This document shows, in pieces, positions 1-64,000 of a DNA stretch of 64,000 bases (positions are counted from its first letter, which is position 1; the number at the start of each line of letters is the position of its first letter). The notes under the pieces were generated by a model. It made no database searches. It saw only the letters and a program-made list of their open reading frames with translations, and was not told where the DNA came from. The translations under genes were made by a program, and so were the position numbers. The stretch comes from an uncultured Alphaproteobacteria bacterium (GTDB lineage: Bacteria > Pseudomonadota > Alphaproteobacteria > RF32 > CAG-239), in NCBI GenBank assembly GCA_944393175.1, contig CALXZH010000034.1, positions 1 through 64,000 of the forward strand, in the 5' to 3' direction.

Positions 1-78
1 CTTTATACTTGCCTGCGCAGCTAATGACGTATATACCATTAACCCTGCACAGAAAATTATTGTTCTAATAATTTTCAT
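1..78 (-). CDS. N-terminus of a secreted or periplasmic protein (partial)
   Basis: The gene starts at 78 and runs off the left edge, leaving 26 codons. The peptide opens with a short basic start (MKIIRT), a hydrophobic stretch and a probable signal peptidase site around the SLAAQA segment, so it should be exported. The start is supported by a GAGGTG ribosome site four bases upstream and by a promoter-like TTGACA further up. The mature part is outside the window, so no function can be given. Confidence 0.6.
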   Translation of the reverse strand, partial: MKIIRTIIFCAGLMVYTSLAAQASIK

Positions 79-113
79 AGTACACCTCATAGAGTTCAAT
101 CAAGCCTATTGTT

Positions 114-142
114 AGAGTAGCATTTTGGCCTCTATTTGTCAA
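114..142 (-). promoter_or_regulatory. Candidate sigma-70 promoter for the partial secreted-protein gene
   Basis: On the minus strand a perfect TTGACA (137-142) is followed after exactly 17 bp by TACTCT (114-119), about 35 bp before the start codon at 78. The -35 box is strong and the -10 box is weak. Confidence 0.4.
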
Positions 143-189
143 ACTTTTAATCGTCTTCTGAAGAATTTTTCATCTTTTTGTAACACGCA

Positions 190-229
190 AAATAAAATCA
201 GCCTCTTATTAAGAGGCTGATTTTATTTT
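190..229 (-). terminator. Rho-independent terminator after pssA
   Basis: An uninterrupted stem (AATCAGCCTCTTA paired with its complement) with A/T-rich flanks sits just past the pssA stop codon at 233. The T-run follows the stem on both strands, so it may also stop transcription from the other side. Confidence 0.8.
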
Positions 230-232
230 CTT

Positions 233-1018
233 TTATTGTTTTTCAAAATCGTGTTTTTCTTTTAAGAAAAATAGTACGCCGATTGGAATTGATACGGCAT
301 AACACAAAGTTGAAATTCCTAAGGTTAACCATGGTTGGCTCATCACAAAGCTGGCAAACAAAGCCACAATCAACATCATTGGGATGAACATGTAGGTCGG
401 AACTTTCATCTTCTTGGTGGAAATCGTCGGTATCCGACTAACCATTAAAAATGAAACAACACACATCAAGATACTGCAGAAAGTATTGGTACGGAAAATT
501 TCATATTCCGGAAAATCAAAAGATATCATTATCGGCATAATGGCTAAAGCTGCGGCCGCCGGAGCCGGCACGCCAACAAAAAAGTGATGCCAATATTCAG
601 GTTGCGGTGCTTCTTCCAACATTGTGTTAAAACGAGCCAAACGCATTGCCATTCCGATTGAGAACAATAAGCAGAAGAACCAGCCAAATTTCGGTAAGTC
701 AAACAAAGTCCATTGATACATCAAAATTGCCGGGGCAACGCCAAAACTAACAAAATCAGACAAAGAATCGAGCTCTGCACCGAATTTGGTAGAGCCTTTG
801 AGCATTCTGGCAACACGACCATCTAAGCCATCAAACAAAGCTGCTAAAAAGATGCAAATAACAGCCTTAACCCAATCTTCCTGAACAGAATAACGAATCG
901 ATGTTACACCTGCACACAAGGCCAACATTGTAACAATATTCGGGGCAATTTTTCTAAACGGCAGACGCGTACTGATGCCCTGTTTGCTCAACAGGGGTTT
1001 ATTGATTGATTTTTGCAT
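233..1018 (-). CDS. pssA: CDP-diacylglycerol--serine O-phosphatidyltransferase
   Basis: This integral membrane enzyme condenses CDP-diacylglycerol with serine to make phosphatidylserine, the precursor of phosphatidylethanolamine. The CDP-alcohol phosphotransferase signature is visible near residues 64-90 as DG..GR.AR, a glycine and then D..SD. The 261-residue protein has several hydrophobic segments, as expected for the family. The neighbouring upstream gene psd makes the next enzyme of the pathway, and its stop codon overlaps the pssA start by one base (TAATG), so the two are translationally coupled. A strong hairpin terminator follows directly. The assignment is secure; only the exact start is inferred from the psd overlap. 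Confidence 0.95.
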   Translation of the reverse strand: MQKSINKPLLSKQGISTRLPFRKIAPNIVTMLALCAGVTSIRYSVQEDWVKAVICIFLAALFDGLDGRVARMLKGSTKFGAELDSLSDFVSFGVAPAILMYQWTLFDLPKFGWFFCLLFSIGMAMRLARFNTMLEEAPQPEYWHHFFVGVPAPAAAALAIMPIMISFDFPEYEIFRTNTFCSILMCVVSFLMVSRIPTISTKKMKVPTYMFIPMMLIVALFASFVMSQPWLTLGISTLCYAVSIPIGVLFFLKEKHDFEKQ

Positions 1019-1725
1019 TAGCGGGTTACTCCTTTAACTTGAGAGGCAGAACTGTTTAAATTAGCAATAATGCTTTCGCCGGCAACCATTGTTTGACCTA
1101 AACAAACTTGAGGCTCAACACCTTCCGGCAAATAGACATCTAAACGGGAGCCGAAACGAATCATCCCAAAACGCTCACCAGCTTTATATTCCTGGCCTTC
1201 GGTGGCCTCACACAAAATACGACGCGCAACCAGGCCTGCAATTTGAACAAAGGCAATATTTTTACCGCTCTTGGTCTTCATGGCCAGAAGTTGGCGCTCA
1301 TTGTCCTTGCTGGCTTTATCCAAAGTCGCGTTAATAAATTTTCCGGGAACATATACCGCTTTGGTGATTTTTCCTTCCGCAGGAGAACGATTAACATGAA
1401 CATTAAACACGCTCATAAAAACACTGACACGGGTAAATTTTTCATCACCCAAACCTAACTCTTCGGGCGCTTTTACCTTGGTTATCATTTGAACAATGCC
1501 GTCTGCGGGAGAAACGACAACATCTTCTATTTCCGGAGTAACCCGATCCGGATCTCTGAAGAAATAAAAGCACCAGATTGTTAATGCAATACCTATCCAG
1601 CCTAAGGGTTCCCACATCATTGCTAACAATGCGGTAACGGCAGCAAATATGCCTACAAACTTCCATCCCTCGTTGTGGATGTTGGGAAGAATGTATCTAC
1701 GCCATGAGATATCTATTGTTTTCAT
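1018..1725 (-). CDS. psd: Phosphatidylserine decarboxylase proenzyme
   Basis: The enzyme decarboxylates phosphatidylserine to phosphatidylethanolamine using a pyruvoyl group made by self-cleavage. The cleavage motif is seen as RFGSRLD at residues 190-196, with Ser193 the expected pyruvoyl precursor. At 235 residues it is the short, archaeal/alphaproteobacterial type of Psd rather than the long enterobacterial form. Two hydrophobic segments lie at about 22-40 and 42-56 and should anchor it in the inner membrane. It is the first gene of a two-gene operon with pssA, sharing one base with it. The 240 bases upstream, up to the tRNA-Leu gene, hold no other convincing gene. Confidence 0.95.
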
Positions 1726-1925
1726 CTATAAAATCCTTAAATGTTCGGCTTGAAAAGCATATTTGCCGTGACGCTGTCAACTGCCGCAAATATAACCTCT
1801 CAAACACTTTGTTTTCACACGTATTTTTTTATAAATACGTTTTTACTCTATACACCTTTTTTGTTACTGGCAAGGGTTATCTTAATTTAGCGCATAGGGA
1901 CTGTGAAAAAAATTGAAAATTAGTG

Positions 1926-1954
1926 TTGCATTTATGTAATTTTGTTTGTATAAA
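1926..1954 (+). promoter_or_regulatory. Promoter of tRNA-Leu
   Basis: TTGCAT (1926-1931), a 17-bp spacer and TATAAA (1949-1954) lie 13 bp before the mature tRNA 5' end, which is the geometry expected for a sigma-70 tRNA promoter. Confidence 0.65.
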
Positions 1955-1967
1955 CATCTCTGTTGAT

Positions 1968-2054
1968 GCGCTTGTGGCGGAATTGGTAGACGCTGCAGAC
2001 TTAAAATCTGTTGTCCGCAAGGACGTGCCGGTTCAAGTCCGGCCTAGCGCACCA
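1968..2054 (+). tRNA. tRNA-Leu (anticodon TAA)
   Basis: The 87-base sequence folds as a class II tRNA with a long variable arm. The anticodon loop CTTAAAA gives anticodon TAA, which reads the leucine codon UUA. The T arm is GCCGG-TTCAAGT-CCGGC, the discriminator is A, and CCA is encoded. The acceptor stem GCGCTTG/CTAGCGC has one T-T mismatch at pair 6-67, which is unusual but tolerable. Confidence 0.95.
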
Positions 2055-2058
2055 TTTA

Positions 2059-2088
2059 TAAAGCACCCCATTTGAGGTGCTTTTTTAT
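2059..2088 (+). terminator. Terminator of tRNA-Leu
   Basis: A 7-bp stem (AAGCACC / GGTGCTT) followed by a T-run begins a few bases after the tRNA CCA end. Confidence 0.8.
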
Positions 2089-2094
2089 TAAACA

Positions 2095-2123
2095 AAAAGC
2101 GGCAGGGTTTAAGTCCACCGCTT
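2095..2123 (-). terminator. Terminator of the downstream membrane-protein gene
   Basis: AAAAGCGG and its complement CCGCTTTT flank a 15-nt loop just past the stop of the gene at 2139. On the minus strand the stem is followed by a T-rich tail. Confidence 0.55.
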
Positions 2124-2138
2124 TTAATTTATTAGAGC

Positions 2139-2717
2139 TTATCTTTTTAAGATAAGCGGCGCATAAAATTTCGAAAATCCTATCATATCCTTGAGCCAAA
2201 TTTCACTTTCATGAAGTTCAGCACAAACAGGCATGCCGGTTCTAGAAGAGCACCAAAATTTGTTGCCGTAAAGAGGCTCATCACCTGATTTTTTGCGCAA
2301 AGCTGAAATATCGCCCCAATTTGCTTTTAATAATAAAGCATCATCGGGCGCCAACAATCGGCCACCCAGACGTTTGATATACCTTTCTAAGCACGGCGGA
2401 TTGACATTATATTGCACGCGGCTATGGATTACTAAATCCGGAGCAATGCGATAACCGATAATGCGCCCGTTTTCAGGTAAATAATCCGGGCTTTCAACCA
2501 GATTTTCATAAACATAGCGCGGTACGGTATAGTCATCTACCGTACCCGGCAATTTACCGTCCCAAAGAGGTTCTCCTGCCGGACCGGTATAAACCCCTGC
2601 TTTACCAGATAACTCTTTGTTGGTACGGTTGCCATAATATATTGCTGAGATAAACGCAAACAAAAACAGGCATACGAAGACCCCGACCATGATAAAGATA
2701 ATAGTTTTTTCATCCAT
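2139..2717 (-). CDS. Unknown single-pass membrane protein behind the shared leader
   Basis: I do not recognise this 192-residue protein. It begins MDEKTIIFIMVG, has one transmembrane segment at about residues 5-27, and the rest is soluble, rich in charged residues with two late cysteines (WCSS and PVCAE). I place the start at the ATG at 2717 because the in-frame extension upstream (to 2774) lies in a 50-nt block duplicated in front of another gene at 61415, and no ribosome site precedes the longer start. A Shine-Dalgarno is not obvious for the short start either. The upstream block has a TTGACA box 62 bp before the shared segment. The gene sits between tRNA-Leu and a phage-like lysis patch, so it may be acquired. 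Confidence 0.6.
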   Translation of the reverse strand: MDEKTIIFIMVGVFVCLFLFAFISAIYYGNRTNKELSGKAGVYTGPAGEPLWDGKLPGTVDDYTVPRYVYENLVESPDYLPENGRIIGYRIAPDLVIHSRVQYNVNPPCLERYIKRLGGRLLAPDDALLLKANWGDISALRKKSGDEPLYGNKFWCSSRTGMPVCAELHESEIWLKDMIGFSKFYAPLILKR

Positions 2718-2762
2718 AATGATACCGGAATATTTTAAGAGGCTTATATGACCGGATCCTCT
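2713..2762 (-). repeat. Shared leader block, copy A
   Basis: On the minus strand this 50-nt segment, ending in ATGGA of the gene at 2717, matches 61370-61419 (plus strand) with a single mismatch. It contains AGAGG paired with CCTCT, and two CCGG elements. The block is upstream of two unrelated coding sequences, so it is probably a regulatory leader or a recently duplicated 5' region. Confidence 0.75.
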
Positions 2763-2794
2763 TTTGTAAAACATAATTATAATCTAATTGAGCT

Positions 2795-2824
2795 TAAGCT
2801 ATATGTATTCATATGCTATGTCAA
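2795..2824 (-). promoter_or_regulatory. Promoter-like region of shared leader, copy A
   Basis: Minus-strand TTGACA (2819-2824) is followed 13 bp later by CATATAGCTTA (2795-2805). The same two elements, 12 bp apart, precede copy B at 61310-61338. The -10 box is not clear (TATAGC or TAGCTT). Confidence 0.4.
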
Positions 2825-2854
2825 GAATTTTGAGATTTTAGAACGTATTAGCTT

Positions 2855-3421
2855 TTACCAATTTTGAGATAACAAAGCTCCGAAAATAAAACCATAGACG
2901 ATTTCGGACAAATTTTTAGGTTGAGCAAGCCAAACAGGTTCGTTCCACATCTTCGGAAATTTATCAAAAACACACCATGAGCCATAATATATCGGAGAGG
3001 ACATTAACCCGATGGCTATAAAACTCCAATTTTGCAAAACAATAGCGGGAACACTCATTGGCAATGTATATCTTAACCACATATACCACCAATCATATAG
3101 TCCTATATATTTTTCCTTGCCTAGCTTATCATACACCCAATCGAGAGGAATTCGAAACCATCGGTCATAACTTTCGGCATTTTGAGAAGTGCTCCGACCA
3201 CAATCTAAAATTTCGCCAACCGCGCGGCTCCAAAACTGAAATTGTATCCAGATTGACAACAACAATGCACTCCACCAAGATGTTTGCTCAAGCAATATCA
3301 AAAAAATAGAGGTAATCATCACAACTGTCTGAATACCTCTATTTCCAAGCCATTTATGTTCATCAAATAATCCGCCATACCACCGCCGGACAAATGACCA
3401 TAAAATTCCGTTTATTATCAT
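2855..3421 (-). CDS. Unknown tryptophan-rich membrane protein, phage-like
   Basis: The 188-residue protein has about seventeen tryptophans, several WW pairs and three or four hydrophobic segments (near residues 32-60, 110-128, 128-145 and 170-185). A good ribosome site (AAGGAG) lies eight bases before the ATG. I do not recognise the family. Proteins of this look occur in tailed phages next to lysis genes, and a GH108-type muramidase gene lies about 0.5 kb away on the same strand, so a role in phage lysis or membrane modification is possible but only inferred. The reading frame is intact. Confidence 0.6.
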   Translation of the reverse strand: MIINGILWSFVRRWYGGLFDEHKWLGNRGIQTVVMITSIFLILLEQTSWWSALLLSIWIQFQFWSRAVGEILDCGRSTSQNAESYDRWFRIPLDWVYDKLGKEKYIGLYDWWYMWLRYTLPMSVPAIVLQNWSFIAIGLMSSPIYYGSWCVFDKFPKMWNEPVWLAQPKNLSEIVYGFIFGALLSQNW

Positions 3422-3527
3422 TTTATATTCTCCTTTTTTGTGTTATTTAAAAATTCAATAGGTTACTTAACTATATTTTCAATTTTTGCATTTATACTTT
3501 ATTCATCTCAATCTTTGGAGTTTGAAG

Positions 3528-3968
3528 ATGAAAAAATTTTGGATTTTTGCGTTAACAATGTTGTTGAGTTGTAATGTTTATGCTGAAACATTAAAAGATA
3601 GTGAGCAAAATTTATATCTGTGTCAGGAAATCTATATGCAAAAAAAGAAAGATTGTACAGAAACTTGGAGCATGAAATGTTATGATTTTCTTATTAATAT
3701 AAACAAAAAGGCGCAACAATGTTATAAAGATGAAGCTGTAAAAGTTTTAACACAATTTTATAATTTGTCAGAACAAGATGCTCAAAATAAAATAGATAAA
3801 TATGTTAGCTTTATTTATGATGAGTATCTATTTTTATACAATAATACAAATTATTGTAAGCAAAATAATTGTGGTGTATCTCCATATTTATATAGCGAAT
3901 ACACCACAACACAAGAACTTTATGATTACATTTATAAAATGATAAAATCAGTATCAGCTCACAATTAA
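3528..3968 (+). CDS. Small secreted protein of unknown function
   Basis: The start at 3528 is chosen over an earlier in-frame ATG because it has a Shine-Dalgarno (TTGGAG) seven bases upstream and opens a good signal peptide (MKKFWIFALTMLLSCNVYA). The mature part is about 127 residues, lysine- and tyrosine-rich, with six cysteines spaced as C..C pairs (LCQEIYMQKKKDC, MKCYDF, QQCYKD, YCKQNNC), which suggests disulfides in the periplasm or outside. It converges on the muramidase gene, with four bases of overlap at the 3' ends. It might be an immunity- or inhibitor-like partner of the muramidase; nothing in the sequence proves it. Confidence 0.65.
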   Translation: MKKFWIFALTMLLSCNVYAETLKDSEQNLYLCQEIYMQKKKDCTETWSMKCYDFLININKKAQQCYKDEAVKVLTQFYNLSEQDAQNKIDKYVSFIYDEYLFLYNNTNYCKQNNCGVSPYLYSEYTTTQELYDYIYKMIKSVSAHN

Positions 3969-4846
3969 TATTTGTTGAACCTATTTTTGTGCCCTTTTTC
4001 AAATACACGTTGAGAAGGATCATTATTTAAATATTGTTCCTCTACTTTTTTCACATTTTCAATAAACTTTTCTTTTAGAATTTTATAATTAGTATTTTTT
4101 ATGGCTCTTAATGTGTTTGCACCAATTATACCATCTTCTATAATACCCAAAGCTTTTTGTAAGTTTTTAATTGCTGTAGGCTGTCCTTGAACAATACTAT
4201 CATCCAAAACAATGTCAGCTAGCTCATCTGGAAGCTGATAAATATTTGTCTTTTTCCAATAATCTCTGAATAAGAGCATACTAGCTCTTTCTTGCGTTAG
4301 ATTTTTAATATCTTCCGTTGGATACCATCGGCTACTTATTGCAAATTTTGTTTCTCCTCCACGGTCATTAGGGTGATTAACATATCCGCCCTCATTAATT
4401 TTTACACGGCTGTTCATAATATTGTTAAAACGCTTATCATTAAGCATTTCATCAATATCTTTTTTATCAAAGCCCTCACCATAGAGAGAATAATCAATAT
4501 TATTTACTTTTGCATCATTTGCTACATTCCCTTTGGTATTTTGAGCAATTTTGAATGAAGTCGCATCATTACCGATTGGTTTAGGTAATAAAGCAGAGCT
4601 TACTTTATTTCCCTCTTTTGCCATACTATTCGTTAATGTCTGAGATAAATAAGAACGAGCCGTGGGTGCTTGCTTGGAATTAAGATATGAAAAATCATTT
4701 TCCAACAAATGGCGAGAGCTGAATTTATAGTTTTTACCAGTCTCTTCTTGAGAAGAACCCTCTCTTGAAAGTAGAGATTGAGATTGTTTCTTTTTCATCT
4801 CTTGTTCTGGGTCATCTTGCATTATGTATTGAATTAAATTAGACAT
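3965..4846 (-). CDS. GH108-type N-acetylmuramidase (secretion-activating / endolysin family)
   Basis: The C-terminal half carries the glycoside hydrolase 108 signature NEGGYVNHPNDRGGETKFAIS, split here as EGGYV (Glu152 catalytic) followed by GGETKFAIS, then a PG-binding-3 type region (about residues 205-250, with GIIEDGIIGANTLRAI). It should cut the glycan strand of peptidoglycan. The first 145 residues are low-complexity and probably disordered; there is no signal peptide, so export would need a holin or a TtsA-like/other route. A GGAGGA ribosome site supports the start. At 293 residues it is longer than the usual 180-residue enzyme because of this N-terminal extension. The neighbourhood looks like a remnant of a phage lysis module. 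Confidence 0.8.
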   Translation of the reverse strand: MSNLIQYIMQDDPEQEMKKKQSQSLLSREGSSQEETGKNYKFSSRHLLENDFSYLNSKQAPTARSYLSQTLTNSMAKEGNKVSSALLPKPIGNDATSFKIAQNTKGNVANDAKVNNIDYSLYGEGFDKKDIDEMLNDKRFNNIMNSRVKINEGGYVNHPNDRGGETKFAISSRWYPTEDIKNLTQERASMLLFRDYWKKTNIYQLPDELADIVLDDSIVQGQPTAIKNLQKALGIIEDGIIGANTLRAIKNTNYKILKEKFIENVKKVEEQYLNNDPSQRVFEKGHKNRFNKY

Positions 4847-4865
4847 AGTTTCTTCCTCCGTTAAT

Positions 4866-4904
4866 GAATAAAAAAAATCCGAAGAATTTAATCTTCGGAT
4901 TTTA
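4866..4904 (-). terminator. Terminator after the zeta-like kinase gene
   Basis: AAATCCGAAGA and its complement flank a short loop, and on the minus strand the stem is followed by eight T residues. It separates the kinase gene (4994-5662) from the muramidase gene. Confidence 0.75.
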
Positions 4905-4993
4905 GGCGCACTTTTCCCAAGTGGCTTTTATTTTATAGCAAAATTAAATACAATTTTCAAGATCTAATTTAATTCATAAACAATTTTTAAGTT

Positions 4994-5662
4994 TTACTTA
5001 ACCTTTATACCTTGATGATATTGGCTTTGCAGGGCAAAATGGTTATGTGTGGTATCATAAATTGATAACTCATCAACCAAGGGTTTGTAAGTTTCAAGAT
5101 AACGATTGATGAGCGCGCCTCTTTGCAAAATCATATCACGCGAGGTATGGCGGTGCGTGATTTTTTCACGTTCTGCGGCACGGCGGCAAGCCTCGTTAAT
5201 ATCACACAAGATAAAGCATATTTCGGTTTGGTAGCCTAATTTGTGCAAATTTTTCATTAATTCGACGTGAGCATCATTTACGCCGCTATGTTCCAGATAG
5301 ATGTCGGCTTTTTTCTCAATTGCTCGACGCAAAACCTCGTAACCGATTATGCGAGCAGGCATTTCCCATTTGGCAAAAGTTTTAACACTCCCTAAGCGAT
5401 AAATATCTTTCCAATATTCAGGGATACTTTCCATTATTTTATCAAAGCTGATAAATAATTTTGAATCCCAATGCAAAGTTTTGCAAAAGGTGCTTTTACC
5501 GGCTCCGGGGATTCCTCCGATTTGCACAAAATGCGGCGACGCACTCGGGCGCGCCTTGTCAATATAAGAAGAAATGATTTTATCATATTGCGGGGATTTT
5601 ATATCTTTATATTCATAAGGAATAAGTAATCCCACCGCCGGCAGTAAACTTGAGAGTTCCAC
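4994..5662 (-). CDS. Zeta-toxin-like P-loop kinase
   Basis: The 222-residue protein has a Walker A motif GGIPGAGKST at residues 49-58, an aspartate in FISFDKIM corresponding to the phosphate-acceptor region, and an arginine-rich lid (ACRRAAERE). This matches the zeta toxin / AAA_33 kinase group. Zeta toxins phosphorylate UDP-N-acetylglucosamine; many chromosomal relatives are metabolic or unknown kinases. No epsilon-like antitoxin lies beside it, so a working toxin-antitoxin pair is not shown. The start codon is GTG at 5662 behind GGAGAAG. It is transcribed divergently from the flavin reductase gene and ends at its own terminator. Confidence 0.7.
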   Translation of the reverse strand: MELSSLLPAVGLLIPYEYKDIKSPQYDKIISSYIDKARPSASPHFVQIGGIPGAGKSTFCKTLHWDSKLFISFDKIMESIPEYWKDIYRLGSVKTFAKWEMPARIIGYEVLRRAIEKKADIYLEHSGVNDAHVELMKNLHKLGYQTEICFILCDINEACRRAAEREKITHRHTSRDMILQRGALINRYLETYKPLVDELSIYDTTHNHFALQSQYHQGIKVK

Positions 5663-5768
5663 GTTAAAACTTCTCCGTTATTCTTTGTTTTTATTCACTT
5701 GCACATTGCTTGATTTTAGCTTATTGTACATTAAATTATTTTTTATGCAACAAAAAGGTTAGTGAAAA

Positions 5769-6554
5769 ATGACAAAAATTAATTGGAAACCAGGGACTAT
5801 GCTCTCTCCTCTGCCACCGGTTTTGGTCTCTTGCGGCACGGTTGACAAACCAAACGTTATGACCGTCGCTTGGACGGGAATTATTTGCAGCGATCCGGTG
5901 ATTACATATGTATCTATTCGTCCGCAAAGATTTTCTCACGATATTATCAAAGAAAACGGCGAATTTGTGATTAACCTCCCTACTTGGAACATGGTTACGG
6001 CCGTTGATTTTTGCGGTGTTAAATCCGGTCGAGATGTTAATAAATTCAAAGAGATGAATTTAACGCCCCTTGCCTGTCCTAATGTTAAAGCTCCGCAAAT
6101 TGCAGAGTGCCCCGTATCCATCGAATGTAAGCTTAAAAGCATTACCAATTACGGAACGCATGATATGTTTTTGGCTGAAGTAGTCGGTGTGTGTGTTGAT
6201 GATAAATATATTAACGAAAAAGGCGCGCTTGACTTGGAAAAAGCCGGAATTATCGCCTTTGCACACGGCAATTATTACACCTTAGGCAGAAATTTGGGAA
6301 GTTTCGGTTTTTCGGTCAATAAAGCCAAGCTCAAACAAATGCAAAAAATGGAAAAAGTGGAAGTTGAAGTCAAGCCTGCGCACAAAAAGCCCGTTAGTGA
6401 TGAAGGCAAGAAATTTTCTGAAAAGAAAAGACGTTCTCCTTTTGGCAGAAGTCCTTTCCACTCTAGATTTAAAGGTAAAGCAGATGCAGGCAAAGCTCCC
6501 AACAAATCTTTCGGGCCTCGCAAAAAATTGGCTAAAAAACCTAACAAAAAATAA
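5769..6554 (+). CDS. Flavin reductase-like FMN-binding protein with basic tail
   Basis: Residues 1-180 match the flavin reductase-like / flavoredoxin domain: PLPPVLVSCG, NVMTVAWTG, then SIRPQR and FVINLPT, and the late GRNLGSFGFS. These proteins bind FMN and pass electrons or reduce flavin in the cytoplasm. The last 60 residues are unlike the family: a strongly basic low-complexity tail full of lysine, arginine, serine and proline (KKPVSDEGKK, KKRRSPFGRS, RKKLAKKPNKK), as in some nucleic-acid-binding proteins. A weak AAGG site precedes the ATG. It is followed by a terminator and seems to be a single gene. Confidence 0.85.
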   Translation: MTKINWKPGTMLSPLPPVLVSCGTVDKPNVMTVAWTGIICSDPVITYVSIRPQRFSHDIIKENGEFVINLPTWNMVTAVDFCGVKSGRDVNKFKEMNLTPLACPNVKAPQIAECPVSIECKLKSITNYGTHDMFLAEVVGVCVDDKYINEKGALDLEKAGIIAFAHGNYYTLGRNLGSFGFSVNKAKLKQMQKMEKVEVEVKPAHKKPVSDEGKKFSEKKRRSPFGRSPFHSRFKGKADAGKAPNKSFGPRKKLAKKPNKK

Positions 6555-6557
6555 GTC

Positions 6558-6592
6558 TTTACAAACGCTGTTGCAAAACAGCGTTTTCTTTT
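6558..6592 (+). terminator. Terminator after the flavin reductase gene
   Basis: AAACGCTGTT and AACAGCGTTTT pair across a short loop and are followed by a T-rich tail. Confidence 0.75.
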
Positions 6593-6683
6593 ATGGTGGT
6601 GATGAAAGTACTTGCAGGTTTGTGCTTTATCTTCTATAATGCCCGCATAAGTAAAGCTCTTAATTCTGACCGGGAGAAATGCC

Positions 6684-7517
6684 ATGACAGACATTGTTTA
6701 TTTATCTTATATGCCGGAACGTAAAGCTTTTGGCGTAAAGGAAGAAAAAATCGAAAAATTGCGCCAAGAAGGAAAAACTCCCCAAATCAGAATAGCTCCT
6801 AAAGATTGGAAAGCTTTTAATTCAAAATATGAACAAAATAAAAATAATCCTTTAGTCGCTTTTCTATTAGGGCGTGAAGATGGTTATTATCTGATGATGG
6901 AAAATTATGTGAAAGCTCTAGCTTTTACAAAAGTTAATCTAAAAATACTTACACATGATGATTCCCCTGCAGAACTTGATGATGTGGACGGATTGATTTT
7001 GCCGGGAAGATTAGATGACCCCTTAAATACTTTTGCTAATCCTAAATTGCCCAGAAAACCGGTTTTGTGCTCGTTAACTTATGTAAATATGGTTAGAGAA
7101 GCCGAAAAAAGAGGTATGCCGATTTTGGGAATCGGTGCCGGAGCTAAAATTATCGGTCGTTTGCATGGTTTGCGTCCAAAACGCACAATAGAAGATGATC
7201 GCTCCGTATTGAGAGTGCGCAGTCTTAAGCTGCTCACTATTTTTCCGGAAACGGAACTTTATCGCATTATGGGCAATACTCGCAAAATGGACATTTATTC
7301 CGTCAATGAACCTTTGTTGCCTGTTGATGATAAATTTGATATGAAAATACTTGCCGTCTGCGATGATACTCCAGAAGCTTGGGGAAATGATAATATTCTC
7401 TGCGTCCATTGGGAATTTCAAGATGTTGGCGCCGAGGCTGCTACCTATACGCTCAATATCTATAAGTGGCTTGAGAAAAAAGCTCTGGCTTATTATAAAA
7501 TTCATCACAAACAATAG
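6684..7517 (+). CDS. Class I glutamine amidotransferase-like protein lacking the cysteine
   Basis: The protein resembles peptidase C26 / PuuD-type gamma-glutamyl hydrolases: DGLILPGRLDDP corresponds to the oxyanion region, PILGIGAGAK to the nucleophile elbow, and CVHWEFQ to the His-x-Glu of the triad. The nucleophile position, normally GICRG, reads GIGAG, so Gly151 replaces the cysteine and ordinary amidohydrolase activity is not expected. The N-terminal 60 residues are charged and not typical. At 277 residues the length is normal. It could be a binding or regulatory protein. The gene is monocistronic, ending at a bidirectional terminator. Confidence 0.75.
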   Translation: MTDIVYLSYMPERKAFGVKEEKIEKLRQEGKTPQIRIAPKDWKAFNSKYEQNKNNPLVAFLLGREDGYYLMMENYVKALAFTKVNLKILTHDDSPAELDDVDGLILPGRLDDPLNTFANPKLPRKPVLCSLTYVNMVREAEKRGMPILGIGAGAKIIGRLHGLRPKRTIEDDRSVLRVRSLKLLTIFPETELYRIMGNTRKMDIYSVNEPLLPVDDKFDMKILAVCDDTPEAWGNDNILCVHWEFQDVGAEAATYTLNIYKWLEKKALAYYKIHHKQ

Positions 7518-7530
7518 TATCTTTTAAAAT

Positions 7531-7563
7531 TAAAAAGCCTGCAATAAAATGCAGGCTTTTTTA
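7531..7563. terminator. Bidirectional terminator between converging genes
   Basis: AAAAGCCTGC and GCAGGCTTTT form a stem with A- and T-runs on either side, between the 3' ends of the genes at 7517 and 7568. Confidence 0.85.
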
Positions 7564-7567
7564 AGGA

Positions 7568-8743
7568 TTAAAATTTTGCCCAATAAGCTGTCTCTTGCTC
7601 TATATTGGCGCGAGCATCTTGTTCAAACATTGCGGCAAAGGCATCGTTTACAAACAGGCGAGGTCGGAAAAGCAAGTTTTGCAAAAACTCCGTGCGCCCT
7701 TTGGCATAATCCTTCTCTGAATAGTCGGCATATTCACGACGGAGATTTATGGCATAGTGCCCATAGTTGTTTCTGTCTCCCAAAATTGCAAAGTCCAAAT
7801 CATGGATAATTTGCATATCATTCGTCATAGACGAAGTAGCTTGCAAGTGTTCGGTTGCCATAATCAAATCTGCGACCTGAGTTGCTAATTTGGTATTAAA
7901 AAACAGGTTACAAACATAAGCGGCAGACTGGGCTACATCATCTTCTTTTTTCTCCATGACATAATCATGGAAAAATATTGCTAATTTTAAGGCTTGAAAG
8001 TTGTCTGCTTTGATATGCCCTAAATTCTCCATGATATGTAAATAATTCAGCATATAGGCAATATGCGACAAAGTATGATAATGGCGATTGGAGATATAAT
8101 TGATGATTACGTCAGCGTAAATTTCATCTGCATTGTGAATCAAACCAACAAAAGTCGGCTGCAAACATTTTTCCATCATCACAGCATGAACGCTTGGCGT
8201 TACATAGCGTTGGGCTACGATATATTCCCCTAAGCTGCATAATGCTTTTGCATTTGAGGAAGACACATAGGTCAGCTCTTCTCTTTGAACCGGAATGGTT
8301 GCCATACTCAAGTGAGCTTTGCGAACCTCTAGTATCTGTCGGTTCAAAAGTGCGGTTTGCATTTCTGCATCATGGTCGCCAACAATCCTTTCCCCTCGGA
8401 TAAGAGCCGTTGCTCCGTTTTGAAGAGCGCAATCAACCGTTAAGTCCGAATAAGACACAATATCTATTGCATCTTTTTTGTGAGAAATTTGCTCAAAACC
8501 AGAGGTCGATGTATTGCCATAGAGTTGAAGCAAGTCTTGATAGCGATGTTCCCAACACAAATCCTCCAGAGAGGAAGTTATCATGCTTACTCTTTCTTCT
8601 TTGCTATAAGTCTGAGGTTTTGACGGGTTAATACCAATGCCTACAATAACCTTGTCATAATCGTTAAGAGCTTCATTAATAATACTTAAATGTCCGCGGG
8701 TTATAGGTGCAAATGAGCCCGCATAAAATCCAATTTTTTCCAT
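7568..8743 (-). CDS. CoaD-like nucleotidyltransferase fused to an HD-superfamily domain
   Basis: Residues 1-165 have the fold and motifs of a cytidylyltransferase-like enzyme of the phosphopantetheine adenylyltransferase type: GSFAPITRGH at 9-18 (the T/HxGH motif), ALIRGERIVGD, and a late TYVSSSNAK resembling ISSTxVR. Residues 185-391 match the predicted HD-superfamily hydrolase family COG4339, with RHYHTLSHI and AIFFHDYVME supplying His and His-Asp metal ligands. Typical CoaD is about 160 residues and stands alone. The fusion suggests one protein making and another part removing a nucleotide-linked product, but the substrate is unknown. Whether it replaces a separate CoaD cannot be told from this window. 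Confidence 0.8.
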   Translation of the reverse strand: MEKIGFYAGSFAPITRGHLSIINEALNDYDKVIVGIGINPSKPQTYSKEERVSMITSSLEDLCWEHRYQDLLQLYGNTSTSGFEQISHKKDAIDIVSYSDLTVDCALQNGATALIRGERIVGDHDAEMQTALLNRQILEVRKAHLSMATIPVQREELTYVSSSNAKALCSLGEYIVAQRYVTPSVHAVMMEKCLQPTFVGLIHNADEIYADVIINYISNRHYHTLSHIAYMLNYLHIMENLGHIKADNFQALKLAIFFHDYVMEKKEDDVAQSAAYVCNLFFNTKLATQVADLIMATEHLQATSSMTNDMQIIHDLDFAILGDRNNYGHYAINLRREYADYSEKDYAKGRTEFLQNLLFRPRLFVNDAFAAMFEQDARANIEQETAYWAKF

Positions 8744-8819
8744 AAAATAATAGTATTAAATTAATAATGATATTATGCGTTTTGTTTTAGCCTTAATCTG
8801 TTTTTTTGTCAATGTTAAA

Positions 8820-8848
8820 CAAAAAACCTCCGTTAGGAACGGAGGTCA
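8820..8848 (-). terminator. Terminator of the nrd operon, overlapping the nrdG 3' end
   Basis: On the minus strand ACCTCCGTT and AACGGAGGT pair and are followed by TTTTTT. The upstream arm is formed by the last sense codons of nrdG, so the hairpin spans the stop codon. Confidence 0.75.
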
Positions 8849-9537
8849 AACACCTTAAATGAATCTTTCAAAAATTGCTTTAATGCCTCATCTTGAAAAA
8901 ATTTATTACAATCAGCCTCGGTTGACGTGGTGTCTGAAGGAATCGGGCGATATTTTTGTAAGTGATATTCTTCTACGCCTTTTTCTTGCAGCGAGCGGGC
9001 AATGGTATAAATATCTTCAATGCTTAACAGCCTTGGGTCGCAAGTGGTGCGGCACTCAAAAGGCTTGCCCGAAGATATGACCATATCCAAACTGGTTAAA
9101 ACATTTTTCAAGGGGGTTTTACTGCCGGTTCCTTGCTGATAGCGCTCCTCGATAAACGGGGTTTTTATATCAAAGCCGACCCAATCCACCAGAGGCAAAA
9201 CCTCGGCTAATTTGTCGGGTCGGTAGCCTCCGGTATGAAGGGCGATTTTGTACCCCAGTGCTTTTACCTGTGTCATTGCCGCGGCTAATTGGTCTTGTAC
9301 CAGAGGTTCGCCTCCGCTAAAGACAACCGCATCTAAAACACCTTGGCGTTTTTTTAAAAATGAAATAAATTTTTCCCAATCAAAATCGGTCTCCTGTTTT
9401 ATGGTCTGGAGTACCGTGTTGTAGCAAAACGGACAACGCCATGGACAACCTTGAAAAAAAACAACGGCCGCCATGTGACCAGGAAAATCGACGGTGCTGA
9501 AAGTTTCAACACCGCCGACTACTAAATTGCTTGGCAT
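8833..9537 (-). CDS. nrdG: Anaerobic ribonucleoside-triphosphate reductase activating protein
   Basis: This radical SAM enzyme uses a [4Fe-4S] cluster and S-adenosylmethionine to place the glycyl radical on the class III reductase. The cluster motif is CPWRCPFC (Cys31, Cys35, Cys38), followed by the SAM-binding FSGGEPL near residue 74-80. At 234 residues it belongs to the longer NrdG type common in anaerobes. It is the third gene of the operon, nine bases after the stop of the separate glycyl-radical subunit. The last codons form part of the terminator stem. Confidence 0.93.
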   Translation of the reverse strand: MPSNLVVGGVETFSTVDFPGHMAAVVFFQGCPWRCPFCYNTVLQTIKQETDFDWEKFISFLKKRQGVLDAVVFSGGEPLVQDQLAAAMTQVKALGYKIALHTGGYRPDKLAEVLPLVDWVGFDIKTPFIEERYQQGTGSKTPLKNVLTSLDMVISSGKPFECRTTCDPRLLSIEDIYTIARSLQEKGVEEYHLQKYRPIPSDTTSTEADCNKFFQDEALKQFLKDSFKVFDLRS

Positions 9538-9546
9538 TGCTCAGAA

Positions 9547-9753
9547 TTATTCAGCAGCAATGTTCATCATTTCACCGCAGCTACCGCATACGGCTTTGCT
9601 TTCCTTAAAGTATACACGAGTGTAAAATTCAGATTTCTTACCTTTGTTGAATTCAGAAACAGGGCGGAAATATCCCATTACGCGGGTCCATACTTCGCAA
9701 GGTTGTCTTTCTTCATCACTTAATTTAATATCTGCAAAATTAATTGTTGTCAT
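9547..9753 (-). CDS. nrdD: Separate glycyl-radical domain subunit of class III ribonucleotide reductase
   Basis: The 68-residue product contains CEVWTRVMGYFRPVSEFN (residues 19-36), the C-terminal glycyl-radical motif of NrdD, with Gly27 the expected radical carrier. A CGSC pair follows at 56-59. In one-chain NrdD this segment directly continues after the zinc site that ends the upstream gene. I choose the ATG at 9753 because it has GGAG nine bases upstream and matches the start of similar short alphaproteobacterial proteins; a longer in-frame start at 9843 overlaps the large subunit gene. The gene begins 31 bases after the large subunit stop, in another frame. The pair together should form one enzyme. 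Confidence 0.88.
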   Translation of the reverse strand: MTTINFADIKLSDEERQPCEVWTRVMGYFRPVSEFNKGKKSEFYTRVYFKESKAVCGSCGEMMNIAAE

Positions 9754-9784
9754 TCTTCTATTCTCCAATGGGTTAAATTTTACA

Positions 9785-11839
9785 CTATGCAACTTCGTTT
9801 CTGGAAGCTGCGGCTCTTTTCTCTGCCAGCTTTTCTTCGTCACAAATCGGGCAGTATTTGTGTTCTCCGGAAATATATCCGTGTTTCGGACATATTGAAA
9901 ATGTCGGAGTTATCGTGATATAGGGCAAACGGTAGTTTGTCAGAACCTTGCGAACAATATCACGGCATACTTTTGCGGAAGATATTCTTTGTCCCATATA
10001 AAGGTGCAAAACTGTTCCTCCGGTGTATTTGGTTTGCAGGGTTGATTGCAAATCCAATGCTTCAAACGGATCATCCGTATAGCCAACCGGCAATTGTGAA
10101 GAGTTGGTATAATACGGATTTTCTTCAGTACCGGCTTGAATAATACCCTTGTAGCGTTTTTTATCTTCTCTGGCAAAGCGATAAGTTGCACTCTCGGCCG
10201 GAGTGGCTTCCAAGTTATACATGTGGCCGGTTTCTTCTTGAATTTTTACTAATTTGGCGCGGATGTAATCCAAGAACTTAATGGCAAAGTTTTGACCCCA
10301 TTCATCGGCAATGTTGTGTTCATCATTGGTGAAGTTGCGAATCATCTCATTGATGCCGTTAACGCCAATGGTTGAGAAGTGGTTACGCAAAGTGCCCAAA
10401 TAACGTTTGGTGTATGGGAACAAGCCATTGTCAATTAAGCGTTGGATAACTTTTCTCTTGATTTCAAGAGAAGTACGGGCAATGTTCATTAACTCATCAA
10501 CACGGGCAAACAAACCTTCTTCATTGCCTTTGTAAACATAGCCCAAGCGTGCACAGTTGAAAGTGATAACACCGATTGAACCTGTTTGTTCAGCCGAACC
10601 GAACAAGCCGTTACCTCTGGCCAACAATTCACGCAAGTCAAGTTGCAGACGGCAGCACATTGAACGAATTTGTCCAGGTTTCAAAACTGAGTTAATGAAG
10701 TTTTGGAAATAAGGCAGACCATATTTAGCGGTCATTTCAAACAACAACTCGGTGTTGTCATCTTCCCACGGGAAATCCGGCGTCATGTTATAGGTCGGAA
10801 TCGGGAAGGTAAACGGACGACCTTTAATATCACCTTTCATCATAACTTCGATGTAGGCTTTATTAATCATGTGCATTTCTTCTTTGAGGTCGCCATAGGT
10901 GAAGGGTTGTTCAACTCCTGCAATAATCGGGTGTTTGTCACGCAAGTCTTCAGGACATACCCAGTCAAAAGTGAAGTTGGTAAACGGTGTTTGTGAGCCC
11001 CAGCGAGAAGGAACGTTTAAGTTATAAATCAATTCCTGCATGCTTTGGTAAACATGTTTGTAGTCCAGATTGTCTACTCTGATGTATGGTGCCAAATAGG
11101 TATCTACGGAAGAGAATGCTTGTGCACCGGCCCACTCATTTTGTAAGGTTCCCATAAAGTTAACCATTTGGCCGACAGCTGCAGATAAGTGCTTAGCCGG
11201 ACCGGCTTCGGTTTTACCTGGAACGCCGTTAAATCCTTCATGCAATAGGTTTTTCAAAGACCAACCGGCACAATAAGCTGCCAACATATCCAAATCGTGA
11301 ATATGAATATCGCCATTGCGGTGTGCTTCACCGACTTCGGCCGGATAAACATGGCTTAACCAGTAGTTAGCCGTTACCTTACCGGAAACATTCAAAATCA
11401 AACCACCGTTTGAATAACCTTGGTTGGCATTAGCATTAACGCGCCAGTCTAATTTTTCCAGATATTCGTTGATTGAGCTTTCAACATCAACCATAACTTT
11501 TTTATCATTACGAGAGCGATTTCTTTGGTCACGATATAAAATGTAAGCTTTGGCGGTTGCAAAATAGTTGGCGGAGATGAGAACTTGCTCTACTATATCT
11601 TGTATATTTTCAATAGTCGGAAGAGATTCCGCAAACTTGTGTTTTAAGACTTTCAGAACTTGACTGGTTAAGAGCCAGCTTTCTGAGTCTCCATATTCAC
11701 CGGTTGATTCACCGGCTTTTTTGATGGCATTGTAAATTTTGTTACTATCAAACGGTGCAAGCGTGCCATCTCGTTTGGTAACGGAATCAATCGCGATATT
11801 CTCATTTGCGATTGTGTTATGATAGGTATTCTCCGACAT
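9785..11839 (-). CDS. nrdD: Anaerobic ribonucleoside-triphosphate reductase, large catalytic part
   Basis: The enzyme reduces ribonucleoside triphosphates to deoxyribonucleotides without oxygen. The N-terminal 15-105 region is an ATP-cone regulatory domain (VTKRDGTLAPFDSNKI). The barrel follows, with typical blocks HIHDLDM, FTNFTFDW, RPFTFPIPTYN and RSMCCRLQLDL. The protein ends with the zinc-type site SICPKHGY and YCPICDEE, and then stops: the glycyl-radical tail that normally follows is in the next gene. At 684 residues it is complete except for that tail. Two NrdR-like boxes lie 68-115 bp upstream of the start. The operon order is nrdD, glycyl-radical subunit, nrdG. Confidence 0.93.
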   Translation of the reverse strand: MSENTYHNTIANENIAIDSVTKRDGTLAPFDSNKIYNAIKKAGESTGEYGDSESWLLTSQVLKVLKHKFAESLPTIENIQDIVEQVLISANYFATAKAYILYRDQRNRSRNDKKVMVDVESSINEYLEKLDWRVNANANQGYSNGGLILNVSGKVTANYWLSHVYPAEVGEAHRNGDIHIHDLDMLAAYCAGWSLKNLLHEGFNGVPGKTEAGPAKHLSAAVGQMVNFMGTLQNEWAGAQAFSSVDTYLAPYIRVDNLDYKHVYQSMQELIYNLNVPSRWGSQTPFTNFTFDWVCPEDLRDKHPIIAGVEQPFTYGDLKEEMHMINKAYIEVMMKGDIKGRPFTFPIPTYNMTPDFPWEDDNTELLFEMTAKYGLPYFQNFINSVLKPGQIRSMCCRLQLDLRELLARGNGLFGSAEQTGSIGVITFNCARLGYVYKGNEEGLFARVDELMNIARTSLEIKRKVIQRLIDNGLFPYTKRYLGTLRNHFSTIGVNGINEMIRNFTNDEHNIADEWGQNFAIKFLDYIRAKLVKIQEETGHMYNLEATPAESATYRFAREDKKRYKGIIQAGTEENPYYTNSSQLPVGYTDDPFEALDLQSTLQTKYTGGTVLHLYMGQRISSAKVCRDIVRKVLTNYRLPYITITPTFSICPKHGYISGEHKYCPICDEEKLAEKRAAASRNEVA

Positions 11840-11906
11840 TGTTCTTTAACTATTCCCCGTTGTGTTTATTTATTACTACATTTTGTTATCAGCTTGCTGA
11901 CTTTAC

Positions 11907-11954
11907 ATACCATATATAGTATTAACAAAAAGTAAAGTTATCTATATATTGTAT
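11907..11954. promoter_or_regulatory. Pair of NrdR boxes upstream of nrdD
   Basis: Two 16-bp palindromic sites, ATACCATATATAGTAT (11907-11922) and TATCTATATATTGTAT (11939-11954), match the NrdR consensus ACACwATATATwGTGT in the core (9/10 and 10/10 core positions). Their centres are 32 bp apart, about three helical turns, which is the spacing known for NrdR pairs. They should bind the ATP/dATP-sensing repressor NrdR; its gene is not in the window. Confidence 0.8.
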
Positions 11955-12295
11955 GCACAAAATTTTTGTTTTTTAATAAAAGATGATTGTTTTTGTGGGT
12001 AACGACTCAACTTTTCTTGCTTAAATATTGCTATATCGACACAGCATAAACAACAAAAAAGAATCTGATTTTTAGCTTGACAAAGCTATCCCCCTCTAAA
12101 ACATATAAAAAAATCATTTTGACTAGTGGATAAGTTTGTTAACAATTATTTTTTTGTTAAAAATCAATCAGTTATTAATTTTCAGATTCTTTGTTCAAGT
12201 GGCCTGTTTGACAAGATTTTATGATTGTGGATTCTCGACTCGATATTTGATTATTTTTAATAGCAGAAAACATTTTTTACCCGCCTGCAAAACAC
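11955..12295. other. Gene-free AT-rich region with long-range complementary segments
   Basis: No convincing coding sequence lies between the NrdR boxes and the terminator of the next operon. AAAGAATCTGA (12058-12068) is exactly complementary to TCAGATTCTTT (12182-12192), enclosing about 113 nt that include a smaller TTAACAA/TTGTTAA hairpin and a CCCCCTC run. This could be a structured RNA, or chance in AT-rich DNA. A 66-codon plus-strand frame at 12136-12336 lacks a ribosome site and runs through the terminator, so I do not call it. Confidence 0.3.
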
Positions 12296-12336
12296 AAAAA
12301 AAAATCGGATTCTTCATTTTAGAATCCGATTTTTGA
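12296..12336 (-). terminator. Terminator of the TolC-like gene
   Basis: AAAATCGGATTCT and AGAATCCGATTTTT form a 13-bp stem; on the minus strand it is followed by eight T residues. It lies 18 bases after the stop codon. Confidence 0.85.
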
Positions 12337-12353
12337 GATACTATATCTTGTGG

Positions 12354-14249
12354 TTAAAACTGCGACGGAGCGCGAATCTCAACATTTTCACCGACAGCCT
12401 CATCTTCCACATAAGTATCCTTGCAGACCGAGCTCAGGCAACGTTTTAAGACTGTTGCTTTGCGGCCTTCAGTCAAACCCTCGACACGAAGCGCCGGAAC
12501 AAAAACTTCTTTAATTTTAATCTTAAATGTTACATAGCCGACATTTCCGTTTTCATCCGAGACATATAATTTAATATTATATTCTCCGACATTTGACGGC
12601 ATAGCTATTCCTTCGAATCGATGATTAGCCTCATCATATTTCAGCCACTTCGGCAAAGGAGAATCATCAATCAAACCCGCTTTGGTCGTGATTTTGCCAA
12701 CCAAATCCATTTTATTAAACACGGAATCGGGAACGTCTATTTTGATTCTTTGACCGGTTTCGACCTCATAGTCCGGAATGAGCGAACTCATATTTACCGG
12801 CGGACGTTTGGCCGGAACATCTAACAAGTATGGACGGTTGTCGGGAATAAACTCACCTTTGCGCCATTTTTCCAAAGTTTGACGCAAAGCAACAGCTATT
12901 TTTGATGGTTTGTCGTTTAACATATAATAAGGAATCGCATCCAAGCCAACGGTTGCATATAAATTGCCCAAAGCATCTTGGACTTCGGCATAAGCAAGAA
13001 ACGCTTGTGCTTCATCGTCTACGGCTCGCGCGGATTCTAAGATGCTCTTAGAATTTTGCGCGCCGTCTTTAATGGTTATGTCTTCGGCAATATTTTCGGA
13101 CGTATCGGCAATTTCCATATTAATTTGATAGTCTTCAACCGCAGAAGTATAGCGCGCCCAAGCAACGTGGACCTGACTTAAAATTAAAGTTGTCATTCTT
13201 TCGCGTCTTAAGTCATTAAATTCACTAACCTTGGGATTCTTTACATCTTCAATAATACTCATACTGACTTGCTGCGCCTTTTGCGACCATAAACGATTAT
13301 AGTAATTCGGATCATTGTTATATTGGTCAACTCCGGGCTCTTTGAAGCCTTTGACGACAATCTTTAAGTCTTCGACATCGGTTACCAAATCTTCGGCTCT
13401 CATTTCCGGACGATTGGTCAGCGCCAGCCACTCTAATTGCGCTAGTTCATTTTTCATGGCCGGAAGCTCAAAATTACCATATTCCGAACCGACTAACTTA
13501 AATTCCGTGGAAGGGTGGAATCCCATTAAAGAAGCAAGTCTGGTTTCGGCCGTGGCCATTTGGTGGCGCAAATCAGCCGCTTTTTTGATAGCCTCCATAT
13601 AGTCACGTTTTTTTTGCAGGTCTTCTGTGCTTGGGGCTTTGCCTTGTTCAGACAATTCTTTGGCCCGAACATTCATTTCATCAACTTCTAAGGTCATATA
13701 TTCGGTCATATCATCAATAACCGGTATCAGCTTTTGCGCCGCTAAGCTCTGCCAATACAAACTTCTTACTTCTTGCAAAATATTATGAATAACTTTTCGA
13801 CTCTGCTCTGTGGCAATGCCATGTTTATAGGTTGGATCCATATTTTGATAATAAACCGTCGAAATATCCAAAATATTCCATGCGACTTTTAAATCCGGGC
13901 TCATGTGCGAATTAATCGGCGAATTATTATAGCCGGCATGGCTCGCAATTTCGGTTAGTTTTTCGGTCGGGGCCTTGCCTGCTTCAATCAGGCTTTGCTG
14001 ATAACTAACCAAGCGTCTGGTATAGTTATATTTCAACGCCAAGGCCATTGCCATATACATATCTATCGGCTTTTCTATTTTACGCGGAGTGCCGACATAC
14101 ATATTTTGCATATCAACATCTACACGTACGGCTCTGTCCCAATCCGTGTAATATGCCGGCGGGGTATCATCCGTTATTTCCTGACTGGAATTTACACATC
14201 CTGCGAGTGCGACCATAGCGCTGATTGCCGACAATAGAATTTTATTCAT
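12354..14249 (-). CDS. TolC-family outer-membrane lipoprotein with C-terminal cadherin/Ig-like domain
   Basis: The N-terminus is a lipoprotein signal with lipobox LAGC (Cys18). Residues 60-470 are long amphipathic helices with the pattern of TolC/OMF efflux proteins (MALALKYNYTRRLVSYQQ near the start, then repeated heptad stretches such as RHQMATAETRLASLMGF). Residues about 500-595 instead resemble a putative Ig / dystroglycan-type cadherin-like domain (GLIDDSPLPKWLKYD, FEGIAMPSNVGEYNIKLYVSDENGNVGYVTF). This combination is not usual for TolC proteins, which end in or near the periplasm without such a domain. It should sit in the outer membrane and help export. No membrane-fusion or ABC/RND partner gene is adjacent; a VirB8-like gene is divergent from it, 139 bp away. 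Confidence 0.75.
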   Translation of the reverse strand: MNKILLSAISAMVALAGCVNSSQEITDDTPPAYYTDWDRAVRVDVDMQNMYVGTPRKIEKPIDMYMAMALALKYNYTRRLVSYQQSLIEAGKAPTEKLTEIASHAGYNNSPINSHMSPDLKVAWNILDISTVYYQNMDPTYKHGIATEQSRKVIHNILQEVRSLYWQSLAAQKLIPVIDDMTEYMTLEVDEMNVRAKELSEQGKAPSTEDLQKKRDYMEAIKKAADLRHQMATAETRLASLMGFHPSTEFKLVGSEYGNFELPAMKNELAQLEWLALTNRPEMRAEDLVTDVEDLKIVVKGFKEPGVDQYNNDPNYYNRLWSQKAQQVSMSIIEDVKNPKVSEFNDLRRERMTTLILSQVHVAWARYTSAVEDYQINMEIADTSENIAEDITIKDGAQNSKSILESARAVDDEAQAFLAYAEVQDALGNLYATVGLDAIPYYMLNDKPSKIAVALRQTLEKWRKGEFIPDNRPYLLDVPAKRPPVNMSSLIPDYEVETGQRIKIDVPDSVFNKMDLVGKITTKAGLIDDSPLPKWLKYDEANHRFEGIAMPSNVGEYNIKLYVSDENGNVGYVTFKIKIKEVFVPALRVEGLTEGRKATVLKRCLSSVCKDTYVEDEAVGENVEIRAPSQF

Positions 14250-14388
14250 AACATAAACCCTTTATATACTTATTCTATGTTAATATCTTTATACCAAGAT
14301 TTCGAATCTGAACAGTATTTATTTGATTTTATTCCACTTTCATGTATAACTTACATGTTGAGGCTTAACTTGAGGTTAAATTTTTAAA

Positions 14389-15186
14389 ATGTTAGAAATT
14401 TTTAATACGGTATTCAAGTACAAGGAAAAGCAAAGCCCTGATCAACTCGGATTGTATCCTGAGCGCGTGCATGTTAACGCTATGCCCGAACGCAGGTATT
14501 TGTGGACGTCAAGAATCCTTGTTATCCTTGCTTGTTTGAGCATTTGCCTTAATATGGTTTTGGCCTCTACCATCTATTTACTCTTGCCTCAACGAACCGT
14601 TATTCCGAAACTTTTTCAAATTAATAAATATTTCAGTATGTTAGAACAAGTACAGCCGGCTGAAGTCGATTTTCCGGTTTCGGATTTGATTACGGAACAG
14701 CATATTTCCGAATATATTTTGCTGCGCTATCTTGTCAGCTCGGACTATGATGAATTGGTAACCAGATGGAGCCCAGGCTCTACAATTTATTGGTACTCTG
14801 CTCCAGATGTCTTCAGAGAATTTTCTGAAAATGATGTTGCTTTCAGCGTAATGCAATTCAGACAACAAGCTTTGCAACGAGATGTGGAAATTGATTGGAT
14901 TAAACCGGCCGCCATGGGATTGTGGCAGGTGCAATTCAGAACTTTTGATCTTTTACCTAATCAAGATAAACCTTCGGTAAATATTTGGCGGGCTACCATG
15001 CGTATTACTTATGTGCGCATTCCTTTCACCAAACGTGAAGATGCCATTGCTAATCCTTTCGGTTTCTTAGTTTTAAACTATTCGTTGGCTTATCATGGTA
15101 CGCCCGAAACGTCAGCCCACTATTTGGAAACCGTTAAAAAAGAAACTGAAGATGCTTATAAAAAATATGGCACTCCTAAGCGCTAA
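14389..15186 (+). CDS. VirB8-like inner-membrane protein (type IV secretion family)
   Basis: The 265-residue protein has a cytoplasmic N-terminus, one transmembrane helix at about 42-66 and a periplasmic domain resembling VirB8: ITEQHISEYILLRYL, then SPGSTIYWYSAPDVF, and late NPFGFLVLNYSLAYHG, which parallels the NPxGxxVxxYxV motif. VirB8 proteins are assembly factors of type IV secretion machines. No other vir/trb gene is in the window, so it is an orphan here. It could belong to a dispersed type IV system, as is common in some alphaproteobacteria, or have another role. The ribosome site is weak. The next gene begins 16 bases downstream, suggesting a two-gene unit. Confidence 0.7.
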   Translation: MLEIFNTVFKYKEKQSPDQLGLYPERVHVNAMPERRYLWTSRILVILACLSICLNMVLASTIYLLLPQRTVIPKLFQINKYFSMLEQVQPAEVDFPVSDLITEQHISEYILLRYLVSSDYDELVTRWSPGSTIYWYSAPDVFREFSENDVAFSVMQFRQQALQRDVEIDWIKPAAMGLWQVQFRTFDLLPNQDKPSVNIWRATMRITYVRIPFTKREDAIANPFGFLVLNYSLAYHGTPETSAHYLETVKKETEDAYKKYGTPKR

Positions 15187-15202
15187 GCATGAAAGGTGAT
15201 TT

Positions 15203-16087
15203 GTGGAAGAAACGCAAAGCTTACTTAACGATTTTTTAGAACAAAATCATTTGCAAAGTGATGAAAAATGTTTGCGGCTTGAAGGCGGCTCTCGTTCAGT
15301 GGCCTATAAAATAAATAATCAGATTATCAGAATTCCAACAAAAGAAATTTTTTTGGAAGAACAAGAAAGGGAAAGCCAAATCTCTCTTTTTTTGCAAAAG
15401 TATTTGCCGCAAAAATTTTCTTTGAAAATTCCTCACTTGAAATTTAACGGATGTTACTGTGTTCATCAAGCAATTGAAGGTGAGTTATTACAAAGTGTCT
15501 GGAATCGCAAAAATTTATCACCTACAGGCCTAAAAAATATTGCTCGCGAAATCGCAGAACTTTTATATCATATTCACAATACACCACTTAATCCCATTCA
15601 AGATATTTTAGCAAAATACTCAAAAATTTGCCGCAACGAAAATAAAACACTTAACTCAGATTTTGACTATGGAATCGCAAGAAAACATATTTTAAATTAC
15701 AGTGACGGAAAAATAGATTTGGATAATTTCAGAACAGTCATCTCTTCTGAGGGGGTGGCTTTATGTCATAATGATTTACATGCAGAAAATATCATTATCA
15801 ATAATGGGGATTTAGCCGGCTTTATTGATTTCGGCGAGGCAGGAATTAATCCCCGCATAACGGACTTTTTCCATTTTTATCGTCTTAGCAGAGATTTTGC
15901 GTTAGAGGTGATAAAAGCATACAATGACTTCTCACCTTTCAAAATAAATATTAAAGAAGCAGACTATCAATTTTTAAGCAATACCGGCTATACGATTGAG
16001 CAACGCCTGAGAGCCGGAAAAAATATGCCGTTGTTTTATGAAGAAGTCAGGAAAGCGCTTTTGCTTTTTGCGGAAAGTCTGAAGTAA
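15203..16087 (+). CDS. Aminoglycoside phosphotransferase (APH) / choline-kinase family protein
   Basis: The 294-residue protein has the kinase-fold signature HNDLHAENIIIN (His189, Asp191, Asn196) and the metal-binding IDFGEAG (Asp209). The N-terminal lobe has EGGSRSVAYKI as the nucleotide loop. These families phosphorylate small hydroxylated molecules such as aminoglycosides, choline, thiamine or homoserine; the substrate cannot be chosen from sequence. The start is GTG at 15203, preceded by GAAAGGTGAT. It follows the VirB8-like gene by 16 bases and ends at a strong terminator. There is no resistance-cassette context. Confidence 0.8.
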   Translation: MEETQSLLNDFLEQNHLQSDEKCLRLEGGSRSVAYKINNQIIRIPTKEIFLEEQERESQISLFLQKYLPQKFSLKIPHLKFNGCYCVHQAIEGELLQSVWNRKNLSPTGLKNIAREIAELLYHIHNTPLNPIQDILAKYSKICRNENKTLNSDFDYGIARKHILNYSDGKIDLDNFRTVISSEGVALCHNDLHAENIIINNGDLAGFIDFGEAGINPRITDFFHFYRLSRDFALEVIKAYNDFSPFKINIKEADYQFLSNTGYTIEQRLRAGKNMPLFYEEVRKALLLFAESLK

Positions 16088-16123
16088 AAAACCCCGATAA
16101 GGTATCGGGGTTTTGCTTTTTTA
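16087..16123. terminator. Bidirectional terminator
   Basis: ACCCCGATA and TATCGGGGT form a GC-rich stem with A- and T-runs on both sides, between the converging genes ending at 16087 and 16121. Confidence 0.85.
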
Positions 16124-17905
16124 GAGGCCTAATTTTTTATCTAATCGCTCAAGCTCATCAATATAACTTGAAATGAGGCTCAAGCCTTTATTCCAAAACT
16201 CCGGTTCATCGGGGTTAAGACCAAAAGGTTTGAGGAGCTTGTCATAGTCGGTGATTGCCGTTTTGGAGAGCATATCCAAATATTTATCCGGAAAGTCTTT
16301 CACACTGCCTTCTTGATAAACCTGATACAAAGAATTGACCAAGCAATCGGCGAAAGAGTAGCAATAGACATAGAACGGACGGAAGAAAAAGTGACCGACT
16401 TGCGACCAAATTTGTGCGTTTTCATCGCCCATCTCGACATATGGACCTTGTGCGGCACGCATTTCTTCGAGCCAAATTTCGCCTAAGCGGTCTTCGGAGA
16501 GTTCGCCTTGACGACGCTCTGCATGAACACGACTTTCAAAAAAGTGAAATGCTATTTGGCGAATCGCCGTGTTTATCATATCGCTCACTTTTCCGGCTAT
16601 CAGGCAAAGTTTGTCTTTGTCATTGGTGGTTTGTCTTAGGAGTGATTGGAAAGTCATCATCTCACCAAAGACGGAAGCGACTTCTTCGGTGGTCATACGG
16701 CTACATTCGTTTAACTCACCATTGTGTAGGCGGGTCATCATGTGGCACCCGTGTCCTAATTCGTGAGCAAGCGTCAGAACATCATTTTGCTTACCGACAA
16801 AGTTTAAGAACAAATACGGATGGCGTCCGGAAACAGGTGCGGCAAAGGCTCCGCCTCTTTTGCCGTCGCGCGGGGGAACATCAACCCAAGCGTTATCAAA
16901 AAAGTTTTTGGCAATATCGTAGAGCTTGGGTGAAAATTCTTTATAAGCGTCTAAAACGATTTTGACACTCTCTTCCCAAGTGTAGTGTTGGTCATTGCCA
17001 AACGGCAGAGGCGCGTTACGATCCCAATATTTGAGCTTATCAACCCCTAACCATTTGGCTTTGAGTTTATAGAATCGGTGGGATAACTTTGCATAGCTGT
17101 CGCGCACGGATTGGGCTAAAGCCTCAACGGTTTGGTCTTTGACGTTTTCGCCCAAGTTTGGCTCAGAAACCGGGGTCTTATACCCACGTTTGATGTCAGA
17201 GATTGATTTGTCTTTGACAATCATATTGTAAACAAAACTCATAAACGGCGCATTTTCTTTGCTGACGCGGCAAATTTCTCGTCCGGCTTTTTCACGTACA
17301 TTAGCATCCTTATCCAGTAAAAGCTTGGTGATTTCGGCATCATTATAAACTTTGCCGTCCACTGTATATTCCAACCGTGACGAGGTTTCCTCATAAAAAC
17401 GAACCCAGGCTTCAGACGAGGTCACGGATTTTTCAACAAAGACTTCTTCTACCGCCTCGGACAAGTCATATTTTTTGAAACGCCGGGTACGGTCAATAAA
17501 TGGCTTAAAGCGTGCAACTTCCTTATTTTTTAATAATTCTTTGATTTTGGCGTCATGTAAGCGGTTTAATTCCAATTCAAAGAAAATGGCGGCTTTGCCG
17601 TAATCGGTCATTTTTTCGCTGATGTTTTGATAAAAAGCCATGGCCTCCTTATTTTTCATCTGCGTGCACATATTCAAATAGGCATAGCTCCCGGGGAGGC
17701 TGCCTTTTTCCAACATAGAATCGTAAAACTTTAAGGCCTTGGCAAATTCTTCAGGCGTTAGGTCGGCTAATTTGCCTTTATATTTTTTGACCAAAGTTTG
17801 AACATTCTTTTTATAGGCTTCCATATCGGCATTGATTTGGGGATCGTCCATCCCTTTATACAAATCACTTAAATCCCATGCGGGAAGATTATTTTTTTGT
17901 GTCAT
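16121..17905 (-). CDS. pepF: Oligoendopeptidase F (M3 family metallopeptidase)
   Basis: This cytoplasmic zinc peptidase cuts short peptides. The active site HELGHGCHMM contains HExxH, followed by the second glutamate region ECSRMTTEEVASVFGEMM. The N-terminal helical region and the 594-residue length are those of the M3B PepF/Pz-peptidase family. The start at 17905 overlaps the end of the upstream gene by 17 bases and has GAGGACAAAG before it, so the three genes 19135-16121 are probably one operon. Confidence 0.92.
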   Translation of the reverse strand: MTQKNNLPAWDLSDLYKGMDDPQINADMEAYKKNVQTLVKKYKGKLADLTPEEFAKALKFYDSMLEKGSLPGSYAYLNMCTQMKNKEAMAFYQNISEKMTDYGKAAIFFELELNRLHDAKIKELLKNKEVARFKPFIDRTRRFKKYDLSEAVEEVFVEKSVTSSEAWVRFYEETSSRLEYTVDGKVYNDAEITKLLLDKDANVREKAGREICRVSKENAPFMSFVYNMIVKDKSISDIKRGYKTPVSEPNLGENVKDQTVEALAQSVRDSYAKLSHRFYKLKAKWLGVDKLKYWDRNAPLPFGNDQHYTWEESVKIVLDAYKEFSPKLYDIAKNFFDNAWVDVPPRDGKRGGAFAAPVSGRHPYLFLNFVGKQNDVLTLAHELGHGCHMMTRLHNGELNECSRMTTEEVASVFGEMMTFQSLLRQTTNDKDKLCLIAGKVSDMINTAIRQIAFHFFESRVHAERRQGELSEDRLGEIWLEEMRAAQGPYVEMGDENAQIWSQVGHFFFRPFYVYCYSFADCLVNSLYQVYQEGSVKDFPDKYLDMLSKTAITDYDKLLKPFGLNPDEPEFWNKGLSLISSYIDELERLDKKLGL

Positions 17906-18401
17906 CTTTGTCCTCTTGTGGTGTTTGTTCTTCTGAAGTTTCCACCGGTTGCGGAACTTCTGTTGATTTTAGCGTTGATGCGGCAATTGAATCTTCTAAT
18001 TGTCGGTTCAGAGCTTTTAACTTTTGCATTTCTTGATAGATGTGCGGATTTTCTTTATAGAATTCCTCAACCTCTTGCGGAAGTTCGGCTTGCGGACTTA
18101 ACTCCGGAACAAAAAAATAATTTGCCCACGGTGTCGATTGGGTTCCCGACATCCAAAGCTTTATGCCCGAAAAAATAACCTTCATATCACATAGGCTGTT
18201 TTGCATAATGGCCTTGAGACTGCAAGAAACTTCTTGTTTACACTCCAGCAAATCAACCGCCATTTGCTCGGTACAAGGGATAAAACCCCGCCTTTGATTA
18301 TCTTGCCTTGGAGAAAACAGCACTATCAAAAATACGGCAAAGCCATATAAGATGAGTGTGCCGGCTAAAATTCCGAACCAATTATGTTTGATGAAATGCA
18401 T
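17889..18401 (-). CDS. Unknown membrane-anchored protein between glmU-like and pepF genes
   Basis: The 170-residue protein has one transmembrane helix at about residues 10-30, a middle region with four cysteines (PCTEQ, LECKQ, VSCSLK, SLCDMK), and an acidic, proline- and glutamate-rich C-terminal tail with coiled-coil-like stretch around 120-140. I do not recognise it. The cysteine-containing part should be periplasmic. Its ATG shares one base with the stop of the uridylyltransferase gene, and its end overlaps the start of pepF, so it is a tightly coupled middle gene. Confidence 0.65.
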   Translation of the reverse strand: MHFIKHNWFGILAGTLILYGFAVFLIVLFSPRQDNQRRGFIPCTEQMAVDLLECKQEVSCSLKAIMQNSLCDMKVIFSGIKLWMSGTQSTPWANYFFVPELSPQAELPQEVEEFYKENPHIYQEMQKLKALNRQLEDSIAASTLKSTEVPQPVETSEEQTPQEDKDDTKK

Positions 18402-19135
18402 TAAACCGCCTTACGTTGTTTATAAAAACTTTCTAAAAGAGCCAATTCTTCACGCGTGTTTGCGCCTGCAACTTCCTTGGCATCACATTCAACCACCGCA
18501 CATTTAAGTCCGGCTTTGCGGGCAATGGCGATGGCATCTGTTAAATAATACTCGCCGGCCGCATTTTCATTCTTTATTTGTGATAAAATGTCAAACATTT
18601 TGTTGCCGTCAAAGCACATGCACCCCGAATTGCACAAATTAATTGCTTTTTCTGCATCCGTTGCATCTTTAAATTCTACAATTTTCTTTAATTCGCCGTT
18701 TTCGACAACCAAACGACCATAGCGGGCAGGATCTTCGGGACGAAAACCCAAGACAACAATTGCATAACCTTCACTTAATTTATCTGCAGCCATTTGATAG
18801 GTTTGAGCCGTGATTATCGGATTATCACCAAATACAACTAAAACAGCACCATCAAACTTGCCCAATTTCTCTTTGGCGGATAAAACAGCGTGTCCCGTTC
18901 CTAATTGCTCAGATTGGACGCAACTTTCGTGCGGAAAAACCTCTTTTCGGACTAAGTCGCCGTCAGGAGCCGTTACCACTACTATTTTTTTGACACCCAT
19001 TTTTTCTAATGTATCTAAGGGATAACGAATCATCGGCTTGCCGCACAAGGGCATCATTACTTTGGGTAAATCCGATTTCATTCTGGTTCCTTTGCCGGCT
19101 GCCAAGATTACTGCCGCTATCTCTGTTTTACTCAT
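18401..19135 (-). CDS. GlmU-like nucleotidyltransferase without the acetyltransferase domain
   Basis: The N-terminal signature LAAGKGTRMKSDLPKVM and later GTGHAVLSA, FGDNPII and GCMCFDG place it with the N-acetylglucosamine-1-phosphate uridylyltransferase domain of GlmU. The 244-residue protein ends after this domain; the left-handed beta-helix acetyltransferase part of full GlmU (about 450 residues) is missing. It may make a UDP- or other NDP-sugar from a sugar-1-phosphate. A good ribosome site (AAGGAGC) precedes the ATG. Full-length GlmU may exist elsewhere in the genome, so I leave the symbol blank. Confidence 0.82.
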   Translation of the reverse strand: MSKTEIAAVILAAGKGTRMKSDLPKVMMPLCGKPMIRYPLDTLEKMGVKKIVVVTAPDGDLVRKEVFPHESCVQSEQLGTGHAVLSAKEKLGKFDGAVLVVFGDNPIITAQTYQMAADKLSEGYAIVVLGFRPEDPARYGRLVVENGELKKIVEFKDATDAEKAINLCNSGCMCFDGNKMFDILSQIKNENAAGEYYLTDAIAIARKAGLKCAVVECDAKEVAGANTREELALLESFYKQRKAV

Positions 19136-19226
19136 ATTTTAGCTCCTTTTGAAATTTTATCTTTTCTTAATATCTGTATCTTATACTAGCAAATATGTTT
19201 TATTTGTTAACAATAGGCCTTTGTTT

Positions 19227-21332
19227 ATGAAAAAACTTTTTCTTTCGATTTGTTTCAGTTTCTTGTGCTGGCCAGCCAATAATCTTTGGGCTAAAGCAAT
19301 TGCTTTTGATTCTTTAGAGCAAGCGCAATCTTTTCAACAAACACAAAAAACTTTTACTCAGCCGGTAAAGGATAATACTCCCAGCCCTTATGATAAAGAA
19401 GCTATGGATAAATTTATTATGGAAAGGCTCAAAAAAGTTGCAATTACAAATCTGGATCCGGGAACGGGGCCTAATCAATCTTCATCTGTTAATATGCAGC
19501 ACAGCGATGATTATATCGCCATGATGAAAGAAAAAAATAAATCTTATTTGGAAAAAATTTATGACAGCGCATTAAATAGAATTTCATCCAATTCTCCTAA
19601 CAGCCGCTCCGATGTGCAGACTTCTCAAACACAATATGTTGAACTGCGACAAGATAGTGAAAAAGATAATTTTAATAACCCAGACTTCCCTGTCGTGAAT
19701 ATTGAACTGCCTAATCAAAAACAAGTCTTGGTGCCGGCGTTGGAGCATATTCCTTACCTATCAACCCAAATTGAAATTTTACCATCAGGATTGGTCAGCT
19801 TTAATGATGAAGTTATGGTCGTGGCTGCCGGAAAAAAGCTTAAACAAGGATTATCTCGGATTATTCCGAAATATTCTACCTCAAGAAGCGGCGTGAGACA
19901 TCGTATTTTGCCGACACTGATTTCCGTCAGCATTAACGGGCAAGAAGTTCCGCATAAAATTATTGAGCAAGTCGATGAATATGTTATTGTGCCGCAAGAA
20001 AGTTATTCCTTGGAGGCTGGCGTTTATACATACAATTTTCAATATTTGATTGACAGACAGCTGTGGCAATATGATGATTTTAATGAATTTTATTGGGATA
20101 TTTCCGGTGGAAGATGGAATCTGATTATCAGCCGCGCGTTTGCTTCTCTGAGTTTGCCCGGAAAAGACAAGCCCCTCAGCTCCTTAGTCTTCCGCGGATA
20201 CCCCGGAAATTTAACCTCCCAAGGAATGGCTATTGCCGAGGGTGAACACAGCGTCGGTTTTGCCTCGCTTGTACCGTTATATCTCGGTGAAGGAATGCAT
20301 GTTTTGGTCGCCATGCCAAAAAATAATTTTATTGCTCCGGATTGGAGTAAAAAACTTGACTGGTTTTTGGCAGATTATGGCGATTTGCTCGTTTGCGGCC
20401 TTGTGTTAGCGGTATTAATTATTTCTTATATTTTATCTTGGAAAAGCATCTCTCAAAGCAAAACCAAACATAACAATTATTTCAAAAAAGGGGCTCCGAT
20501 GATGCGCTTCCTCTATAAAGGTATTTTTGATAATGTTTCCTTCGGTGCTTTTTTGTTGGAGCTTTACCGCAAAAATATTATTGATATTCAAAAAAGCGAC
20601 AAAGACATCTTATTGGTGAAAAAAACAGATAATTTATCTTCTCTGGAAAAAGGTGAGAAAAAAGCTCTTAATGCTTTGTTTGGGAAAAATGATGCAATAT
20701 TGGCTCTTAATGACAATAATCAACTTAAATTAAAGCGCTCATTTAAAGTTCTGGAAAAATTAACCAACAAAAAAATTAAATCTCTTTCCCTACGTTTAAG
20801 CTTAGGGTATCTGTTATTCGGCGTGGCTATGCTTTTATTTGCCGAGGGCGCCGTTGCTTGGCTTAATATTAACTCGGCTCAGGCTCTATCGGTTTTGGTC
20901 TCGGCTTCTGCTGTCATTGCCTTTTATATCTGGATGTTGCGCAGAAAATTCAAATTTTGGTGGATGTCCTTGATTGTTAAAGCTTTCTGTTGGCTAATCA
21001 TTTTAGGTTTGATATTGATTATGAGTGCTTATGTCCACTTATTCTCTGCAATTGCCTTGGCTCTATCCGTCTTTGTTATTTTTGCTTCTTGCTCTATTTT
21101 TGCTAAAAGAAGCGGCGTTATTAAGTCAAGTATTCAAGATGTGATGAATTTTAGAGAATACTTAATGCGAAATGCCGATAATATTTGTCTGGGCAGAGAT
21201 TTTCTAAATCAGCAGGCTAATATTTTTGCGTTGGAGTTAACAGATAAGTTCCCTGCGCAGAAAAATATAAGTGACTTTTATAAGCTTGATATTTTATCCG
21301 AAGTCTTTTACCCTAAAAGAAAAGGCGCTTAA
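19227..21332 (+). CDS. DUF2207-type membrane protein
   Basis: I set the start at 19227 because it opens a signal peptide (MKKLFLSICFSFLCWPANNLWAKA); an earlier in-frame ATG at 19149 would add 26 residues without a ribosome site. The mature protein has a periplasmic beta-rich domain (about residues 130-370) with GVYTYNFQYLIDRQLW and GFASLVPLYLGEGMHV blocks typical of DUF2207, a transmembrane helix near 390-410, a cytoplasmic segment, and several more helices near 550-640. The family is widespread and of unknown function. It converges with the membrane-protein gene, overlapping it by four bases. Confidence 0.8.
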   Translation: MKKLFLSICFSFLCWPANNLWAKAIAFDSLEQAQSFQQTQKTFTQPVKDNTPSPYDKEAMDKFIMERLKKVAITNLDPGTGPNQSSSVNMQHSDDYIAMMKEKNKSYLEKIYDSALNRISSNSPNSRSDVQTSQTQYVELRQDSEKDNFNNPDFPVVNIELPNQKQVLVPALEHIPYLSTQIEILPSGLVSFNDEVMVVAAGKKLKQGLSRIIPKYSTSRSGVRHRILPTLISVSINGQEVPHKIIEQVDEYVIVPQESYSLEAGVYTYNFQYLIDRQLWQYDDFNEFYWDISGGRWNLIISRAFASLSLPGKDKPLSSLVFRGYPGNLTSQGMAIAEGEHSVGFASLVPLYLGEGMHVLVAMPKNNFIAPDWSKKLDWFLADYGDLLVCGLVLAVLIISYILSWKSISQSKTKHNNYFKKGAPMMRFLYKGIFDNVSFGAFLLELYRKNIIDIQKSDKDILLVKKTDNLSSLEKGEKKALNALFGKNDAILALNDNNQLKLKRSFKVLEKLTNKKIKSLSLRLSLGYLLFGVAMLLFAEGAVAWLNINSAQALSVLVSASAVIAFYIWMLRRKFKFWWMSLIVKAFCWLIILGLILIMSAYVHLFSAIALALSVFVIFASCSIFAKRSGVIKSSIQDVMNFREYLMRNADNICLGRDFLNQQANIFALELTDKFPAQKNISDFYKLDILSEVFYPKRKGA

Positions 21333-22132
21333 TGCGCCTCTTCTTCTTGCTGTTGATTGTAAAAATACATAAAATATTGATAAGCGTGTGATAAGTAGCA
21401 AGCTTTTAACATTGCGTTTATCAGGCTTAAGGAAATTCCTAAAAAAGAAAATATTACTTGTCCGATAAATCCCTCTATTTGTAAAATGCGCATTATGGTT
21501 CCTAACAACATCAATAGAATCATTACCGGAAGAGTGGATAATATAATACCTGCAAATAATTTAAGTGAATTTCCTTTGGTTATTTTAAATGATTGAACGA
21601 GCGTCATATCTTTACTTTCTACAGCGACGCTTGGCAATATCAGCGACAGGCGCGAACTGTATACGGATGCTATAATAACCAAGATAAAATATAAGCTGAG
21701 CGCTTGCGGCGGAAGTTGAACTGCCGGCATTTTCAAATCAACCCCAAAAGCCAGCGCCGTTACCAAACCCGAAATTATGGCCGCAGCAATTATCAATAAC
21801 AAAATTAGTAAACTATAGCCCAAATATTTTATCTCTTTGAGGCCAAATGAAATTTGCTTCCAATCTTTGAGTTCGCGTAAAATAATTTGTCGGGAAAAAG
21901 ATACGGAAACCGCTGTTACGGCAATTATTTCAAAAAGCATAAAGGCTTTGTTGCCAAGAGTTTGGCAATATTCTCCAACGCACAAAGAAGGAAAGAATAA
22001 AAAGCAATCACATAAAAAAACAAGTCCTACCCAAAGCGCTGAAAGCTTTACAACCGTTTTAAAATTTACAAAAAAGTAGATATAGGTGCGTTTGATGCTT
22101 TCCCATAAGGGCAGATTAATTATTTCCTTCAT
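21329..22132 (-). CDS. Polytopic membrane protein, paralogue of the upstream gene product
   Basis: The protein has about six hydrophobic segments and no catalytic motif that I can see. Its pattern (a conserved block SLILPSVAVESKDMTLVQSF..TKGNSLKL followed by two more helices) is repeated in the upstream product (GVDLPSLKSIWVKTQGNSLRI), so the two are diverged paralogues. Three ATG codons in a row are possible; I choose 22132 because GGAG then lies seven bases before it. It overlaps the upstream gene by 17 bases and is probably co-translated. Function unknown. Confidence 0.7.
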   Translation of the reverse strand: MKEIINLPLWESIKRTYIYFFVNFKTVVKLSALWVGLVFLCDCFLFFPSLCVGEYCQTLGNKAFMLFEIIAVTAVSVSFSRQIILRELKDWKQISFGLKEIKYLGYSLLILLLIIAAAIISGLVTALAFGVDLKMPAVQLPPQALSLYFILVIIASVYSSRLSLILPSVAVESKDMTLVQSFKITKGNSLKLFAGIILSTLPVMILLMLLGTIMRILQIEGFIGQVIFSFLGISLSLINAMLKACYLSHAYQYFMYFYNQQQEEEAH

Positions 22133-22985
22133 CTTCATCTCCATATAAAAAATATTTTTGTGTATAGCAATGACCTACAAACAATGACCAAATCAAAAGG
22201 AGTAAGACCTCATATACAAACTCAGAAGAAATACCAACCCACAGAGGATTGGAAAAATCATACGTTCTTATATTCAAATAGAAATTCAAAAACAAAAATA
22301 AGGTTAAAATAAAAATTGAAAATAGCGAAAGGATAATACGTAGTGAATTTCCTTGCGTTTTTACCCAAATACTCTTAAGTGAAGGTAAATCGACGCCCTC
22401 CAATATCAACCCTAAAACCGAATAGAATCGCAAAACTACAAACGGAACCAAGAAGCCGATTGAGACAACACCAAAATATGTAATTTCAACCACTACATCC
22501 GGATTGGGCTCTCGCATTGCTAACAGACTAAATGAAACAAACGGTATAATATTTAATACCAAAATAATTGACAGAGCCGCAAAGGCTTTTAAAATTTTGC
22601 GATCAAATGAAAACAAAAACTTCCAGCTAAAAATTGTCGGTGTTTTTATTAGGGCATACCATTTGCAGGCAAAAAAGAACAAGAGAAAATATTTGAACAA
22701 AATATCAATTGCAAACAGCGGCAAACTGTTAGAACAGTGAAAATTTACCAGCTGCGGCAAGCCACATACATAGGCAAAACCACTTATCAAAGATACAGCT
22801 CCAATGGTGAGCGCAAAAAGCACAACCAACTTCAGCCAAAGGATAAAATTATCTATTATATACGCATAGGGAAGATAAAAAAGCTTAAATCCCGGTATCA
22901 GTGTTTGTGATGATGCAGATGCTTGCATAACATCAAAACTTTTTGTGGCTTTTTTGGATTCCAAACTGTCCTTCTTTTTAACCAT
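22116..22985 (-). CDS. Polytopic membrane protein, first of a paralogous pair
   Basis: I start the gene at 22985 (MVKKKDSLESKK), which has AAAGGAAA nine bases upstream; a longer frame to 23093 lies entirely inside dnaE and is not credible. The 290-residue protein has a charged N-terminal tail of about 40 residues, then about six transmembrane segments, and the TQGNSLRI motif shared with its neighbour. The start is two bases after the dnaE stop, so it is likely transcribed with dnaE. The family is unknown to me; it is likely a membrane protein of the YciC/DUF-type, without certainty. Confidence 0.7.
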   Translation of the reverse strand: MVKKKDSLESKKATKSFDVMQASASSQTLIPGFKLFYLPYAYIIDNFILWLKLVVLFALTIGAVSLISGFAYVCGLPQLVNFHCSNSLPLFAIDILFKYFLLFFFACKWYALIKTPTIFSWKFLFSFDRKILKAFAALSIILVLNIIPFVSFSLLAMREPNPDVVVEITYFGVVSIGFLVPFVVLRFYSVLGLILEGVDLPSLKSIWVKTQGNSLRIILSLFSIFILTLFLFLNFYLNIRTYDFSNPLWVGISSEFVYEVLLLLIWSLFVGHCYTQKYFLYGDEDEGNN

Positions 22986-22987
22986 GG

Positions 22988-25900
22988 CTATATTTCCTTT
23001 ACTGTGGTTACGCCGGGGAGGCTGCGAATCCGACTCAAAAAGTCTTGGTCGGCAAAGGCAAAACCTCCGGCTAATTCTATTCGTATGTTCCAATCCCTAT
23101 TGTCTGGTTTGATATATATTTTATTTTTGCCGTTTCTATCTTTGTATAAAATTTCTTTTAAGCCGGGAAGAGCGCTTGCATCGTTGAGCTCTATCTCCAG
23201 ACCGTTGGCAATTTCGGCGATGGCTTTATCTAAGGTTTCAACATTGTTTATCATACAACGCGGACGTCCGTCCTCTTCTTGTTTATCAATACTCATACTG
23301 ACCAAAACCGGAAGTCCTGAGGCCAACACATCTTCATATTTGGCCAGACCTTCCGAGAACAGCAAGCCCTCAAAATTGCTGGTTGCATCCGAAAACTCAA
23401 CAAAGGCATATTTATTGCCGCTCTTGGAAATGCGCTTTTGCACCGAATTGACGCAACCGGCTAATTTGGCGCGAACGGTATCGCCAACTTTAATGTTATG
23501 AAAGACTTCGGCCGCGGTTTTAACCCCTAACCGCTCCATGCCCTTGGCATAAGAATCGAGCGGATGAGCCGACAAATAAAAACCTATTGCCTCGGCCTCA
23601 AGTTTGAGTTTTTCCAGCTCCGGCCAATCGGGTTTATCGGCTAATTTAACCGTGGTGTGCAACTCCTCCGTTCCAAAAAGTGAGGCTTGAGAGCTGGTCT
23701 TTAGCTCACTGGCGGCGGAAATATGCTGCATAATGGTCTCAATATTGGCAAAAATTTTGCCGCGGTTTTTATCTAAGCAATCAAAGGCGCCGGCCTTGCA
23801 AAGTTGCTCCATTTGGCGACGGTTGATTTGTTTGATGTCGGTACGATGAATAAAGTCCGACAAATCTTTATATGGTCCGTGGGCCTTGCGCTCCTCTTCA
23901 ATGGCTTGCATATTGGCGGCTCCTACCCCTTTAATTGCGCCCAAGGCATAGCGGATATTGCCGTCTTCGACTGCAAAGTCGGCACCGGATTTATTAATAT
24001 CGGGTTTGAGAACTTCAAAGCCTTGGCGTTTGCACTCTTCTTTGTAGAGCAAGAGTTTTTCGGTGTTGGTCATATCCAAAGACATAACCGCACACATAAA
24101 CTCTACCGGATAGTGTGCTTTGAGGTAAGCCGTTTGATAAGAAATCAGCGAATAAGCGGCGGCGTGCGATTTGTTAAAACCGTAAGATGCAAATTTTTCC
24201 ATTTGGTCAAAAATGGCTTCGGCCGTGGCTTGTTCGATGCCGTTTTTAATAGCCCCTTCGGTAAACATTTTGCGTTGTTTCGGAATTTCATCACGCATTT
24301 TTTTACCCATAACCTTACGGAGCTTATCGGCACCACCCATGGTGTAGCCCCCTAAAGCGCGCGCGATATTCATAACCTGCTCTTGGTAAATCATAATACC
24401 GTAGGTTTCTTTTAATATCGGCTCTAATTGCGGGTGAAGATAGGTGATTTCCTCTTCCCCGTGTTTCCGTTTAATGTAGCTCGGAATATTGTCCATCGGT
24501 CCCGGACGGTAGAGTGAAACAATAGCCACCAAATCCTCAAAACGGTCAGGCTTGATTTGTTTGTGAACGTCTTTCATACCCGGAGATTCAAACTGGAAGA
24601 CGGCCGTGGTATCTCCTCTTTGCAAAAGCTCATAAGTCGGGCGGTCGTCTAAGTTGACATTGTCCATATCCAAATCAATACCGTGTACTTTTTTGACCCA
24701 ATCGCAAGCACGTTTAATTACGGTTAGGGTTTTTAAGCCTAAGAAGTCGAACTTAATAAGTCCGGTTTCTTCTACGTATTTCATATCGTATTGCGTTACC
24801 GGCATATCCGATTTCGGATCTTTGTAAAGCGGCACCAGTTGGTCCAGCGGACGGTCACCGATTACCACGCCGGCCGCATGCACGCCGGATTGACGGTACA
24901 AGCCCTCAAGTTTCATCGCAATATCAAACAGTTTATTGACTTGCGGGTCGTTTTGGCGCATTTCCTCGAGTTCGGGAACTTGATCCAAAGATTCTTGCAA
25001 GGTTGGGTTTTTGCCTTGAACACCCGGAGGAATCATCTTAGAAATTTTATCGGCTTGGGCATAGGGCATTTGTAAGACACGCGCCACATCGCGGATAACG
25101 TTTTTGGCTTGCAACTTACCATAAGTGATAATTTGCGCCACATGGTCAAAGCCATATTTGTTTTGCACATATTCAATCGTTTTGTAGCGATTTTCCTGAC
25201 AGAAGTCCACGTCAAAATCCGGCATGTTGACACGTTCAGGGTTTAAGAAACGTTCAAACAGCAAGTCTAATTTCAGGGGGTCCAGGTCCGTTACTTTTAG
25301 CGACCAAGCCGTAATGGAACCCGCACCGGAACCACGCCCCGGGCCAACCGGAACACCGTGTCCTTTAGACCAACGAATAAAGTCCGACACGATGAGAAAG
25401 TAGCCGGGGAATCCCATTTTTTTGATAACGCTTAACTCATATTCCAAACGCGCATAGTATTTTTTATCTATCTCTTTCTTTTCTTCCGGCGTCATCCCCT
25501 CATGATAGACTTGCGCTTCCATCCGTTCTTTGAGCCCTTTATAGGCCTCTTCGGTAATAAATTCGTCTTGTGTTTTGCCTAAGGGGCACTCGAATATCGG
25601 CAACAGAGGATTTACTTTTTTGGAAAGGAAATTACATCTTTTGGCAATTTGTACCGTGGAATTTATGGCCTCAGGCAAATCGCTGAACAATTCCAACATT
25701 TCGGCTTCGGAACGCAAGCGATTGTTGGGAGAGAATTTTTTGCGGTTTTCATTGGCAACATATTCTCCGGCGGCAATGCACACCAAAGCATCGTGTGCTT
25801 CATACATATCGGCACCAAAGAAAAATGCTTCATTGGTGGCAACCAAGGGAATATTATGTTTATAGGCCAGATTGATAAAATCTTCTTCGGTGCGCCGTTC

Positions 25901-26458
25901 GGTTTCTAAGCCGATACGCATAATTTCCATATATAAGCGGTTGGGGAAAAGCTCTTTTAATTTAAGAAGGGTTTCTTCGGCCTCGGCTTTGCGGTTTTCA
26001 AGCAACAGGCGTCCGATTTGTCCTTCAACACCGCCGGTTAGGGCAATTAAGCCCTCGTTTAAGTTTTCAAAATCTTTAATACGTAATTGCGGCTTTTCCA
26101 AATTCGGTCCGTCAAGATAGGCGATTTTCATCAACTTCATAATGTTGTGATAGCCGGTATCGTTCATTACCAGAAGGACAATTTTATCCGGCTCAATCAC
26201 CCGACCTTTAGACTTTAAGACATCGTCGGCATCAGGATTGCGCAAATAGAACTGACAGCCCAGAATCGGCTTAATACCCTCTTCTGCGGCATATTTTGAA
26301 AAAGCCTTGCCGCCAAACATATTGGCCGTATCGGTTACGGCAATCGCGGCTATTCCTTGGTCGTGGCACCTGTGCATCAGTGCCGGAACCTGCATTGCGC
26401 CTTCCGATAACGAATAGGCGGTATGAACACGCAAATGTACAAATTTTGGTTCAGACAT
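22988..26458 (-). CDS. dnaE: DNA polymerase III subunit alpha
   Basis: This is the replicative polymerase catalytic subunit, acting in the cytoplasm. It has an N-terminal PHP domain (HLRVHTAYSLSEGAMQ; the TDH motif reads TDT, so a phosphatase or exonuclease role of PHP is unlikely, as in most proteobacterial DnaE), the polymerase metal site PDFDVDFC near residue 400, GPGRGSGAGS, the helix-hairpin-helix region and a C-terminal OB fold. At 1156 residues it matches the family (E. coli DnaE is 1160). The start has AAGGGGA upstream. It begins about 120 bases after the prfA end. Confidence 0.96.
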   Translation of the reverse strand: MSEPKFVHLRVHTAYSLSEGAMQVPALMHRCHDQGIAAIAVTDTANMFGGKAFSKYAAEEGIKPILGCQFYLRNPDADDVLKSKGRVIEPDKIVLLVMNDTGYHNIMKLMKIAYLDGPNLEKPQLRIKDFENLNEGLIALTGGVEGQIGRLLLENRKAEAEETLLKLKELFPNRLYMEIMRIGLETERRTEEDFINLAYKHNIPLVATNEAFFFGADMYEAHDALVCIAAGEYVANENRKKFSPNNRLRSEAEMLELFSDLPEAINSTVQIAKRCNFLSKKVNPLLPIFECPLGKTQDEFITEEAYKGLKERMEAQVYHEGMTPEEKKEIDKKYYARLEYELSVIKKMGFPGYFLIVSDFIRWSKGHGVPVGPGRGSGAGSITAWSLKVTDLDPLKLDLLFERFLNPERVNMPDFDVDFCQENRYKTIEYVQNKYGFDHVAQIITYGKLQAKNVIRDVARVLQMPYAQADKISKMIPPGVQGKNPTLQESLDQVPELEEMRQNDPQVNKLFDIAMKLEGLYRQSGVHAAGVVIGDRPLDQLVPLYKDPKSDMPVTQYDMKYVEETGLIKFDFLGLKTLTVIKRACDWVKKVHGIDLDMDNVNLDDRPTYELLQRGDTTAVFQFESPGMKDVHKQIKPDRFEDLVAIVSLYRPGPMDNIPSYIKRKHGEEEITYLHPQLEPILKETYGIMIYQEQVMNIARALGGYTMGGADKLRKVMGKKMRDEIPKQRKMFTEGAIKNGIEQATAEAIFDQMEKFASYGFNKSHAAAYSLISYQTAYLKAHYPVEFMCAVMSLDMTNTEKLLLYKEECKRQGFEVLKPDINKSGADFAVEDGNIRYALGAIKGVGAANMQAIEEERKAHGPYKDLSDFIHRTDIKQINRRQMEQLCKAGAFDCLDKNRGKIFANIETIMQHISAASELKTSSQASLFGTEELHTTVKLADKPDWPELEKLKLEAEAIGFYLSAHPLDSYAKGMERLGVKTAAEVFHNIKVGDTVRAKLAGCVNSVQKRISKSGNKYAFVEFSDATSNFEGLLFSEGLAKYEDVLASGLPVLVSMSIDKQEEDGRPRCMINNVETLDKAIAEIANGLEIELNDASALPGLKEILYKDRNGKNKIYIKPDNRDWNIRIELAGGFAFADQDFLSRIRSLPGVTTVKEI

Positions 26459-26540
26459 CAGATTCCCCTTAAACGAGCCTTATCATAGAGGTTTTTCTTC
26501 TCTTTCTCAATCAAAAAATATGACTCATATACAAGAACAA

Positions 26541-26577
26541 ATAAAACCGGACAAGGCCGGTTTTATGTGGTTTTTAA
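26541..26577 (-). terminator. Terminator after prfA
   Basis: AAAACCGG and CCGGTTTT pair across a short loop directly past the prfA stop; a T-rich tail is present on both strands. Confidence 0.65.
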
Positions 26578-26578
26578 A

Positions 26579-27655
26579 TTAATCCAATTCGGAGAGGCGC
26601 TCAGCTTGGTCTTCGGCGACGAGTGCGTCGATAATCTCTCCCAAGGCATCACCTGAAACTACCTCGTCCAACTTATAGAGTGTTAAGTTGATACGGTGGT
26701 CAGTTACACGTCCTTGCGGATAGTTATAGGTGCGGATACGTTCCGAACGGTCGCCCGAACCGACTTGAAGTTTACGGCGTTCCGAATATTCTTTATCAAT
26801 ACTTGACTTTTGCAAGTCATACAACTTGGCGCGCAAGTGGTTCATCGCTTTTTCTTTGTTTTTATACTGCGAGCGGTCATCTTGGCATTGAACAACCACA
26901 CCGGTCGGAATGTGCGTAATACGAACGGCAGATTCCGTACGGTTAACGTGTTGGCCGCCGGCACCGGATGCGCGGTAAACATCTATCTTCAAATCCGCCG
27001 GATTAATGTACATATCAACTTCTTCAATCTCGGGCAAAACCGCAACCGTGGCAGCCGAGGTGTGAACGCGGCCTTGAGATTCCGTTACCGGAACACGTTG
27101 AACACGGTGCGCGCCGGATTCAAATTTTAGCTTTGCAAACACGTCTTTTCCGGTAATTTTGGCTGTTGCCTGCTTGTAGCCGCCAAGCTCGTTTTCATCC
27201 ACGTCTAAGGTTTCAAACTTCCAACCTTGCAATGCCGAATAGCGTTGGTACATCTCAAACAAAACCGCACCAAACAAGGCTGCTTCATCTCCGCCCGTTC
27301 CGGCTCGAATTTCAAGAATCGCGTTTTTCTCATCTTCGGCATCTTTGGGGAGGAGTAAAATTTTGATATGTTTTTCCAATTCAGGCAATTTTTCTTTGAG
27401 CTCATAATACTCAGCCTCAGCCATTTCTCTCATCTCTTTATCAAGTGAGGAATCTTCCATCATTGCCTTGTCATCGTTCATATTTTGCTCGGTGCGGTTA
27501 TATTCTTGAATTGCTTCCACAACCGGGGTCAGCGCGGCAAGCTCTTTGTTCATACGAACCAAGTCATCCGCACTTACGTTCGGTGAAGACAATAATGCCG
27601 AAATTTCTTCGTGGCGGCTTACCACATTTGCCAATTTTTCCGCAAAAGAGGCCAT
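26579..27655 (-). CDS. prfA: Peptide chain release factor 1
   Basis: The protein releases finished peptides at UAA and UAG. The GGQ motif is in [16 protein letters not shown] at about residue 230, and the codon-recognition region is in the family place. The 358-residue length is normal. Its ATG shares a base with the hisS stop (TAATG), so it is coupled to it. In many alphaproteobacteria prmC follows prfA; here a terminator and then dnaE follow, so prmC is not in the expected place. Confidence 0.96.
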
Positions 27656-28890
27656 TAATTTATTTCCTTTTCTATTGTGTTGAGGTCAACGGTTTTTTGC
27701 TCACCGCTGTCCAAATTTTTAATCGTTACTTTACCTTCGCTCAATTCATCCGGACCGACAATAACGGCTTGAGAGGCATTAACCTTATTGGCTTTCATCA
27801 GGCGTTTTTTCATATTACCGCCATAGCTTTGCTCTACTCTCAGACCTGCTTTTCTTAAGCGATAAGCAATTTCTAAGGCAGACAGATTGACATCTTCGGT
27901 AACCGGAATTACGGCTATCGGGCGCGGAAGTGAAACATCGGCATCGAGCAACATGCTCAAGCGTTCAACACCGCAAGCCCAGCCAATTCCCGAAACTTTG
28001 CCACCGCCCATTTGTTCAACCAAGCCATCATAACGGCCACCGGCCAAAACCGTGCCCTGAGCTCCTAATTTATCGGTAACAAGCTCAAATACCGTGTGGG
28101 AGTAATAATCCAACCCACGGACAAGGCGGTTGTTTACGCGGTATTTAATACCCAATTTATCCAATCCCGTCAAGACTTGATTGAAAAATGCGGTTGAGGC
28201 TTCATTGAGGCTATCTTTATACAAAGGCGCATTTTCTACCACTTTTTTATCACATTCTTCCTTAGAATCCAAAACACGCAGCGGATTTTTCTCTAATCTG
28301 GTTTTGCTGTCCTCAGAGAGTTCATCATAGTGTTCTTTCAGATAAGCGACCAATTTGGTGCGATAAGCATCGCGGCTTTCTTGGTCGCCAAGCGAATTTA
28401 TCTCTACCGTTACCGTGCCCATAAGGCCTAATTTTTCAACAAATTCATAGGCCATGGAAATAACTTCAATATCAGCTTGCGGCGTTTCAACACCCAAGAG
28501 CTCGACACCAAATTGCGTGAACTGGCGTTGACGACCTTTTTGCGGACGCTCATAACGGAACATCGGGCCGGCATAGTATAATTTCACCGGAAGATTTTGT
28601 TGCATACCCTCGGAGATAAAGGCGCGAACGACACCGGCCGTGCCTTCAGGACGCAAAGTCAGGCTCTCGCCACCGCGGTCTTGGAAGCAATACATCTCTT
28701 TGGTGACAATATCCGAAGTGTCACCCAAATTGCGGGAAAAGACTTCCGTAAATTCAAAAATCGGGGTTTCAATTTCTTCAAAACCATATTTTTCAACCAC
28801 TTCGCTGCCGGTTGCGATTACCTTTTTGGCTTTTCTTTTGGCTTCGCCATATAAATCATAAGTTCCGCGTACGTTTTGTATTTTTGCCAT
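27655..28890 (-). CDS. hisS: Histidyl-tRNA synthetase
   Basis: This class II synthetase charges tRNA-His. The motifs seen are the class II motif 2 region ([22 protein letters not shown]), [21 protein letters not shown] and the C-terminal anticodon-binding domain. The 411-residue length is typical. The gene starts one base after the ispG stop codon and ends overlapping prfA by one base. Confidence 0.96.
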
Positions 28891-28891
28891 T

Positions 28892-29959
28892 TTAACTAAC
28901 CTTTTCTTCTACCAGACGAACCAACTCGTCAACAATATTTTCACTCTTTACTTTGTAGGCCGGTTTGCCTGCAATAAATATCATATTTTCTCCGCCTTTG
29001 CCACCGCAAACACCAAAATCGGAATGAGCTGATTCCCCGGGTCCATTTACCACACAGCCCATTACAGCTAATGTCAGCGGCTTGGTAATATGAGCAAGTC
29101 TTGTTTCCAGTTCTTCTACCGTTTTTTGGACATTGTATCCGCGGCGGGCACAAGTCGGGCAAGAAATTATCCTTACGCCCCGATGTCGCAAATCAAGTGC
29201 TTTTAATATCTCGTAGCCGGCTTTGACTTCCTCTTCAACATCTGCCGTTAATGATACTCTTAACGTGTCCCCAATTCCGGCCATTAGCAAACTACCGATG
29301 CCGATTGCGGATCTAACCGTTCCGGCACGCAAACCGCCGGCTTCGGTCACACCTAAGTGCAAAGGATAATCACAAGCGGCGGCCAATTTTTTGTAGGCTT
29401 CAATCATCATGAGGGTGTTGGAGGACTTAACACTTATCTTAAACTCTCTAAAGTCATTGTCTTCAAGCATCTTGGCTTGCTCCAAGGCACTCTCAACCAT
29501 AGCGTCAGCGGTTGGCTCGCCATATTTTTCGAGCAAGCGTTTATCGAGCGAACCTGCATTTACACCAATGCGAATCGAGCAACCATTGGCTTTGGCCGCT
29601 TTTACAACTTCTTTGACCCTATCGGCACCGCCGATATTGCCGGGGTTAATGCGCAGGCAAGCGGCGCCGTTATCTGCTGCCAGCAAGCCTAAACGATAGT
29701 CAAAATGGATGTCCGCCACAACCGGAATATTAACCGCCTTGGTAATTTCTTTTAAGGCTTTGGCCGAATCTTCATCCGGGCAGGAGCAACGTGTAATATC
29801 GCACCCGACAGCCTCCTGACGGCGAATTTGCTCAATCGTCGCTTTGATGTCCGAGGTCAAAGTGTTGGTCATTGACTGAACGGTTATCGGTGCATCGCCC
29901 CCGACGGCAACTTTTCCTACCATAATTTGGCGCGATTTGCGACGTATGATTTTTTCCAT
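28892..29959 (-). CDS. ispG: 4-hydroxy-3-methylbut-2-en-1-yl diphosphate synthase
   Basis: IspG converts methylerythritol cyclodiphosphate to HMBPP in the non-mevalonate isoprenoid pathway, using a [4Fe-4S] cluster. The cluster cysteines are in SCPTCARRG and [12 protein letters not shown] choose the ATG at 29959 because AGGAGG lies just before it; an ATG 15 bases upstream falls inside this ribosome site. The 355-residue length fits. It heads the ispG-hisS-prfA unit, separated from rodZ by a hairpin terminator. Confidence 0.96.
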
Positions 29960-30008
29960 TTCTCTCCTCCTCATCAGAGCCTAAAAATTTTTCTATAGTT
30001 TATAAAAC

Positions 30009-30048
30009 AAAAAGAAAATAGCAAGCCTAAACCTGCTATTTTCTTTAA
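30009..30048 (-). terminator. Terminator between rodZ and ispG
   Basis: A 13-bp stem AAAGAAAATAGCA / TGCTATTTTCTTT with a 10-nt loop; on the minus strand it is followed by TTTTTGTTTT. It implies a separate promoter for ispG-hisS-prfA or partial read-through. Confidence 0.75.
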
Positions 30049-30060
30049 ATATCAACTTGG

Positions 30061-31170
30061 CTAATGGTTTGCGGATAAATATTTATCCAAGGCAATACCT
30101 GTCTTTTTGCTCGAAGTAAAGACATTTGGAACGATTTTTCCATCAATTTCAACATCTACGGCATCAAAACGACCAACCGATAAAATCGTTCCTTCTCCGG
30201 CCGGAACTTGATAGCTGTCTCCGGCTTTTAATACTTTGCTTAACCATAATTTTTTATTGTCTTTTACTTCAACCCAAGTTTCCTTGTTTACTTTAATGGT
30301 AACACGAGAGCCTTTTTTGGTATTTACTTTTGGTTCTTTTACCTCTGAGACTTGCTCCTCTGCTTTGTTGGAATCGTCTGAAATTTGCACTTTTTCTTCT
30401 GGTTCCTTTTGATTGTTTACTTCTTCGGTATTTTGAGGTTCTTTAGTTTCTTCGTTTTTTTGAAGCTCTTTAACTTCTTCTGATTTCGGCGTCTCAACAA
30501 AATTACCCTCGTTAACAATTACCTGTGCACTTGGTTCGGTGGCTTCCTCTACGGCATCTATAACCGGTAGTTTTTCCTGCTTTCCAGAGTTTGTCGTATC
30601 TTCCAGTGTGGCATAATCTTCAACTTGCAAAGGGAAATTCTCATTTGTTTGCGGAATTGATACTTCAGCAATAATATCCTCACTGCTGGTCGGAATTTCG
30701 TTTTCAAATTGTGATCTATTATAGATTAACCATGCAACATAAAGCAAAACGACAGCCAGTACGCTGATAACTAAATATTTTTTATTGGGCAATGTGGCTT
30801 CGGCTTGCGGCTCTAAAACATAGACGTCATCTTTTTGATTTTTGGCATCCGTTTCCTCTTTAAACAGCTGCACGATACGCGCTGAGTTCAGCCCCAAAAA
30901 ATCGGCATAAGAGCGGATAAAACCTATACCGTAAGGAGGTTCGGGAATTTCATCATAATTGCTGCTTTCTATTGCCTCTAAAAATGACGAACGAATGTAC
31001 AATTCTTTAGAAACATCTTCTATTTTGTAGCCTTTTTTCAGACGGGCTTCTTTTAACATACCGCCGACGCTGCTTTCTATCTTATCATCCTTATCCGGTG
31101 TGATTGCTGCATCTATTGCAGGTGTTGCATTTTCTTCAATAGAAGCTTTTTTACTTGTTTCTTTTTTCAC
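30061..31170 (-). CDS. rodZ: RodZ-like cell-shape protein with HTH and DUF4115 domains
   Basis: The 369-residue protein has an Xre-type helix-turn-helix near residues 36-105 (GGMLKEARLKKGYKIEDVSKE, shown as GGMLKEARLKKG and YKIEDVSKE), one transmembrane helix at about 132-150, a long acidic glutamate- and proline-rich periplasmic linker, and a C-terminal DUF4115 domain (WVEVKDNKKLWL and KTGIALDKY). RodZ links the MreB filament to the membrane in rod-shaped cells. The start is GTG, with GAGGA upstream. The order ptsP-rodZ-ispG-hisS is an alphaproteobacterial arrangement. Confidence 0.88.
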   Translation of the reverse strand: MKKETSKKASIEENATPAIDAAITPDKDDKIESSVGGMLKEARLKKGYKIEDVSKELYIRSSFLEAIESSNYDEIPEPPYGIGFIRSYADFLGLNSARIVQLFKEETDAKNQKDDVYVLEPQAEATLPNKKYLVISVLAVVLLYVAWLIYNRSQFENEIPTSSEDIIAEVSIPQTNENFPLQVEDYATLEDTTNSGKQEKLPVIDAVEEATEPSAQVIVNEGNFVETPKSEEVKELQKNEETKEPQNTEEVNNQKEPEEKVQISDDSNKAEEQVSEVKEPKVNTKKGSRVTIKVNKETWVEVKDNKKLWLSKVLKAGDSYQVPAGEGTILSVGRFDAVDVEIDGKIVPNVFTSSKKTGIALDKYLSANH

Positions 31171-31208
31171 GGTTTTATCCTCTTGAATAATTATTTGATT
31201 GCGAATCT

Positions 31209-33476
31209 TTAACAGATTTCTATTCCATGATCATAAGCATAAGCCATTAATTGCGGACGTAAAGTCCTTTTTTGAGATTTTAATAAGCTTTTTACATAAT
31301 CTTCGACTTCGGCCACGTTTATTGAACGTATCATTGACTTAACTCGACCAAATGATGCTCCGGAACTTGACAGGTTTCTATACCCCAAACCGATTAATGC
31401 CATGGCCTCAATCGGATTGCTGGCCATCTCTCCGCAAACCGAACAGTAGACTTTTGCGGCATTGGCTTTGGTGACAATATCTTCCATCAGCTTCAAAAAC
31501 GGTGACGACAAGACATCATAGCGCTCCGTTAAACGCGGATTGCCCCTGTCACACGCAAAGGTAAATTGTGCTAAGTCGTTGGTGCCGATGGAAATAAAGT
31601 CCGCTTGTTTTAATACATCTTCCAGTTGGAAAACTATTGAGGGAACTTCTATCATCAATCCGACATTTACCTTTGAAGGAATAGGAGAACCTTTTTTCTT
31701 TTCTTTTTCTAATTCAATCATCAAGGTTTCTTTGGCATCTTCAAACTCAGATATATCCGATATCATCGGAAACATCACATTGAGTTCTCTATCTGCCGCG
31801 GCGCGCAGAAAAGCTCGCATTTGCTTGCGCAATATGGCTCTTCTGTCCAAGGTTATGCGAATCGAACGCCATCCGATGGCCGGATTTTCTTCGCCCATGG
31901 CACTCCAATAAGGCAATAATTTATCCGAACCAACATCCAAACTTCTAAAAATTACTTTTTTGCCATCTGCCCTATCCATCAGCTCTTTGTAATAACTAAT
32001 TTGTCTATCGACATCGGGCATTACATCCGAGGCCATAAAAGGTATCTCCGTACGATACAGTCCGACACCGTCGCAGTTCGTGGCTTCAATATAATCCAAG
32101 TCAAAGGCCAAGCCTATATTGACATAGTGGCCTATTCTGACCCCGTCCAAAGTTTTGGATGGTAGTTTTTTTAACTCGGCCAACCGTGCCTGCAGTTTTT
32201 CTTTTTCGGCAATTTTGTTCTTAAATTTCTCTTGAATAGGCAATGACGGATTTATGTATATATAGCCTTCGTTGCCATCAACGGCCAAAAAGTCTCCGGT
32301 TTTAATGTCGTTGAACAACCCCTTTATTTTAGCTACAACCGGAATGTTTAAGGCCTTGGCAACAATTGCCACATGCATGGTGGGCGTCCCGTCTTCAATC
32401 ACAAGACCTCGAATTTTATTGTAGTCATAGTCCATCAAATCTGCAGGACCCATTGTTTGCGCGACAACTACTATGTCGTTGCTGTTCATTACTTCCGCCG
32501 CAATTCCAAAATCACCGCTTAAGTAATTTTGCAGACGGTCTGCTACATCCCGCAAATCATGCAAACGCTCTTTTAAGTATTGGTCCGATGTGGCAGACAG
32601 GCGGTTCCACATATCCTCATAGGCTCGCTCGACTGCCGCTTCCGCCGTTAAGCCAGAATTTACGTTATCGGCTATCTTTTTGTACCAGCCTTTGTCCTTG
32701 GCAAACATTCTGTATGCATCTAAAATATCGGCATGTTCCCCTATTCCGATTTTGGTGGCATTCAGCTTTTCATCTAAATCTATGTTCATCTGCTTATGGG
32801 CAGTTTCAAGTCTTTTTAATTCTTTTTCTTTATCTTCGGCAAAAATCTTGCTTACCGCTTGGCGGCGGCGATGAATAATTGCTTGCCCCAAGCCATATCC
32901 CTTGCTGAGGCTGATTCCTTTTATTCTGTCTTTAAGGGTTAAGCCTCTTTCTTTTACAAGGGCTTTTTTATAGGCTGTCATCTCATCGGAGGCTATAACC
33001 TCAGATAAGACCATGGCTATCGTCTCAAGTATTTCTATTTCGGTTTGAGAATATTCATAGGTTGCTTTTTTTTGAACAGCCAAAACACCTATTGCCCTGC
33101 TCCAACGAATTAGCGGAACACCTAAAAAGCCATGATACCCATCTTCACCTAATTCGGCCTTATATGAAAATTTCGGATGCTTGGTTGCGTCAGTGGCAGC
33201 TAAAGAGCGAGCCGTCTTGGCAACTTCTCCGATTAGACCGTCGCCGTTGCGAATTGTGAGACGGTGTTCTGCCAACGAATTCAGCCCATAAGATGCAAAC
33301 AGCTCCAAATAATTATCATCAACAGCTATGTAAAGAGATGCCGCATCTGACCCTGTTTGCTCTGCAATAATACGGATAATTTTTGATAACTTCTCCGATA
33401 CCTTATCTTGACTTTCGGTAACCTCTCGCAGATATTTTAGAATATCCATTGCCTGATTTATGGCCGGTGATCGCAT
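31209..33476 (-). CDS. ptsP: Phosphoenolpyruvate-protein phosphotransferase PtsP (EI-Ntr)
   Basis: The protein starts the nitrogen phosphotransferase chain by phosphorylating NPr from phosphoenolpyruvate. It has a GAF sensor domain (about residues 20-160), an EI N-terminal helical domain, the swivelling domain with the active histidine in GTPTMHVAIVAK, and the PEP-binding TIM barrel with the late CSVCGEMASNP cysteine. At 755 residues the architecture is complete. The gene is 38 bases upstream of rodZ. ptsO and ptsN are not in the window. Confidence 0.94.
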   Translation of the reverse strand: MRSPAINQAMDILKYLREVTESQDKVSEKLSKIIRIIAEQTGSDAASLYIAVDDNYLELFASYGLNSLAEHRLTIRNGDGLIGEVAKTARSLAATDATKHPKFSYKAELGEDGYHGFLGVPLIRWSRAIGVLAVQKKATYEYSQTEIEILETIAMVLSEVIASDEMTAYKKALVKERGLTLKDRIKGISLSKGYGLGQAIIHRRRQAVSKIFAEDKEKELKRLETAHKQMNIDLDEKLNATKIGIGEHADILDAYRMFAKDKGWYKKIADNVNSGLTAEAAVERAYEDMWNRLSATSDQYLKERLHDLRDVADRLQNYLSGDFGIAAEVMNSNDIVVVAQTMGPADLMDYDYNKIRGLVIEDGTPTMHVAIVAKALNIPVVAKIKGLFNDIKTGDFLAVDGNEGYIYINPSLPIQEKFKNKIAEKEKLQARLAELKKLPSKTLDGVRIGHYVNIGLAFDLDYIEATNCDGVGLYRTEIPFMASDVMPDVDRQISYYKELMDRADGKKVIFRSLDVGSDKLLPYWSAMGEENPAIGWRSIRITLDRRAILRKQMRAFLRAAADRELNVMFPMISDISEFEDAKETLMIELEKEKKKGSPIPSKVNVGLMIEVPSIVFQLEDVLKQADFISIGTNDLAQFTFACDRGNPRLTERYDVLSSPFLKLMEDIVTKANAAKVYCSVCGEMASNPIEAMALIGLGYRNLSSSGASFGRVKSMIRSINVAEVEDYVKSLLKSQKRTLRPQLMAYAYDHGIEIC

Positions 33477-33575
33477 TGTTCATATCCATCAGAATTAATT
33501 TTCAACTTGATTTTTTTATATAATATCTATATTTTTTCATCAAGAATAATCTTATTTTTTTAATCGAGAAAATCT

Positions 33576-33938
33576 ATGACAAATACTTATAAAAAAGGCG
33601 ATTTTGATAACAGACCCTGGGGAAAATGGGAAGTTCTAGATGCCGCAGATGAATTTTGCGTCAAAAAAATCACCGTAAATCCAGGTGCTAAATTATCTTT
33701 ACAATCGCATAATTTCAGAGCAGAACACTGGATTATTGTTAAAGGAAAAGCTTTAGTTACTTTGGGTGATGATAAACTTATAAAAAAACAAAATGATGCG
33801 ATTTATATCCCCGAAAAAACAAAACACAGAATACAAAATGATTCTGCCGATGTCTTGGAATTTATTGAAGTACAAACCGGCGATAATTTAGATGAAAACG
33901 ACATCATAAGATATGAAGATTCATATGGTCGTGTTTGA
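33576..33938 (+). CDS. Cupin of the mannose-6-phosphate isomerase type II family
   Basis: The 120-residue protein is a single cupin barrel resembling the C-terminal isomerase domain of bifunctional ManC: NRPWGKWEVLD, SLQSHNFRAEHWIIVKGKA and YIPEKTKHRIQN. Histidines in SHNFRAEHW would bind a metal. It may interconvert mannose-6-phosphate and fructose-6-phosphate, or modify a related sugar. The guanylyltransferase half of ManC is absent. A terminator follows directly. Confidence 0.85.
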   Translation: MTNTYKKGDFDNRPWGKWEVLDAADEFCVKKITVNPGAKLSLQSHNFRAEHWIIVKGKALVTLGDDKLIKKQNDAIYIPEKTKHRIQNDSADVLEFIEVQTGDNLDENDIIRYEDSYGRV

Positions 33939-33953
33939 TTGCAATTAAGATAC

Positions 33954-33990
33954 AAAAAAAACTCCGGTTTGAAACCGGAGTTTTTTATTT
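33954..33990. terminator. Bidirectional terminator
   Basis: AAACTCCGGTTT and AAACCGGAGTTT pair with flanking A- and T-runs between the converging genes ending at 33938 and 33994. Confidence 0.85.
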
Positions 33991-33993
33991 GCT

Positions 33994-34554
33994 TTACGGG
34001 CGGCGTTCCCATAACTCATTAAACAAGTCGCTGCCTGATTTATCAATCCACTCAAACAAGACCATTTCTTTGGTGACAACATCCACACCGTTATGCAGAA
34101 GCCTTTGGACGCCCATGATACTTTGTGTGCCGTTGCGCGAAGAACAACTGTCGCCCACCACAAAAACCTGAAACCCGTTACCGGCAAAGTCTAACGCCGT
34201 TTGGAGAACACAAAGATGTGTTTCCAGTCCGGCGATAATTAATTGTTTTTTGCCAGATGATAGCACTGCTTCACGAATGGCATCATTTTTATAGCAAGAC
34301 AGCGTGTCTTTTTCAAAATAGTGCGCATTGTTGCCTAATGCATTTCTTAAGTCTATCATTGTGGGACCAAATTTATTTCTATCCTGTTCGGCTATCAGAT
34401 AAGGGATATTTAATTTGGTTGCTACATTTAGTAACGAAGCACAACCATTGATGACTTCCCGCGGACTTTCTTGTGCCGGTGCTAAATTTTCCTGAACATC
34501 TATTATCAGCAAAATCGAATCGTCTTTATTCATTAACATGGGCCAGACTTTCAT
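33994..34554 (-). CDS. Isochorismatase-family cysteine hydrolase
   Basis: The protein matches the YcaC/isochorismatase-like fold: catalytic Asp in LLIIDVQENL, lysine in FEKDTLSCYKN, and the nucleophile cysteine in AGLETHLCVLQTA. The substrate (nicotinamide, an N-carbamoyl compound or other) cannot be told. The start is uncertain: ATG codons at 34554, 34539 and 34533 are possible and none has a strong ribosome site; a longer frame to 34584 also exists. The gene is divergent from the helicase-like gene and ends at a shared terminator. Confidence 0.82.
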   Translation of the reverse strand: MKVWPMLMNKDDSILLIIDVQENLAPAQESPREVINGCASLLNVATKLNIPYLIAEQDRNKFGPTMIDLRNALGNNAHYFEKDTLSCYKNDAIREAVLSSGKKQLIIAGLETHLCVLQTALDFAGNGFQVFVVGDSCSSRNGTQSIMGVQRLLHNGVDVVTKEMVLFEWIDKSGSDLFNELWERRP

Positions 34555-34634
34555 ATTAGGGTTGACTATCTTTATAAAATACATAATACTTCAATAAATT
34601 TAATTTAACCACAAAAAAGTTAAGAAGAAGTATC

Positions 34635-35426
34635 ATGAATTTTGAAGATTTAGGTCTCTCGGATAAAACCGTTAAAGCCATTAAAGAATTTGGAATTAAA
34701 GAACCGACAACTGTGCAAAGTGACGTTATTCCCTCTATTTTACAGGGTAAAGATGTGTTCACAATTGCTCCTGCAGGATGTGGAAAAACGACTTCTTATG
34801 TCTTTCCTTTGCTCGATGTTATCTCTCGAAGCGATAATATGCAAAAATATATTTTAATTATTACGCCTGATTCTCAGCAATCCGTTATCGTTTCTGACAG
34901 AATGGCTATTTTTAATAAATATCATGAAATTAACGAAACAACCATTAAAGATAAAGATGAGGATATTAAAAAAGAAGCCAATGTTATTATCGGGTCTCCT
35001 GATTTGTTGGTTGAGTTGGCCGATGATGATAAGCTTGATTTGAAAAAAACAAATATTTTGGTGGTTGACGATATTAATCTTATCAAAAAGAAGAAACAAC
35101 TCCAAAATCTTGAAAAAATCTTGGAAATTTTACCGACAGATAAGCAAAATATTGTTTACACCAACAGACGCTCCAAAGAAACTCAAGATATTTTGGATAA
35201 AATATTAAAGGCTCCCGAAGAAATTAAAGTAGACAAAGCCAAAGAAGCAGAAGCTGAGCTTAGTGCGCAACAAAGTCTGCCCGAAGCAAAGCCTGCAAAG
35301 CAACATCGGTCACGGCAGCCGGTAAAAGACAGGGAAGCTATTGATTTGATAAAAAAATACAATACTTTTAACGGCAAAACACCTGAGTTTCTTGTTCATA
35401 AAGGAATCGTCGTTAATATAGATTAG
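34635..35426 (+). CDS. Truncated, degenerate DEAD-box helicase-like protein
   Basis: The first 200 residues follow RecA-like domain 1 of DEAD-box RNA helicases: Q-motif FEDLGLSDKTVKAIKEFG with Gln28, and Walker A APAGCGKT (residues 45-52). Motif II reads VVDDIN (residues 143-148) instead of DEAD, and the SAT motif is not seen. Domain 2 is absent; instead a basic, alanine/lysine-rich linker and a short C-terminal segment end at residue 263. It probably cannot unwind RNA but may bind ATP or RNA. The frame is clean and has GAAGAAG upstream of the ATG, so it looks like a maintained gene rather than a decayed one. Confidence 0.78.
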   Translation: MNFEDLGLSDKTVKAIKEFGIKEPTTVQSDVIPSILQGKDVFTIAPAGCGKTTSYVFPLLDVISRSDNMQKYILIITPDSQQSVIVSDRMAIFNKYHEINETTIKDKDEDIKKEANVIIGSPDLLVELADDDKLDLKKTNILVVDDINLIKKKKQLQNLEKILEILPTDKQNIVYTNRRSKETQDILDKILKAPEEIKVDKAKEAEAELSAQQSLPEAKPAKQHRSRQPVKDREAIDLIKKYNTFNGKTPEFLVHKGIVVNID

Positions 35427-35430
35427 GCAA

Positions 35431-35465
35431 TAAAAAACCTCCGATGCAAAGGAGGTTTTTTTATT
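35431..35465. terminator. Bidirectional terminator
   Basis: AAAACCTCC and GGAGGTTTT pair with flanking A/T-runs, between the helicase-like gene and the converging small secreted-protein gene. Confidence 0.8.
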
Positions 35466-35627
35466 TTACCATGGGATATTGGTATCTTGGATACATTTTC
35501 TGGAATCTTGTGCGCAAGTTTCCGTGCGGTTAAGATCATGAAGTTGGTGGCGCTTCGGTGTAAATTCTCCGGCTTTTACACAATTTGCCAGCAAAAGAAT
35601 GGCACATAACATAATTATCTTTTTCAT
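35466..35627 (-). CDS. 53-residue secreted protein
   Basis: A short frame begins at 35627 with a near-perfect AGGAGG ribosome site seven bases upstream and opens with MKKIIMLCAILLLANCVKAG, a signal peptide; the LANC could also act as a poor lipobox. The mature part has three further features: a basic RH stretch, two cysteines (ETCAQ and KCIQ) that could form a disulfide, and the end NIPW. The upstream gene stops nine bases before this start and its stop codon lies in the ribosome site, so the two are coupled. I know no family for it. Confidence 0.6.
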   Translation of the reverse strand: MKKIIMLCAILLLANCVKAGEFTPKRHQLHDLNRTETCAQDSRKCIQDTNIPW

Positions 35628-35635
35628 TGTTCCTC

Positions 35636-36004
35636 CTAAAATACTGAGTTAAAGCAGAAATATGCTATTAGCAAGATAAATATTTTTGCCAAGCGGCTGA
35701 GCCAAACGCTCCGTTCATATGTTTTGGCACTCCGCCAAACGGCTAATATCATTGATATGTTGTATGCCAACAAAATAAATACACTGGTTAAGTAGCAAAC
35801 GGTATAAACCAGAATCGTCGTATCCATCGTCAGGGGATTAAAGTATGTGGTATAGTATTTATATATACTTACTCCAGCTAACCTTGGGGCTAATAAGGCT
35901 CCAAAAATTTTGACAATCAAAAAAATGGCAAATGTACCAAAAACACCATATTTCCAAAATGTGCTTTTGAGTCCGAATTCACCTGCAAGTAGTTTTTTAT
36001 ACAT
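35636..36004 (-). CDS. Small polytopic membrane protein
   Basis: The 122-residue protein has hydrophobic segments at about residues 20-40, 60-85 and 100-118. No motif is recognisable. A TTG codon just upstream of the ATG at 36004 is an alternative start. It is coupled to the 53-residue secreted protein directly downstream. Membrane topology suggests three helices. Confidence 0.6.
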   Translation of the reverse strand: MYKKLLAGEFGLKSTFWKYGVFGTFAIFLIVKIFGALLAPRLAGVSIYKYYTTYFNPLTMDTTILVYTVCYLTSVFILLAYNISMILAVWRSAKTYERSVWLSRLAKIFILLIAYFCFNSVF

Positions 36005-36085
36005 CAAATGACCCCGTTATTCATTCCGTTTATAGCTGCATAGTGAGACATTTTTTTGTTTGTGGCAAGATATTTATCCAACTTT

Positions 36086-37468
36086 TTAGCAGTTCGTCAC
36101 ATTAACGGCTAGTCCGCCTAATGAGGTTTCTTTGTATTTATTATGCATATCTTTACCGGTATCAAACATTGTCTTTATCACACTGTCTAAGGGAACGATA
36201 TGTTGTCCGGTGCCGCGCAGGGCCAAACGAGCCGAGTTAACCGCCTTGATGGCCCCCATGGCGTTGCGTTCAATACAAGGAACCTGAACCAAACCATTGA
36301 GCGGGTCACAGGTTAGGCCAAGATTGTGCTCCATGGCAATTTCGGCGGCGTTTTCAATTTGTTTATTACTGCCGCCCATGGCTGCAACCAATCCCGCGGC
36401 AGCCATGGAGCATGCAACGCCTACCTCTCCTTGACAGCCGACTTCGGCTCCCGAAATTGAGGCATTGGTGCGATAGAGACTGCAAATGGCCGAAGCGGTT
36501 AGTAAAAATACTTTGACGCCTTCTTCAACTTTATAGGGTGATTTGACATGGGCAAATTTTTCATAATAACGCATAACCGCCGGAATTATGCCGGCAGAAC
36601 CCATGGTCGGAGCGGTAACAATTTGTCCGCCGGAGGCATTTTCTTCGGCAACGGCAAAGCCCCACAGATTTATCCAATCTATCATCTCCAACGGGTCATA
36701 GTCATTATTAATAAATTTTTCTTCCAGTCGCTTGTATAGTTTTGGGGCGCGGCGCTCCAAATTTAGTCCGCCGGGCAAAATGCCTTTGGCTTTAATTCCT
36801 CTTTCAACCGAATTTTGCATAATGCGGTTGATTTTTTCAATATAGGTGCTTACTTCACTCTCAGGGCGTAAAGCGCATTCATTTTTCCAGACTATGTCTG
36901 AAATTGTTAGATTTTCTTTTTCGCAAATGTTCATCAGCTGCGCGCAGCTTTCAAAATCATAAGGCACATCGTAGGGCTCTCTTTCGCTTCTGGTGGCCAT
37001 TTCATCTTGGCGCGCGATTGTGCCGCCTCCGACCGAAAAATATACTTCGTTCAACAGAACCTTTCCCGTCTTGTCATAAGCCTTAAAACGCATTCCGTTG
37101 GAGTGTTCGGGTAAGAATATGTCTTTTTCAAAAGTCACATTTTTATCTAAGTCAAAGGCTATGGCTCGCTCTTGCCCTAAATGCAGAATTTTGTCTTGGC
37201 GCACCGCATTAACATAAGGAATTTCAGGATTAATTTCTTCTGCCTCTAATCCCATTAATCCGTAGACAATGGCTTTGACAGTACCGTGTCCGTAACCCGT
37301 CAGCGCCAAAGAGCCATATAAAGTGACATCTACTTTTTCAACCTTATCAAACAGCTTTTGCTCGCGCAAATTATCAAGCCATCTCTTGGCTGCACGCATC
37401 GGGCCGACCGTGTGCGAACTCGATGGGCCTACCCCTATCGAGAATATTTCAAATAAACTGTAATACAT
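36086..37468 (-). CDS. sdaA: L-serine dehydratase, iron-sulfur type
   Basis: The enzyme deaminates L-serine to pyruvate with a [4Fe-4S] cluster. The protein is the one-chain form (460 residues) with the beta-domain start GVGPSSSHTVGPMRAA and the cluster-binding alpha-domain cysteines in GCQGEVGVACSMAAAG and LTCDPLNGLVQVPC. Serine deamination supplies pyruvate for fermentation. It starts three bases after the stop of the M49-like peptidase gene, so it belongs to the Memo-peptidase-sdaA unit. Confidence 0.95.
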   Translation of the reverse strand: MYYSLFEIFSIGVGPSSSHTVGPMRAAKRWLDNLREQKLFDKVEKVDVTLYGSLALTGYGHGTVKAIVYGLMGLEAEEINPEIPYVNAVRQDKILHLGQERAIAFDLDKNVTFEKDIFLPEHSNGMRFKAYDKTGKVLLNEVYFSVGGGTIARQDEMATRSEREPYDVPYDFESCAQLMNICEKENLTISDIVWKNECALRPESEVSTYIEKINRIMQNSVERGIKAKGILPGGLNLERRAPKLYKRLEEKFINNDYDPLEMIDWINLWGFAVAEENASGGQIVTAPTMGSAGIIPAVMRYYEKFAHVKSPYKVEEGVKVFLLTASAICSLYRTNASISGAEVGCQGEVGVACSMAAAGLVAAMGGSNKQIENAAEIAMEHNLGLTCDPLNGLVQVPCIERNAMGAIKAVNSARLALRGTGQHIVPLDSVIKTMFDTGKDMHNKYKETSLGGLAVNVTNC

Positions 37469-37471
37469 TTT

Positions 37472-39184
37472 CTAAAAGTGACTTTCTATCCAAATATAAT
37501 TTTTAACACCCAATTCTTTTTGTATGCGCGCGATATATTGCGACGTCTCGCCCCAAGTGGTATATTTATCAATAAACTCTTTGGCCTTGGCTGAAGATTT
37601 TGATAATTGTACCGCTATCGTTTCTTGCAACATTTGATAAACAACATCATGGAACTTATCAAAATCTATATGCACTTTATGGCTTTCATCAAACCAGAAG
37701 GCTTTGTGGTCATGCAAGAAATTAAAGTGTATTAACTCACCGACGCGGTGTGCCTCCAAAGGTTGCGCTTTCAAAAACAGGCGATAAACAACCCAAGTCG
37801 TATAGATTTTCTTTAGCGTTTCTTCATCAATAACACTGGCTTTGACATATTCGGGCATAAAAGCAATTGAAACAACATCGGCTTTTTCTTCTTCAATCGT
37901 ACTCTTATATAAGCCTAAGGCTCTTTGATATTCATTATCAGGGCCTAAAGAGTGGCCGTTTTCGTGCCCTATCACAAAAAGATGATCCGCTTCCAAATCA
38001 AAATATTTGTGCAATTCGGGAGAAACCAAACGCTCCAAGAGCTTTTTGTTTCTTTCCTTATCGCCGCTCATTCTTACTTGACGGTGGTAAGCATTTCTAC
38101 GCCCGCCACCGGTTTTGATGGCTAATTTATCGTTATTGGGCAGGTTTTGCGCCGTGGTAATGGCCCCGCGGCACTGCGCATAGTCTCCGGTCAGGGCTAC
38201 CAAGTCAACATCAACCATGGTTTGCTTTAACTCACCGCTGCCCGAAACAGATTGATGATATTTGTCGGCATAAGGCATTAATTTAGCCAGCTCCGGCATA
38301 TGCTCTTTGAACTTTAAGATTAAATCCGTGCCTTGTTTATTGATTATACCGACACGGACGCCAAGCATATCTTTCGGATTCACTTCAATATGATGTGCAT
38401 TGAGCTTTTCCATTAATGCAGAATTGTCATAAACCGTCGGTGTGAGCTCGTCATCATAACTTTCACGACCTAAGGTAAACTCCAGCTGATTGTTGTTTTG
38501 CAGAATTGCCCAATGTTTATCGGCCAACATATCCATATCTTCATTGTTTTGCAATAAAGCTTGTGCTTGCCAGCCAAGGTAGTCCTTAAATTCTTCATCC
38601 GTGGTATAGTGAGCGGCAACTTCTAATTCATTGGCGGCTTTGGAAAACTCATCTTTGAAAAATTCCGTATAGTCAATGGCTTTGAGCATATCTTGGTCGC
38701 GGCGAACCATCGTGCGAACACTCAGAATCTTTTTAACTTCTTCGATTTTTCCGGCTTCTATCATACGGGTCAGAATTTGATGAAATTCTTCGACACTCAA
38801 ATCTGAGGGGTAAAAATTACGTCCTTTGGCACCCTTTATGCCCTTAAAGATTTCGATTGGCTCCAAATCTATCCCGTTATGTCCTTCAACACCGTGAAAA
38901 GAGGTAAACAACTTTAGAGCTTTAGCAGCATAAGCACTCTCTTTGGCGGCATTTTGAAGTGCTTGTTTCATCTCCATATTTTTTTCATGGTCTTGGATAA
39001 AAGCAACATCATCTAAAATTTTGGCAGCGGCAACCAAGTGTTCAAGGGCTTTTTTATTGCCGTCGGTTAAATTCTTGTAGCCTTCAAAATCTTTTGATAC
39101 CAAATCAATGGTACGCATTCTATGATTGATAATCTCGTCTAACTCATTTTCACTTAAGGCGATTTCATATCCGTTAATTTTCAT
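37472..39184 (-). CDS. M49-like (dipeptidyl peptidase III-type) zinc peptidase
   Basis: The 570-residue protein has the zinc site HENGHSLGP (residues 407-415) and a second glutamate motif EEEKAD at 431-436, similar to the EExxAE of family M49. In classical dipeptidyl peptidase III the first motif has an extra residue (HExxxH); here it is HExxH, so this is a diverged member of the group. The remaining sequence is helical with no signal peptide, so it should be cytoplasmic. The start overlaps the end of the Memo-AMMECR1 gene by 11 bases. Confidence 0.75.
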   Translation of the reverse strand: MKINGYEIALSENELDEIINHRMRTIDLVSKDFEGYKNLTDGNKKALEHLVAAAKILDDVAFIQDHEKNMEMKQALQNAAKESAYAAKALKLFTSFHGVEGHNGIDLEPIEIFKGIKGAKGRNFYPSDLSVEEFHQILTRMIEAGKIEEVKKILSVRTMVRRDQDMLKAIDYTEFFKDEFSKAANELEVAAHYTTDEEFKDYLGWQAQALLQNNEDMDMLADKHWAILQNNNQLEFTLGRESYDDELTPTVYDNSALMEKLNAHHIEVNPKDMLGVRVGIINKQGTDLILKFKEHMPELAKLMPYADKYHQSVSGSGELKQTMVDVDLVALTGDYAQCRGAITTAQNLPNNDKLAIKTGGGRRNAYHRQVRMSGDKERNKKLLERLVSPELHKYFDLEADHLFVIGHENGHSLGPDNEYQRALGLYKSTIEEEKADVVSIAFMPEYVKASVIDEETLKKIYTTWVVYRLFLKAQPLEAHRVGELIHFNFLHDHKAFWFDESHKVHIDFDKFHDVVYQMLQETIAVQLSKSSAKAKEFIDKYTTWGETSQYIARIQKELGVKNYIWIESHF

Positions 39185-40742
39185 TGCTCTTTATCTCCAC
39201 TGTTCTAAAACGATATACTTTCAAATTTTCTGACCAATAGCTCGGATTGATTCCGGCTTTGATTTTTAATTGTTTCATAAATTCTTCCTTATCCGGCAGC
39301 TCTTGCCATACGGAGGGCAAAAACAGCCCTTGTCTGTCGCCGTCACGGATAATTATGCCATCGGTTCCGGCTTTGATTTGTGACAATAAATCTTCGGCAT
39401 CTTTATAATTTATTGCCTCAAAACCCGTCAGCAAAGAAATTGAAAAAGTTATGTTGGCTAATTCTGCTTGCGACACAGGTTGAAAGCGGCTGTCTTCCAT
39501 GGCCGCACGATAAGCATTTTCGGCTACATCTTGGGCTATTGCCACATGGGGAATTACAGTACCTACACAGCCTCGCAAAGCAGCGTTTTGTTTTAGGGTT
39601 ACAAATGAGGCTCCTTTGTTAAATAATTCATCCGCATAGTCTTTGCGTGACGGTGAATAAGATTTATGTTCCGTTACTGCTTTTTGCAATGAGCGCGCAA
39701 CAATTTGCAATAAATCCTTGCCATATGAGGCAACGTATTGCTGCAAATTATTTGTTTCTTGTTCTAATTTAGAGAGAGGGGCTGACTTGGGTTCTTTTTT
39801 TTCAAAGCTCCAAGCGCCATAGCCGACAACACGCTCCTTATCTCCCGATGTGTCGCCGGAATTGATTAAATCTAATGTCGTCGGATGCAGAGCCTGCTTA
39901 TTGGCAATAATAAGCGCAGCATTAATACCCGTGGCACCGCAAGACATATGGTCGGCGATTTCGGGCTTGTTTTGTTCTACCAACTTTGCCGTTTGCGAAT
40001 CCAATTGTTGCGCTTTGGCATAATCGTTATAGTGTGATAAATCCGCTGATATAACCAGAAGAGTATCGTCCCTTTGCAACAATGGAGAGAGTTCTTGTGC
40101 CAAAATGTTGGGTGAAACATCGCCATATACAAGCGGAATGATGGTGAATTTAGTTAATGTCTTTTGCAAAAATGGCAGTTGCACTTCTAAGCTGTGTTCA
40201 TCTTTGTGCGCCAAATCATTAACCTTAAATTGCGGATTTGCTTGCAAACGTGCAATCATGTCTTTATTGAGGACAATTTTGCCCAAAGGAGTGGTAAAAT
40301 AGTCCGCAGATGAAAGCGCAACCCCTTTCAAAGCCACTCGGTGCGACGGCCCAAGTAAAATAACGTTTTTAATCTTATCTGCAAATTTTTGAAGTTTGGC
40401 GTAGGCTTTCCCTGCCGTGACAGCCGAATACTCATACCCGGCATGCGGCACGATTAATATGCGCGGCTGCAATTCTGAGCCGGCATGTAACGAGGCTAAA
40501 TAATGTTCTACTTCACTGTCTAATTGCGCCTTATCATTTGCATAAAACAGACCTGCAACGGCTGGCGTGCGATATATGGCCAATTCATCCTCCTTGGGTT
40601 GATAGTTGGTGATGAGACTGGGATTGGATGACACGTGTTTTTCAAAACTATAATAGTTCAAGACTATTATGGCCAGTAGGATTATGGCTATTATAATGTA
40701 ATGGGTCATTTTGTTATAATCAATATCCGTGTTGTCTTTCAT
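39174..40742 (-). CDS. Membrane-anchored fusion of Memo and AMMECR1 domains (AmmeMemoRadiSam B-A)
   Basis: The N-terminus has a transmembrane helix near residues 14-32. Residues 55-315 are a Memo/MEMO1-like domain (AVAGLFYANDKAQL, VPHAGYEYSAVTAG, LGPSHR, DEHSLEVQLPFL, ISADLSHY). Residues 335-520 are an AMMECR1 domain (GASFVTLKQNAALRGCVG and SLLTGFEAINY). These correspond to proteins B and A of the AmmeMemoRadiSam set, fused. The radical SAM third member is not in the window. The biochemical role is not settled. The start at 40742 is an ATG with AGGAAG upstream; a TTG six bases earlier is possible. Confidence 0.85.
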   Translation of the reverse strand: MKDNTDIDYNKMTHYIIIAIILLAIIVLNYYSFEKHVSSNPSLITNYQPKEDELAIYRTPAVAGLFYANDKAQLDSEVEHYLASLHAGSELQPRILIVPHAGYEYSAVTAGKAYAKLQKFADKIKNVILLGPSHRVALKGVALSSADYFTTPLGKIVLNKDMIARLQANPQFKVNDLAHKDEHSLEVQLPFLQKTLTKFTIIPLVYGDVSPNILAQELSPLLQRDDTLLVISADLSHYNDYAKAQQLDSQTAKLVEQNKPEIADHMSCGATGINAALIIANKQALHPTTLDLINSGDTSGDKERVVGYGAWSFEKKEPKSAPLSKLEQETNNLQQYVASYGKDLLQIVARSLQKAVTEHKSYSPSRKDYADELFNKGASFVTLKQNAALRGCVGTVIPHVAIAQDVAENAYRAAMEDSRFQPVSQAELANITFSISLLTGFEAINYKDAEDLLSQIKAGTDGIIIRDGDRQGLFLPSVWQELPDKEEFMKQLKIKAGINPSYWSENLKVYRFRTVEIKSNEN

Positions 40743-40822
40743 GGGCAACTTCTTCCTTTTGCAGACGTTTTGCTTAGGCTACATTAACTCCTTTAATTTT
40801 TTGCTAATGTATGCCCTTTTAC

Positions 40823-41485
40823 TTAATTATTCTTCAGGCTTTTATAAAAAGATGCAAAATCATCAAAATAAATAATATTTTTGCGGTCTTGTTCTTCATC
40901 TCCCCAAATGGAATGGCCTATGCGGATGGCTTGGGCATTGGCGGCCTGCGCAGCAGCGCTGTCCATCGGGCTATCGCCTACGACCCAAACATTGCGAGGC
41001 GTTATTTCTTCTTTGGCTAACAGACCTTGTAGAGTATAGTATACTTGCTCAGGATAGGGCTTGTCACGCAAAGCCTCGTGTCCGCAAACTATCCTGCTAA
41101 ACAGCTTTTTATCAAACAGCATCGGCAATTCCAGCTCCAACAACCTGCGGTCTTTGTTGCTCATGATGAGAATCGGAATGTTCTTCTTGTTAAAATAATC
41201 CAATACTTCTTGGACATAAGGAAAAGTCTTGATATGTGATGCAACAACGTTCGGATATATTGCGGCATAACGTTCATAAGCCTCTTTGGCTTTATCTTCT
41301 CCGAAAATACGCGGAAAATTATCGCGAAATGATAACTTTGGGTCCCTTAGGCTCTTAACTTGTTCCCAATCGGGAAGATGATATTCTTTCAATACCTGAT
41401 TGATTACCAAGACCAAAGTACTACGACTTTCCGCCAAGGTATTATCCCAATCAAATATTACATATTTTAAGCCTGATATATCCAT
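40823..41485 (-). CDS. HAD-family hydrolase, phosphoglycolate phosphatase-like
   Basis: The 220-residue protein has the HAD motif 1 FDWDNTLAE, motif 2 LIMSNKD, a lysine in FDKKLFSR and motif 3/4 VVGDSPMDSAAA. These proteins remove phosphate from small molecules. The start at 41485 has GAGAGAAG just upstream; a GTG 12 bases earlier would also fit. A terminator for accD sits immediately upstream. Confidence 0.82.
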   Translation of the reverse strand: MDISGLKYVIFDWDNTLAESRSTLVLVINQVLKEYHLPDWEQVKSLRDPKLSFRDNFPRIFGEDKAKEAYERYAAIYPNVVASHIKTFPYVQEVLDYFNKKNIPILIMSNKDRRLLELELPMLFDKKLFSRIVCGHEALRDKPYPEQVYYTLQGLLAKEEITPRNVWVVGDSPMDSAAAQAANAQAIRIGHSIWGDEEQDRKNIIYFDDFASFYKSLKNN

Positions 41486-41496
41486 TTCTTCTCTCA

Positions 41497-41524
41497 CAAA
41501 AAACCCTGCCTAACGCAGGGCTTT
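41497..41524 (-). terminator. Terminator after accD
   Basis: CCCTGC and GCAGGG pair and, on the minus strand, are followed by TTTTTT, directly after the accD stop. Confidence 0.7.
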
Positions 41525-41529
41525 TAGAT

Positions 41530-42408
41530 TTACTTGTTTTCCAACAAAGCCGTATTTAACACCGGTTTTTTATGGGTCAAAATACTAATGACTTTTACCA
41601 ATTCGTTTTTCAGCTCGTGGCGGGTCACAACAATATCAACCATACCATGCTCGCGTAAATATTCAGCTCTTTGGAAACCTTCCGGTAATTTTTCGCGAAT
41701 GGTTTGCTCAATCACTCTGGCTCCGGCAAAACCGATGATGCAGCCTTTTTCAGCAATGTGAACATCACCCAACATCGCAAAAGAGGCCGAAACGCCACCA
41801 GTGGTAGGGTCGGTTAAAATTGAAATGTAAGGAATGCCTTTTTCTTTTACCTGATTAATGGCGGCTGTGGTTCTGGCCATTTGCATCAAAGATAAAATTC
41901 CTTCTTGCATACGCGCACCACCTGATGCAGCAACAATAATTAGCGGATAGTTATTGCGGGCAGATATTTCGGCGGCTTTCACAATTCCTTCGCCGACAGC
42001 CATACCCATGGAACCACCCATGAAAGAGAAGTCCATTGCCGCTACGACACAGGGAATTCCACCAATGTCGCCTTGGGCAACGCGAATTGCATCATTGCTG
42101 CCGGTGCTTTTGCGATAGGCTTTTAAGCGGTCGGTATATTTTTTGGTATCCTTAAACTTTAAGGGGTCTTCTTTCGGGGTGGGCAAAGCTATTTCATTAT
42201 ATTCGCCATCAAAAAGCATTTTCAGCCTTTTATCAACATACAAACGAAGATGATGCCCGCAAGACGTGCAAACATATAAACTCTTTTTCATCTCTTTGGA
42301 AAAGAGCATTTGCCCGCATACCGGACATTTTACCCATAAGTTATCTGCGATTTCTTTTGGGGTTACTTTTTTAATTTTAGGTCTTACAAAGTCAGTTAAC
42401 CAGTTCAT
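41530..42408 (-). CDS. accD: Acetyl-CoA carboxylase carboxyltransferase subunit beta
   Basis: AccD with AccA moves the carboxyl group from biotin to acetyl-CoA, the first step of fatty-acid synthesis. The N-terminal zinc ribbon CPVCGQM..VCTSCGHH and the glycine-rich carboxyltransferase blocks (GGSMGMAVGEGIVKAAE, ASGGARMQEG, PTTGGVSASFAM) are present. At 292 residues it is normal. The gene lies 15 bases after lapA. Typical alphaproteobacterial order has trpFBA between lapA and accD; they are absent here. Confidence 0.96.
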   Translation of the reverse strand: MNWLTDFVRPKIKKVTPKEIADNLWVKCPVCGQMLFSKEMKKSLYVCTSCGHHLRLYVDKRLKMLFDGEYNEIALPTPKEDPLKFKDTKKYTDRLKAYRKSTGSNDAIRVAQGDIGGIPCVVAAMDFSFMGGSMGMAVGEGIVKAAEISARNNYPLIIVAASGGARMQEGILSLMQMARTTAAINQVKEKGIPYISILTDPTTGGVSASFAMLGDVHIAEKGCIIGFAGARVIEQTIREKLPEGFQRAEYLREHGMVDIVVTRHELKNELVKVISILTHKKPVLNTALLENK

Positions 42409-42423
42409 TTTTCACCATTTTTG

Positions 42424-42834
42424 TTAGTTAGCATCAGAGCTCTCGCCTTCTTGCGAAGTGCGGGAAAATATTTTTTTCAATCGTTGACCCAAACTCGGTT
42501 TCGGTTGCCGTGCGTCTGCGGCTTTCATTGTGTCTAAATCAGACTGTAAGCCCGAAACCTTTTCAACCAACTTTTGTTGTTCTTTGCTCAGCTTCTTATT
42601 TTGCTTCTTTTGTTGACGCAGCGCTTTGCGTACCGGCGCATATGACAGCCACATCCAAAGCATGCCGAGGATAAAACCCAATAATATAAAAAATACTACC
42701 GCAACGCTCAAAGATACCGTTACTTCAAAATAAAAGGGCCAAAGGTTAAATGTTGCCAAATCATTATTCACAAATGCAAATATCAGAATAATGATTAATA
42801 ATGGCAAGCCTATCAGCATTTTTATGAAACCCAT
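42424..42834 (-). CDS. lapA: LapA-family inner-membrane protein
   Basis: The 136-residue protein has two transmembrane helices (about 4-22 and 38-62) and a cytoplasmic coiled-coil-like tail, the form of the lipopolysaccharide assembly protein A / DUF1049 family, which takes part in regulating LPS synthesis with LapB. LapB is not in the window. It lies between ihfB and accD, the usual alphaproteobacterial place. A ribosome site AAAGGG is upstream. Confidence 0.85.
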   Translation of the reverse strand: MGFIKMLIGLPLLIIILIFAFVNNDLATFNLWPFYFEVTVSLSVAVVFFILLGFILGMLWMWLSYAPVRKALRQQKKQNKKLSKEQQKLVEKVSGLQSDLDTMKAADARQPKPSLGQRLKKIFSRTSQEGESSDAN

Positions 42835-42860
42835 ATCTTGACCCTTTCAAATTGCAAATT

Positions 42861-43145
42861 TTATTTTTTCGGATTCAAAAGCTCGTGGAGCTGTTTGCCG
42901 GTTTTGAAGTGAGGAATATTACGTTCTTCAACTTTGACCTGCTCGCCGGTGCGGGGATTTTTGGCAACTCGCGGTGAGCGCTTACGAATCGAAAAAGCTC
43001 CAAAGCCGCGAAATTCGACTCTTTCTCCGGCTGCCAAAGAGCTGATTATTTTATCAAAAACCACGCCGACTATTCTTTCTACGTCCTTTAACATTAAATG
43101 TGGATTTTTATTGGCAATTCTTTCTATTAATTCAGATCTAGTCAC
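42861..43145 (-). CDS. ihfB: Integration host factor subunit beta
   Basis: This small DNA-bending protein has the HU/IHF fold with [32 protein letters not shown] and [11 protein letters not shown], typical of IHF-beta. I choose the GTG at 43145 because the AGAGGT site precedes it and the product then begins where IHF-beta does; the frame extends upstream to 43208 without support. 94 residues is the family length. Confidence 0.93.
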
Positions 43146-43277
43146 GATAATACCTCTTTTCCATATAATTAATTTCTTTTGCAGATAAGTTATCCGTTTT
43201 TGTTCCATAAATCAATATCGCAATTTGTTAAAAAACAAAAATTTTATTGGAACTTATCCCACATTAAATAGAATTTT

Positions 43278-44393
43278 TCAACTGGCTAAGTGTTCAACCC
43301 CCGTCGGCACCTTTTCTTGGCCCAATTGAATATCCTCTATTTTATCTATCCGGCGGGAAATTTTGCCGGAAGAAACTTTAATATCGCCTATGTCCTTTGA
43401 GGCCATCTCAAAATGCTTACTCAAATTATCTACCCTATCATCAAGGCGAGAAATATCTTCTATCAAAAGGCCCACTTCTTTTTGAATTACACCGGCCATT
43501 TCTCGCATTCTGGCATCCTTTAAGACGGCTCGAACCGTATTGAGCGTAGCCATCAACGTGGTTGGCGAAACTATCCATACTTTAGCGCGATAAGATGCCT
43601 CTATCACATCCGTAAAATTGGAATGAAGTTCTGCATAAATGGACTCGGAGGGCAAAAACATTAACGCCGACTCAGCCGTTTCTCCGGGAATAATATATTT
43701 TTCGGCTATGTCTTTAATATGTTTCAATACAGATGCTCGAAAGAATCTCTCGGCTTCAACCTTTTCCCTATCGTTTTGTGCATTACGCAAGGCTTGATAA
43801 CTCTCTAAAGGAAATTTCGAATCGATGACAATCATGCCCGGAGGATTAGGCAAATTCAAAACACAATCAGCACGCTTTTGATTGCTTAAAACCACCTGGA
43901 ATGCATAAGCCGAAGGCGGCAAGGTCGATGTCACCAAATCATTGAGTTGAATTTCTCCGAATGCTCCCCTCGCTTGCTTATTGGATAACACTTCTTGCAA
44001 GGAAACAACCTGCTCCGAAAGGGAGGATATTTTTTGCTGGGCGACATCTATTTTTGCCAAACGTTCACGCAAGTCATGCAGAGTTTCCGCCGTTTTGGTG
44101 GTGGATTGCTGCAACCCCTCGCCTACACTTTTGGTTACCGCCAACAATTTGTCATCCATCATTTTCAGGACTGACATTTTTTGTTCATTGATTGCTTCCG
44201 CGATTTTATTTTGAGCATTTTGGTTATTTTCGGACAGTTGCGTAATGCGTCCGGCAAGTTCTGCCTGAGAGCGAAACAACAAATCACTTAATTTCAAGAG
44301 TTCCTTACTCTCACCCTTATGGGTTGCCAAATACAACACACTTAACAGCAGTACACATATTACCGCTATTAAAACAATCAAGAGTGCATCCAT
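43278..44393 (-). CDS. rmuC: DNA recombination protein RmuC
   Basis: The protein has an N-terminal transmembrane helix (about residues 3-23), a long coiled-coil region (30-130) and the RmuC nuclease-like domain with GAFGEIQLNDLV, IVIDSKFPLESYQ and FLPSESIYAEL. RmuC limits rearrangements at inverted repeats. 371 residues is a normal length. It starts ten bases after accA and is likely co-transcribed. Confidence 0.93.
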   Translation of the reverse strand: MDALLIVLIAVICVLLLSVLYLATHKGESKELLKLSDLLFRSQAELAGRITQLSENNQNAQNKIAEAINEQKMSVLKMMDDKLLAVTKSVGEGLQQSTTKTAETLHDLRERLAKIDVAQQKISSLSEQVVSLQEVLSNKQARGAFGEIQLNDLVTSTLPPSAYAFQVVLSNQKRADCVLNLPNPPGMIVIDSKFPLESYQALRNAQNDREKVEAERFFRASVLKHIKDIAEKYIIPGETAESALMFLPSESIYAELHSNFTDVIEASYRAKVWIVSPTTLMATLNTVRAVLKDARMREMAGVIQKEVGLLIEDISRLDDRVDNLSKHFEMASKDIGDIKVSSGKISRRIDKIEDIQLGQEKVPTGVEHLAS

Positions 44394-44403
44394 AGCTTAT
44401 GCC

Positions 44404-45375
44404 CTAGTTTTCGGGAAGGTTACGCCCCATTGCTAAGAATTTAGCCGTCCGCTGTTTTTTGAGTTCTTCGCCACTCATCGGTAATAAATCTTTGAGATGT
44501 TTTAAGATACAATCACCAACTTTTTCGATTGTGGCTTTAGGGTCGCGATGAGCGCCGCCAACCGGCTCCTTAATGATTTCATCAATCACGCCGAAATGAC
44601 GTAAATCTTGAGCCGTTAGGCGCAAAGCTTCGGTTGCTTCCTGAACTTTATCTGCCGAACGCCACAAAATAGATGCACAGCCTTCAGGTGAAATTACGGA
44701 ATAGATAGAGTGCTCCAACATCAAAATACGATTAGCCGTTGCAATGGCAATCGCACCGCCGGACCCACCCATGCCGATAACGGTTGATATAATCGGCACA
44801 TGAATTTGTAAACATTTTTCAATCGAAGACGCTATGGCTTCGGCTTGGCCTCTGGCTTCGGCATCAATTCCGGGGAAAGCTCCGTCAGTATCGACAAAAG
44901 CCAAAACCGGCATATTAAATTTATCGGCCATATCCATCAGGCGTTGTGCTTTACGGTAGCCTTCAGGTTTTGCCATACCGAAATTATGCTTCATACGGGT
45001 TTCTAAGTCCGAACCCTTTTCTTGACCGATAACAACGACCGAAATGTTCTTAAAGCGTCCGATACCGCCAATCATTGCCTCATCATCACCAAACAATCTA
45101 TCCCCGCATAAAGGTGTGAAATCCTCTATCAGAGCATGAACATAATCTAAGCAATGCGGGCGTTGCGGATGGCGTGATACTTGCAGTTTTTGCCATGGAG
45201 TCAGATTGGCATAAGTTTGTCTGACTTGTTTTTCTAATTTTTGTTCCAAACGGGAAACCTCTTGGGCTATATCAACATCTTGATCCTTGGCTAAGAGTTT
45301 TAAGCTTTCTATTTTGGCTTCTATTTCCACAATATTTTTTTCAAAATCCAACACAAATGTATTGTCATTACTCAT
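44404..45375 (-). CDS. accA: Acetyl-CoA carboxylase carboxyltransferase subunit alpha
   Basis: AccA pairs with AccD. The blocks PWQKLQVSRHPQRPHCLDY, GDRLFGDDEAMIGGIG, FVDTDGAFPGIDAE and GMGGSGGAIAIATANR identify it. At 323 residues it is complete. A ribosome site AGAAGAAA lies before the ATG. It is the first gene of an accA-rmuC unit. Confidence 0.96.
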   Translation of the reverse strand: MSNDNTFVLDFEKNIVEIEAKIESLKLLAKDQDVDIAQEVSRLEQKLEKQVRQTYANLTPWQKLQVSRHPQRPHCLDYVHALIEDFTPLCGDRLFGDDEAMIGGIGRFKNISVVVIGQEKGSDLETRMKHNFGMAKPEGYRKAQRLMDMADKFNMPVLAFVDTDGAFPGIDAEARGQAEAIASSIEKCLQIHVPIISTVIGMGGSGGAIAIATANRILMLEHSIYSVISPEGCASILWRSADKVQEATEALRLTAQDLRHFGVIDEIIKEPVGGAHRDPKATIEKVGDCILKHLKDLLPMSGEELKKQRTAKFLAMGRNLPEN

Positions 45376-45573
45376 ATTGATTTCTCTTCTATAATTTAGT
45401 CCTGTGGCTTTATTAGCACATTTTTTTTCAAATTTCGACTATTATTTTTAATTATTGTTGATTTATTGCCTTAATATCCCATTTTTTAGGCAAAAACGAA
45501 TATTTTAATTGAAATATTTACGCAATTTTATACTATAAATAAAAGTTTTTTTTGCAGTGAAATGGAGGCATCT

Positions 45574-47070
45574 GTGTTGGCATTTGCATTTTTTGCGGTC
45601 GTCTTTGCAACTTTTACATGGCTGATTTATATCTTCGGATATGTCAGCGATAAACTCGGCGGCGCAGCTCTTTCTCAACTCGGTTTGTTGGATTTTTCGA
45701 TTTATACTGCAATTGCCGTTTTGCCTATTCTGATTTTATGGATGATTTTTGGTTATGTTAATCAATATCTTAATTTTAATCAGGTCAGCAAACATACAAA
45801 ATTGTTATTTCAACAGATGAAAAAAAATTTAGATTATACCGATTTGCTGGCAAGAATTTTACTCGAGGCTGAACAAGAAATCAAAAACAGTTTTATTTTA
45901 AATAAGTTTGAGCTTTTTATTGCGGATATGAATGAATTGTTGGCCGAAACCATACAGCGCGGTTCTTTGGCATCGCCCGAACAAATCGACCGATTATGGC
46001 ATAAAGTAAGAGACGGCGGTAAATGGGCTTTCGGAAAAGTTATTATAGAAGTAAGTGCCAATCAGCCAAACTTTGGTCCCAGACTTGTGGCCAAAGCTAA
46101 CAGTGATACGGTTTTGGGAGGTACAATCTTGGAATTTTGCGCCAGATACCAAAATTTATTGGCTTTACTGGAAAAACACGATAAAGAAAAAGTTTTTTTA
46201 TCCGTTATTGAAACCGGTGTGTATGGTAAGGTTTATTCTATTTTGGCTCCTTTGGGCGAACAAGTCAGAAAAGCGCGAATCGATTTGTCAGAAGAGAGCG
46301 GAGTTAAAACATTTAAAGCTCCCGTGGCTGATACTCCCGTTGCTGAAAAACATTTCCGCAAGAGTGCACCTGAATTGATGCAAGAAAATACTCAAAATGA
46401 CGAATCCGAAGATAATACTACGTTGTCGAATTTTACGGATAATTCACAACAAGGCTCAAGTGAAACGCCACACAAAAAACTTTTCAATATTTTTAATCCT
46501 TTTAAAGCTCGCAGCTTTTTTGAAAAAAATGACTCTTTAGATGAAGATATGGCTGCAGATATTAAAAAAGACCCGTTTTCTATTGCTTTGGAACGTAGCT
46601 TCGGTTCAAATTCAGATACTGATGCCCATACGGCTAAACTCGAGCCTGATTTTTCTATGACAGAGGAAAAAGATGATAAAGATGATTTCAGAATTCATCA
46701 TTTTGAGGACACAAACAATGATGAGGGCATGCCGGCTCCGGTAATTTCTGCCAGACAAGATAATCCGGATTTTCAAACTTCCGCAACAAAAGAAGACAAA
46801 CCTTTGTTTGACACTCGCCCAAGCCGCTTTGAAACAGAAAACGGAATCGGATTTAATAATACGCAAAAAGCCCTAAATTCGCTCAAAAAAGAATGGCAAG
46901 AGTTAAAAAATTCACAAGAAAGCTCCGGAACAAGAAAAGTCCCTGAATTTTTGCGTAAAGAACCAAGCGTTACACCCTTAAAGCAGGTGTCAAAACAGAA
47001 TCCGGCAGATGATGATTACGCTTATCCTTTCGGCGGGTGGAGCAATGCGGAAAATTACGACAATAAGTAA
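45574..47070 (+). CDS. Membrane protein with two N-terminal helices and long disordered tail
   Basis: I choose GTG 45574, which has GGAGG five bases before it; an ATG at 45562 is in frame but has that GGAGG inside the coding part. The first 70 residues contain two transmembrane helices; residues 75-230 are a soluble helical domain (LDYTDLLARILLEAEQEIK, shown as LDYTDLLARIL and EAEQEIK; EIIEVSAN region) and residues 240-498 are acidic low-complexity, rich in serine, aspartate, asparagine and lysine. I do not recognise it. Its end overlaps the start of the yejA-like gene by 26 bases. Confidence 0.7.
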   Translation: MLAFAFFAVVFATFTWLIYIFGYVSDKLGGAALSQLGLLDFSIYTAIAVLPILILWMIFGYVNQYLNFNQVSKHTKLLFQQMKKNLDYTDLLARILLEAEQEIKNSFILNKFELFIADMNELLAETIQRGSLASPEQIDRLWHKVRDGGKWAFGKVIIEVSANQPNFGPRLVAKANSDTVLGGTILEFCARYQNLLALLEKHDKEKVFLSVIETGVYGKVYSILAPLGEQVRKARIDLSEESGVKTFKAPVADTPVAEKHFRKSAPELMQENTQNDESEDNTTLSNFTDNSQQGSSETPHKKLFNIFNPFKARSFFEKNDSLDEDMAADIKKDPFSIALERSFGSNSDTDAHTAKLEPDFSMTEEKDDKDDFRIHHFEDTNNDEGMPAPVISARQDNPDFQTSATKEDKPLFDTRPSRFETENGIGFNNTQKALNSLKKEWQELKNSQESSGTRKVPEFLRKEPSVTPLKQVSKQNPADDDYAYPFGGWSNAENYDNK

Positions 47071-48874
47071 GTTTACGGCGCTTTGGTTTAGCTTGTTTTG
47101 CTTTTGCGCGCAAGGAGTAGAAGCGAAAATTTATGATTCAATTTCGCTTTATGGCGCACCTAAATATAAATCAGGCTTTGAGAATTTTAATTATGCCGAC
47201 CCAAACGCTCTTAAAGGTGGGCGAATCGTTATGCCCGAATATGGCGGATTTGATAATTTTAACCCTTATATTTTTAAGGGAAATCCAACGCCGCAAGTGG
47301 CAAATTTGACCTTAGACAGCTTAGGTGCCGTCAGTGCCGATGATCCTTACAGTGCTTATCCTCTGTTAGCAAAGGCTTTTGATTTGCCCGATGACAAGTC
47401 TTATGTCGGCTTTATTTTAGATGAAAAAGCCAAGTTTCATGACGGTTCACCGGTTACGGCTGATGATGTGATTTTTAGCTTTAATTCTCTGATAAAAAAA
47501 GGACAGCCGCTCTACAAAGTATATTATGCCGATGTGGAAAGAGTTGAAAAAATAAGCCCCAAAGAAGTCCGTTTTTATTTTCGTAAGGGTTCAAACAACC
47601 GCGAATTGCCGCTCATTTTGGCTCAGATGAAAATTTATTCAGCTAAAGACTGGGAAGGTAAGGATTTTAGCAAGCCTACGCTGGACATTCCTTTGGGCAG
47701 CGGGCCTTATAAATTGGAAAAATTTGCGCAAGGAAAATATTTGGTTTTTCGGCGTGTTCCCAACTACTGGGGCAAAGATTTGCCCGTAAACAAAGGTTTT
47801 TACAACTTTGATGAAATAAGGTTTGATTTTTATCAAGACACGACCGTGACGCTGCAAGCACTGTTTGCCGGAAGCATTGATGTCAGAGAAGAATATATCG
47901 CTAAAATTTGGGTCAGCGGCTATGATAATAATTTAGTAAAAAGCGGCAAAATCATCAAAAAAAATATGCCGCATAATAATGCTGCGATTTTGCAAATGTT
48001 TGCTTTTAACGTCCGCAAGCCAATATTTCAAGACAGGCGCGTTCGAGAAGCAATTGCGCTTGCTTTTAACTTTGATTGGGCAAATGATAAGCTCTTTTAT
48101 AATCAGTATAGTCGGATTTACAGCTACTTTACCAATACAGGCATGGAAGCAACCGGCTTACCGCAGGGAAAAGAACTAAAGATTCTAAATAAATATCGTT
48201 CAAAGCTCCCGAAATCCGTGTTTGAAAAAGCGCCGCAAAATCCAAGCCACAAAAATTTTAAAGAAACAAGGCAACGGCTCAAAGAGGCAGTTAAACTCTT
48301 AAACGAGGCCGGATATGATTTTGTGGACGGCAAAATGACAAACCTTAAAACCGGTCAGCCGCTTGAATTTGAGGTTTTGAGCAACTCCGCAAACGGCAGC
48401 ACTTTTACACGTGTCATGCTTCCTTTTATTAATAATTTGGCAAAAATAGGAATTAAACTCACTTTTCGCAATTTGGAAATAAATATTTTCAAAAATCGGT
48501 TGGATAATTTTGATTTTGATATGGCTATTTTGTCTTTTGGCGTCAGTCGGATGCCCGGAAACGAACAAGCAGAGATGTGGGGCAGTCAATCAGCCAACAT
48601 CAAAGGAAGCTATAATATGATCGGCATTCAAAACGAGGTGGTGGACGCCCTAATCAAAGGGCTTATTCAAGCGCAGGACAAAGAAAGTTATGAAGCTTAT
48701 GTAAAAGCCTTGGACAGAGTGTTATTAAACGAAACTTATATGATTCCACAATGGTATTCGCCTTACCAAAGAGTGGCTTATCATGATAAGTTTATTCTCC
48801 CCAAAACAGATGAAAAAGTCGGCTTTCAACCTTTAACTTGGTGGGCAAAACCCACTGTTGGGAAAAATAAATAA
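47045..48874 (+). CDS. yejA: YejA-like oligopeptide ABC transporter substrate-binding protein
   Basis: The start at 47045 opens a signal peptide ([17 protein letters not shown], ending GVEA). The mature protein matches the SBP_bac_5 family of peptide-binding proteins: [60 protein letters not shown] and the late [15 protein letters not shown]. About 610 residues is the YejA size. It should deliver peptides to the YejB permease in the inner membrane. An earlier in-frame ATG (47009) is less likely because it lacks the signal peptide context. The next gene, the permease, overlaps by one base. Confidence 0.88.
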
Positions 48875-49953
48875 TGAAAAGTTACATCCTAAAAAGATTA
48901 TTGCTCATTCCTTTTACTTTGCTCGGCATTATTACAATTAACTTTTTGATTGTACAGATGGCTCCGGGGGGACCTATTGAACATACATTAGCCAAATATC
49001 GAGGATTTAACGTGGATGCAAAATCACAATTTTCATCCACCGCTGCGGTTAACATGAGTCAATCAGCTTCTCGCTATCAAGGAGCACAAGGCGTGCCGGA
49101 CGATTTGATTAAAGAACTGGAAAAACAATTCGGATTTGATAAGCCTGTGCATGTACGCTTTTTTAAAATGCTTGGAGATTACTTACGTTTTGATTTCGGA
49201 AAAAGTTATTACCAAGATAAAACCGTCGGAGAGTTAATTTGGGAAAGAATGCCGGTATCGGTATCTTTGGGATTGTGGTCTACTCTTATTATTTACTTAA
49301 TTGCAATTCCTTTGGGCATAAAAAAAGCCGTTAGAGACGGTAGTCGTTTTGATGTTTGGACATCAGCGGCGGTAATTATCGGCGCGGCAATTCCCGTCTT
49401 CTTATTTGCGGTATTTTTAATCGTGTTTTTTGCCGGAGGAACATATCTGCATTGGTTTCCTTTACGCGGATTAACCTCTGATAATTGGGAGCAACTCTCG
49501 GCTTTAGGAAAAATAAAAGATTATTTTTGGCACATTACTCTGCCGGTTACCGCCTTGGTTGTCGGAGGTTTTGCCAGCTTAACCATGCTTACAAAAAATT
49601 CATTTATGGACGAGATTAACAAGCCTTATGTTTTGACAGCTCGCGCTAAAGGATTAACTGAAAATCAAGTTTTATACGGTCATGTGTTTCGAAATGCAAT
49701 GCTAATTGTTTCGGCCGGTTTTCCTGCCTTATTGATTAAAATGCTGTTTACGGGCTCGCTCTTAATTGAAGTGATTTTCTCGCTTAACGGGATGGGCTTG
49801 CTCGGCTATGAGGCGATTATGTCGCGCGACTATCCGGTGATTTTCGGAACAGTTTATATTTTTGCACTGCTCGGCCTTATTCTTAAGTTAATCAGTGATA
49901 TAATCTATTCCTTAATTGACCCCAGAATTAATTTTTCGGCTGCAGAAAATTAG
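48874..49953 (+). CDS. yejB: YejB-like oligopeptide ABC transporter permease
   Basis: The 359-residue protein has about six transmembrane helices and the permease motif [20 protein letters not shown]. It should form the inner-membrane channel for peptides delivered by YejA. The ATG overlaps the yejA stop by one base. In the usual yejABEF operon yejE (second permease) and yejF (ATPase) follow; here a prepilin-like gene follows after 120 bases, so the system is incomplete in this window. Confidence 0.88.
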
Positions 49954-49967
49954 AATACTTATATATG

Positions 49968-49979
49968 ACTTTCGTTATA
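49968..49979. repeat. Left arm of a 12-bp inverted repeat flanking the prepilin gene
   Basis: ACTTTCGTTATA at 49968-49979 is the exact reverse complement of TATAACGAAAGT at 50778-50789. The arms lie about 105 bp before and 80 bp after the prepilin-like gene. A 12-bp match may be chance in AT-rich DNA. Confidence 0.35.
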
Positions 49980-50072
49980 ACTGTATTTAATATATGACTA
50001 AAGCCAGAATTGTAATAAAATTTTAACTTGTTATACTTATAGTATGAATTAGTTAAATTTAGGAGAAAGAAA

Positions 50073-50699
50073 ATGGTTAACTTACTTAAAAAGAATGAAC
50101 AAACCGGTCGTTCCATGGTGGAAATGCTCGGCGTGCTCGCAATTATCGGCGTTTTGTCTGTCGGTGGTATCGCCGGTTATTCAAAAGCCATGACAAAATT
50201 TAAAATTACTAAAACCTTCGACCAAGTTTCTATGATGGTTGCTAATATTCGTACACTTTATTCCGGTCAAAGAAACTATAAGGGCTTAGCAACTACTAAC
50301 GCTTTGGCTATGGGGGTTGTTCCGGCAGAAATGGAAGGCGCCACCTCGCAAACTTTGGTTAATGCTTTCCAAGGTTCGGTCACCCTTGGTTCTGCTACCT
50401 ATAACGGACAACAGAACTCTGCTTTCTATGTTTCTTACGGTGCAATGGGTCGTGAGGCTTGCGTACAAATTGTTACTTCTGACTGGGGTTCGGGTTCGTC
50501 TTCCGGTTTTATTGGTTTGACTGTTACCAGTGGTACCAGCGGTATTGCTGCCGCAACTGTTCCTGCTGTAAGTGATAATACTTCTACTGCCGGTGCTGCT
50601 AAATGGGGTAACTTGAATTTGCCGGTTAGCCCGTCTGATGCAGCAGCTGCTTGCGGTTGCACAAACGACCAATGTGCTATTACTTGGTACTATATGTAA
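50073..50699 (+). CDS. Prepilin-like protein (class III signal peptide)
   Basis: The N-terminus has a short basic leader of 12 residues ending in Gly12, then RSMVEMLGVLAIIGVLSVGG. Cleavage after Gly12 leaves Arg at +1 and Glu at +5, with a hydrophobic helix as in type IV pilins and pseudopilins. The rest is a glycine-, serine- and threonine-rich globular part with two cysteine-containing clusters near the end (AACGCT and DQCAITWYYM). It is probably assembled into a fibre. A good ribosome site (AGGAGAAAG) precedes the ATG and a terminator follows. No pilus assembly genes are nearby. Confidence 0.8.
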   Translation: MVNLLKKNEQTGRSMVEMLGVLAIIGVLSVGGIAGYSKAMTKFKITKTFDQVSMMVANIRTLYSGQRNYKGLATTNALAMGVVPAEMEGATSQTLVNAFQGSVTLGSATYNGQQNSAFYVSYGAMGREACVQIVTSDWGSGSSSGFIGLTVTSGTSGIAAATVPAVSDNTSTAGAAKWGNLNLPVSPSDAAAACGCTNDQCAITWYYM

Positions 50700-50715
50700 T
50701 TGCTTAATTATACCC

Positions 50716-50750
50716 CTAAAACTCCGACTTTTCAGTCGGAGTTTTTTTTG
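50716..50750 (+). terminator. Terminator after the prepilin-like gene
   Basis: AAACTCCGACT and AGTCGGAGTTT pair across TTTC and are followed by eight T residues. Confidence 0.85.
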
Positions 50751-50777
50751 CATATTAAATGGACAAAAAATATTTCA

Positions 50778-50789
50778 TATAACGAAAGT
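50778..50789. repeat. Right arm of the 12-bp inverted repeat
   Basis: TATAACGAAAGT pairs with 49968-49979. See the left arm. Confidence 0.35.
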
Positions 50790-50937
50790 TATAATCATAT
50801 GTAATTAGATATATCTAAGCTAATCATTTGTTTTTACTTGATTTTTTAGCATCTAAGGCATATTTTTCTTCTTTACAATATGACGAAAATTTGGTATATT
50901 TTGTCATATATGGTTAAAGTTCATGAAAGGTGATAAA

Positions 50938-52599
50938 ATGTTTGCTGATGATTTGATTGTTTCCTCTTCGGGTTATTCTGATAAAATTATTACCAAACAA
51001 AAACTTTTAAAAATTCAAGAAATTTATAATTTTTGTAAAAACGCTCAACAAAACTCTAAAGTAAGAGATATTGCAAACTATAAATTTGCACAAATTGTTG
51101 AAGAAGCCAAAACACTTATTAAGAATTTTGCTGATGGATGTATCAACCTCGATATTGACGCTATCGAGTTAATGAAAAAATATATCGATGAATTTGGTAA
51201 AGAATATCATTGCCAAGATAGTAAAATGATTTATGATTTTACCAATGATGCTATTAAGGCTAAAGCTCTTCTTAATCAGATGGCTTATCGTCAAGCCTCT
51301 GCAAAACATAAATACAACTCAGTGCAAAATGTTCATTATAATCTCGATGCTTTAATGAAAGGTACTGCGGACGAATACCAAATTAAAGAAAATTTCAATA
51401 AACCTTCTTATGCATCTTTACAAAGCGTGTCCCTTGTACATCATGATACACAAACTACTCAAGAAGATGTTATAAAAATACAAGAAAATAAGCCTGTTTA
51501 TACTAAACCTGAAATTAACATTATAAAACATGAGGCTAAATTTTCTAATGTTTTGAATGTTAAACAAGAGCCTGTTTCTCACTTGGTATTGACGCAAGGC
51601 AACACAAAACAAAATAGCGCTTCACGTACAAAGAACAAATCAAAAAAATCTTTCTTCTCAATAATTAAAGATTTTTGTTCTGAAAAAATCCATATTATGC
51701 ATAAAAATATTAAAAGATACGGTGTTGCTGCCGTTGCCCTATTTAGCACAACATCTGCCTATAATGGGTATCCTATGAATCGTCCGACTAGCTTGGATAA
51801 GAATTCTTTTGAAACTACTCTTAATACAAAACCTGCTAGTCTATTAGATGTTATGCCTAAATCAACTTTTGATGCTTCCAAATTTTTAACTGACGATAAT
51901 AAAGTCTCATCAGAAAGTTCTTTTGATGCATCATCATTTAATCAATTTTCTTCGTTGGCTTTAAATAATGTTGAAAAATTGGAAAATGCTTATGTCGATT
52001 CCCTGACCAATTCGCAAAATATCCTTACCCTCGCTGATTTAGAAGGTATTGGATACACCTTAACCTCTGATGACTTAAAAGCTATGAAACCCAGTTCTAA
52101 TGCCCAAGCCTTGGCTGATGCCGCAGAAAAAGTTGCTCAAAATATGAATTGCGGCGGATTATGCTTTAGAGGGGTTAAAAGAGCATTTAATCAAACAGGA
52201 ATGGGACAGATGAGCGGAGGAAGTGCTTATATGGCAAAAGACCAGCTTGATGAAAATCCAAATTTTGTTAAAGTAAGTACAGATATTCAAAATAATGATG
52301 TGGCTCCTGACGGCAGTGTTGTCGTATTTGGGAAAAGCGCTTTACATCCTCATGGACATATCGGAGTTCTTAAAGGAGGCAAAGATTGCTCAAGTAAAGT
52401 TCGAAATGCCATGACCTCTGTCGGTTCTTACGGCGGCGTTAACATGTATTTGCCTGCTGATATTAAAGTTCCGGAAACAGTTATCAATAATTTAAAACAA
52501 ATTTCTGTCTTAAACTTAAACGTGGAACAAGAAAAAAATAATATTAATACCCCTTCTCCATTTGTTTTAGTTCTACGTCAAGCTCAAGTAAACGGTTAA
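50938..52599 (+). CDS. Large protein with C-terminal CHAP/NlpC-like predicted peptidase domain
   Basis: I choose ATG 50938 over 50923 because AAAGGTGAT precedes it. The 553-residue product is lysine-, asparagine- and serine-rich. A helical region (1-125), a variable region, and a short hydrophobic segment (about 262-275) that could act as a membrane anchor lead to a C-terminal domain. There GGLCFRGVKRAFN (Cys409) and HPHGHIGVL (His472/His474) resemble the cysteine and histidine of NlpC/P60 or CHAP peptidases, possibly cutting peptidoglycan. The product of 62105-62998 has the same Cys/His-Gly-His pattern. The gene is between two terminators and stands alone. Function beyond this is inference. 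Confidence 0.65.
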   Translation: MFADDLIVSSSGYSDKIITKQKLLKIQEIYNFCKNAQQNSKVRDIANYKFAQIVEEAKTLIKNFADGCINLDIDAIELMKKYIDEFGKEYHCQDSKMIYDFTNDAIKAKALLNQMAYRQASAKHKYNSVQNVHYNLDALMKGTADEYQIKENFNKPSYASLQSVSLVHHDTQTTQEDVIKIQENKPVYTKPEINIIKHEAKFSNVLNVKQEPVSHLVLTQGNTKQNSASRTKNKSKKSFFSIIKDFCSEKIHIMHKNIKRYGVAAVALFSTTSAYNGYPMNRPTSLDKNSFETTLNTKPASLLDVMPKSTFDASKFLTDDNKVSSESSFDASSFNQFSSLALNNVEKLENAYVDSLTNSQNILTLADLEGIGYTLTSDDLKAMKPSSNAQALADAAEKVAQNMNCGGLCFRGVKRAFNQTGMGQMSGGSAYMAKDQLDENPNFVKVSTDIQNNDVAPDGSVVVFGKSALHPHGHIGVLKGGKDCSSKVRNAMTSVGSYGGVNMYLPADIKVPETVINNLKQISVLNLNVEQEKNNINTPSPFVLVLRQAQVNG

Positions 52600-52602
52600 A
52601 AT

Positions 52603-52629
52603 TAAGCCCTTTCGTTCAGAAAGGGCTTA
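52603..52629. terminator. Bidirectional terminator
   Basis: AAGCCCTTTC and GAAAGGGCTT pair across GTTCA, between the converging genes ending at 52599 and 52634. Confidence 0.8.
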
Positions 52630-52633
52630 TTCT

Positions 52634-53941
52634 TTATTGTGCGGCAGAAATGAGTGATTGCTCCCCAATTTTGCATTTTTGCATATTCAGCAATGTTTGT
52701 TTTATGAGGTTATCTTGCAGTTTGGAAATTATCGGCTCTCTCAATTCCTCAATACTTTTATAGGGCTTGAGTGCCATTTTGTAAGCATCTTCTCCGCAAT
52801 CAAAATTCTTCCAATATGTAATATTACCGTTTTGGTACATATTGGCTTGCATAATATTTTCTAACTTATTCAGCATACGCACAATTTTTGCTTCTCGGCT
52901 TTGCTTTTGCATATATTCAGATATAATTTCATAGACTTGGCTATTAACCGGCGGCGGCAATGTATTGCGAATGTGCGCTAAAGCTTCTTGTTCTTTTTCT
53001 TTTTTCAGCGTCTTTAATTGAGGATACCTCTTGCGGCTGGAGCGAGAAATTTCTCCGCTTATTGCCTCAGGTAAGTCATGATACAGCGCTAAGGCTAATA
53101 ACTTTGTATAATCTACATCTTGCTCCAAATATGGAGTTAAAAACATTACCAAATACATTAATTTGACCGTATGGTCGGCATCCGTCTCATTTTCTCCCGA
53201 TGAAAGCAAATTATCTCTTTTTACAAGAGCTAATTTTTCAACAATATTCATAAATTCATGTAAAGCACTTATCGGAGCATAGGTTACATTCGATGCCGGC
53301 TCTACCGGCGCAGAAACTGCAATTTCATCTCGGATAAGGCACTGCCTGCATATATTCAAGCATTTATTCTCTAAATAGTTTAATACGGGCTCTTGCAGCC
53401 TGGAAAGCGTATCTTTTTCTGCCGTTGTTCCACTCAAAACACTTTGATAATACCACTCTCCATTGTCTCCTTCCGCCCAATATTTTATATCTTTATAGCG
53501 GCAGGCTTGAAAGTTAGCCTCCATTTTATCTAGAACATATACAATTTGCGCCTCTCTGGTTGCTTGGCTTTCATATTCCATAAACAAATCATATATCTTA
53601 TTGCCTAATATCTCCGGCAACATATCTCGAAATTGCATAATTGCATTTAATTCATTTTGTTGCTTAGTTTTTTTGTATTGTGCGTTCCGGCTTTGTTGAC
53701 ATAACGGAACATCACCGCATTGTGCCTCCGCTAAATCATGTACTAAGGCCAACTCTAAGAGTTTGGTTTTATTAACGCGTGTTTGCAGATATGGGACTAC
53801 AATCTGCGTCATATACGTTAATTTTAGAATGTGTGACGTATCATTTTCATATTGCCCGTCGGAGAGCTTTATATCTCTTTTAACTAAAGATAATTTTTCA
53901 ATGATTTTATAAAAATTCAGAATTTGGTCGAGGACTGACAT
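52634..53941 (-). CDS. Protein with two tandem HD (YfbR/HDDC2-like) domains
   Basis: The 435-residue product holds two similar domains. Domain 1 (about residues 5-185) has TSHILKL and ALVHDLAEAQCGDVP; domain 2 (about 230-420) has ADHTVKLMY and ALYHDLPEAISGEIS. Each shows the H..HD..D metal site of YfbR/HDDC2-like nucleotidases, which dephosphorylate deoxyribonucleoside monophosphates. Tandem forms are uncommon. The start at 53941 has AGGAGAG upstream. It follows serS after the serS terminator. Confidence 0.78.
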   Translation of the reverse strand: MSVLDQILNFYKIIEKLSLVKRDIKLSDGQYENDTSHILKLTYMTQIVVPYLQTRVNKTKLLELALVHDLAEAQCGDVPLCQQSRNAQYKKTKQQNELNAIMQFRDMLPEILGNKIYDLFMEYESQATREAQIVYVLDKMEANFQACRYKDIKYWAEGDNGEWYYQSVLSGTTAEKDTLSRLQEPVLNYLENKCLNICRQCLIRDEIAVSAPVEPASNVTYAPISALHEFMNIVEKLALVKRDNLLSSGENETDADHTVKLMYLVMFLTPYLEQDVDYTKLLALALYHDLPEAISGEISRSSRKRYPQLKTLKKEKEQEALAHIRNTLPPPVNSQVYEIISEYMQKQSREAKIVRMLNKLENIMQANMYQNGNITYWKNFDCGEDAYKMALKPYKSIEELREPIISKLQDNLIKQTLLNMQKCKIGEQSLISAAQ

Positions 53942-53955
53942 CTTATCTCTCCTAA

Positions 53956-53991
53956 CAAAAAAACCGCCCATACGGAGCGGTTTTTTATTTG
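53956..53991 (-). terminator. Terminator after serS
   Basis: AACCGC and GCGGTT pair with A- and T-runs on either side; the T-run on the minus strand is strong. Confidence 0.75.
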
Positions 53992-53992
53992 C

Positions 53993-55273
53993 TTAAGCAT
54001 TCTTACCGATTTTGGTCTTTCCACCAAGGTAAGGACGGAGTTTAACCGGAATATTAACCGTGCCGTCGGCATTTTGGTGGTTTTCAATAAACGGAACAAG
54101 TGCGCGCGGGGTGGCAATACCGGTGTTGTTTAGAGTGTGAACATATTTTACCTTGCCGTCGGCATTGTCACGATAACGCAAATTGGTGCGTCTGGCTTGC
54201 CAATCCGTAATGTTGGAGCAAGAGTGGGTTTCACGATAGCAATTTTGAGACGGAACCCATGCCTCCAAGTCATACTGGCGATATTTTGGGGCACCCATGT
54301 CGCCGGTACAAATATCCAATACTTGATAAGGCAACTCCAAATCTTGCAAAACTTCTTCAGAAATGGCGAGTAATTTTTGGTGCCATTTTTCACTCTCGGC
54401 AATGTCGTTTTTGCAGATGACAAATTGTTCGGTCTTCATAAACTGGTGAACACGAACCAATCCCCTTGTATCCTTTCCTGCAGCTCCGGCTTCGCGACGG
54501 AAGCAAGGAGAAAATCCGGCATAAAGAATCGGCAATTCGTTTTCAGATAAAATTTCATCAGCACGTAAAGAGTTTAAAATCAACTCTGCCGTACCTGACA
54601 AATACAAATCATCTGCCGGCATATAATAAATTTCATCTCTTGAGAACGGCAAGTACCCTTGGCCATACAGAGGGCGCTCTTTGGAAAGCGCCGGAACGGT
54701 AATAACCGTAAAGCCGTAAGAACGCAACTTGTCCAAGACCATCATGTGAATAGCCAATTCCAACTGCGCAAGGTCATTCTTAATGGCATAAGTGCGTGAA
54801 CCCGATACTTTGGCAATGCGCTCCATTTCGCTCCAATCGTTAATTTCCATCAATTCAATATGGTCTTTGGGCGTAAAGTCAAAAGTGCGCGGGGTGCCGA
54901 CTTTGCGAATAACAACATTATAAGTGTCATCGGGGCCATCAGGGCAATCCGGGCTTGGGTAGTTTGGCATGCGCAACATCATATCATTGAACTTGGCTTC
55001 CAATGCGCTCAGCTCTTCTTGCTCTTTTTTCAGCTCTTCACCCAAAGACTTACTCTTGGCAATGATGCTTGGGCGCTCTTCGGCTGAAGCCGATTTGATG
55101 GAGTTGCTGAGTTTATTTTTGGTCTCAGCCAAAGCCTGTGATGAGGTTTTAAGCTTGTTCATCTCCAGATAGGTGGATATTAAACTATCGATGTTTTCTG
55201 AAGGGAAACCTTTTCTGGCAAGAGATTTTTTAACCGTATCCGTATTATCGATAATATATTTAATATCCAACAT
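53993..55273 (-). CDS. serS: Seryl-tRNA synthetase
   Basis: The enzyme charges tRNA-Ser. It has the N-terminal long coiled-coil arm (about residues 30-105), class II motif 2 (CFRREAGAAGKDTRGLVRVHQF), and motif 3 region (NTGIATPRALVPFIENHQN, shown as NTGIATPRALVPF). 426 residues is the normal length. Confidence 0.96.
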   Translation of the reverse strand: MLDIKYIIDNTDTVKKSLARKGFPSENIDSLISTYLEMNKLKTSSQALAETKNKLSNSIKSASAEERPSIIAKSKSLGEELKKEQEELSALEAKFNDMMLRMPNYPSPDCPDGPDDTYNVVIRKVGTPRTFDFTPKDHIELMEINDWSEMERIAKVSGSRTYAIKNDLAQLELAIHMMVLDKLRSYGFTVITVPALSKERPLYGQGYLPFSRDEIYYMPADDLYLSGTAELILNSLRADEILSENELPILYAGFSPCFRREAGAAGKDTRGLVRVHQFMKTEQFVICKNDIAESEKWHQKLLAISEEVLQDLELPYQVLDICTGDMGAPKYRQYDLEAWVPSQNCYRETHSCSNITDWQARRTNLRYRDNADGKVKYVHTLNNTGIATPRALVPFIENHQNADGTVNIPVKLRPYLGGKTKIGKNA

Positions 55274-55390
55274 TGTATTTGTCCTATTTTCCTTAAATCA
55301 GGGGTTATTCATTTTTTGTTAACGATTATCAGACTAATCATTTTTTTAACAATTACAATAAAAAAATTCAAGAATACCCTCGAATTTACA

Positions 55391-55426
55391 TAAAAAACCG
55401 CTCAGTTTTGCAACCAAGCAGTTTAG
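55391..55426 (-). terminator. Probable terminator after the META-domain lipoprotein gene
   Basis: AACTGCT and AGCGGTT pair (with G-T pairs) across a 14-nt loop, then TTTTTT on the minus strand. Confidence 0.5.
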
Positions 55427-55443
55427 GTGATGGGAGAAGAGCT

Positions 55444-55845
55444 TTATTCAGACACCGTACCTGTTTCTTCAAAGGTTAGAGTTTTACCTTCACTTCCGTT
55501 CAGAATTAGCTTCTTGCCCTCTAATTTATAGGATTTGACATCTGATAAAAACTGCAGGTATTCTTGTTCAGCCGTCATCAGAGGTTCGGGACCGGCCATC
55601 ATTGTGGCACCAGCCGGACCAAAAGAAAGGTTTTCTCCCTCTAAGGTATAGGCTCCGAAGTAATTATTGACAGCGGCTTTACCAAAATAGCGGTTCTCTT
55701 TGCCGTCAAACCCTAAGGTGATTTCGGCATTGTTGGGGGCTTGAGTCAGCTTATATTCTTTGCCGATAAAGCTGTTTGGTTCTTGCGCAGAACACGCGCT
55801 AAACATTAAAATTCCTGCTATTAAACTCATAAACTTAGACATCAT
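55444..55845 (-). CDS. META/HslJ-domain lipoprotein
   Basis: The 133-residue precursor has a lipoprotein signal with lipobox FSAC (Cys18) and a META-like beta domain (FIGKEYKLTQ, ITLGFDGKENRYFGKAAVNNYFGAYTLEG). Such proteins are outer-membrane lipoproteins, HslJ-like, linked in some bacteria to antibiotic tolerance and heat stress. A good ribosome site (AAGGAGAAA) precedes the ATG at 55845. The gene is monocistronic. Confidence 0.85.
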   Translation of the reverse strand: MMSKFMSLIAGILMFSACSAQEPNSFIGKEYKLTQAPNNAEITLGFDGKENRYFGKAAVNNYFGAYTLEGENLSFGPAGATMMAGPEPLMTAEQEYLQFLSDVKSYKLEGKKLILNGSEGKTLTFEETGTVSE

Positions 55846-55937
55846 TTTCTCCTTAGTTTGTGGATTTGATTTGCTGAAACAATATACCTTGTTAGCGGAA
55901 ATATAAATATAAATTTTTATTTACTCAACATATTCGA

Positions 55938-55971
55938 AAAAAACACCTGATAATTTTTATCAGGTGTTTCC
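55938..55971. terminator. Orphan terminator hairpin with no gene in its reach
   Basis: AAACACCTGAT and ATCAGGTGTTT form an 11-bp stem; the T-run is longest on the minus strand. Neither strand has a gene leading into it: on the plus strand the divergent lipoprotein gene lies behind it, and on the minus strand only 180 bases of AT-rich DNA separate it from the tRNA-Thr promoter. It may end a small RNA or be left from a lost gene. Confidence 0.6.
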
Positions 55972-56110
55972 TTTTGTACTTAGCATGCATATTTCATAAA
56001 TTTGCACATGAACTGCATAATATATATATAGTTAATTTATAGGAATTAAAGAGGAAAATATATAAAATTTATAACAATAAAAAAATAATCAACTTAATGA
56101 AAAATTCCCC

Positions 56111-56139
56111 TTGATTTTTTGAAAAATGCCGTGTATGTT
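56111..56139 (+). promoter_or_regulatory. Promoter of tRNA-Thr
   Basis: TTGATT (56111-56116), a 17-bp spacer and TATGTT (56134-56139) lie 13 bp before the mature tRNA 5' end. Confidence 0.55.
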
Positions 56140-56152
56140 TCTTTCCGTTGTC

Positions 56153-56227
56153 GCCGCTGTAGCTCAGTGGTAGAGCACGTCATTGGTAATGACGGGGTCG
56201 CAAGTCCGATTCTTGCCAGCGGCACCA
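56153..56227 (+). tRNA. tRNA-Thr (anticodon GGT)
   Basis: The 75-base sequence has an acceptor stem GCCGCTG/CAGCGGC, D arm GCTC..GAGC, anticodon stem CGTCA/TGACG with loop TTGGTAA giving GGT (reads ACC and ACU), a T arm with GGTCGCAAGTCCGATTC-like loop, and encoded CCA. Confidence 0.95.
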
Positions 56228-56229
56228 TT

Positions 56230-56268
56230 AAAACACAAAGCGCCCTTTAGGGGCGTTTTTGTGTTTTA
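56230..56268 (+). terminator. Terminator after tRNA-Thr
   Basis: AAAACACAAAGCGCCC and its near-complement GGGGCGTTTTTGTGTTTT form a long stem directly after the tRNA. Confidence 0.8.
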
Positions 56269-56286
56269 AAAGTATTATTAGTGAGT

Positions 56287-56315
56287 AATCGGACTTGCGG
56301 GGGCAAGAGCAAGTC
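56287..56315 (+). repeat. Inverted fragment of the tRNA-Thr T arm, within a hairpin
   Basis: AATCGGACTTGCG (56287-56299) is the exact reverse complement of tRNA-Thr positions 56199-56211. The same stretch forms a perfect 7-bp hairpin GACTTGC/GCAAGTC (56292-56298 with 56309-56315). Fragments of tRNA genes next to the tRNA often mark integration or rearrangement. Confidence 0.5.
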
Positions 56316-56445
56316 TGGAGCGGATAGTTGGTAAAACGAGTGTTGCGCTTTAGCGAGTAGCTTATATTTTTTGTGTTCTTTACATTTTTTAGTTTATATG
56401 AAATAGTACTATATAAATTTCTGAAAATAATAGTAGATAGATGTT

Positions 56446-57009
56446 ATGAAAGAAGCGCTAATTTTACATGGAACGTGTGATAAAGAGGAGTTTTTCAATC
56501 AGAATATGCCATCTCTTTCAAACGCTCATTGGTTTCCATGGTTGCAAAAACAATTTTTGTGTCATAATTTTTTGTGTCAGACACCAGAAATGCCAACATC
56601 TTATAACCCCAACTATGAAGACTGGCAAAAAACATTCGAGAATTTTTATAATGAAGATGTCAAAATCATTATTGGGCACAGTGCTGGCGCAGGTTTCATA
56701 CTAAAATGGTTGCAACATAATCCTAAATCTAAATTAGACAAGCTTATTCTTGTTGCACCTTGGTTAGACATTGAAAAAGAATGCGCCGATTTTTTAGATT
56801 TTCAAATGCAAGATGATGCCTTAAATAATATTAAAGAAGTATCTCTATTTTATTCTACCGATGATGAAAAATCAATTTTAGATAGTGTCGATAAAATTTT
56901 ATCTCATTATAAAAATATTAAGATATACTCTTTTGAAAATAAAGGACACTTTGTTTACAGCTCTATAGGTTCAACATTTCCTGAGCTTTGGAAAGTTATC
57001 TCGGAATAG
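56446..57009 (+). CDS. RBBP9/YdeN-family alpha/beta hydrolase
   Basis: The 187-residue protein begins ALILHGTCDKEE, has the nucleophile elbow IIGHSAGAGF, and probable acid and base residues in YSTDDE and KGHFVY. This is the small serine hydrolase family of YdeN/RBBP9. Substrate unknown. It lies 200 bases downstream of the tRNA-Thr with no strong ribosome site, and it is the first gene of the accessory stretch. Confidence 0.8.
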   Translation: MKEALILHGTCDKEEFFNQNMPSLSNAHWFPWLQKQFLCHNFLCQTPEMPTSYNPNYEDWQKTFENFYNEDVKIIIGHSAGAGFILKWLQHNPKSKLDKLILVAPWLDIEKECADFLDFQMQDDALNNIKEVSLFYSTDDEKSILDSVDKILSHYKNIKIYSFENKGHFVYSSIGSTFPELWKVISE

Positions 57010-57128
57010 TTTTATTTTCTCAGGCATTGGCTCGTTAAATTATCTCTTTTTTTTCAGTGGAGTTTTTTTATTGAAATACAATAAATATTTTCATATAACT
57101 ATATATCATATATATGAGGAAATTTGTC

Positions 57129-58424
57129 ATGGATACATTAGATTATGTAAAAAAATATCAGGAAGAAATAAAGGATAATAAAAAATATAGTTCAATTTTT
57201 AATGTTTGGGCTTTTTTATTCTCCTCTTTATATTTTTTCTACAAAAGAATGTATCTACATTTTATTATATTTTTTGTAGCTCCAGTAATTTTGAGACCAA
57301 TTTTAGAGCCAATCGTAGAAGAAGATATGGCATATTTAACATCTTTATTGGTTATGCACTTAATTGCCGGATTTATAGCAAACCCTCATTACAAAAAATA
57401 TTTACATAATTATATAGAAAATCATCAAAATGCTGAATTAGATAAAATTGTATCATATGATTCTATGCCAATAACAAAACTTATTCTTTGTATGGTTTTA
57501 TCGCTTGGTTTATATGGTCTCTATTGGGGATACAAACATTGGAAAATATATCAAGTAACGACTAAAGATGATGTTTCTCCTTTGGCAAGGGGATGGTTTA
57601 TTTATTTAACTGCTCCGTCTTTATTTGCAAAGATTGGTCAATCAATTAATTCTAACATTAAATTACAATACCTTGGTATAGGATTTTTGCTTTGTAATTT
57701 AATTTCAATAATTGTTGATAAATATGCAGACATTTCTGAATATGTATATCCGGCTATTGCATTAAAATTACTGTTATTTGTGATATCCATATTATTTTTA
57801 GTAATTGTTCAGAAAAAAATTAATGATTATAATATGTCCCAGTCTAATGAAAAAATTAAAATCACTATTAATGTAAAAGAAATTGTCATTGTAGTATTGG
57901 GGTTTATATTGATTGGTATTTTACCCTTTGTTGAAAACAATAGAGATTCATATTCTTATTTAGAAGAATATAGTGAGGAGCAGCAAGAAAAAATAGGAGC
58001 ATCAGTTGCTTTTATATATCGTCACACAAAAGGTTATGCATCCGTGTGTCAGAAAGAAGGATATATATTGAGGAAATATCCCAATGAATTTTCACAATAT
58101 TTTTCAAATGAAATAAATGAATTACAAAAGAATTTATCAAAACATAATTATACAATAGAAAATGTAGAAAATATTTTCTTAAATAATGATATTAAAAACC
58201 AAGTAACTGCTAGCATATATACAGAATTAGAGAATATAGGAAAATTTATTATAATGTCACAAATCGCAACAGAACAAGGTATTTCTATTGATGATGTGAA
58301 ATGGGATAATAATTGGAATAATTTGTTAAATTTTAAAGACATTTGTGAAATTTTTGATGAAAGTGGAATGGAGGCATTAAAAGAAAGTGAAAGTAAGCAT
58401 TTCTTAAAAGATAATGCTTTATAG
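57129..58424 (+). CDS. Polytopic membrane protein with DUF2628-like N-terminus
   Basis: I start the gene at 57129 (MDTLDYVKKYQ), where GAGGAA lies eight bases upstream; the ATG at 57114 sits in that site. Residues 25-60 (FNVWAFLFSSLYFFYKRMYLHFIIFF, shown as FNVWAFLFSSLYFFYKRMY) resemble the DUF2628 membrane motif. There are about seven transmembrane segments, then a C-terminal cytoplasmic or periplasmic helical domain (about 290-430). The base composition is more AT-rich than the core genes, in line with acquired DNA. Function unknown. Confidence 0.7.
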   Translation: MDTLDYVKKYQEEIKDNKKYSSIFNVWAFLFSSLYFFYKRMYLHFIIFFVAPVILRPILEPIVEEDMAYLTSLLVMHLIAGFIANPHYKKYLHNYIENHQNAELDKIVSYDSMPITKLILCMVLSLGLYGLYWGYKHWKIYQVTTKDDVSPLARGWFIYLTAPSLFAKIGQSINSNIKLQYLGIGFLLCNLISIIVDKYADISEYVYPAIALKLLLFVISILFLVIVQKKINDYNMSQSNEKIKITINVKEIVIVVLGFILIGILPFVENNRDSYSYLEEYSEEQQEKIGASVAFIYRHTKGYASVCQKEGYILRKYPNEFSQYFSNEINELQKNLSKHNYTIENVENIFLNNDIKNQVTASIYTELENIGKFIIMSQIATEQGISIDDVKWDNNWNNLLNFKDICEIFDESGMEALKESESKHFLKDNAL

Positions 58425-58491
58425 CCAACTTTCTTTCAGTCATCATAAAAATTAGTCCAATAACTGCTTTAGTAAAAGCGCACCATTTTAA

Positions 58492-58698
58492 AATGTTTAT
58501 ATTTTTCAGCCTTGTGGCGAGTTTGTTTTTGCGCAAAAAGGTATGTCTCTTGATGATATGCCGCAATATATCAAAGATTTTACGGACAATTTAATTAAAT
58601 CCGAATATTATAAGCCTGATAGTGTTAAATTACTGCATTTTAAGGAACCCAGCCTTAAAGAGAAGTTTATGAAATTTATTAATTCCATAAACTTCTAA
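58492..58698 (+). pseudogene. C-terminal remnant of an unidentified gene
   Basis: An open frame (after a stop at 58489) codes for a coherent protein tail: QPCGEFVFAQKG followed by MSLDDMPQYIKDFTDNLIKS and a final KEKFMKFINSINF, ending at 58698. There is an internal ATG at 58543, but no ribosome site and no upstream part. It looks like the end of a gene whose 5' half was lost. A 52-residue product from 58543 cannot be excluded. The gene cannot be identified. Confidence 0.5.
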
Positions 58699-58708
58699 TA
58701 ACCTTGGC

Positions 58709-59566
58709 TTACGCTTTGTTGTATGATTTTAAGAACTCAATAAATTCCTTTGCTTGTTGGGGTGAAACATTTTTGTTTTCCGGCGACAAAGGTGCTTCAT
58801 ATATCGATTTTTCTCCCATAGGCGGAGTTTTGAAATTTCCGAAATCGGGGGCTTTACCGCTTAAATAGTCATAAATCGTTTTGCCTTGCGAATCTTTTAA
58901 GTTTATGTCTGCTCCTTGAGACACCAAATATTTTGCAATATCTAGATGTCCTTCTTGTATGGCATACATTAAAGCCGTTCTTTTGCCGTTGGCGATACAT
59001 AAATCATCGTAGCAATACTTGTCCGTCATATTGCCTTCTTGCGTCTGCGCATTGATGTCGGCTCCGGCTTCCAGCAAAATCTTTACGCTATTCATAAAAC
59101 CATATTGGGCGGCATACATCAATGCTGTCTTCCCAAAAGAATTTTTTGCATCTACATCTGTATTTAATCCGAGGCAAGATAATTTCTCTTCATTCATCGG
59201 GCAAGTTTCAATCAACATCTTCAACACATCGGGACGATGGATGCTTACCATTAGGATTTCATCTTTTTGATGCGGTGTTTCCGGCTCTTCAAAAGTTTCG
59301 CCTTGAAGTTTTTTGTTTATTATCCAGCTTTTTAGTTCTTCTACCGGTTGGTTTGTTAAGATTTTATATCTCAGCGTATTCTTATTTATCGGAGAATTTA
59401 ACGACATCTTCGGAAGTAGCGCAAAACCGGCGTATTCTTTTGCTTTTTCTTCTGATACATTAAAGGTTTTTATGTAATGCTGAGCGAGTTTATCTGCTGC
59501 ATTGTTAAACCCTATGCCATAGTTTATAACCTCTGAAAAATATTTATAATTTGGATAAGATTCCAT
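58709..59566 (-). CDS. Ankyrin-repeat protein
   Basis: The 285-residue protein has at least two clear ankyrin repeats (GKTALMYAAQYGFMNSVKILLEAGADIN near residues 145-172, shown as GKTALMYAAQYG and LLEAGADIN; and RTALMYAIQEGHLDIAKYLVSQGADIN, shown as RTALMYAIQEGH and LVSQGADIN) plus a partial third. Ankyrin repeats bind proteins. In host-associated alphaproteobacteria such proteins can be effectors, but no secretion signal is visible, so this is not shown. The start overlaps the upstream gene by 43 bases and has AGAGGG upstream. Confidence 0.85.
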   Translation of the reverse strand: MESYPNYKYFSEVINYGIGFNNAADKLAQHYIKTFNVSEEKAKEYAGFALLPKMSLNSPINKNTLRYKILTNQPVEELKSWIINKKLQGETFEEPETPHQKDEILMVSIHRPDVLKMLIETCPMNEEKLSCLGLNTDVDAKNSFGKTALMYAAQYGFMNSVKILLEAGADINAQTQEGNMTDKYCYDDLCIANGKRTALMYAIQEGHLDIAKYLVSQGADINLKDSQGKTIYDYLSGKAPDFGNFKTPPMGEKSIYEAPLSPENKNVSPQQAKEFIEFLKSYNKA

Positions 59567-60375
59567 TGCCAGCCCTCTAAAGGCAGCGTATGCAAATATT
59601 TTTTAGGAATAGACAATTCTGCTAAATTCAGTTCCGGATCATAGTGGCTTAATATATTTTCATATATTTCTTTGGCGGCATAATAAAAGCGAATTGTTCC
59701 TGATGTTTCATAATTTAATTCTTGATATATATATCTGATATAATCCTCTACTTCTTTGGGAAAATCGTATTGTGAATATTGGTTACAATTTGAAATATCT
59801 ATGGCCTCTGCTCCGTGTCCTCCGTAAGCTCCGTCCAGTATCGCCGTTAAATGCAGTTTTTGAGCTACCGGACAAGGAACACTTATTTTCCACGGAACAT
59901 ATAAAGCATATCCGCTTTTATAATCCCAAATGTTAAAAAACTTAGAAAAATGATAAGCCCCGATTTCAATTAAACAACTCAAATTTTTATAACAGAGTAT
60001 ATAATCTTGCCCTACCTTTTCATTGTAATCATCTTGATAGGAACGATAAAAAGGTCGCTCTCCAACTATTTTATCGTATTGTGACGTTATTGCTTGGTGC
60101 AATTTTTGAGCTATTTTTTCAAATTCCGGCGTATTAACCTTTTGAGGCTCATAAATACTTACCAATATCAGATATTCCATCGCTGCCGAATTTAGTTTAT
60201 CCGCTAATTTTCTGATATCCTTGATTGCTTGTTGCGGATTGTCTTTAATGTTATCAATTATTTCGACATATTGCTGTTCTACCGGTTTTTCTTTTATTAA
60301 TGTTTCATAGACAGCAAAAGCACCGGCTAAAATACAGATTAATATTACAAAAATTTTTACGTAGCGATACATCAT
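59524..60375 (-). CDS. Membrane-anchored protein of unknown function
   Basis: The 283-residue protein has an N-terminal transmembrane helix (about residues 6-24) and a helical soluble domain, probably periplasmic. Cysteines occur at ILCYKNLSC and VPCPVAQ, DISNCN. No family is recognised. AAGGA lies five bases before the ATG. It sits between the mutarotase gene (eight bases upstream) and the ankyrin gene (43-base overlap), so these three form one transcription unit. Confidence 0.65.
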   Translation of the reverse strand: MMYRYVKIFVILICILAGAFAVYETLIKEKPVEQQYVEIIDNIKDNPQQAIKDIRKLADKLNSAAMEYLILVSIYEPQKVNTPEFEKIAQKLHQAITSQYDKIVGERPFYRSYQDDYNEKVGQDYILCYKNLSCLIEIGAYHFSKFFNIWDYKSGYALYVPWKISVPCPVAQKLHLTAILDGAYGGHGAEAIDISNCNQYSQYDFPKEVEDYIRYIYQELNYETSGTIRFYYAAKEIYENILSHYDPELNLAELSIPKKYLHTLPLEGWQWNLIQIINIFQRL

Positions 60376-60383
60376 ATCATTCC

Positions 60384-61196
60384 TTATAGCTTATTAATGC
60401 TTATGGTGGTGGTGAGTTGGTGGATTTGGTGAGGTTGAAGACAAACATGGCTCTCGCCGACATTGGATGGCTCCACGCAGACAAATTGCTTATATTGATT
60501 GGGGCTCATTTCGGCCAAATCTTTATTGGGGTTCCAGACAACCGTTGTATTTGAGCCCGATTTTTCTATTTTTATCACACGATTATAGCCTTTATCGATA
60601 ATCTCAAGCGGCTCTGTTTGTGCCAAAAATATTCTATCGACTTCTCCGGAAATTTTTAGGTCTGTATCTTGTACTTCATAACTGCCTGAGAGAGAATTTT
60701 TATAGCGATGTCCGGCTAAGCCTTTAATTTCTATATCTTCTACATTGCTGACATTAAAATAAGCATGCAGCGCCTCGCTGAACGCAAATGAAGTATTGCC
60801 GTTATTGGTGGTTTCCAGCGTATAGGTTAATTTATCGGTGATTTTGATTAATACTTTGGCGGAAAGATTGAGGTTATATTGTGCCTCTGGGGTGAGCGAG
60901 AGTTCTGCCTCAATTTGTGTGTCATCAACACTAACATTTTGCAAATTCCACATCGATAAGCGGGCAAAGCCGTGGCGCGGCAGATGATTGTTTAACTTTT
61001 CTTCGGCAAAGCGCGGCCAACAAACGGGAATTCCACCGCGGATAGCCTGAATATTATCAAATTTATTTAATTCTCCCAGCCAAAAGATGTCATGTTCCTC
61101 TCCCCGCGGATGATAGGACAAAAGATTGCCTCCCCAAAGGGATATTTGGCACTCTGCCACAGAATTGCGCAATTTGATAATACCTTCTTTATTCAT
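60384..61196 (-). CDS. D-hexose-6-phosphate mutarotase (aldose 1-epimerase family)
   Basis: The 270-residue protein has the YeaD/aldose-1-epimerase signatures: GGNLLSYHPRGEEHDIFWLGE (shown as GGNLLSYHPRGE and DIFWLGE), RGGIPVCWPRF, HGFARLSMW, and ALHAYFNVSN, VCVEPSN. The catalytic His and Glu/Asp are in HGFAR and ALHAYFNV. It should interconvert alpha and beta forms of glucose-6-phosphate. A GAGG ribosome site precedes the ATG. Confidence 0.9.
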   Translation of the reverse strand: MNKEGIIKLRNSVAECQISLWGGNLLSYHPRGEEHDIFWLGELNKFDNIQAIRGGIPVCWPRFAEEKLNNHLPRHGFARLSMWNLQNVSVDDTQIEAELSLTPEAQYNLNLSAKVLIKITDKLTYTLETTNNGNTSFAFSEALHAYFNVSNVEDIEIKGLAGHRYKNSLSGSYEVQDTDLKISGEVDRIFLAQTEPLEIIDKGYNRVIKIEKSGSNTTVVWNPNKDLAEMSPNQYKQFVCVEPSNVGESHVCLQPHQIHQLTTTISINKL

Positions 61197-61309
61197 CGAC
61201 TGCCTCTTCTTTATTAAATATAGGGTATGGTAGCACTCTAAGGTGTAAAGCGCAAAGTGTTTTCTCTAAAATATTAAGAGCTTTCAAAATATTCTTTATT
61301 TATATTCAC

Positions 61310-61338
61310 TTGACAAATTTTAAAAAGCATATAGCTTA
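61310..61338 (+). promoter_or_regulatory. Promoter-like region of shared leader, copy B
   Basis: TTGACA (61310-61315) and CATATAGCTTA (61328-61338) match, in order and nearly in spacing, the elements before copy A on the minus strand at 2795-2824. The -10 hexamer is imperfect. Confidence 0.45.
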
Positions 61339-61369
61339 CGTATCAATATGTAATTATTTTGTTGTATGC

Positions 61370-61419
61370 AGAGGATCCGGTCATATAAGCCTCTTAAAAT
61401 ATTCCGGTATAATTATGGA
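61370..61419 (+). repeat. Shared leader block, copy B
   Basis: This 50-nt segment is identical, except for one base, to the reverse complement of 2713-2762. It ends in the ATGGA of the helical-repeat gene. The frame is open through it in both copies and would code RGSGHISLLKYSGIIM, and the one substitution is synonymous (ATC/ATA), but copy B has no start codon upstream that fits. Confidence 0.8.
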
Positions 61420-61939
61420 GTTTTTATCTTTAATCAAAAAAGGTGCTCATACAGCAATTGTTGAGTACGTTAAAAAATGCAAATGCTTAACGACTGAAGA
61501 AGAAATTGCTTTAATTCGACGGGGCAATCATATTGAAATTATGACTTACATTGCCGAGCATTATTTTGAGGTCGATGCCTTTTATGTGTTCCTCGAACGT
61601 GGAAATTTGAATGAAATTCGTTTCTATTTGTATACATCTCCGGTTATCTTTATGGATGTGGAAACATCTAAAAAGATTTTGAAACTTGGGCGCGGCATTA
61701 CAGATGCTTTTGTTGATTGCGTTATCAGGTATCAGGATGATGGTTTCTTTGAGACGGAAACTACTTTGTTAGATAACATCCAATGCCTTATAATGCAATG
61801 CGGAGATCATTGTGCAATTCGCCGGTATCTTTATCGTAAGCCCCTACAAAAAAAGGCTGCAAAGATGTTACAAATTCACGGTATCGCTGAAGATATTTTG
61901 GTATATAATCTGAGACAGATGCACGCTCGTGCTTGTTAA
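61415..61939 (+). CDS. Helical-repeat protein behind the shared leader
   Basis: The 174-residue product starts MEFLSLIKKG at 61415; a longer frame from TTG 61310 would pass through the promoter-like TTGACA and is rejected. The chain shows five similar segments of about 28-35 residues, each with L-[IL]-x-x-G followed by hydrophobic pairs (LIKKGAHTAIVEYV, LIRRGNHIEIMTYI, FLERGNLNEIRFYL, ILKLGRGITDAFVD, LIMQCGDHCAIRRYL). This suggests an ankyrin- or HEAT-like alpha-solenoid for binding. No family is known to me. A terminator follows. Confidence 0.65.
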   Translation: MEFLSLIKKGAHTAIVEYVKKCKCLTTEEEIALIRRGNHIEIMTYIAEHYFEVDAFYVFLERGNLNEIRFYLYTSPVIFMDVETSKKILKLGRGITDAFVDCVIRYQDDGFFETETTLLDNIQCLIMQCGDHCAIRRYLYRKPLQKKAAKMLQIHGIAEDILVYNLRQMHARAC

Positions 61940-61956
61940 GCCTTATTTGCTTTTAA

Positions 61957-61986
61957 GAAGAGCTTTCTTATGAAAGCTCTTTTTGT
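61957..61986 (+). terminator. Terminator of the helical-repeat gene
   Basis: AGAGCTTTC and GAAAGCTCT pair across TTAT and are followed by TTTTTGTTTG. Confidence 0.8.
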
Positions 61987-62104
61987 TTGCTTTTAATATA
62001 ATTTTGATAATTCCCATTGAAAAACAACAAAATTTTGTTTACAGCATGGCTTTTCTGTGTTAAAATTTAGACATAATAGCGGAAATTCCAGGGGTGGGTG
62101 CACT

Positions 62105-62998
62105 ATGGATATTAAGAAAAAAATAAATGAGCTGAAAAAAAGAAGTGTTCAAATTGCAACACTGGCCGCTACTTTGTTCCCGGCTCAAAGCAGCCTGCCC
62201 GCGCCATACTCAAATTCCGGTATCAACAACGATAAAAAAGATACGGCTCATTCTATTTTAGCTACCCAGCCTTCGGCTGATATAATTAATGAAGATGTTA
62301 CGCTCAAAATCAGTGACTTAAAAGATTTACTTAGCAATAACCCTAATATTCAATTATCAGCTGACTTTTTAGGAGCTATAGAGCCCGGACCAAGCCAGAA
62401 AAAAATGCGCTCCATTTTGGAAAAAGGTTTTGATTTTACCATTCGAAACAGTCGAGGCGAAAGCAAAGATGCACGCTGCAGCCTAGACCAAGCGCCCAAA
62501 GGGTATTGCTATGGGGCGATTAAACGGCTGCTTAATAAAGTTTATAAAGAACCAATTTCGGGTAATCTTTCAGCTTATCAAGAAAAAGACAATTTATTAA
62601 AATCTTCTAATTTTATGGCAGTGCCTATTGAGTTAAAAGATGTTATTAATTGCCCGATTAACACGGTTGTGGTTATTCCTAAATGTAAAGGGCACAGACA
62701 CGGGCATATCTTTACAGTCGTTGATAAAGGCGTATATTGTTCTGACGGGAAAGAAGTTGCCGGAGATTATTTTGATAACAACTACAAAACAGCAAAAGGC
62801 ATTTATGCCTTTGTTCCCGTTGACGGCTCCATTAAGCTAACCCCTAAACTCTTGCAACAGTCGCCTGAATTATATGCTGCCGTTTTGAATCAAAAAACCG
62901 GTAAAGAAATTTTGCCAATAACCGACGGGAAAGGCGGGCAACCTGTATTATTGGCTGAACTATCTACCTCTCAAAAAAATTCCCCTCTTAGTCGATAA
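62105..62998 (+). CDS. Secreted CHAP/NlpC-like predicted peptidase, second paralogue
   Basis: I choose ATG 62105, preceded by AGGGGTGGG; a frame to 62057 is open but has no ribosome site. The 297-residue product begins with a basic start and hydrophobic stretch (VQIATLAATLFPAQSS), a likely signal peptide. The C-terminal half has GYCYGAIKRLLN (Cys135) and GHRHGHIFTVV (His199/His201), matching the Cys and HxHGHI region of the larger protein at 50938. The two are diverged paralogues, with possible peptidoglycan or peptide bond activity. The catalytic assignment is inference; no assay-like motif beyond Cys and His is seen. Confidence 0.65.
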   Translation: MDIKKKINELKKRSVQIATLAATLFPAQSSLPAPYSNSGINNDKKDTAHSILATQPSADIINEDVTLKISDLKDLLSNNPNIQLSADFLGAIEPGPSQKKMRSILEKGFDFTIRNSRGESKDARCSLDQAPKGYCYGAIKRLLNKVYKEPISGNLSAYQEKDNLLKSSNFMAVPIELKDVINCPINTVVVIPKCKGHRHGHIFTVVDKGVYCSDGKEVAGDYFDNNYKTAKGIYAFVPVDGSIKLTPKLLQQSPELYAAVLNQKTGKEILPITDGKGGQPVLLAELSTSQKNSPLSR

Positions 62999-63078
62999 AT
63001 TTTCTTTAGTTAAATTCTCTTGCCTTTTGCCCCTCTTTCTGGCAAAATTTTGCTATATTTTGCTCATGAGGTAGACAA

Positions 63079-63840
63079 ATGGAAAATTGGCAAAAAGCTC
63101 TTGATAAATTTTTAGAAAACTATATTCATCAAGACTGGTTTGAAGGAGCCCTTCTTTGCGGAAGTTATGCGTCGGGAAATCAAAATGAATTTTCCGACAT
63201 AGATGTTACAATTATTGCTTCCAATTCTCTCACTTGGCAGGAAAAATCAAACTGCTTTGTGGACGGCTTTTTGATGGAATATACTATCAATCCAATCTCT
63301 CGATTTGAAGAATATATGGAAGAATCGCTTAAAGAGCATGATTATACTAATCAATATCTGCTCTTATATGGCAAAATTTTATATGATACTCACGGAGAAA
63401 TTCAAAAACTCCGCGAAAAGGCCGCCTTGCAAGTAAAACAACCTTTTAAGCCCCTTTCCGACTACGAAAAAAATTTTATTAAATATTATCTCTGGGACAG
63501 GTATGATGAACTGTTGTCTTTAAGCAAAAAAAATTTGCATCTTGATTTGCAATATTGGAGCTTGGTTGATGCTCTTATTACGGCTTATTACAATTTTCAT
63601 AATTTGGCTCACGTGCCTCACAGCAAAATTGAACAAATTTTAACAAATCCCGAATTTGCCAAGCGTTATCATATTAAAGATATGCCGCCGAAAGAATTTA
63701 TACAAATGCTTATGAATTGTTTTGATGCGCAAAATAAAGAACAAAAACTAACCGCTGTTAAAAATTTCTATGATTTTGTGATGAATTCAGACGGCGGGTT
63801 TGATATTGGAAAATTTAGAGGTAAAAGAGATTTGAAATAA
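63079..63840 (+). CDS. Nucleotidyltransferase-domain protein
   Basis: The 253-residue protein has the minimal nucleotidyltransferase signature GSYASGNQNEFSDIDVTI (residues 28-45), G-S followed by D-x-D, at the N-terminus. The C-terminal part is helical like aminoglycoside adenylyltransferase-type or other NT_KNTase-like proteins. It may transfer a nucleotide to a small molecule or a protein partner; no HEPN partner is seen. AGGTAGAC is upstream of the ATG. Confidence 0.78.
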   Translation: MENWQKALDKFLENYIHQDWFEGALLCGSYASGNQNEFSDIDVTIIASNSLTWQEKSNCFVDGFLMEYTINPISRFEEYMEESLKEHDYTNQYLLLYGKILYDTHGEIQKLREKAALQVKQPFKPLSDYEKNFIKYYLWDRYDELLSLSKKNLHLDLQYWSLVDALITAYYNFHNLAHVPHSKIEQILTNPEFAKRYHIKDMPPKEFIQMLMNCFDAQNKEQKLTAVKNFYDFVMNSDGGFDIGKFRGKRDLK

Positions 63841-63858
63841 ATCTCTCGGTTATAAAGT

Positions 63859-64000
63859 TTAATCTCTTTGCATTTGGTAAGCTTGCGACATTATCGGAGA
63901 AGTTTGCTCTTTGGGATTTTTATTGTGAAGCAATGCATGGAATAGTTTTTTCAAATCAACCTTTTTACCATATGAAATGCGGAGTTTTTTAAGGGTAGAA
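63859..64000 (-). CDS. C-terminal end of a gene running off the right edge
   Basis: On the minus strand an open frame enters from the right edge and stops at 63859, giving at least 46 residues (segments LKKLRISYGKKVDLKKLF, HALLHNKNPKE and SQAYQMQRD). The charge pattern looks like a real protein tail. I do not recognise it. The strand is opposite to the nucleotidyltransferase gene, so the two converge. Confidence 0.5.
   Translation of the reverse strand, partial: STLKKLRISYGKKVDLKKLFHALLHNKNPKEQTSPIMSQAYQMQRD

Follow-up and report, generated by a model that had tools for sequence, protein, structure and literature searches.

The locus

The window, that is, the whole 64,000-nt stretch of DNA analysed here, carries near its two ends a 50-nt block, at 2713-2762 on the minus strand and at 61370-61419 on the plus strand. 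The first-pass annotation had described the two blocks as agreeing in 49 of 50 bases and as each running into the ATG of unrelated ORFs, with TTGACA 62 bp (copy 1) and 60 bp (copy 2) upstream, CATATAGCTTA common to both, and no Shine-Dalgarno at normal distance before either start; all these observations were confirmed. The features of the two copies are listed below, where P1 and P2 are the two helices of the predicted leader structure.

Copy 1 and its gene
2713..2762, minus strand: pseudoknot leader, short form, with its 3' end at the start codon
2758..2762, minus strand: 5' strand of P1, AGAGG, partner 2738-2742
2738..2742, minus strand: 3' strand of P1, CCTCT
2752..2755, minus strand: 5' strand of P2 (pseudoknot), CCGG, within the P1 loop
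2725..2728, minus strand: 3' strand of P2, CCGG, with the ATG 7 nt on, in the usual Shine-Dalgarno place
2139..2717, minus strand: gene for a 192-aa protein of the 'PRYVYENLVES' family, with a single TM helix at the N-terminus and no Pfam family
2819..2824, minus strand: TTGACA, likely -35 box of a putative promoter
2795-2803, minus strand: TATAGCTTA, putative -10 region

Copy 2 and its gene
61370..61419, plus strand: pseudoknot leader, short form, with its 3' end at the start codon
61370..61374, plus strand: 5' strand of P1, AGAGG, partner 61390-61394
61390..61394, plus strand: 3' strand of P1, CCTCT
61377..61380, plus strand: 5' strand of P2, CCGG
61404..61407, plus strand: 3' strand of P2, CCGG, with the ATG 7 nt on
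61415..61939, plus strand: gene for a 174-aa helical-repeat-like protein, no Pfam family
61310..61315, plus strand: TTGACA, likely -35 box of a putative promoter
61330-61338, plus strand: TATAGCTTA, putative -10 region

In both copies P2 is CCGG with CCGG, L2 is the short loop UCAUAUAAG, and the third hairpin found in other members of the family (P3) is absent. The possible pairing of AGAGG with CCTCT had been seen in the first reading and stands, but the second pairing, CCGG with CCGG, which is interleaved with it, had been overlooked. The suggestion of a shared unit made up of a complete promoter and the leader proved only partly right, because the -35 and -10 boxes are generic and the conserved unit is the block: outside it, the copies compared in register agree at 16/60 positions directly upstream, 56/140 further up and 25/100 downstream, which is the background level.

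Adjoining copy 2 there is a 313-aa ORF (62057-62998, plus strand) with a GTG start and without a clear Shine-Dalgarno, and at 63079-63840 (plus strand) an ORF with a nucleotidyltransferase-like motif (LLCGSYASGNQNEFSDIDVTII).

Distribution of the leader

The search for the block in the window's own genome and in related genomes revealed a third copy in the former (G000:C3:117620-117660, one mismatch), the exact 37-nt core in five further genome records, and covariance-model matches with E-values down to 1e-17; the recurrence of the window block is far beyond chance. The model R1, made from the first 20 copies, detected the element in 40 of 152 genomes from the taxonomic family to which the window belongs, and this count was raised by a broader model (R2) and by a model of diverged copies (R3), the model-based tally of 93 genomes including some false matches. 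About 127 copies were inspected, which occur in at least 80/152 family genomes (counted by hand) and at least 12 genera, with 1-5 copies per genome and 3 in the genome of the window.

Among 385 genomes of the class no true copy was detected outside the family with either the DNA pattern or R3, and no copy was detected by R2 among 398 genomes of the phylum. The DNA-pattern hits outside the family in the class set were GC-rich and resembled chance matches, the reversed-pattern control giving fewer hits, while four weak R3 matches there were rejected on inspection, having neither stems nor gene. The weak hits L128, L202, L206, L207, L210, L211, L212 and L214 were likewise rejected by eye, as they lacked P1/P2 or were intragenic. 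IMG/VR virus contigs gave no match to the short-form pattern or to one long-form pattern, and phage records contained no relative of the window protein. The scan of the window with a free pseudoknot descriptor was not specific on its own.

Structure and constraint

Sequence comparison of the copies demonstrates that the leader folds as an H-type pseudoknot. The order of elements in the 111 anchored copies is P1a, L1 (1-3 nt), P2a, L2, P1b, L3, P2b, then 6-10 nt and ATG or GTG. P1 consists of GAG[G/U] paired to [C/U]CUC and of an outer pair that covaries. P2 is formed by NNGG with CCNN and joins the P1 loop to the 4 nt in front of the start-codon spacer. L3 is a conserved A-rich linker UAAAnAA, usually 8 nt. 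The 3' strand of P2 reads CCGG, CCTG, CCAG or CCCG, and 6-10 AT-rich nt separate it from the ATG; the distance from the end of P2 to ATG/GTG lies within 6-10 nt in 56/56 non-redundant copies.

In the long form (35 of the 56 non-redundant copies) L2 contains a third hairpin, P3, with variable stems (GUG/CAC, GUAU/AUAC, GCAU/AUGC, GCCAUUU/GAAUGGC) and with a loop region that is AAGGA-like (AGGA, AAGG, GGAG or GGGA) in 35/35 cases. In the short form the loop reads UCAnAnAAG, and these letters are kept in different genera and before unrelated genes, well beyond the needs of pairing. A further dozen copies, most of which represent a diverged sub-form, have P1 and the AAGGA loop but do not match the P2 anchors.

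The most-diverged sub-form (L191, L197, L199, L204, L205, L208, L213) is found only before small membrane proteins; it opens with a repeat, mostly GUUGUUUCAC, ahead of GAGG or GAAGGA, and a long run of A takes the place of a clear P2.

The pseudoknot helix was evaluated with P2 anchors set without regard to the partner strand. The second, variable pair of P2, adjoining GG/CC, is a standard one in all 111 anchored sequences (C-G 66, G-C 26, A-U 14, U-A 5), compared with 53.6 on average and 70 at most among 5000 shuffles. Since the sequences are related, the types of this pair were also tallied by downstream gene family, which gave CG, AU, UA and GC in 26, 7, 5 and 3 groups, with switches of type within 5 families, one of them a small set of unclustered genes. 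The 36 distinct stem sets are 94.8% paired and their covariation is 0.291 versus 0.089 after shuffling (reached in 0/500), while sliding of the partner reduces pairing to 41-58%. Covariation is seen as well in the outer pair of P1, which occurs as AU, UG, CG, GU, GC and UA; the GAG/CTC and GG/CC cores are invariant and hence neutral in this test. Nested folding of the 50 nt alone gives -5.3 kcal/mol with z of +1.3, no more stable than shuffles, by a program that cannot score a pseudoknot.

Constraint on the leader was estimated in 276 homologous gene pairs of the short form, where the 41-nt leader is on average 87% identical, the coding sequence 61% and the four-fold sites 44%. Because leader identity is far above that of coding and four-fold sites, strong selection on the leader as a nucleic acid is indicated.

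Genes behind the leader

The 124 downstream proteins fall into 42 unrelated clusters, many of them with transmembrane helices or signal peptides; for the most part they are small proteins, secreted or in the membrane, to which no function is assigned. In the Pfam scan of 14 downstream proteins the sole match above the curated cut-off was a PP-binding (acyl-carrier) domain. The largest cluster (29 members) is the 192-aa one-TM family that follows copy 1 in the window. For the main downstream protein AlphaFold gives a model of low confidence (pLDDT 63), and Foldseek returned no result. The close homologues of the one-TM protein in the taxonomic family possess the leader in 29/32 cases and lack it in 3 (L250-L252), and the more distant, fused homologues are without it; the leader is linked to the gene yet separable from it and is therefore a module. 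The relative of the copy 2 gene in another genome (L028 in G003) is likewise preceded by the leader.

Several observations concern single loci. L024 (G080:C5:39123-39576) has an intact short-form leader before a decayed one-TM gene, which is in two pieces, one with a stop. At L192 and L193 (G098:C60, G064:C23) and at L204 (G180:C68) adjacent genes each have their own leader, as if gene and leader had been duplicated together. In the 123-aa 'RSGWANDIREGW' family (L129, L135, L140, L142, L146, L177, L187) a word like TTTTGCTTAAnACA lies approximately 30-40 nt before the leader, perhaps marking a different promoter class.

Comparison with known systems

The Rfam scan of the window gave no relevant match at the gathering score, nor was any found at E up to 10 for the window block or at E up to 5 for 12 long-form loci. 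The covariance models of SAM-II (RF00521) and preQ1 (RF00522, RF01054, RF02680) matched neither the window, nor the block, nor the 12 long-form loci, and a literature search whose scope stopped short of subscription papers and preprints found no description of the leader. The family is absent from Rfam 15 and was previously uncatalogued. Compensatory base changes upstream of coding sequences, by which a cis-regulatory pseudoknot is recognised, are present in the leader; it would act like this class, and by the tests made it is not SAM-II or preQ1.

The preQ1-I and preQ1-II riboswitches have, as the leader does, a P1 of 4-5 bp, an A-rich loop crossing P1 and a pseudoknot beside the start codon, while the embedded hairpin of preQ1-II is positioned elsewhere than P3. 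The loops of the leader also differ from those of preQ1, and no queuosine genes are found behind it in the 42 downstream clusters, of which 14 proteins were Pfam-scanned. A related case is the repZ gene of IncI plasmids, where the formation of a pseudoknot near the start region activates translation, but this is a single plasmid gene under antisense control. In the ribosomal protein S4 leader translation is controlled by a pseudoknot in the start region. S4 and S15 each concern one autogenous gene, whereas the leader described here stands before many accessory genes, none of them for a ribosomal protein.

The S15 leader, which controls translation, resembles the present one in placing a pseudoknot over the mRNA start region (PMC4137082). 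SAM-II is similar as a short H-type pseudoknot at the ribosome site that controls translation in Alphaproteobacteria (PMC9373788). The leader differs from it in having no Shine-Dalgarno inside P2 or directly after the pseudoknot strand, in the P3 hairpin that its long forms insert in the P1 loop, and in genes unrelated to methionine. In the 5' UTR of tisB a standby-site pseudoknot was described in which changes of the left and right arms compensate (PMC7708055); it acts from a position about 100 nt ahead of a sequestered site, in contrast to the leader, which abuts the start codon and is common to 42 gene families.

Possible control of translation

According to the structure, position and distribution of the block, it is most probably a cis-acting pseudoknot leader that controls translation; a probability of about 0.8 is given to this reading, a figure that covers neither version of the mechanism discussed below. 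The earlier suggestion of a regulatory RNA leader of a small regulon is thereby strongly supported, with more copies before accessory genes in at least 12 genera and with covarying stems. Since the element keeps a fixed distance from the start codon, covers the whole site at which the ribosome lands, stands in for the Shine-Dalgarno and has no terminator after it, action on translation initiation is inferred. Among ordinary window genes 21/43 have an AAGGAG-like site at normal spacing, while the leader genes have CCGG-N7-ATG in its place and no copy has a Shine-Dalgarno at the usual distance; many AT-rich genes here lack a Shine-Dalgarno, and thus its absence is no proof of a special mechanism. 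A 16S gene was not found in the assembly of the window. The 5' UTR would measure roughly 80-100 nt, with the leader as the structured RNA that closes it on the 3' side, and the unit has been placed before many unrelated accessory genes; a promoter-like site precedes 79/118 copies at variable distance, with transcription starts guessed from the boxes alone.

The version judged most likely, at a little under even odds, is recruitment, in which the folded pseudoknot would help to load the 30S subunit. P2 would then stand where the SD:anti-SD helix normally forms, long forms would display a Shine-Dalgarno in the P3 loop, and short forms might be recognised by shape, e.g., via ribosomal protein S1. 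Recruitment is supported by the retention of the AAGGA-like loop in all 35 long forms, and it is weakened because the short form, to which both window copies belong, lacks a loop Shine-Dalgarno. As a precedent, the tisB pseudoknot of E. coli was proposed to load 30S/S1 (PMC7708055), and the use of a distant Shine-Dalgarno was reported for metA of S. meliloti, an alphaproteobacterium (PMC9373788).

In the second version, which is a serious candidate with a probability only slightly lower, the folded pseudoknot would keep initiation off until it is changed by a protein, a metabolite or an sRNA; as a riboswitch or protein operator, it would be stabilised by a small molecule or a dedicated RNA-binding protein, which would turn initiation off. 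The H-type pseudoknot is compact, has an A-rich third loop, lies right at the start codon and belongs to the architecture class of SAM-II, preQ1, S15 and S4, and the over-conserved loop of the short form is what a specific ligand or protein would be expected to impose. However, none of the riboswitch or leader families in Rfam gives a match, even with E values of up to 10 allowed, the strand that P2 would hide contains no Shine-Dalgarno, the regulated genes have no metabolic theme, and neither a regulator gene nor a ligand was identified.

A more specific form of ribosome recruitment is considered tentatively and is rather unlikely: a lineage-specific, gene-mobile ribosome-entry element, in which P2 would replace the SD/anti-SD helix at the proper spacing to the AUG and some versions would carry a hairpin-loop Shine-Dalgarno. 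If true, a class of accessory genes would have been switched to structure-dependent initiation, and with the ribosome as partner the leader would offer a direct test of bacterial initiation without a normally placed Shine-Dalgarno. With either mechanism, recruitment or blocking, scattered accessory envelope genes would share one translational control. For these uncultured, small-genome Alphaproteobacteria the leader provides a first candidate post-transcriptional regulon, and it marks a set of uncharacterised envelope genes that are probably co-expressed.

Alternative explanations

The possibility that the block acts at the DNA level, as an operator or recombination site, is contradicted by the covariation and very unlikely. 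The conserved palindromic words GGATCC and CCGG and the modular unit moved among genes would fit such an element, but the covariation of P1, P2 and P3 is interleaved and strand-specific, orientation and start-codon spacing are fixed, and a DNA site would not account for the occurrence of all four pair types with pairing in 111/111 cases.

The AGGA/AAGG-like letters that are always present in the P3 loop of long forms recall a CsrA/RsmA-type binding site with GGA in hairpin loops. This explanation is largely contradicted and highly improbable, as CsrA (PF02599) was found in 0/10 element-carrying genomes in which controls were detected, and the short forms are without a GGA loop.

Recent duplication of the promoter/leader segment within the genome, a possibility raised in the first reading, is suggested by the 49/50 identity and by the similar promoter words of the window copies. 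As the sole explanation it is contradicted and has a very small probability: orthologous copies from other genera are equally similar although their genes differ at approximately 56% of four-fold sites, so that the block is kept while downstream synonymous sites are near saturation (about 87% versus 44% identity), and the flanks of the window copies are unrelated. Older shuffling of the leader unit between genes is likely.

Finally, a translated N-terminal tag, a second possibility of the first reading, or a shared signal peptide would fit the open frame of both window copies and their single difference, which is indeed synonymous (ATC/ATA, Ile). This explanation is refuted and practically negligible, because the extension is impossible in 45/55 short and 55/63 long copies (in 100/118 the frame of the gene has a stop within the element or meets a stop ahead of any start codon) and the length from element to ATG varies through all three phases.
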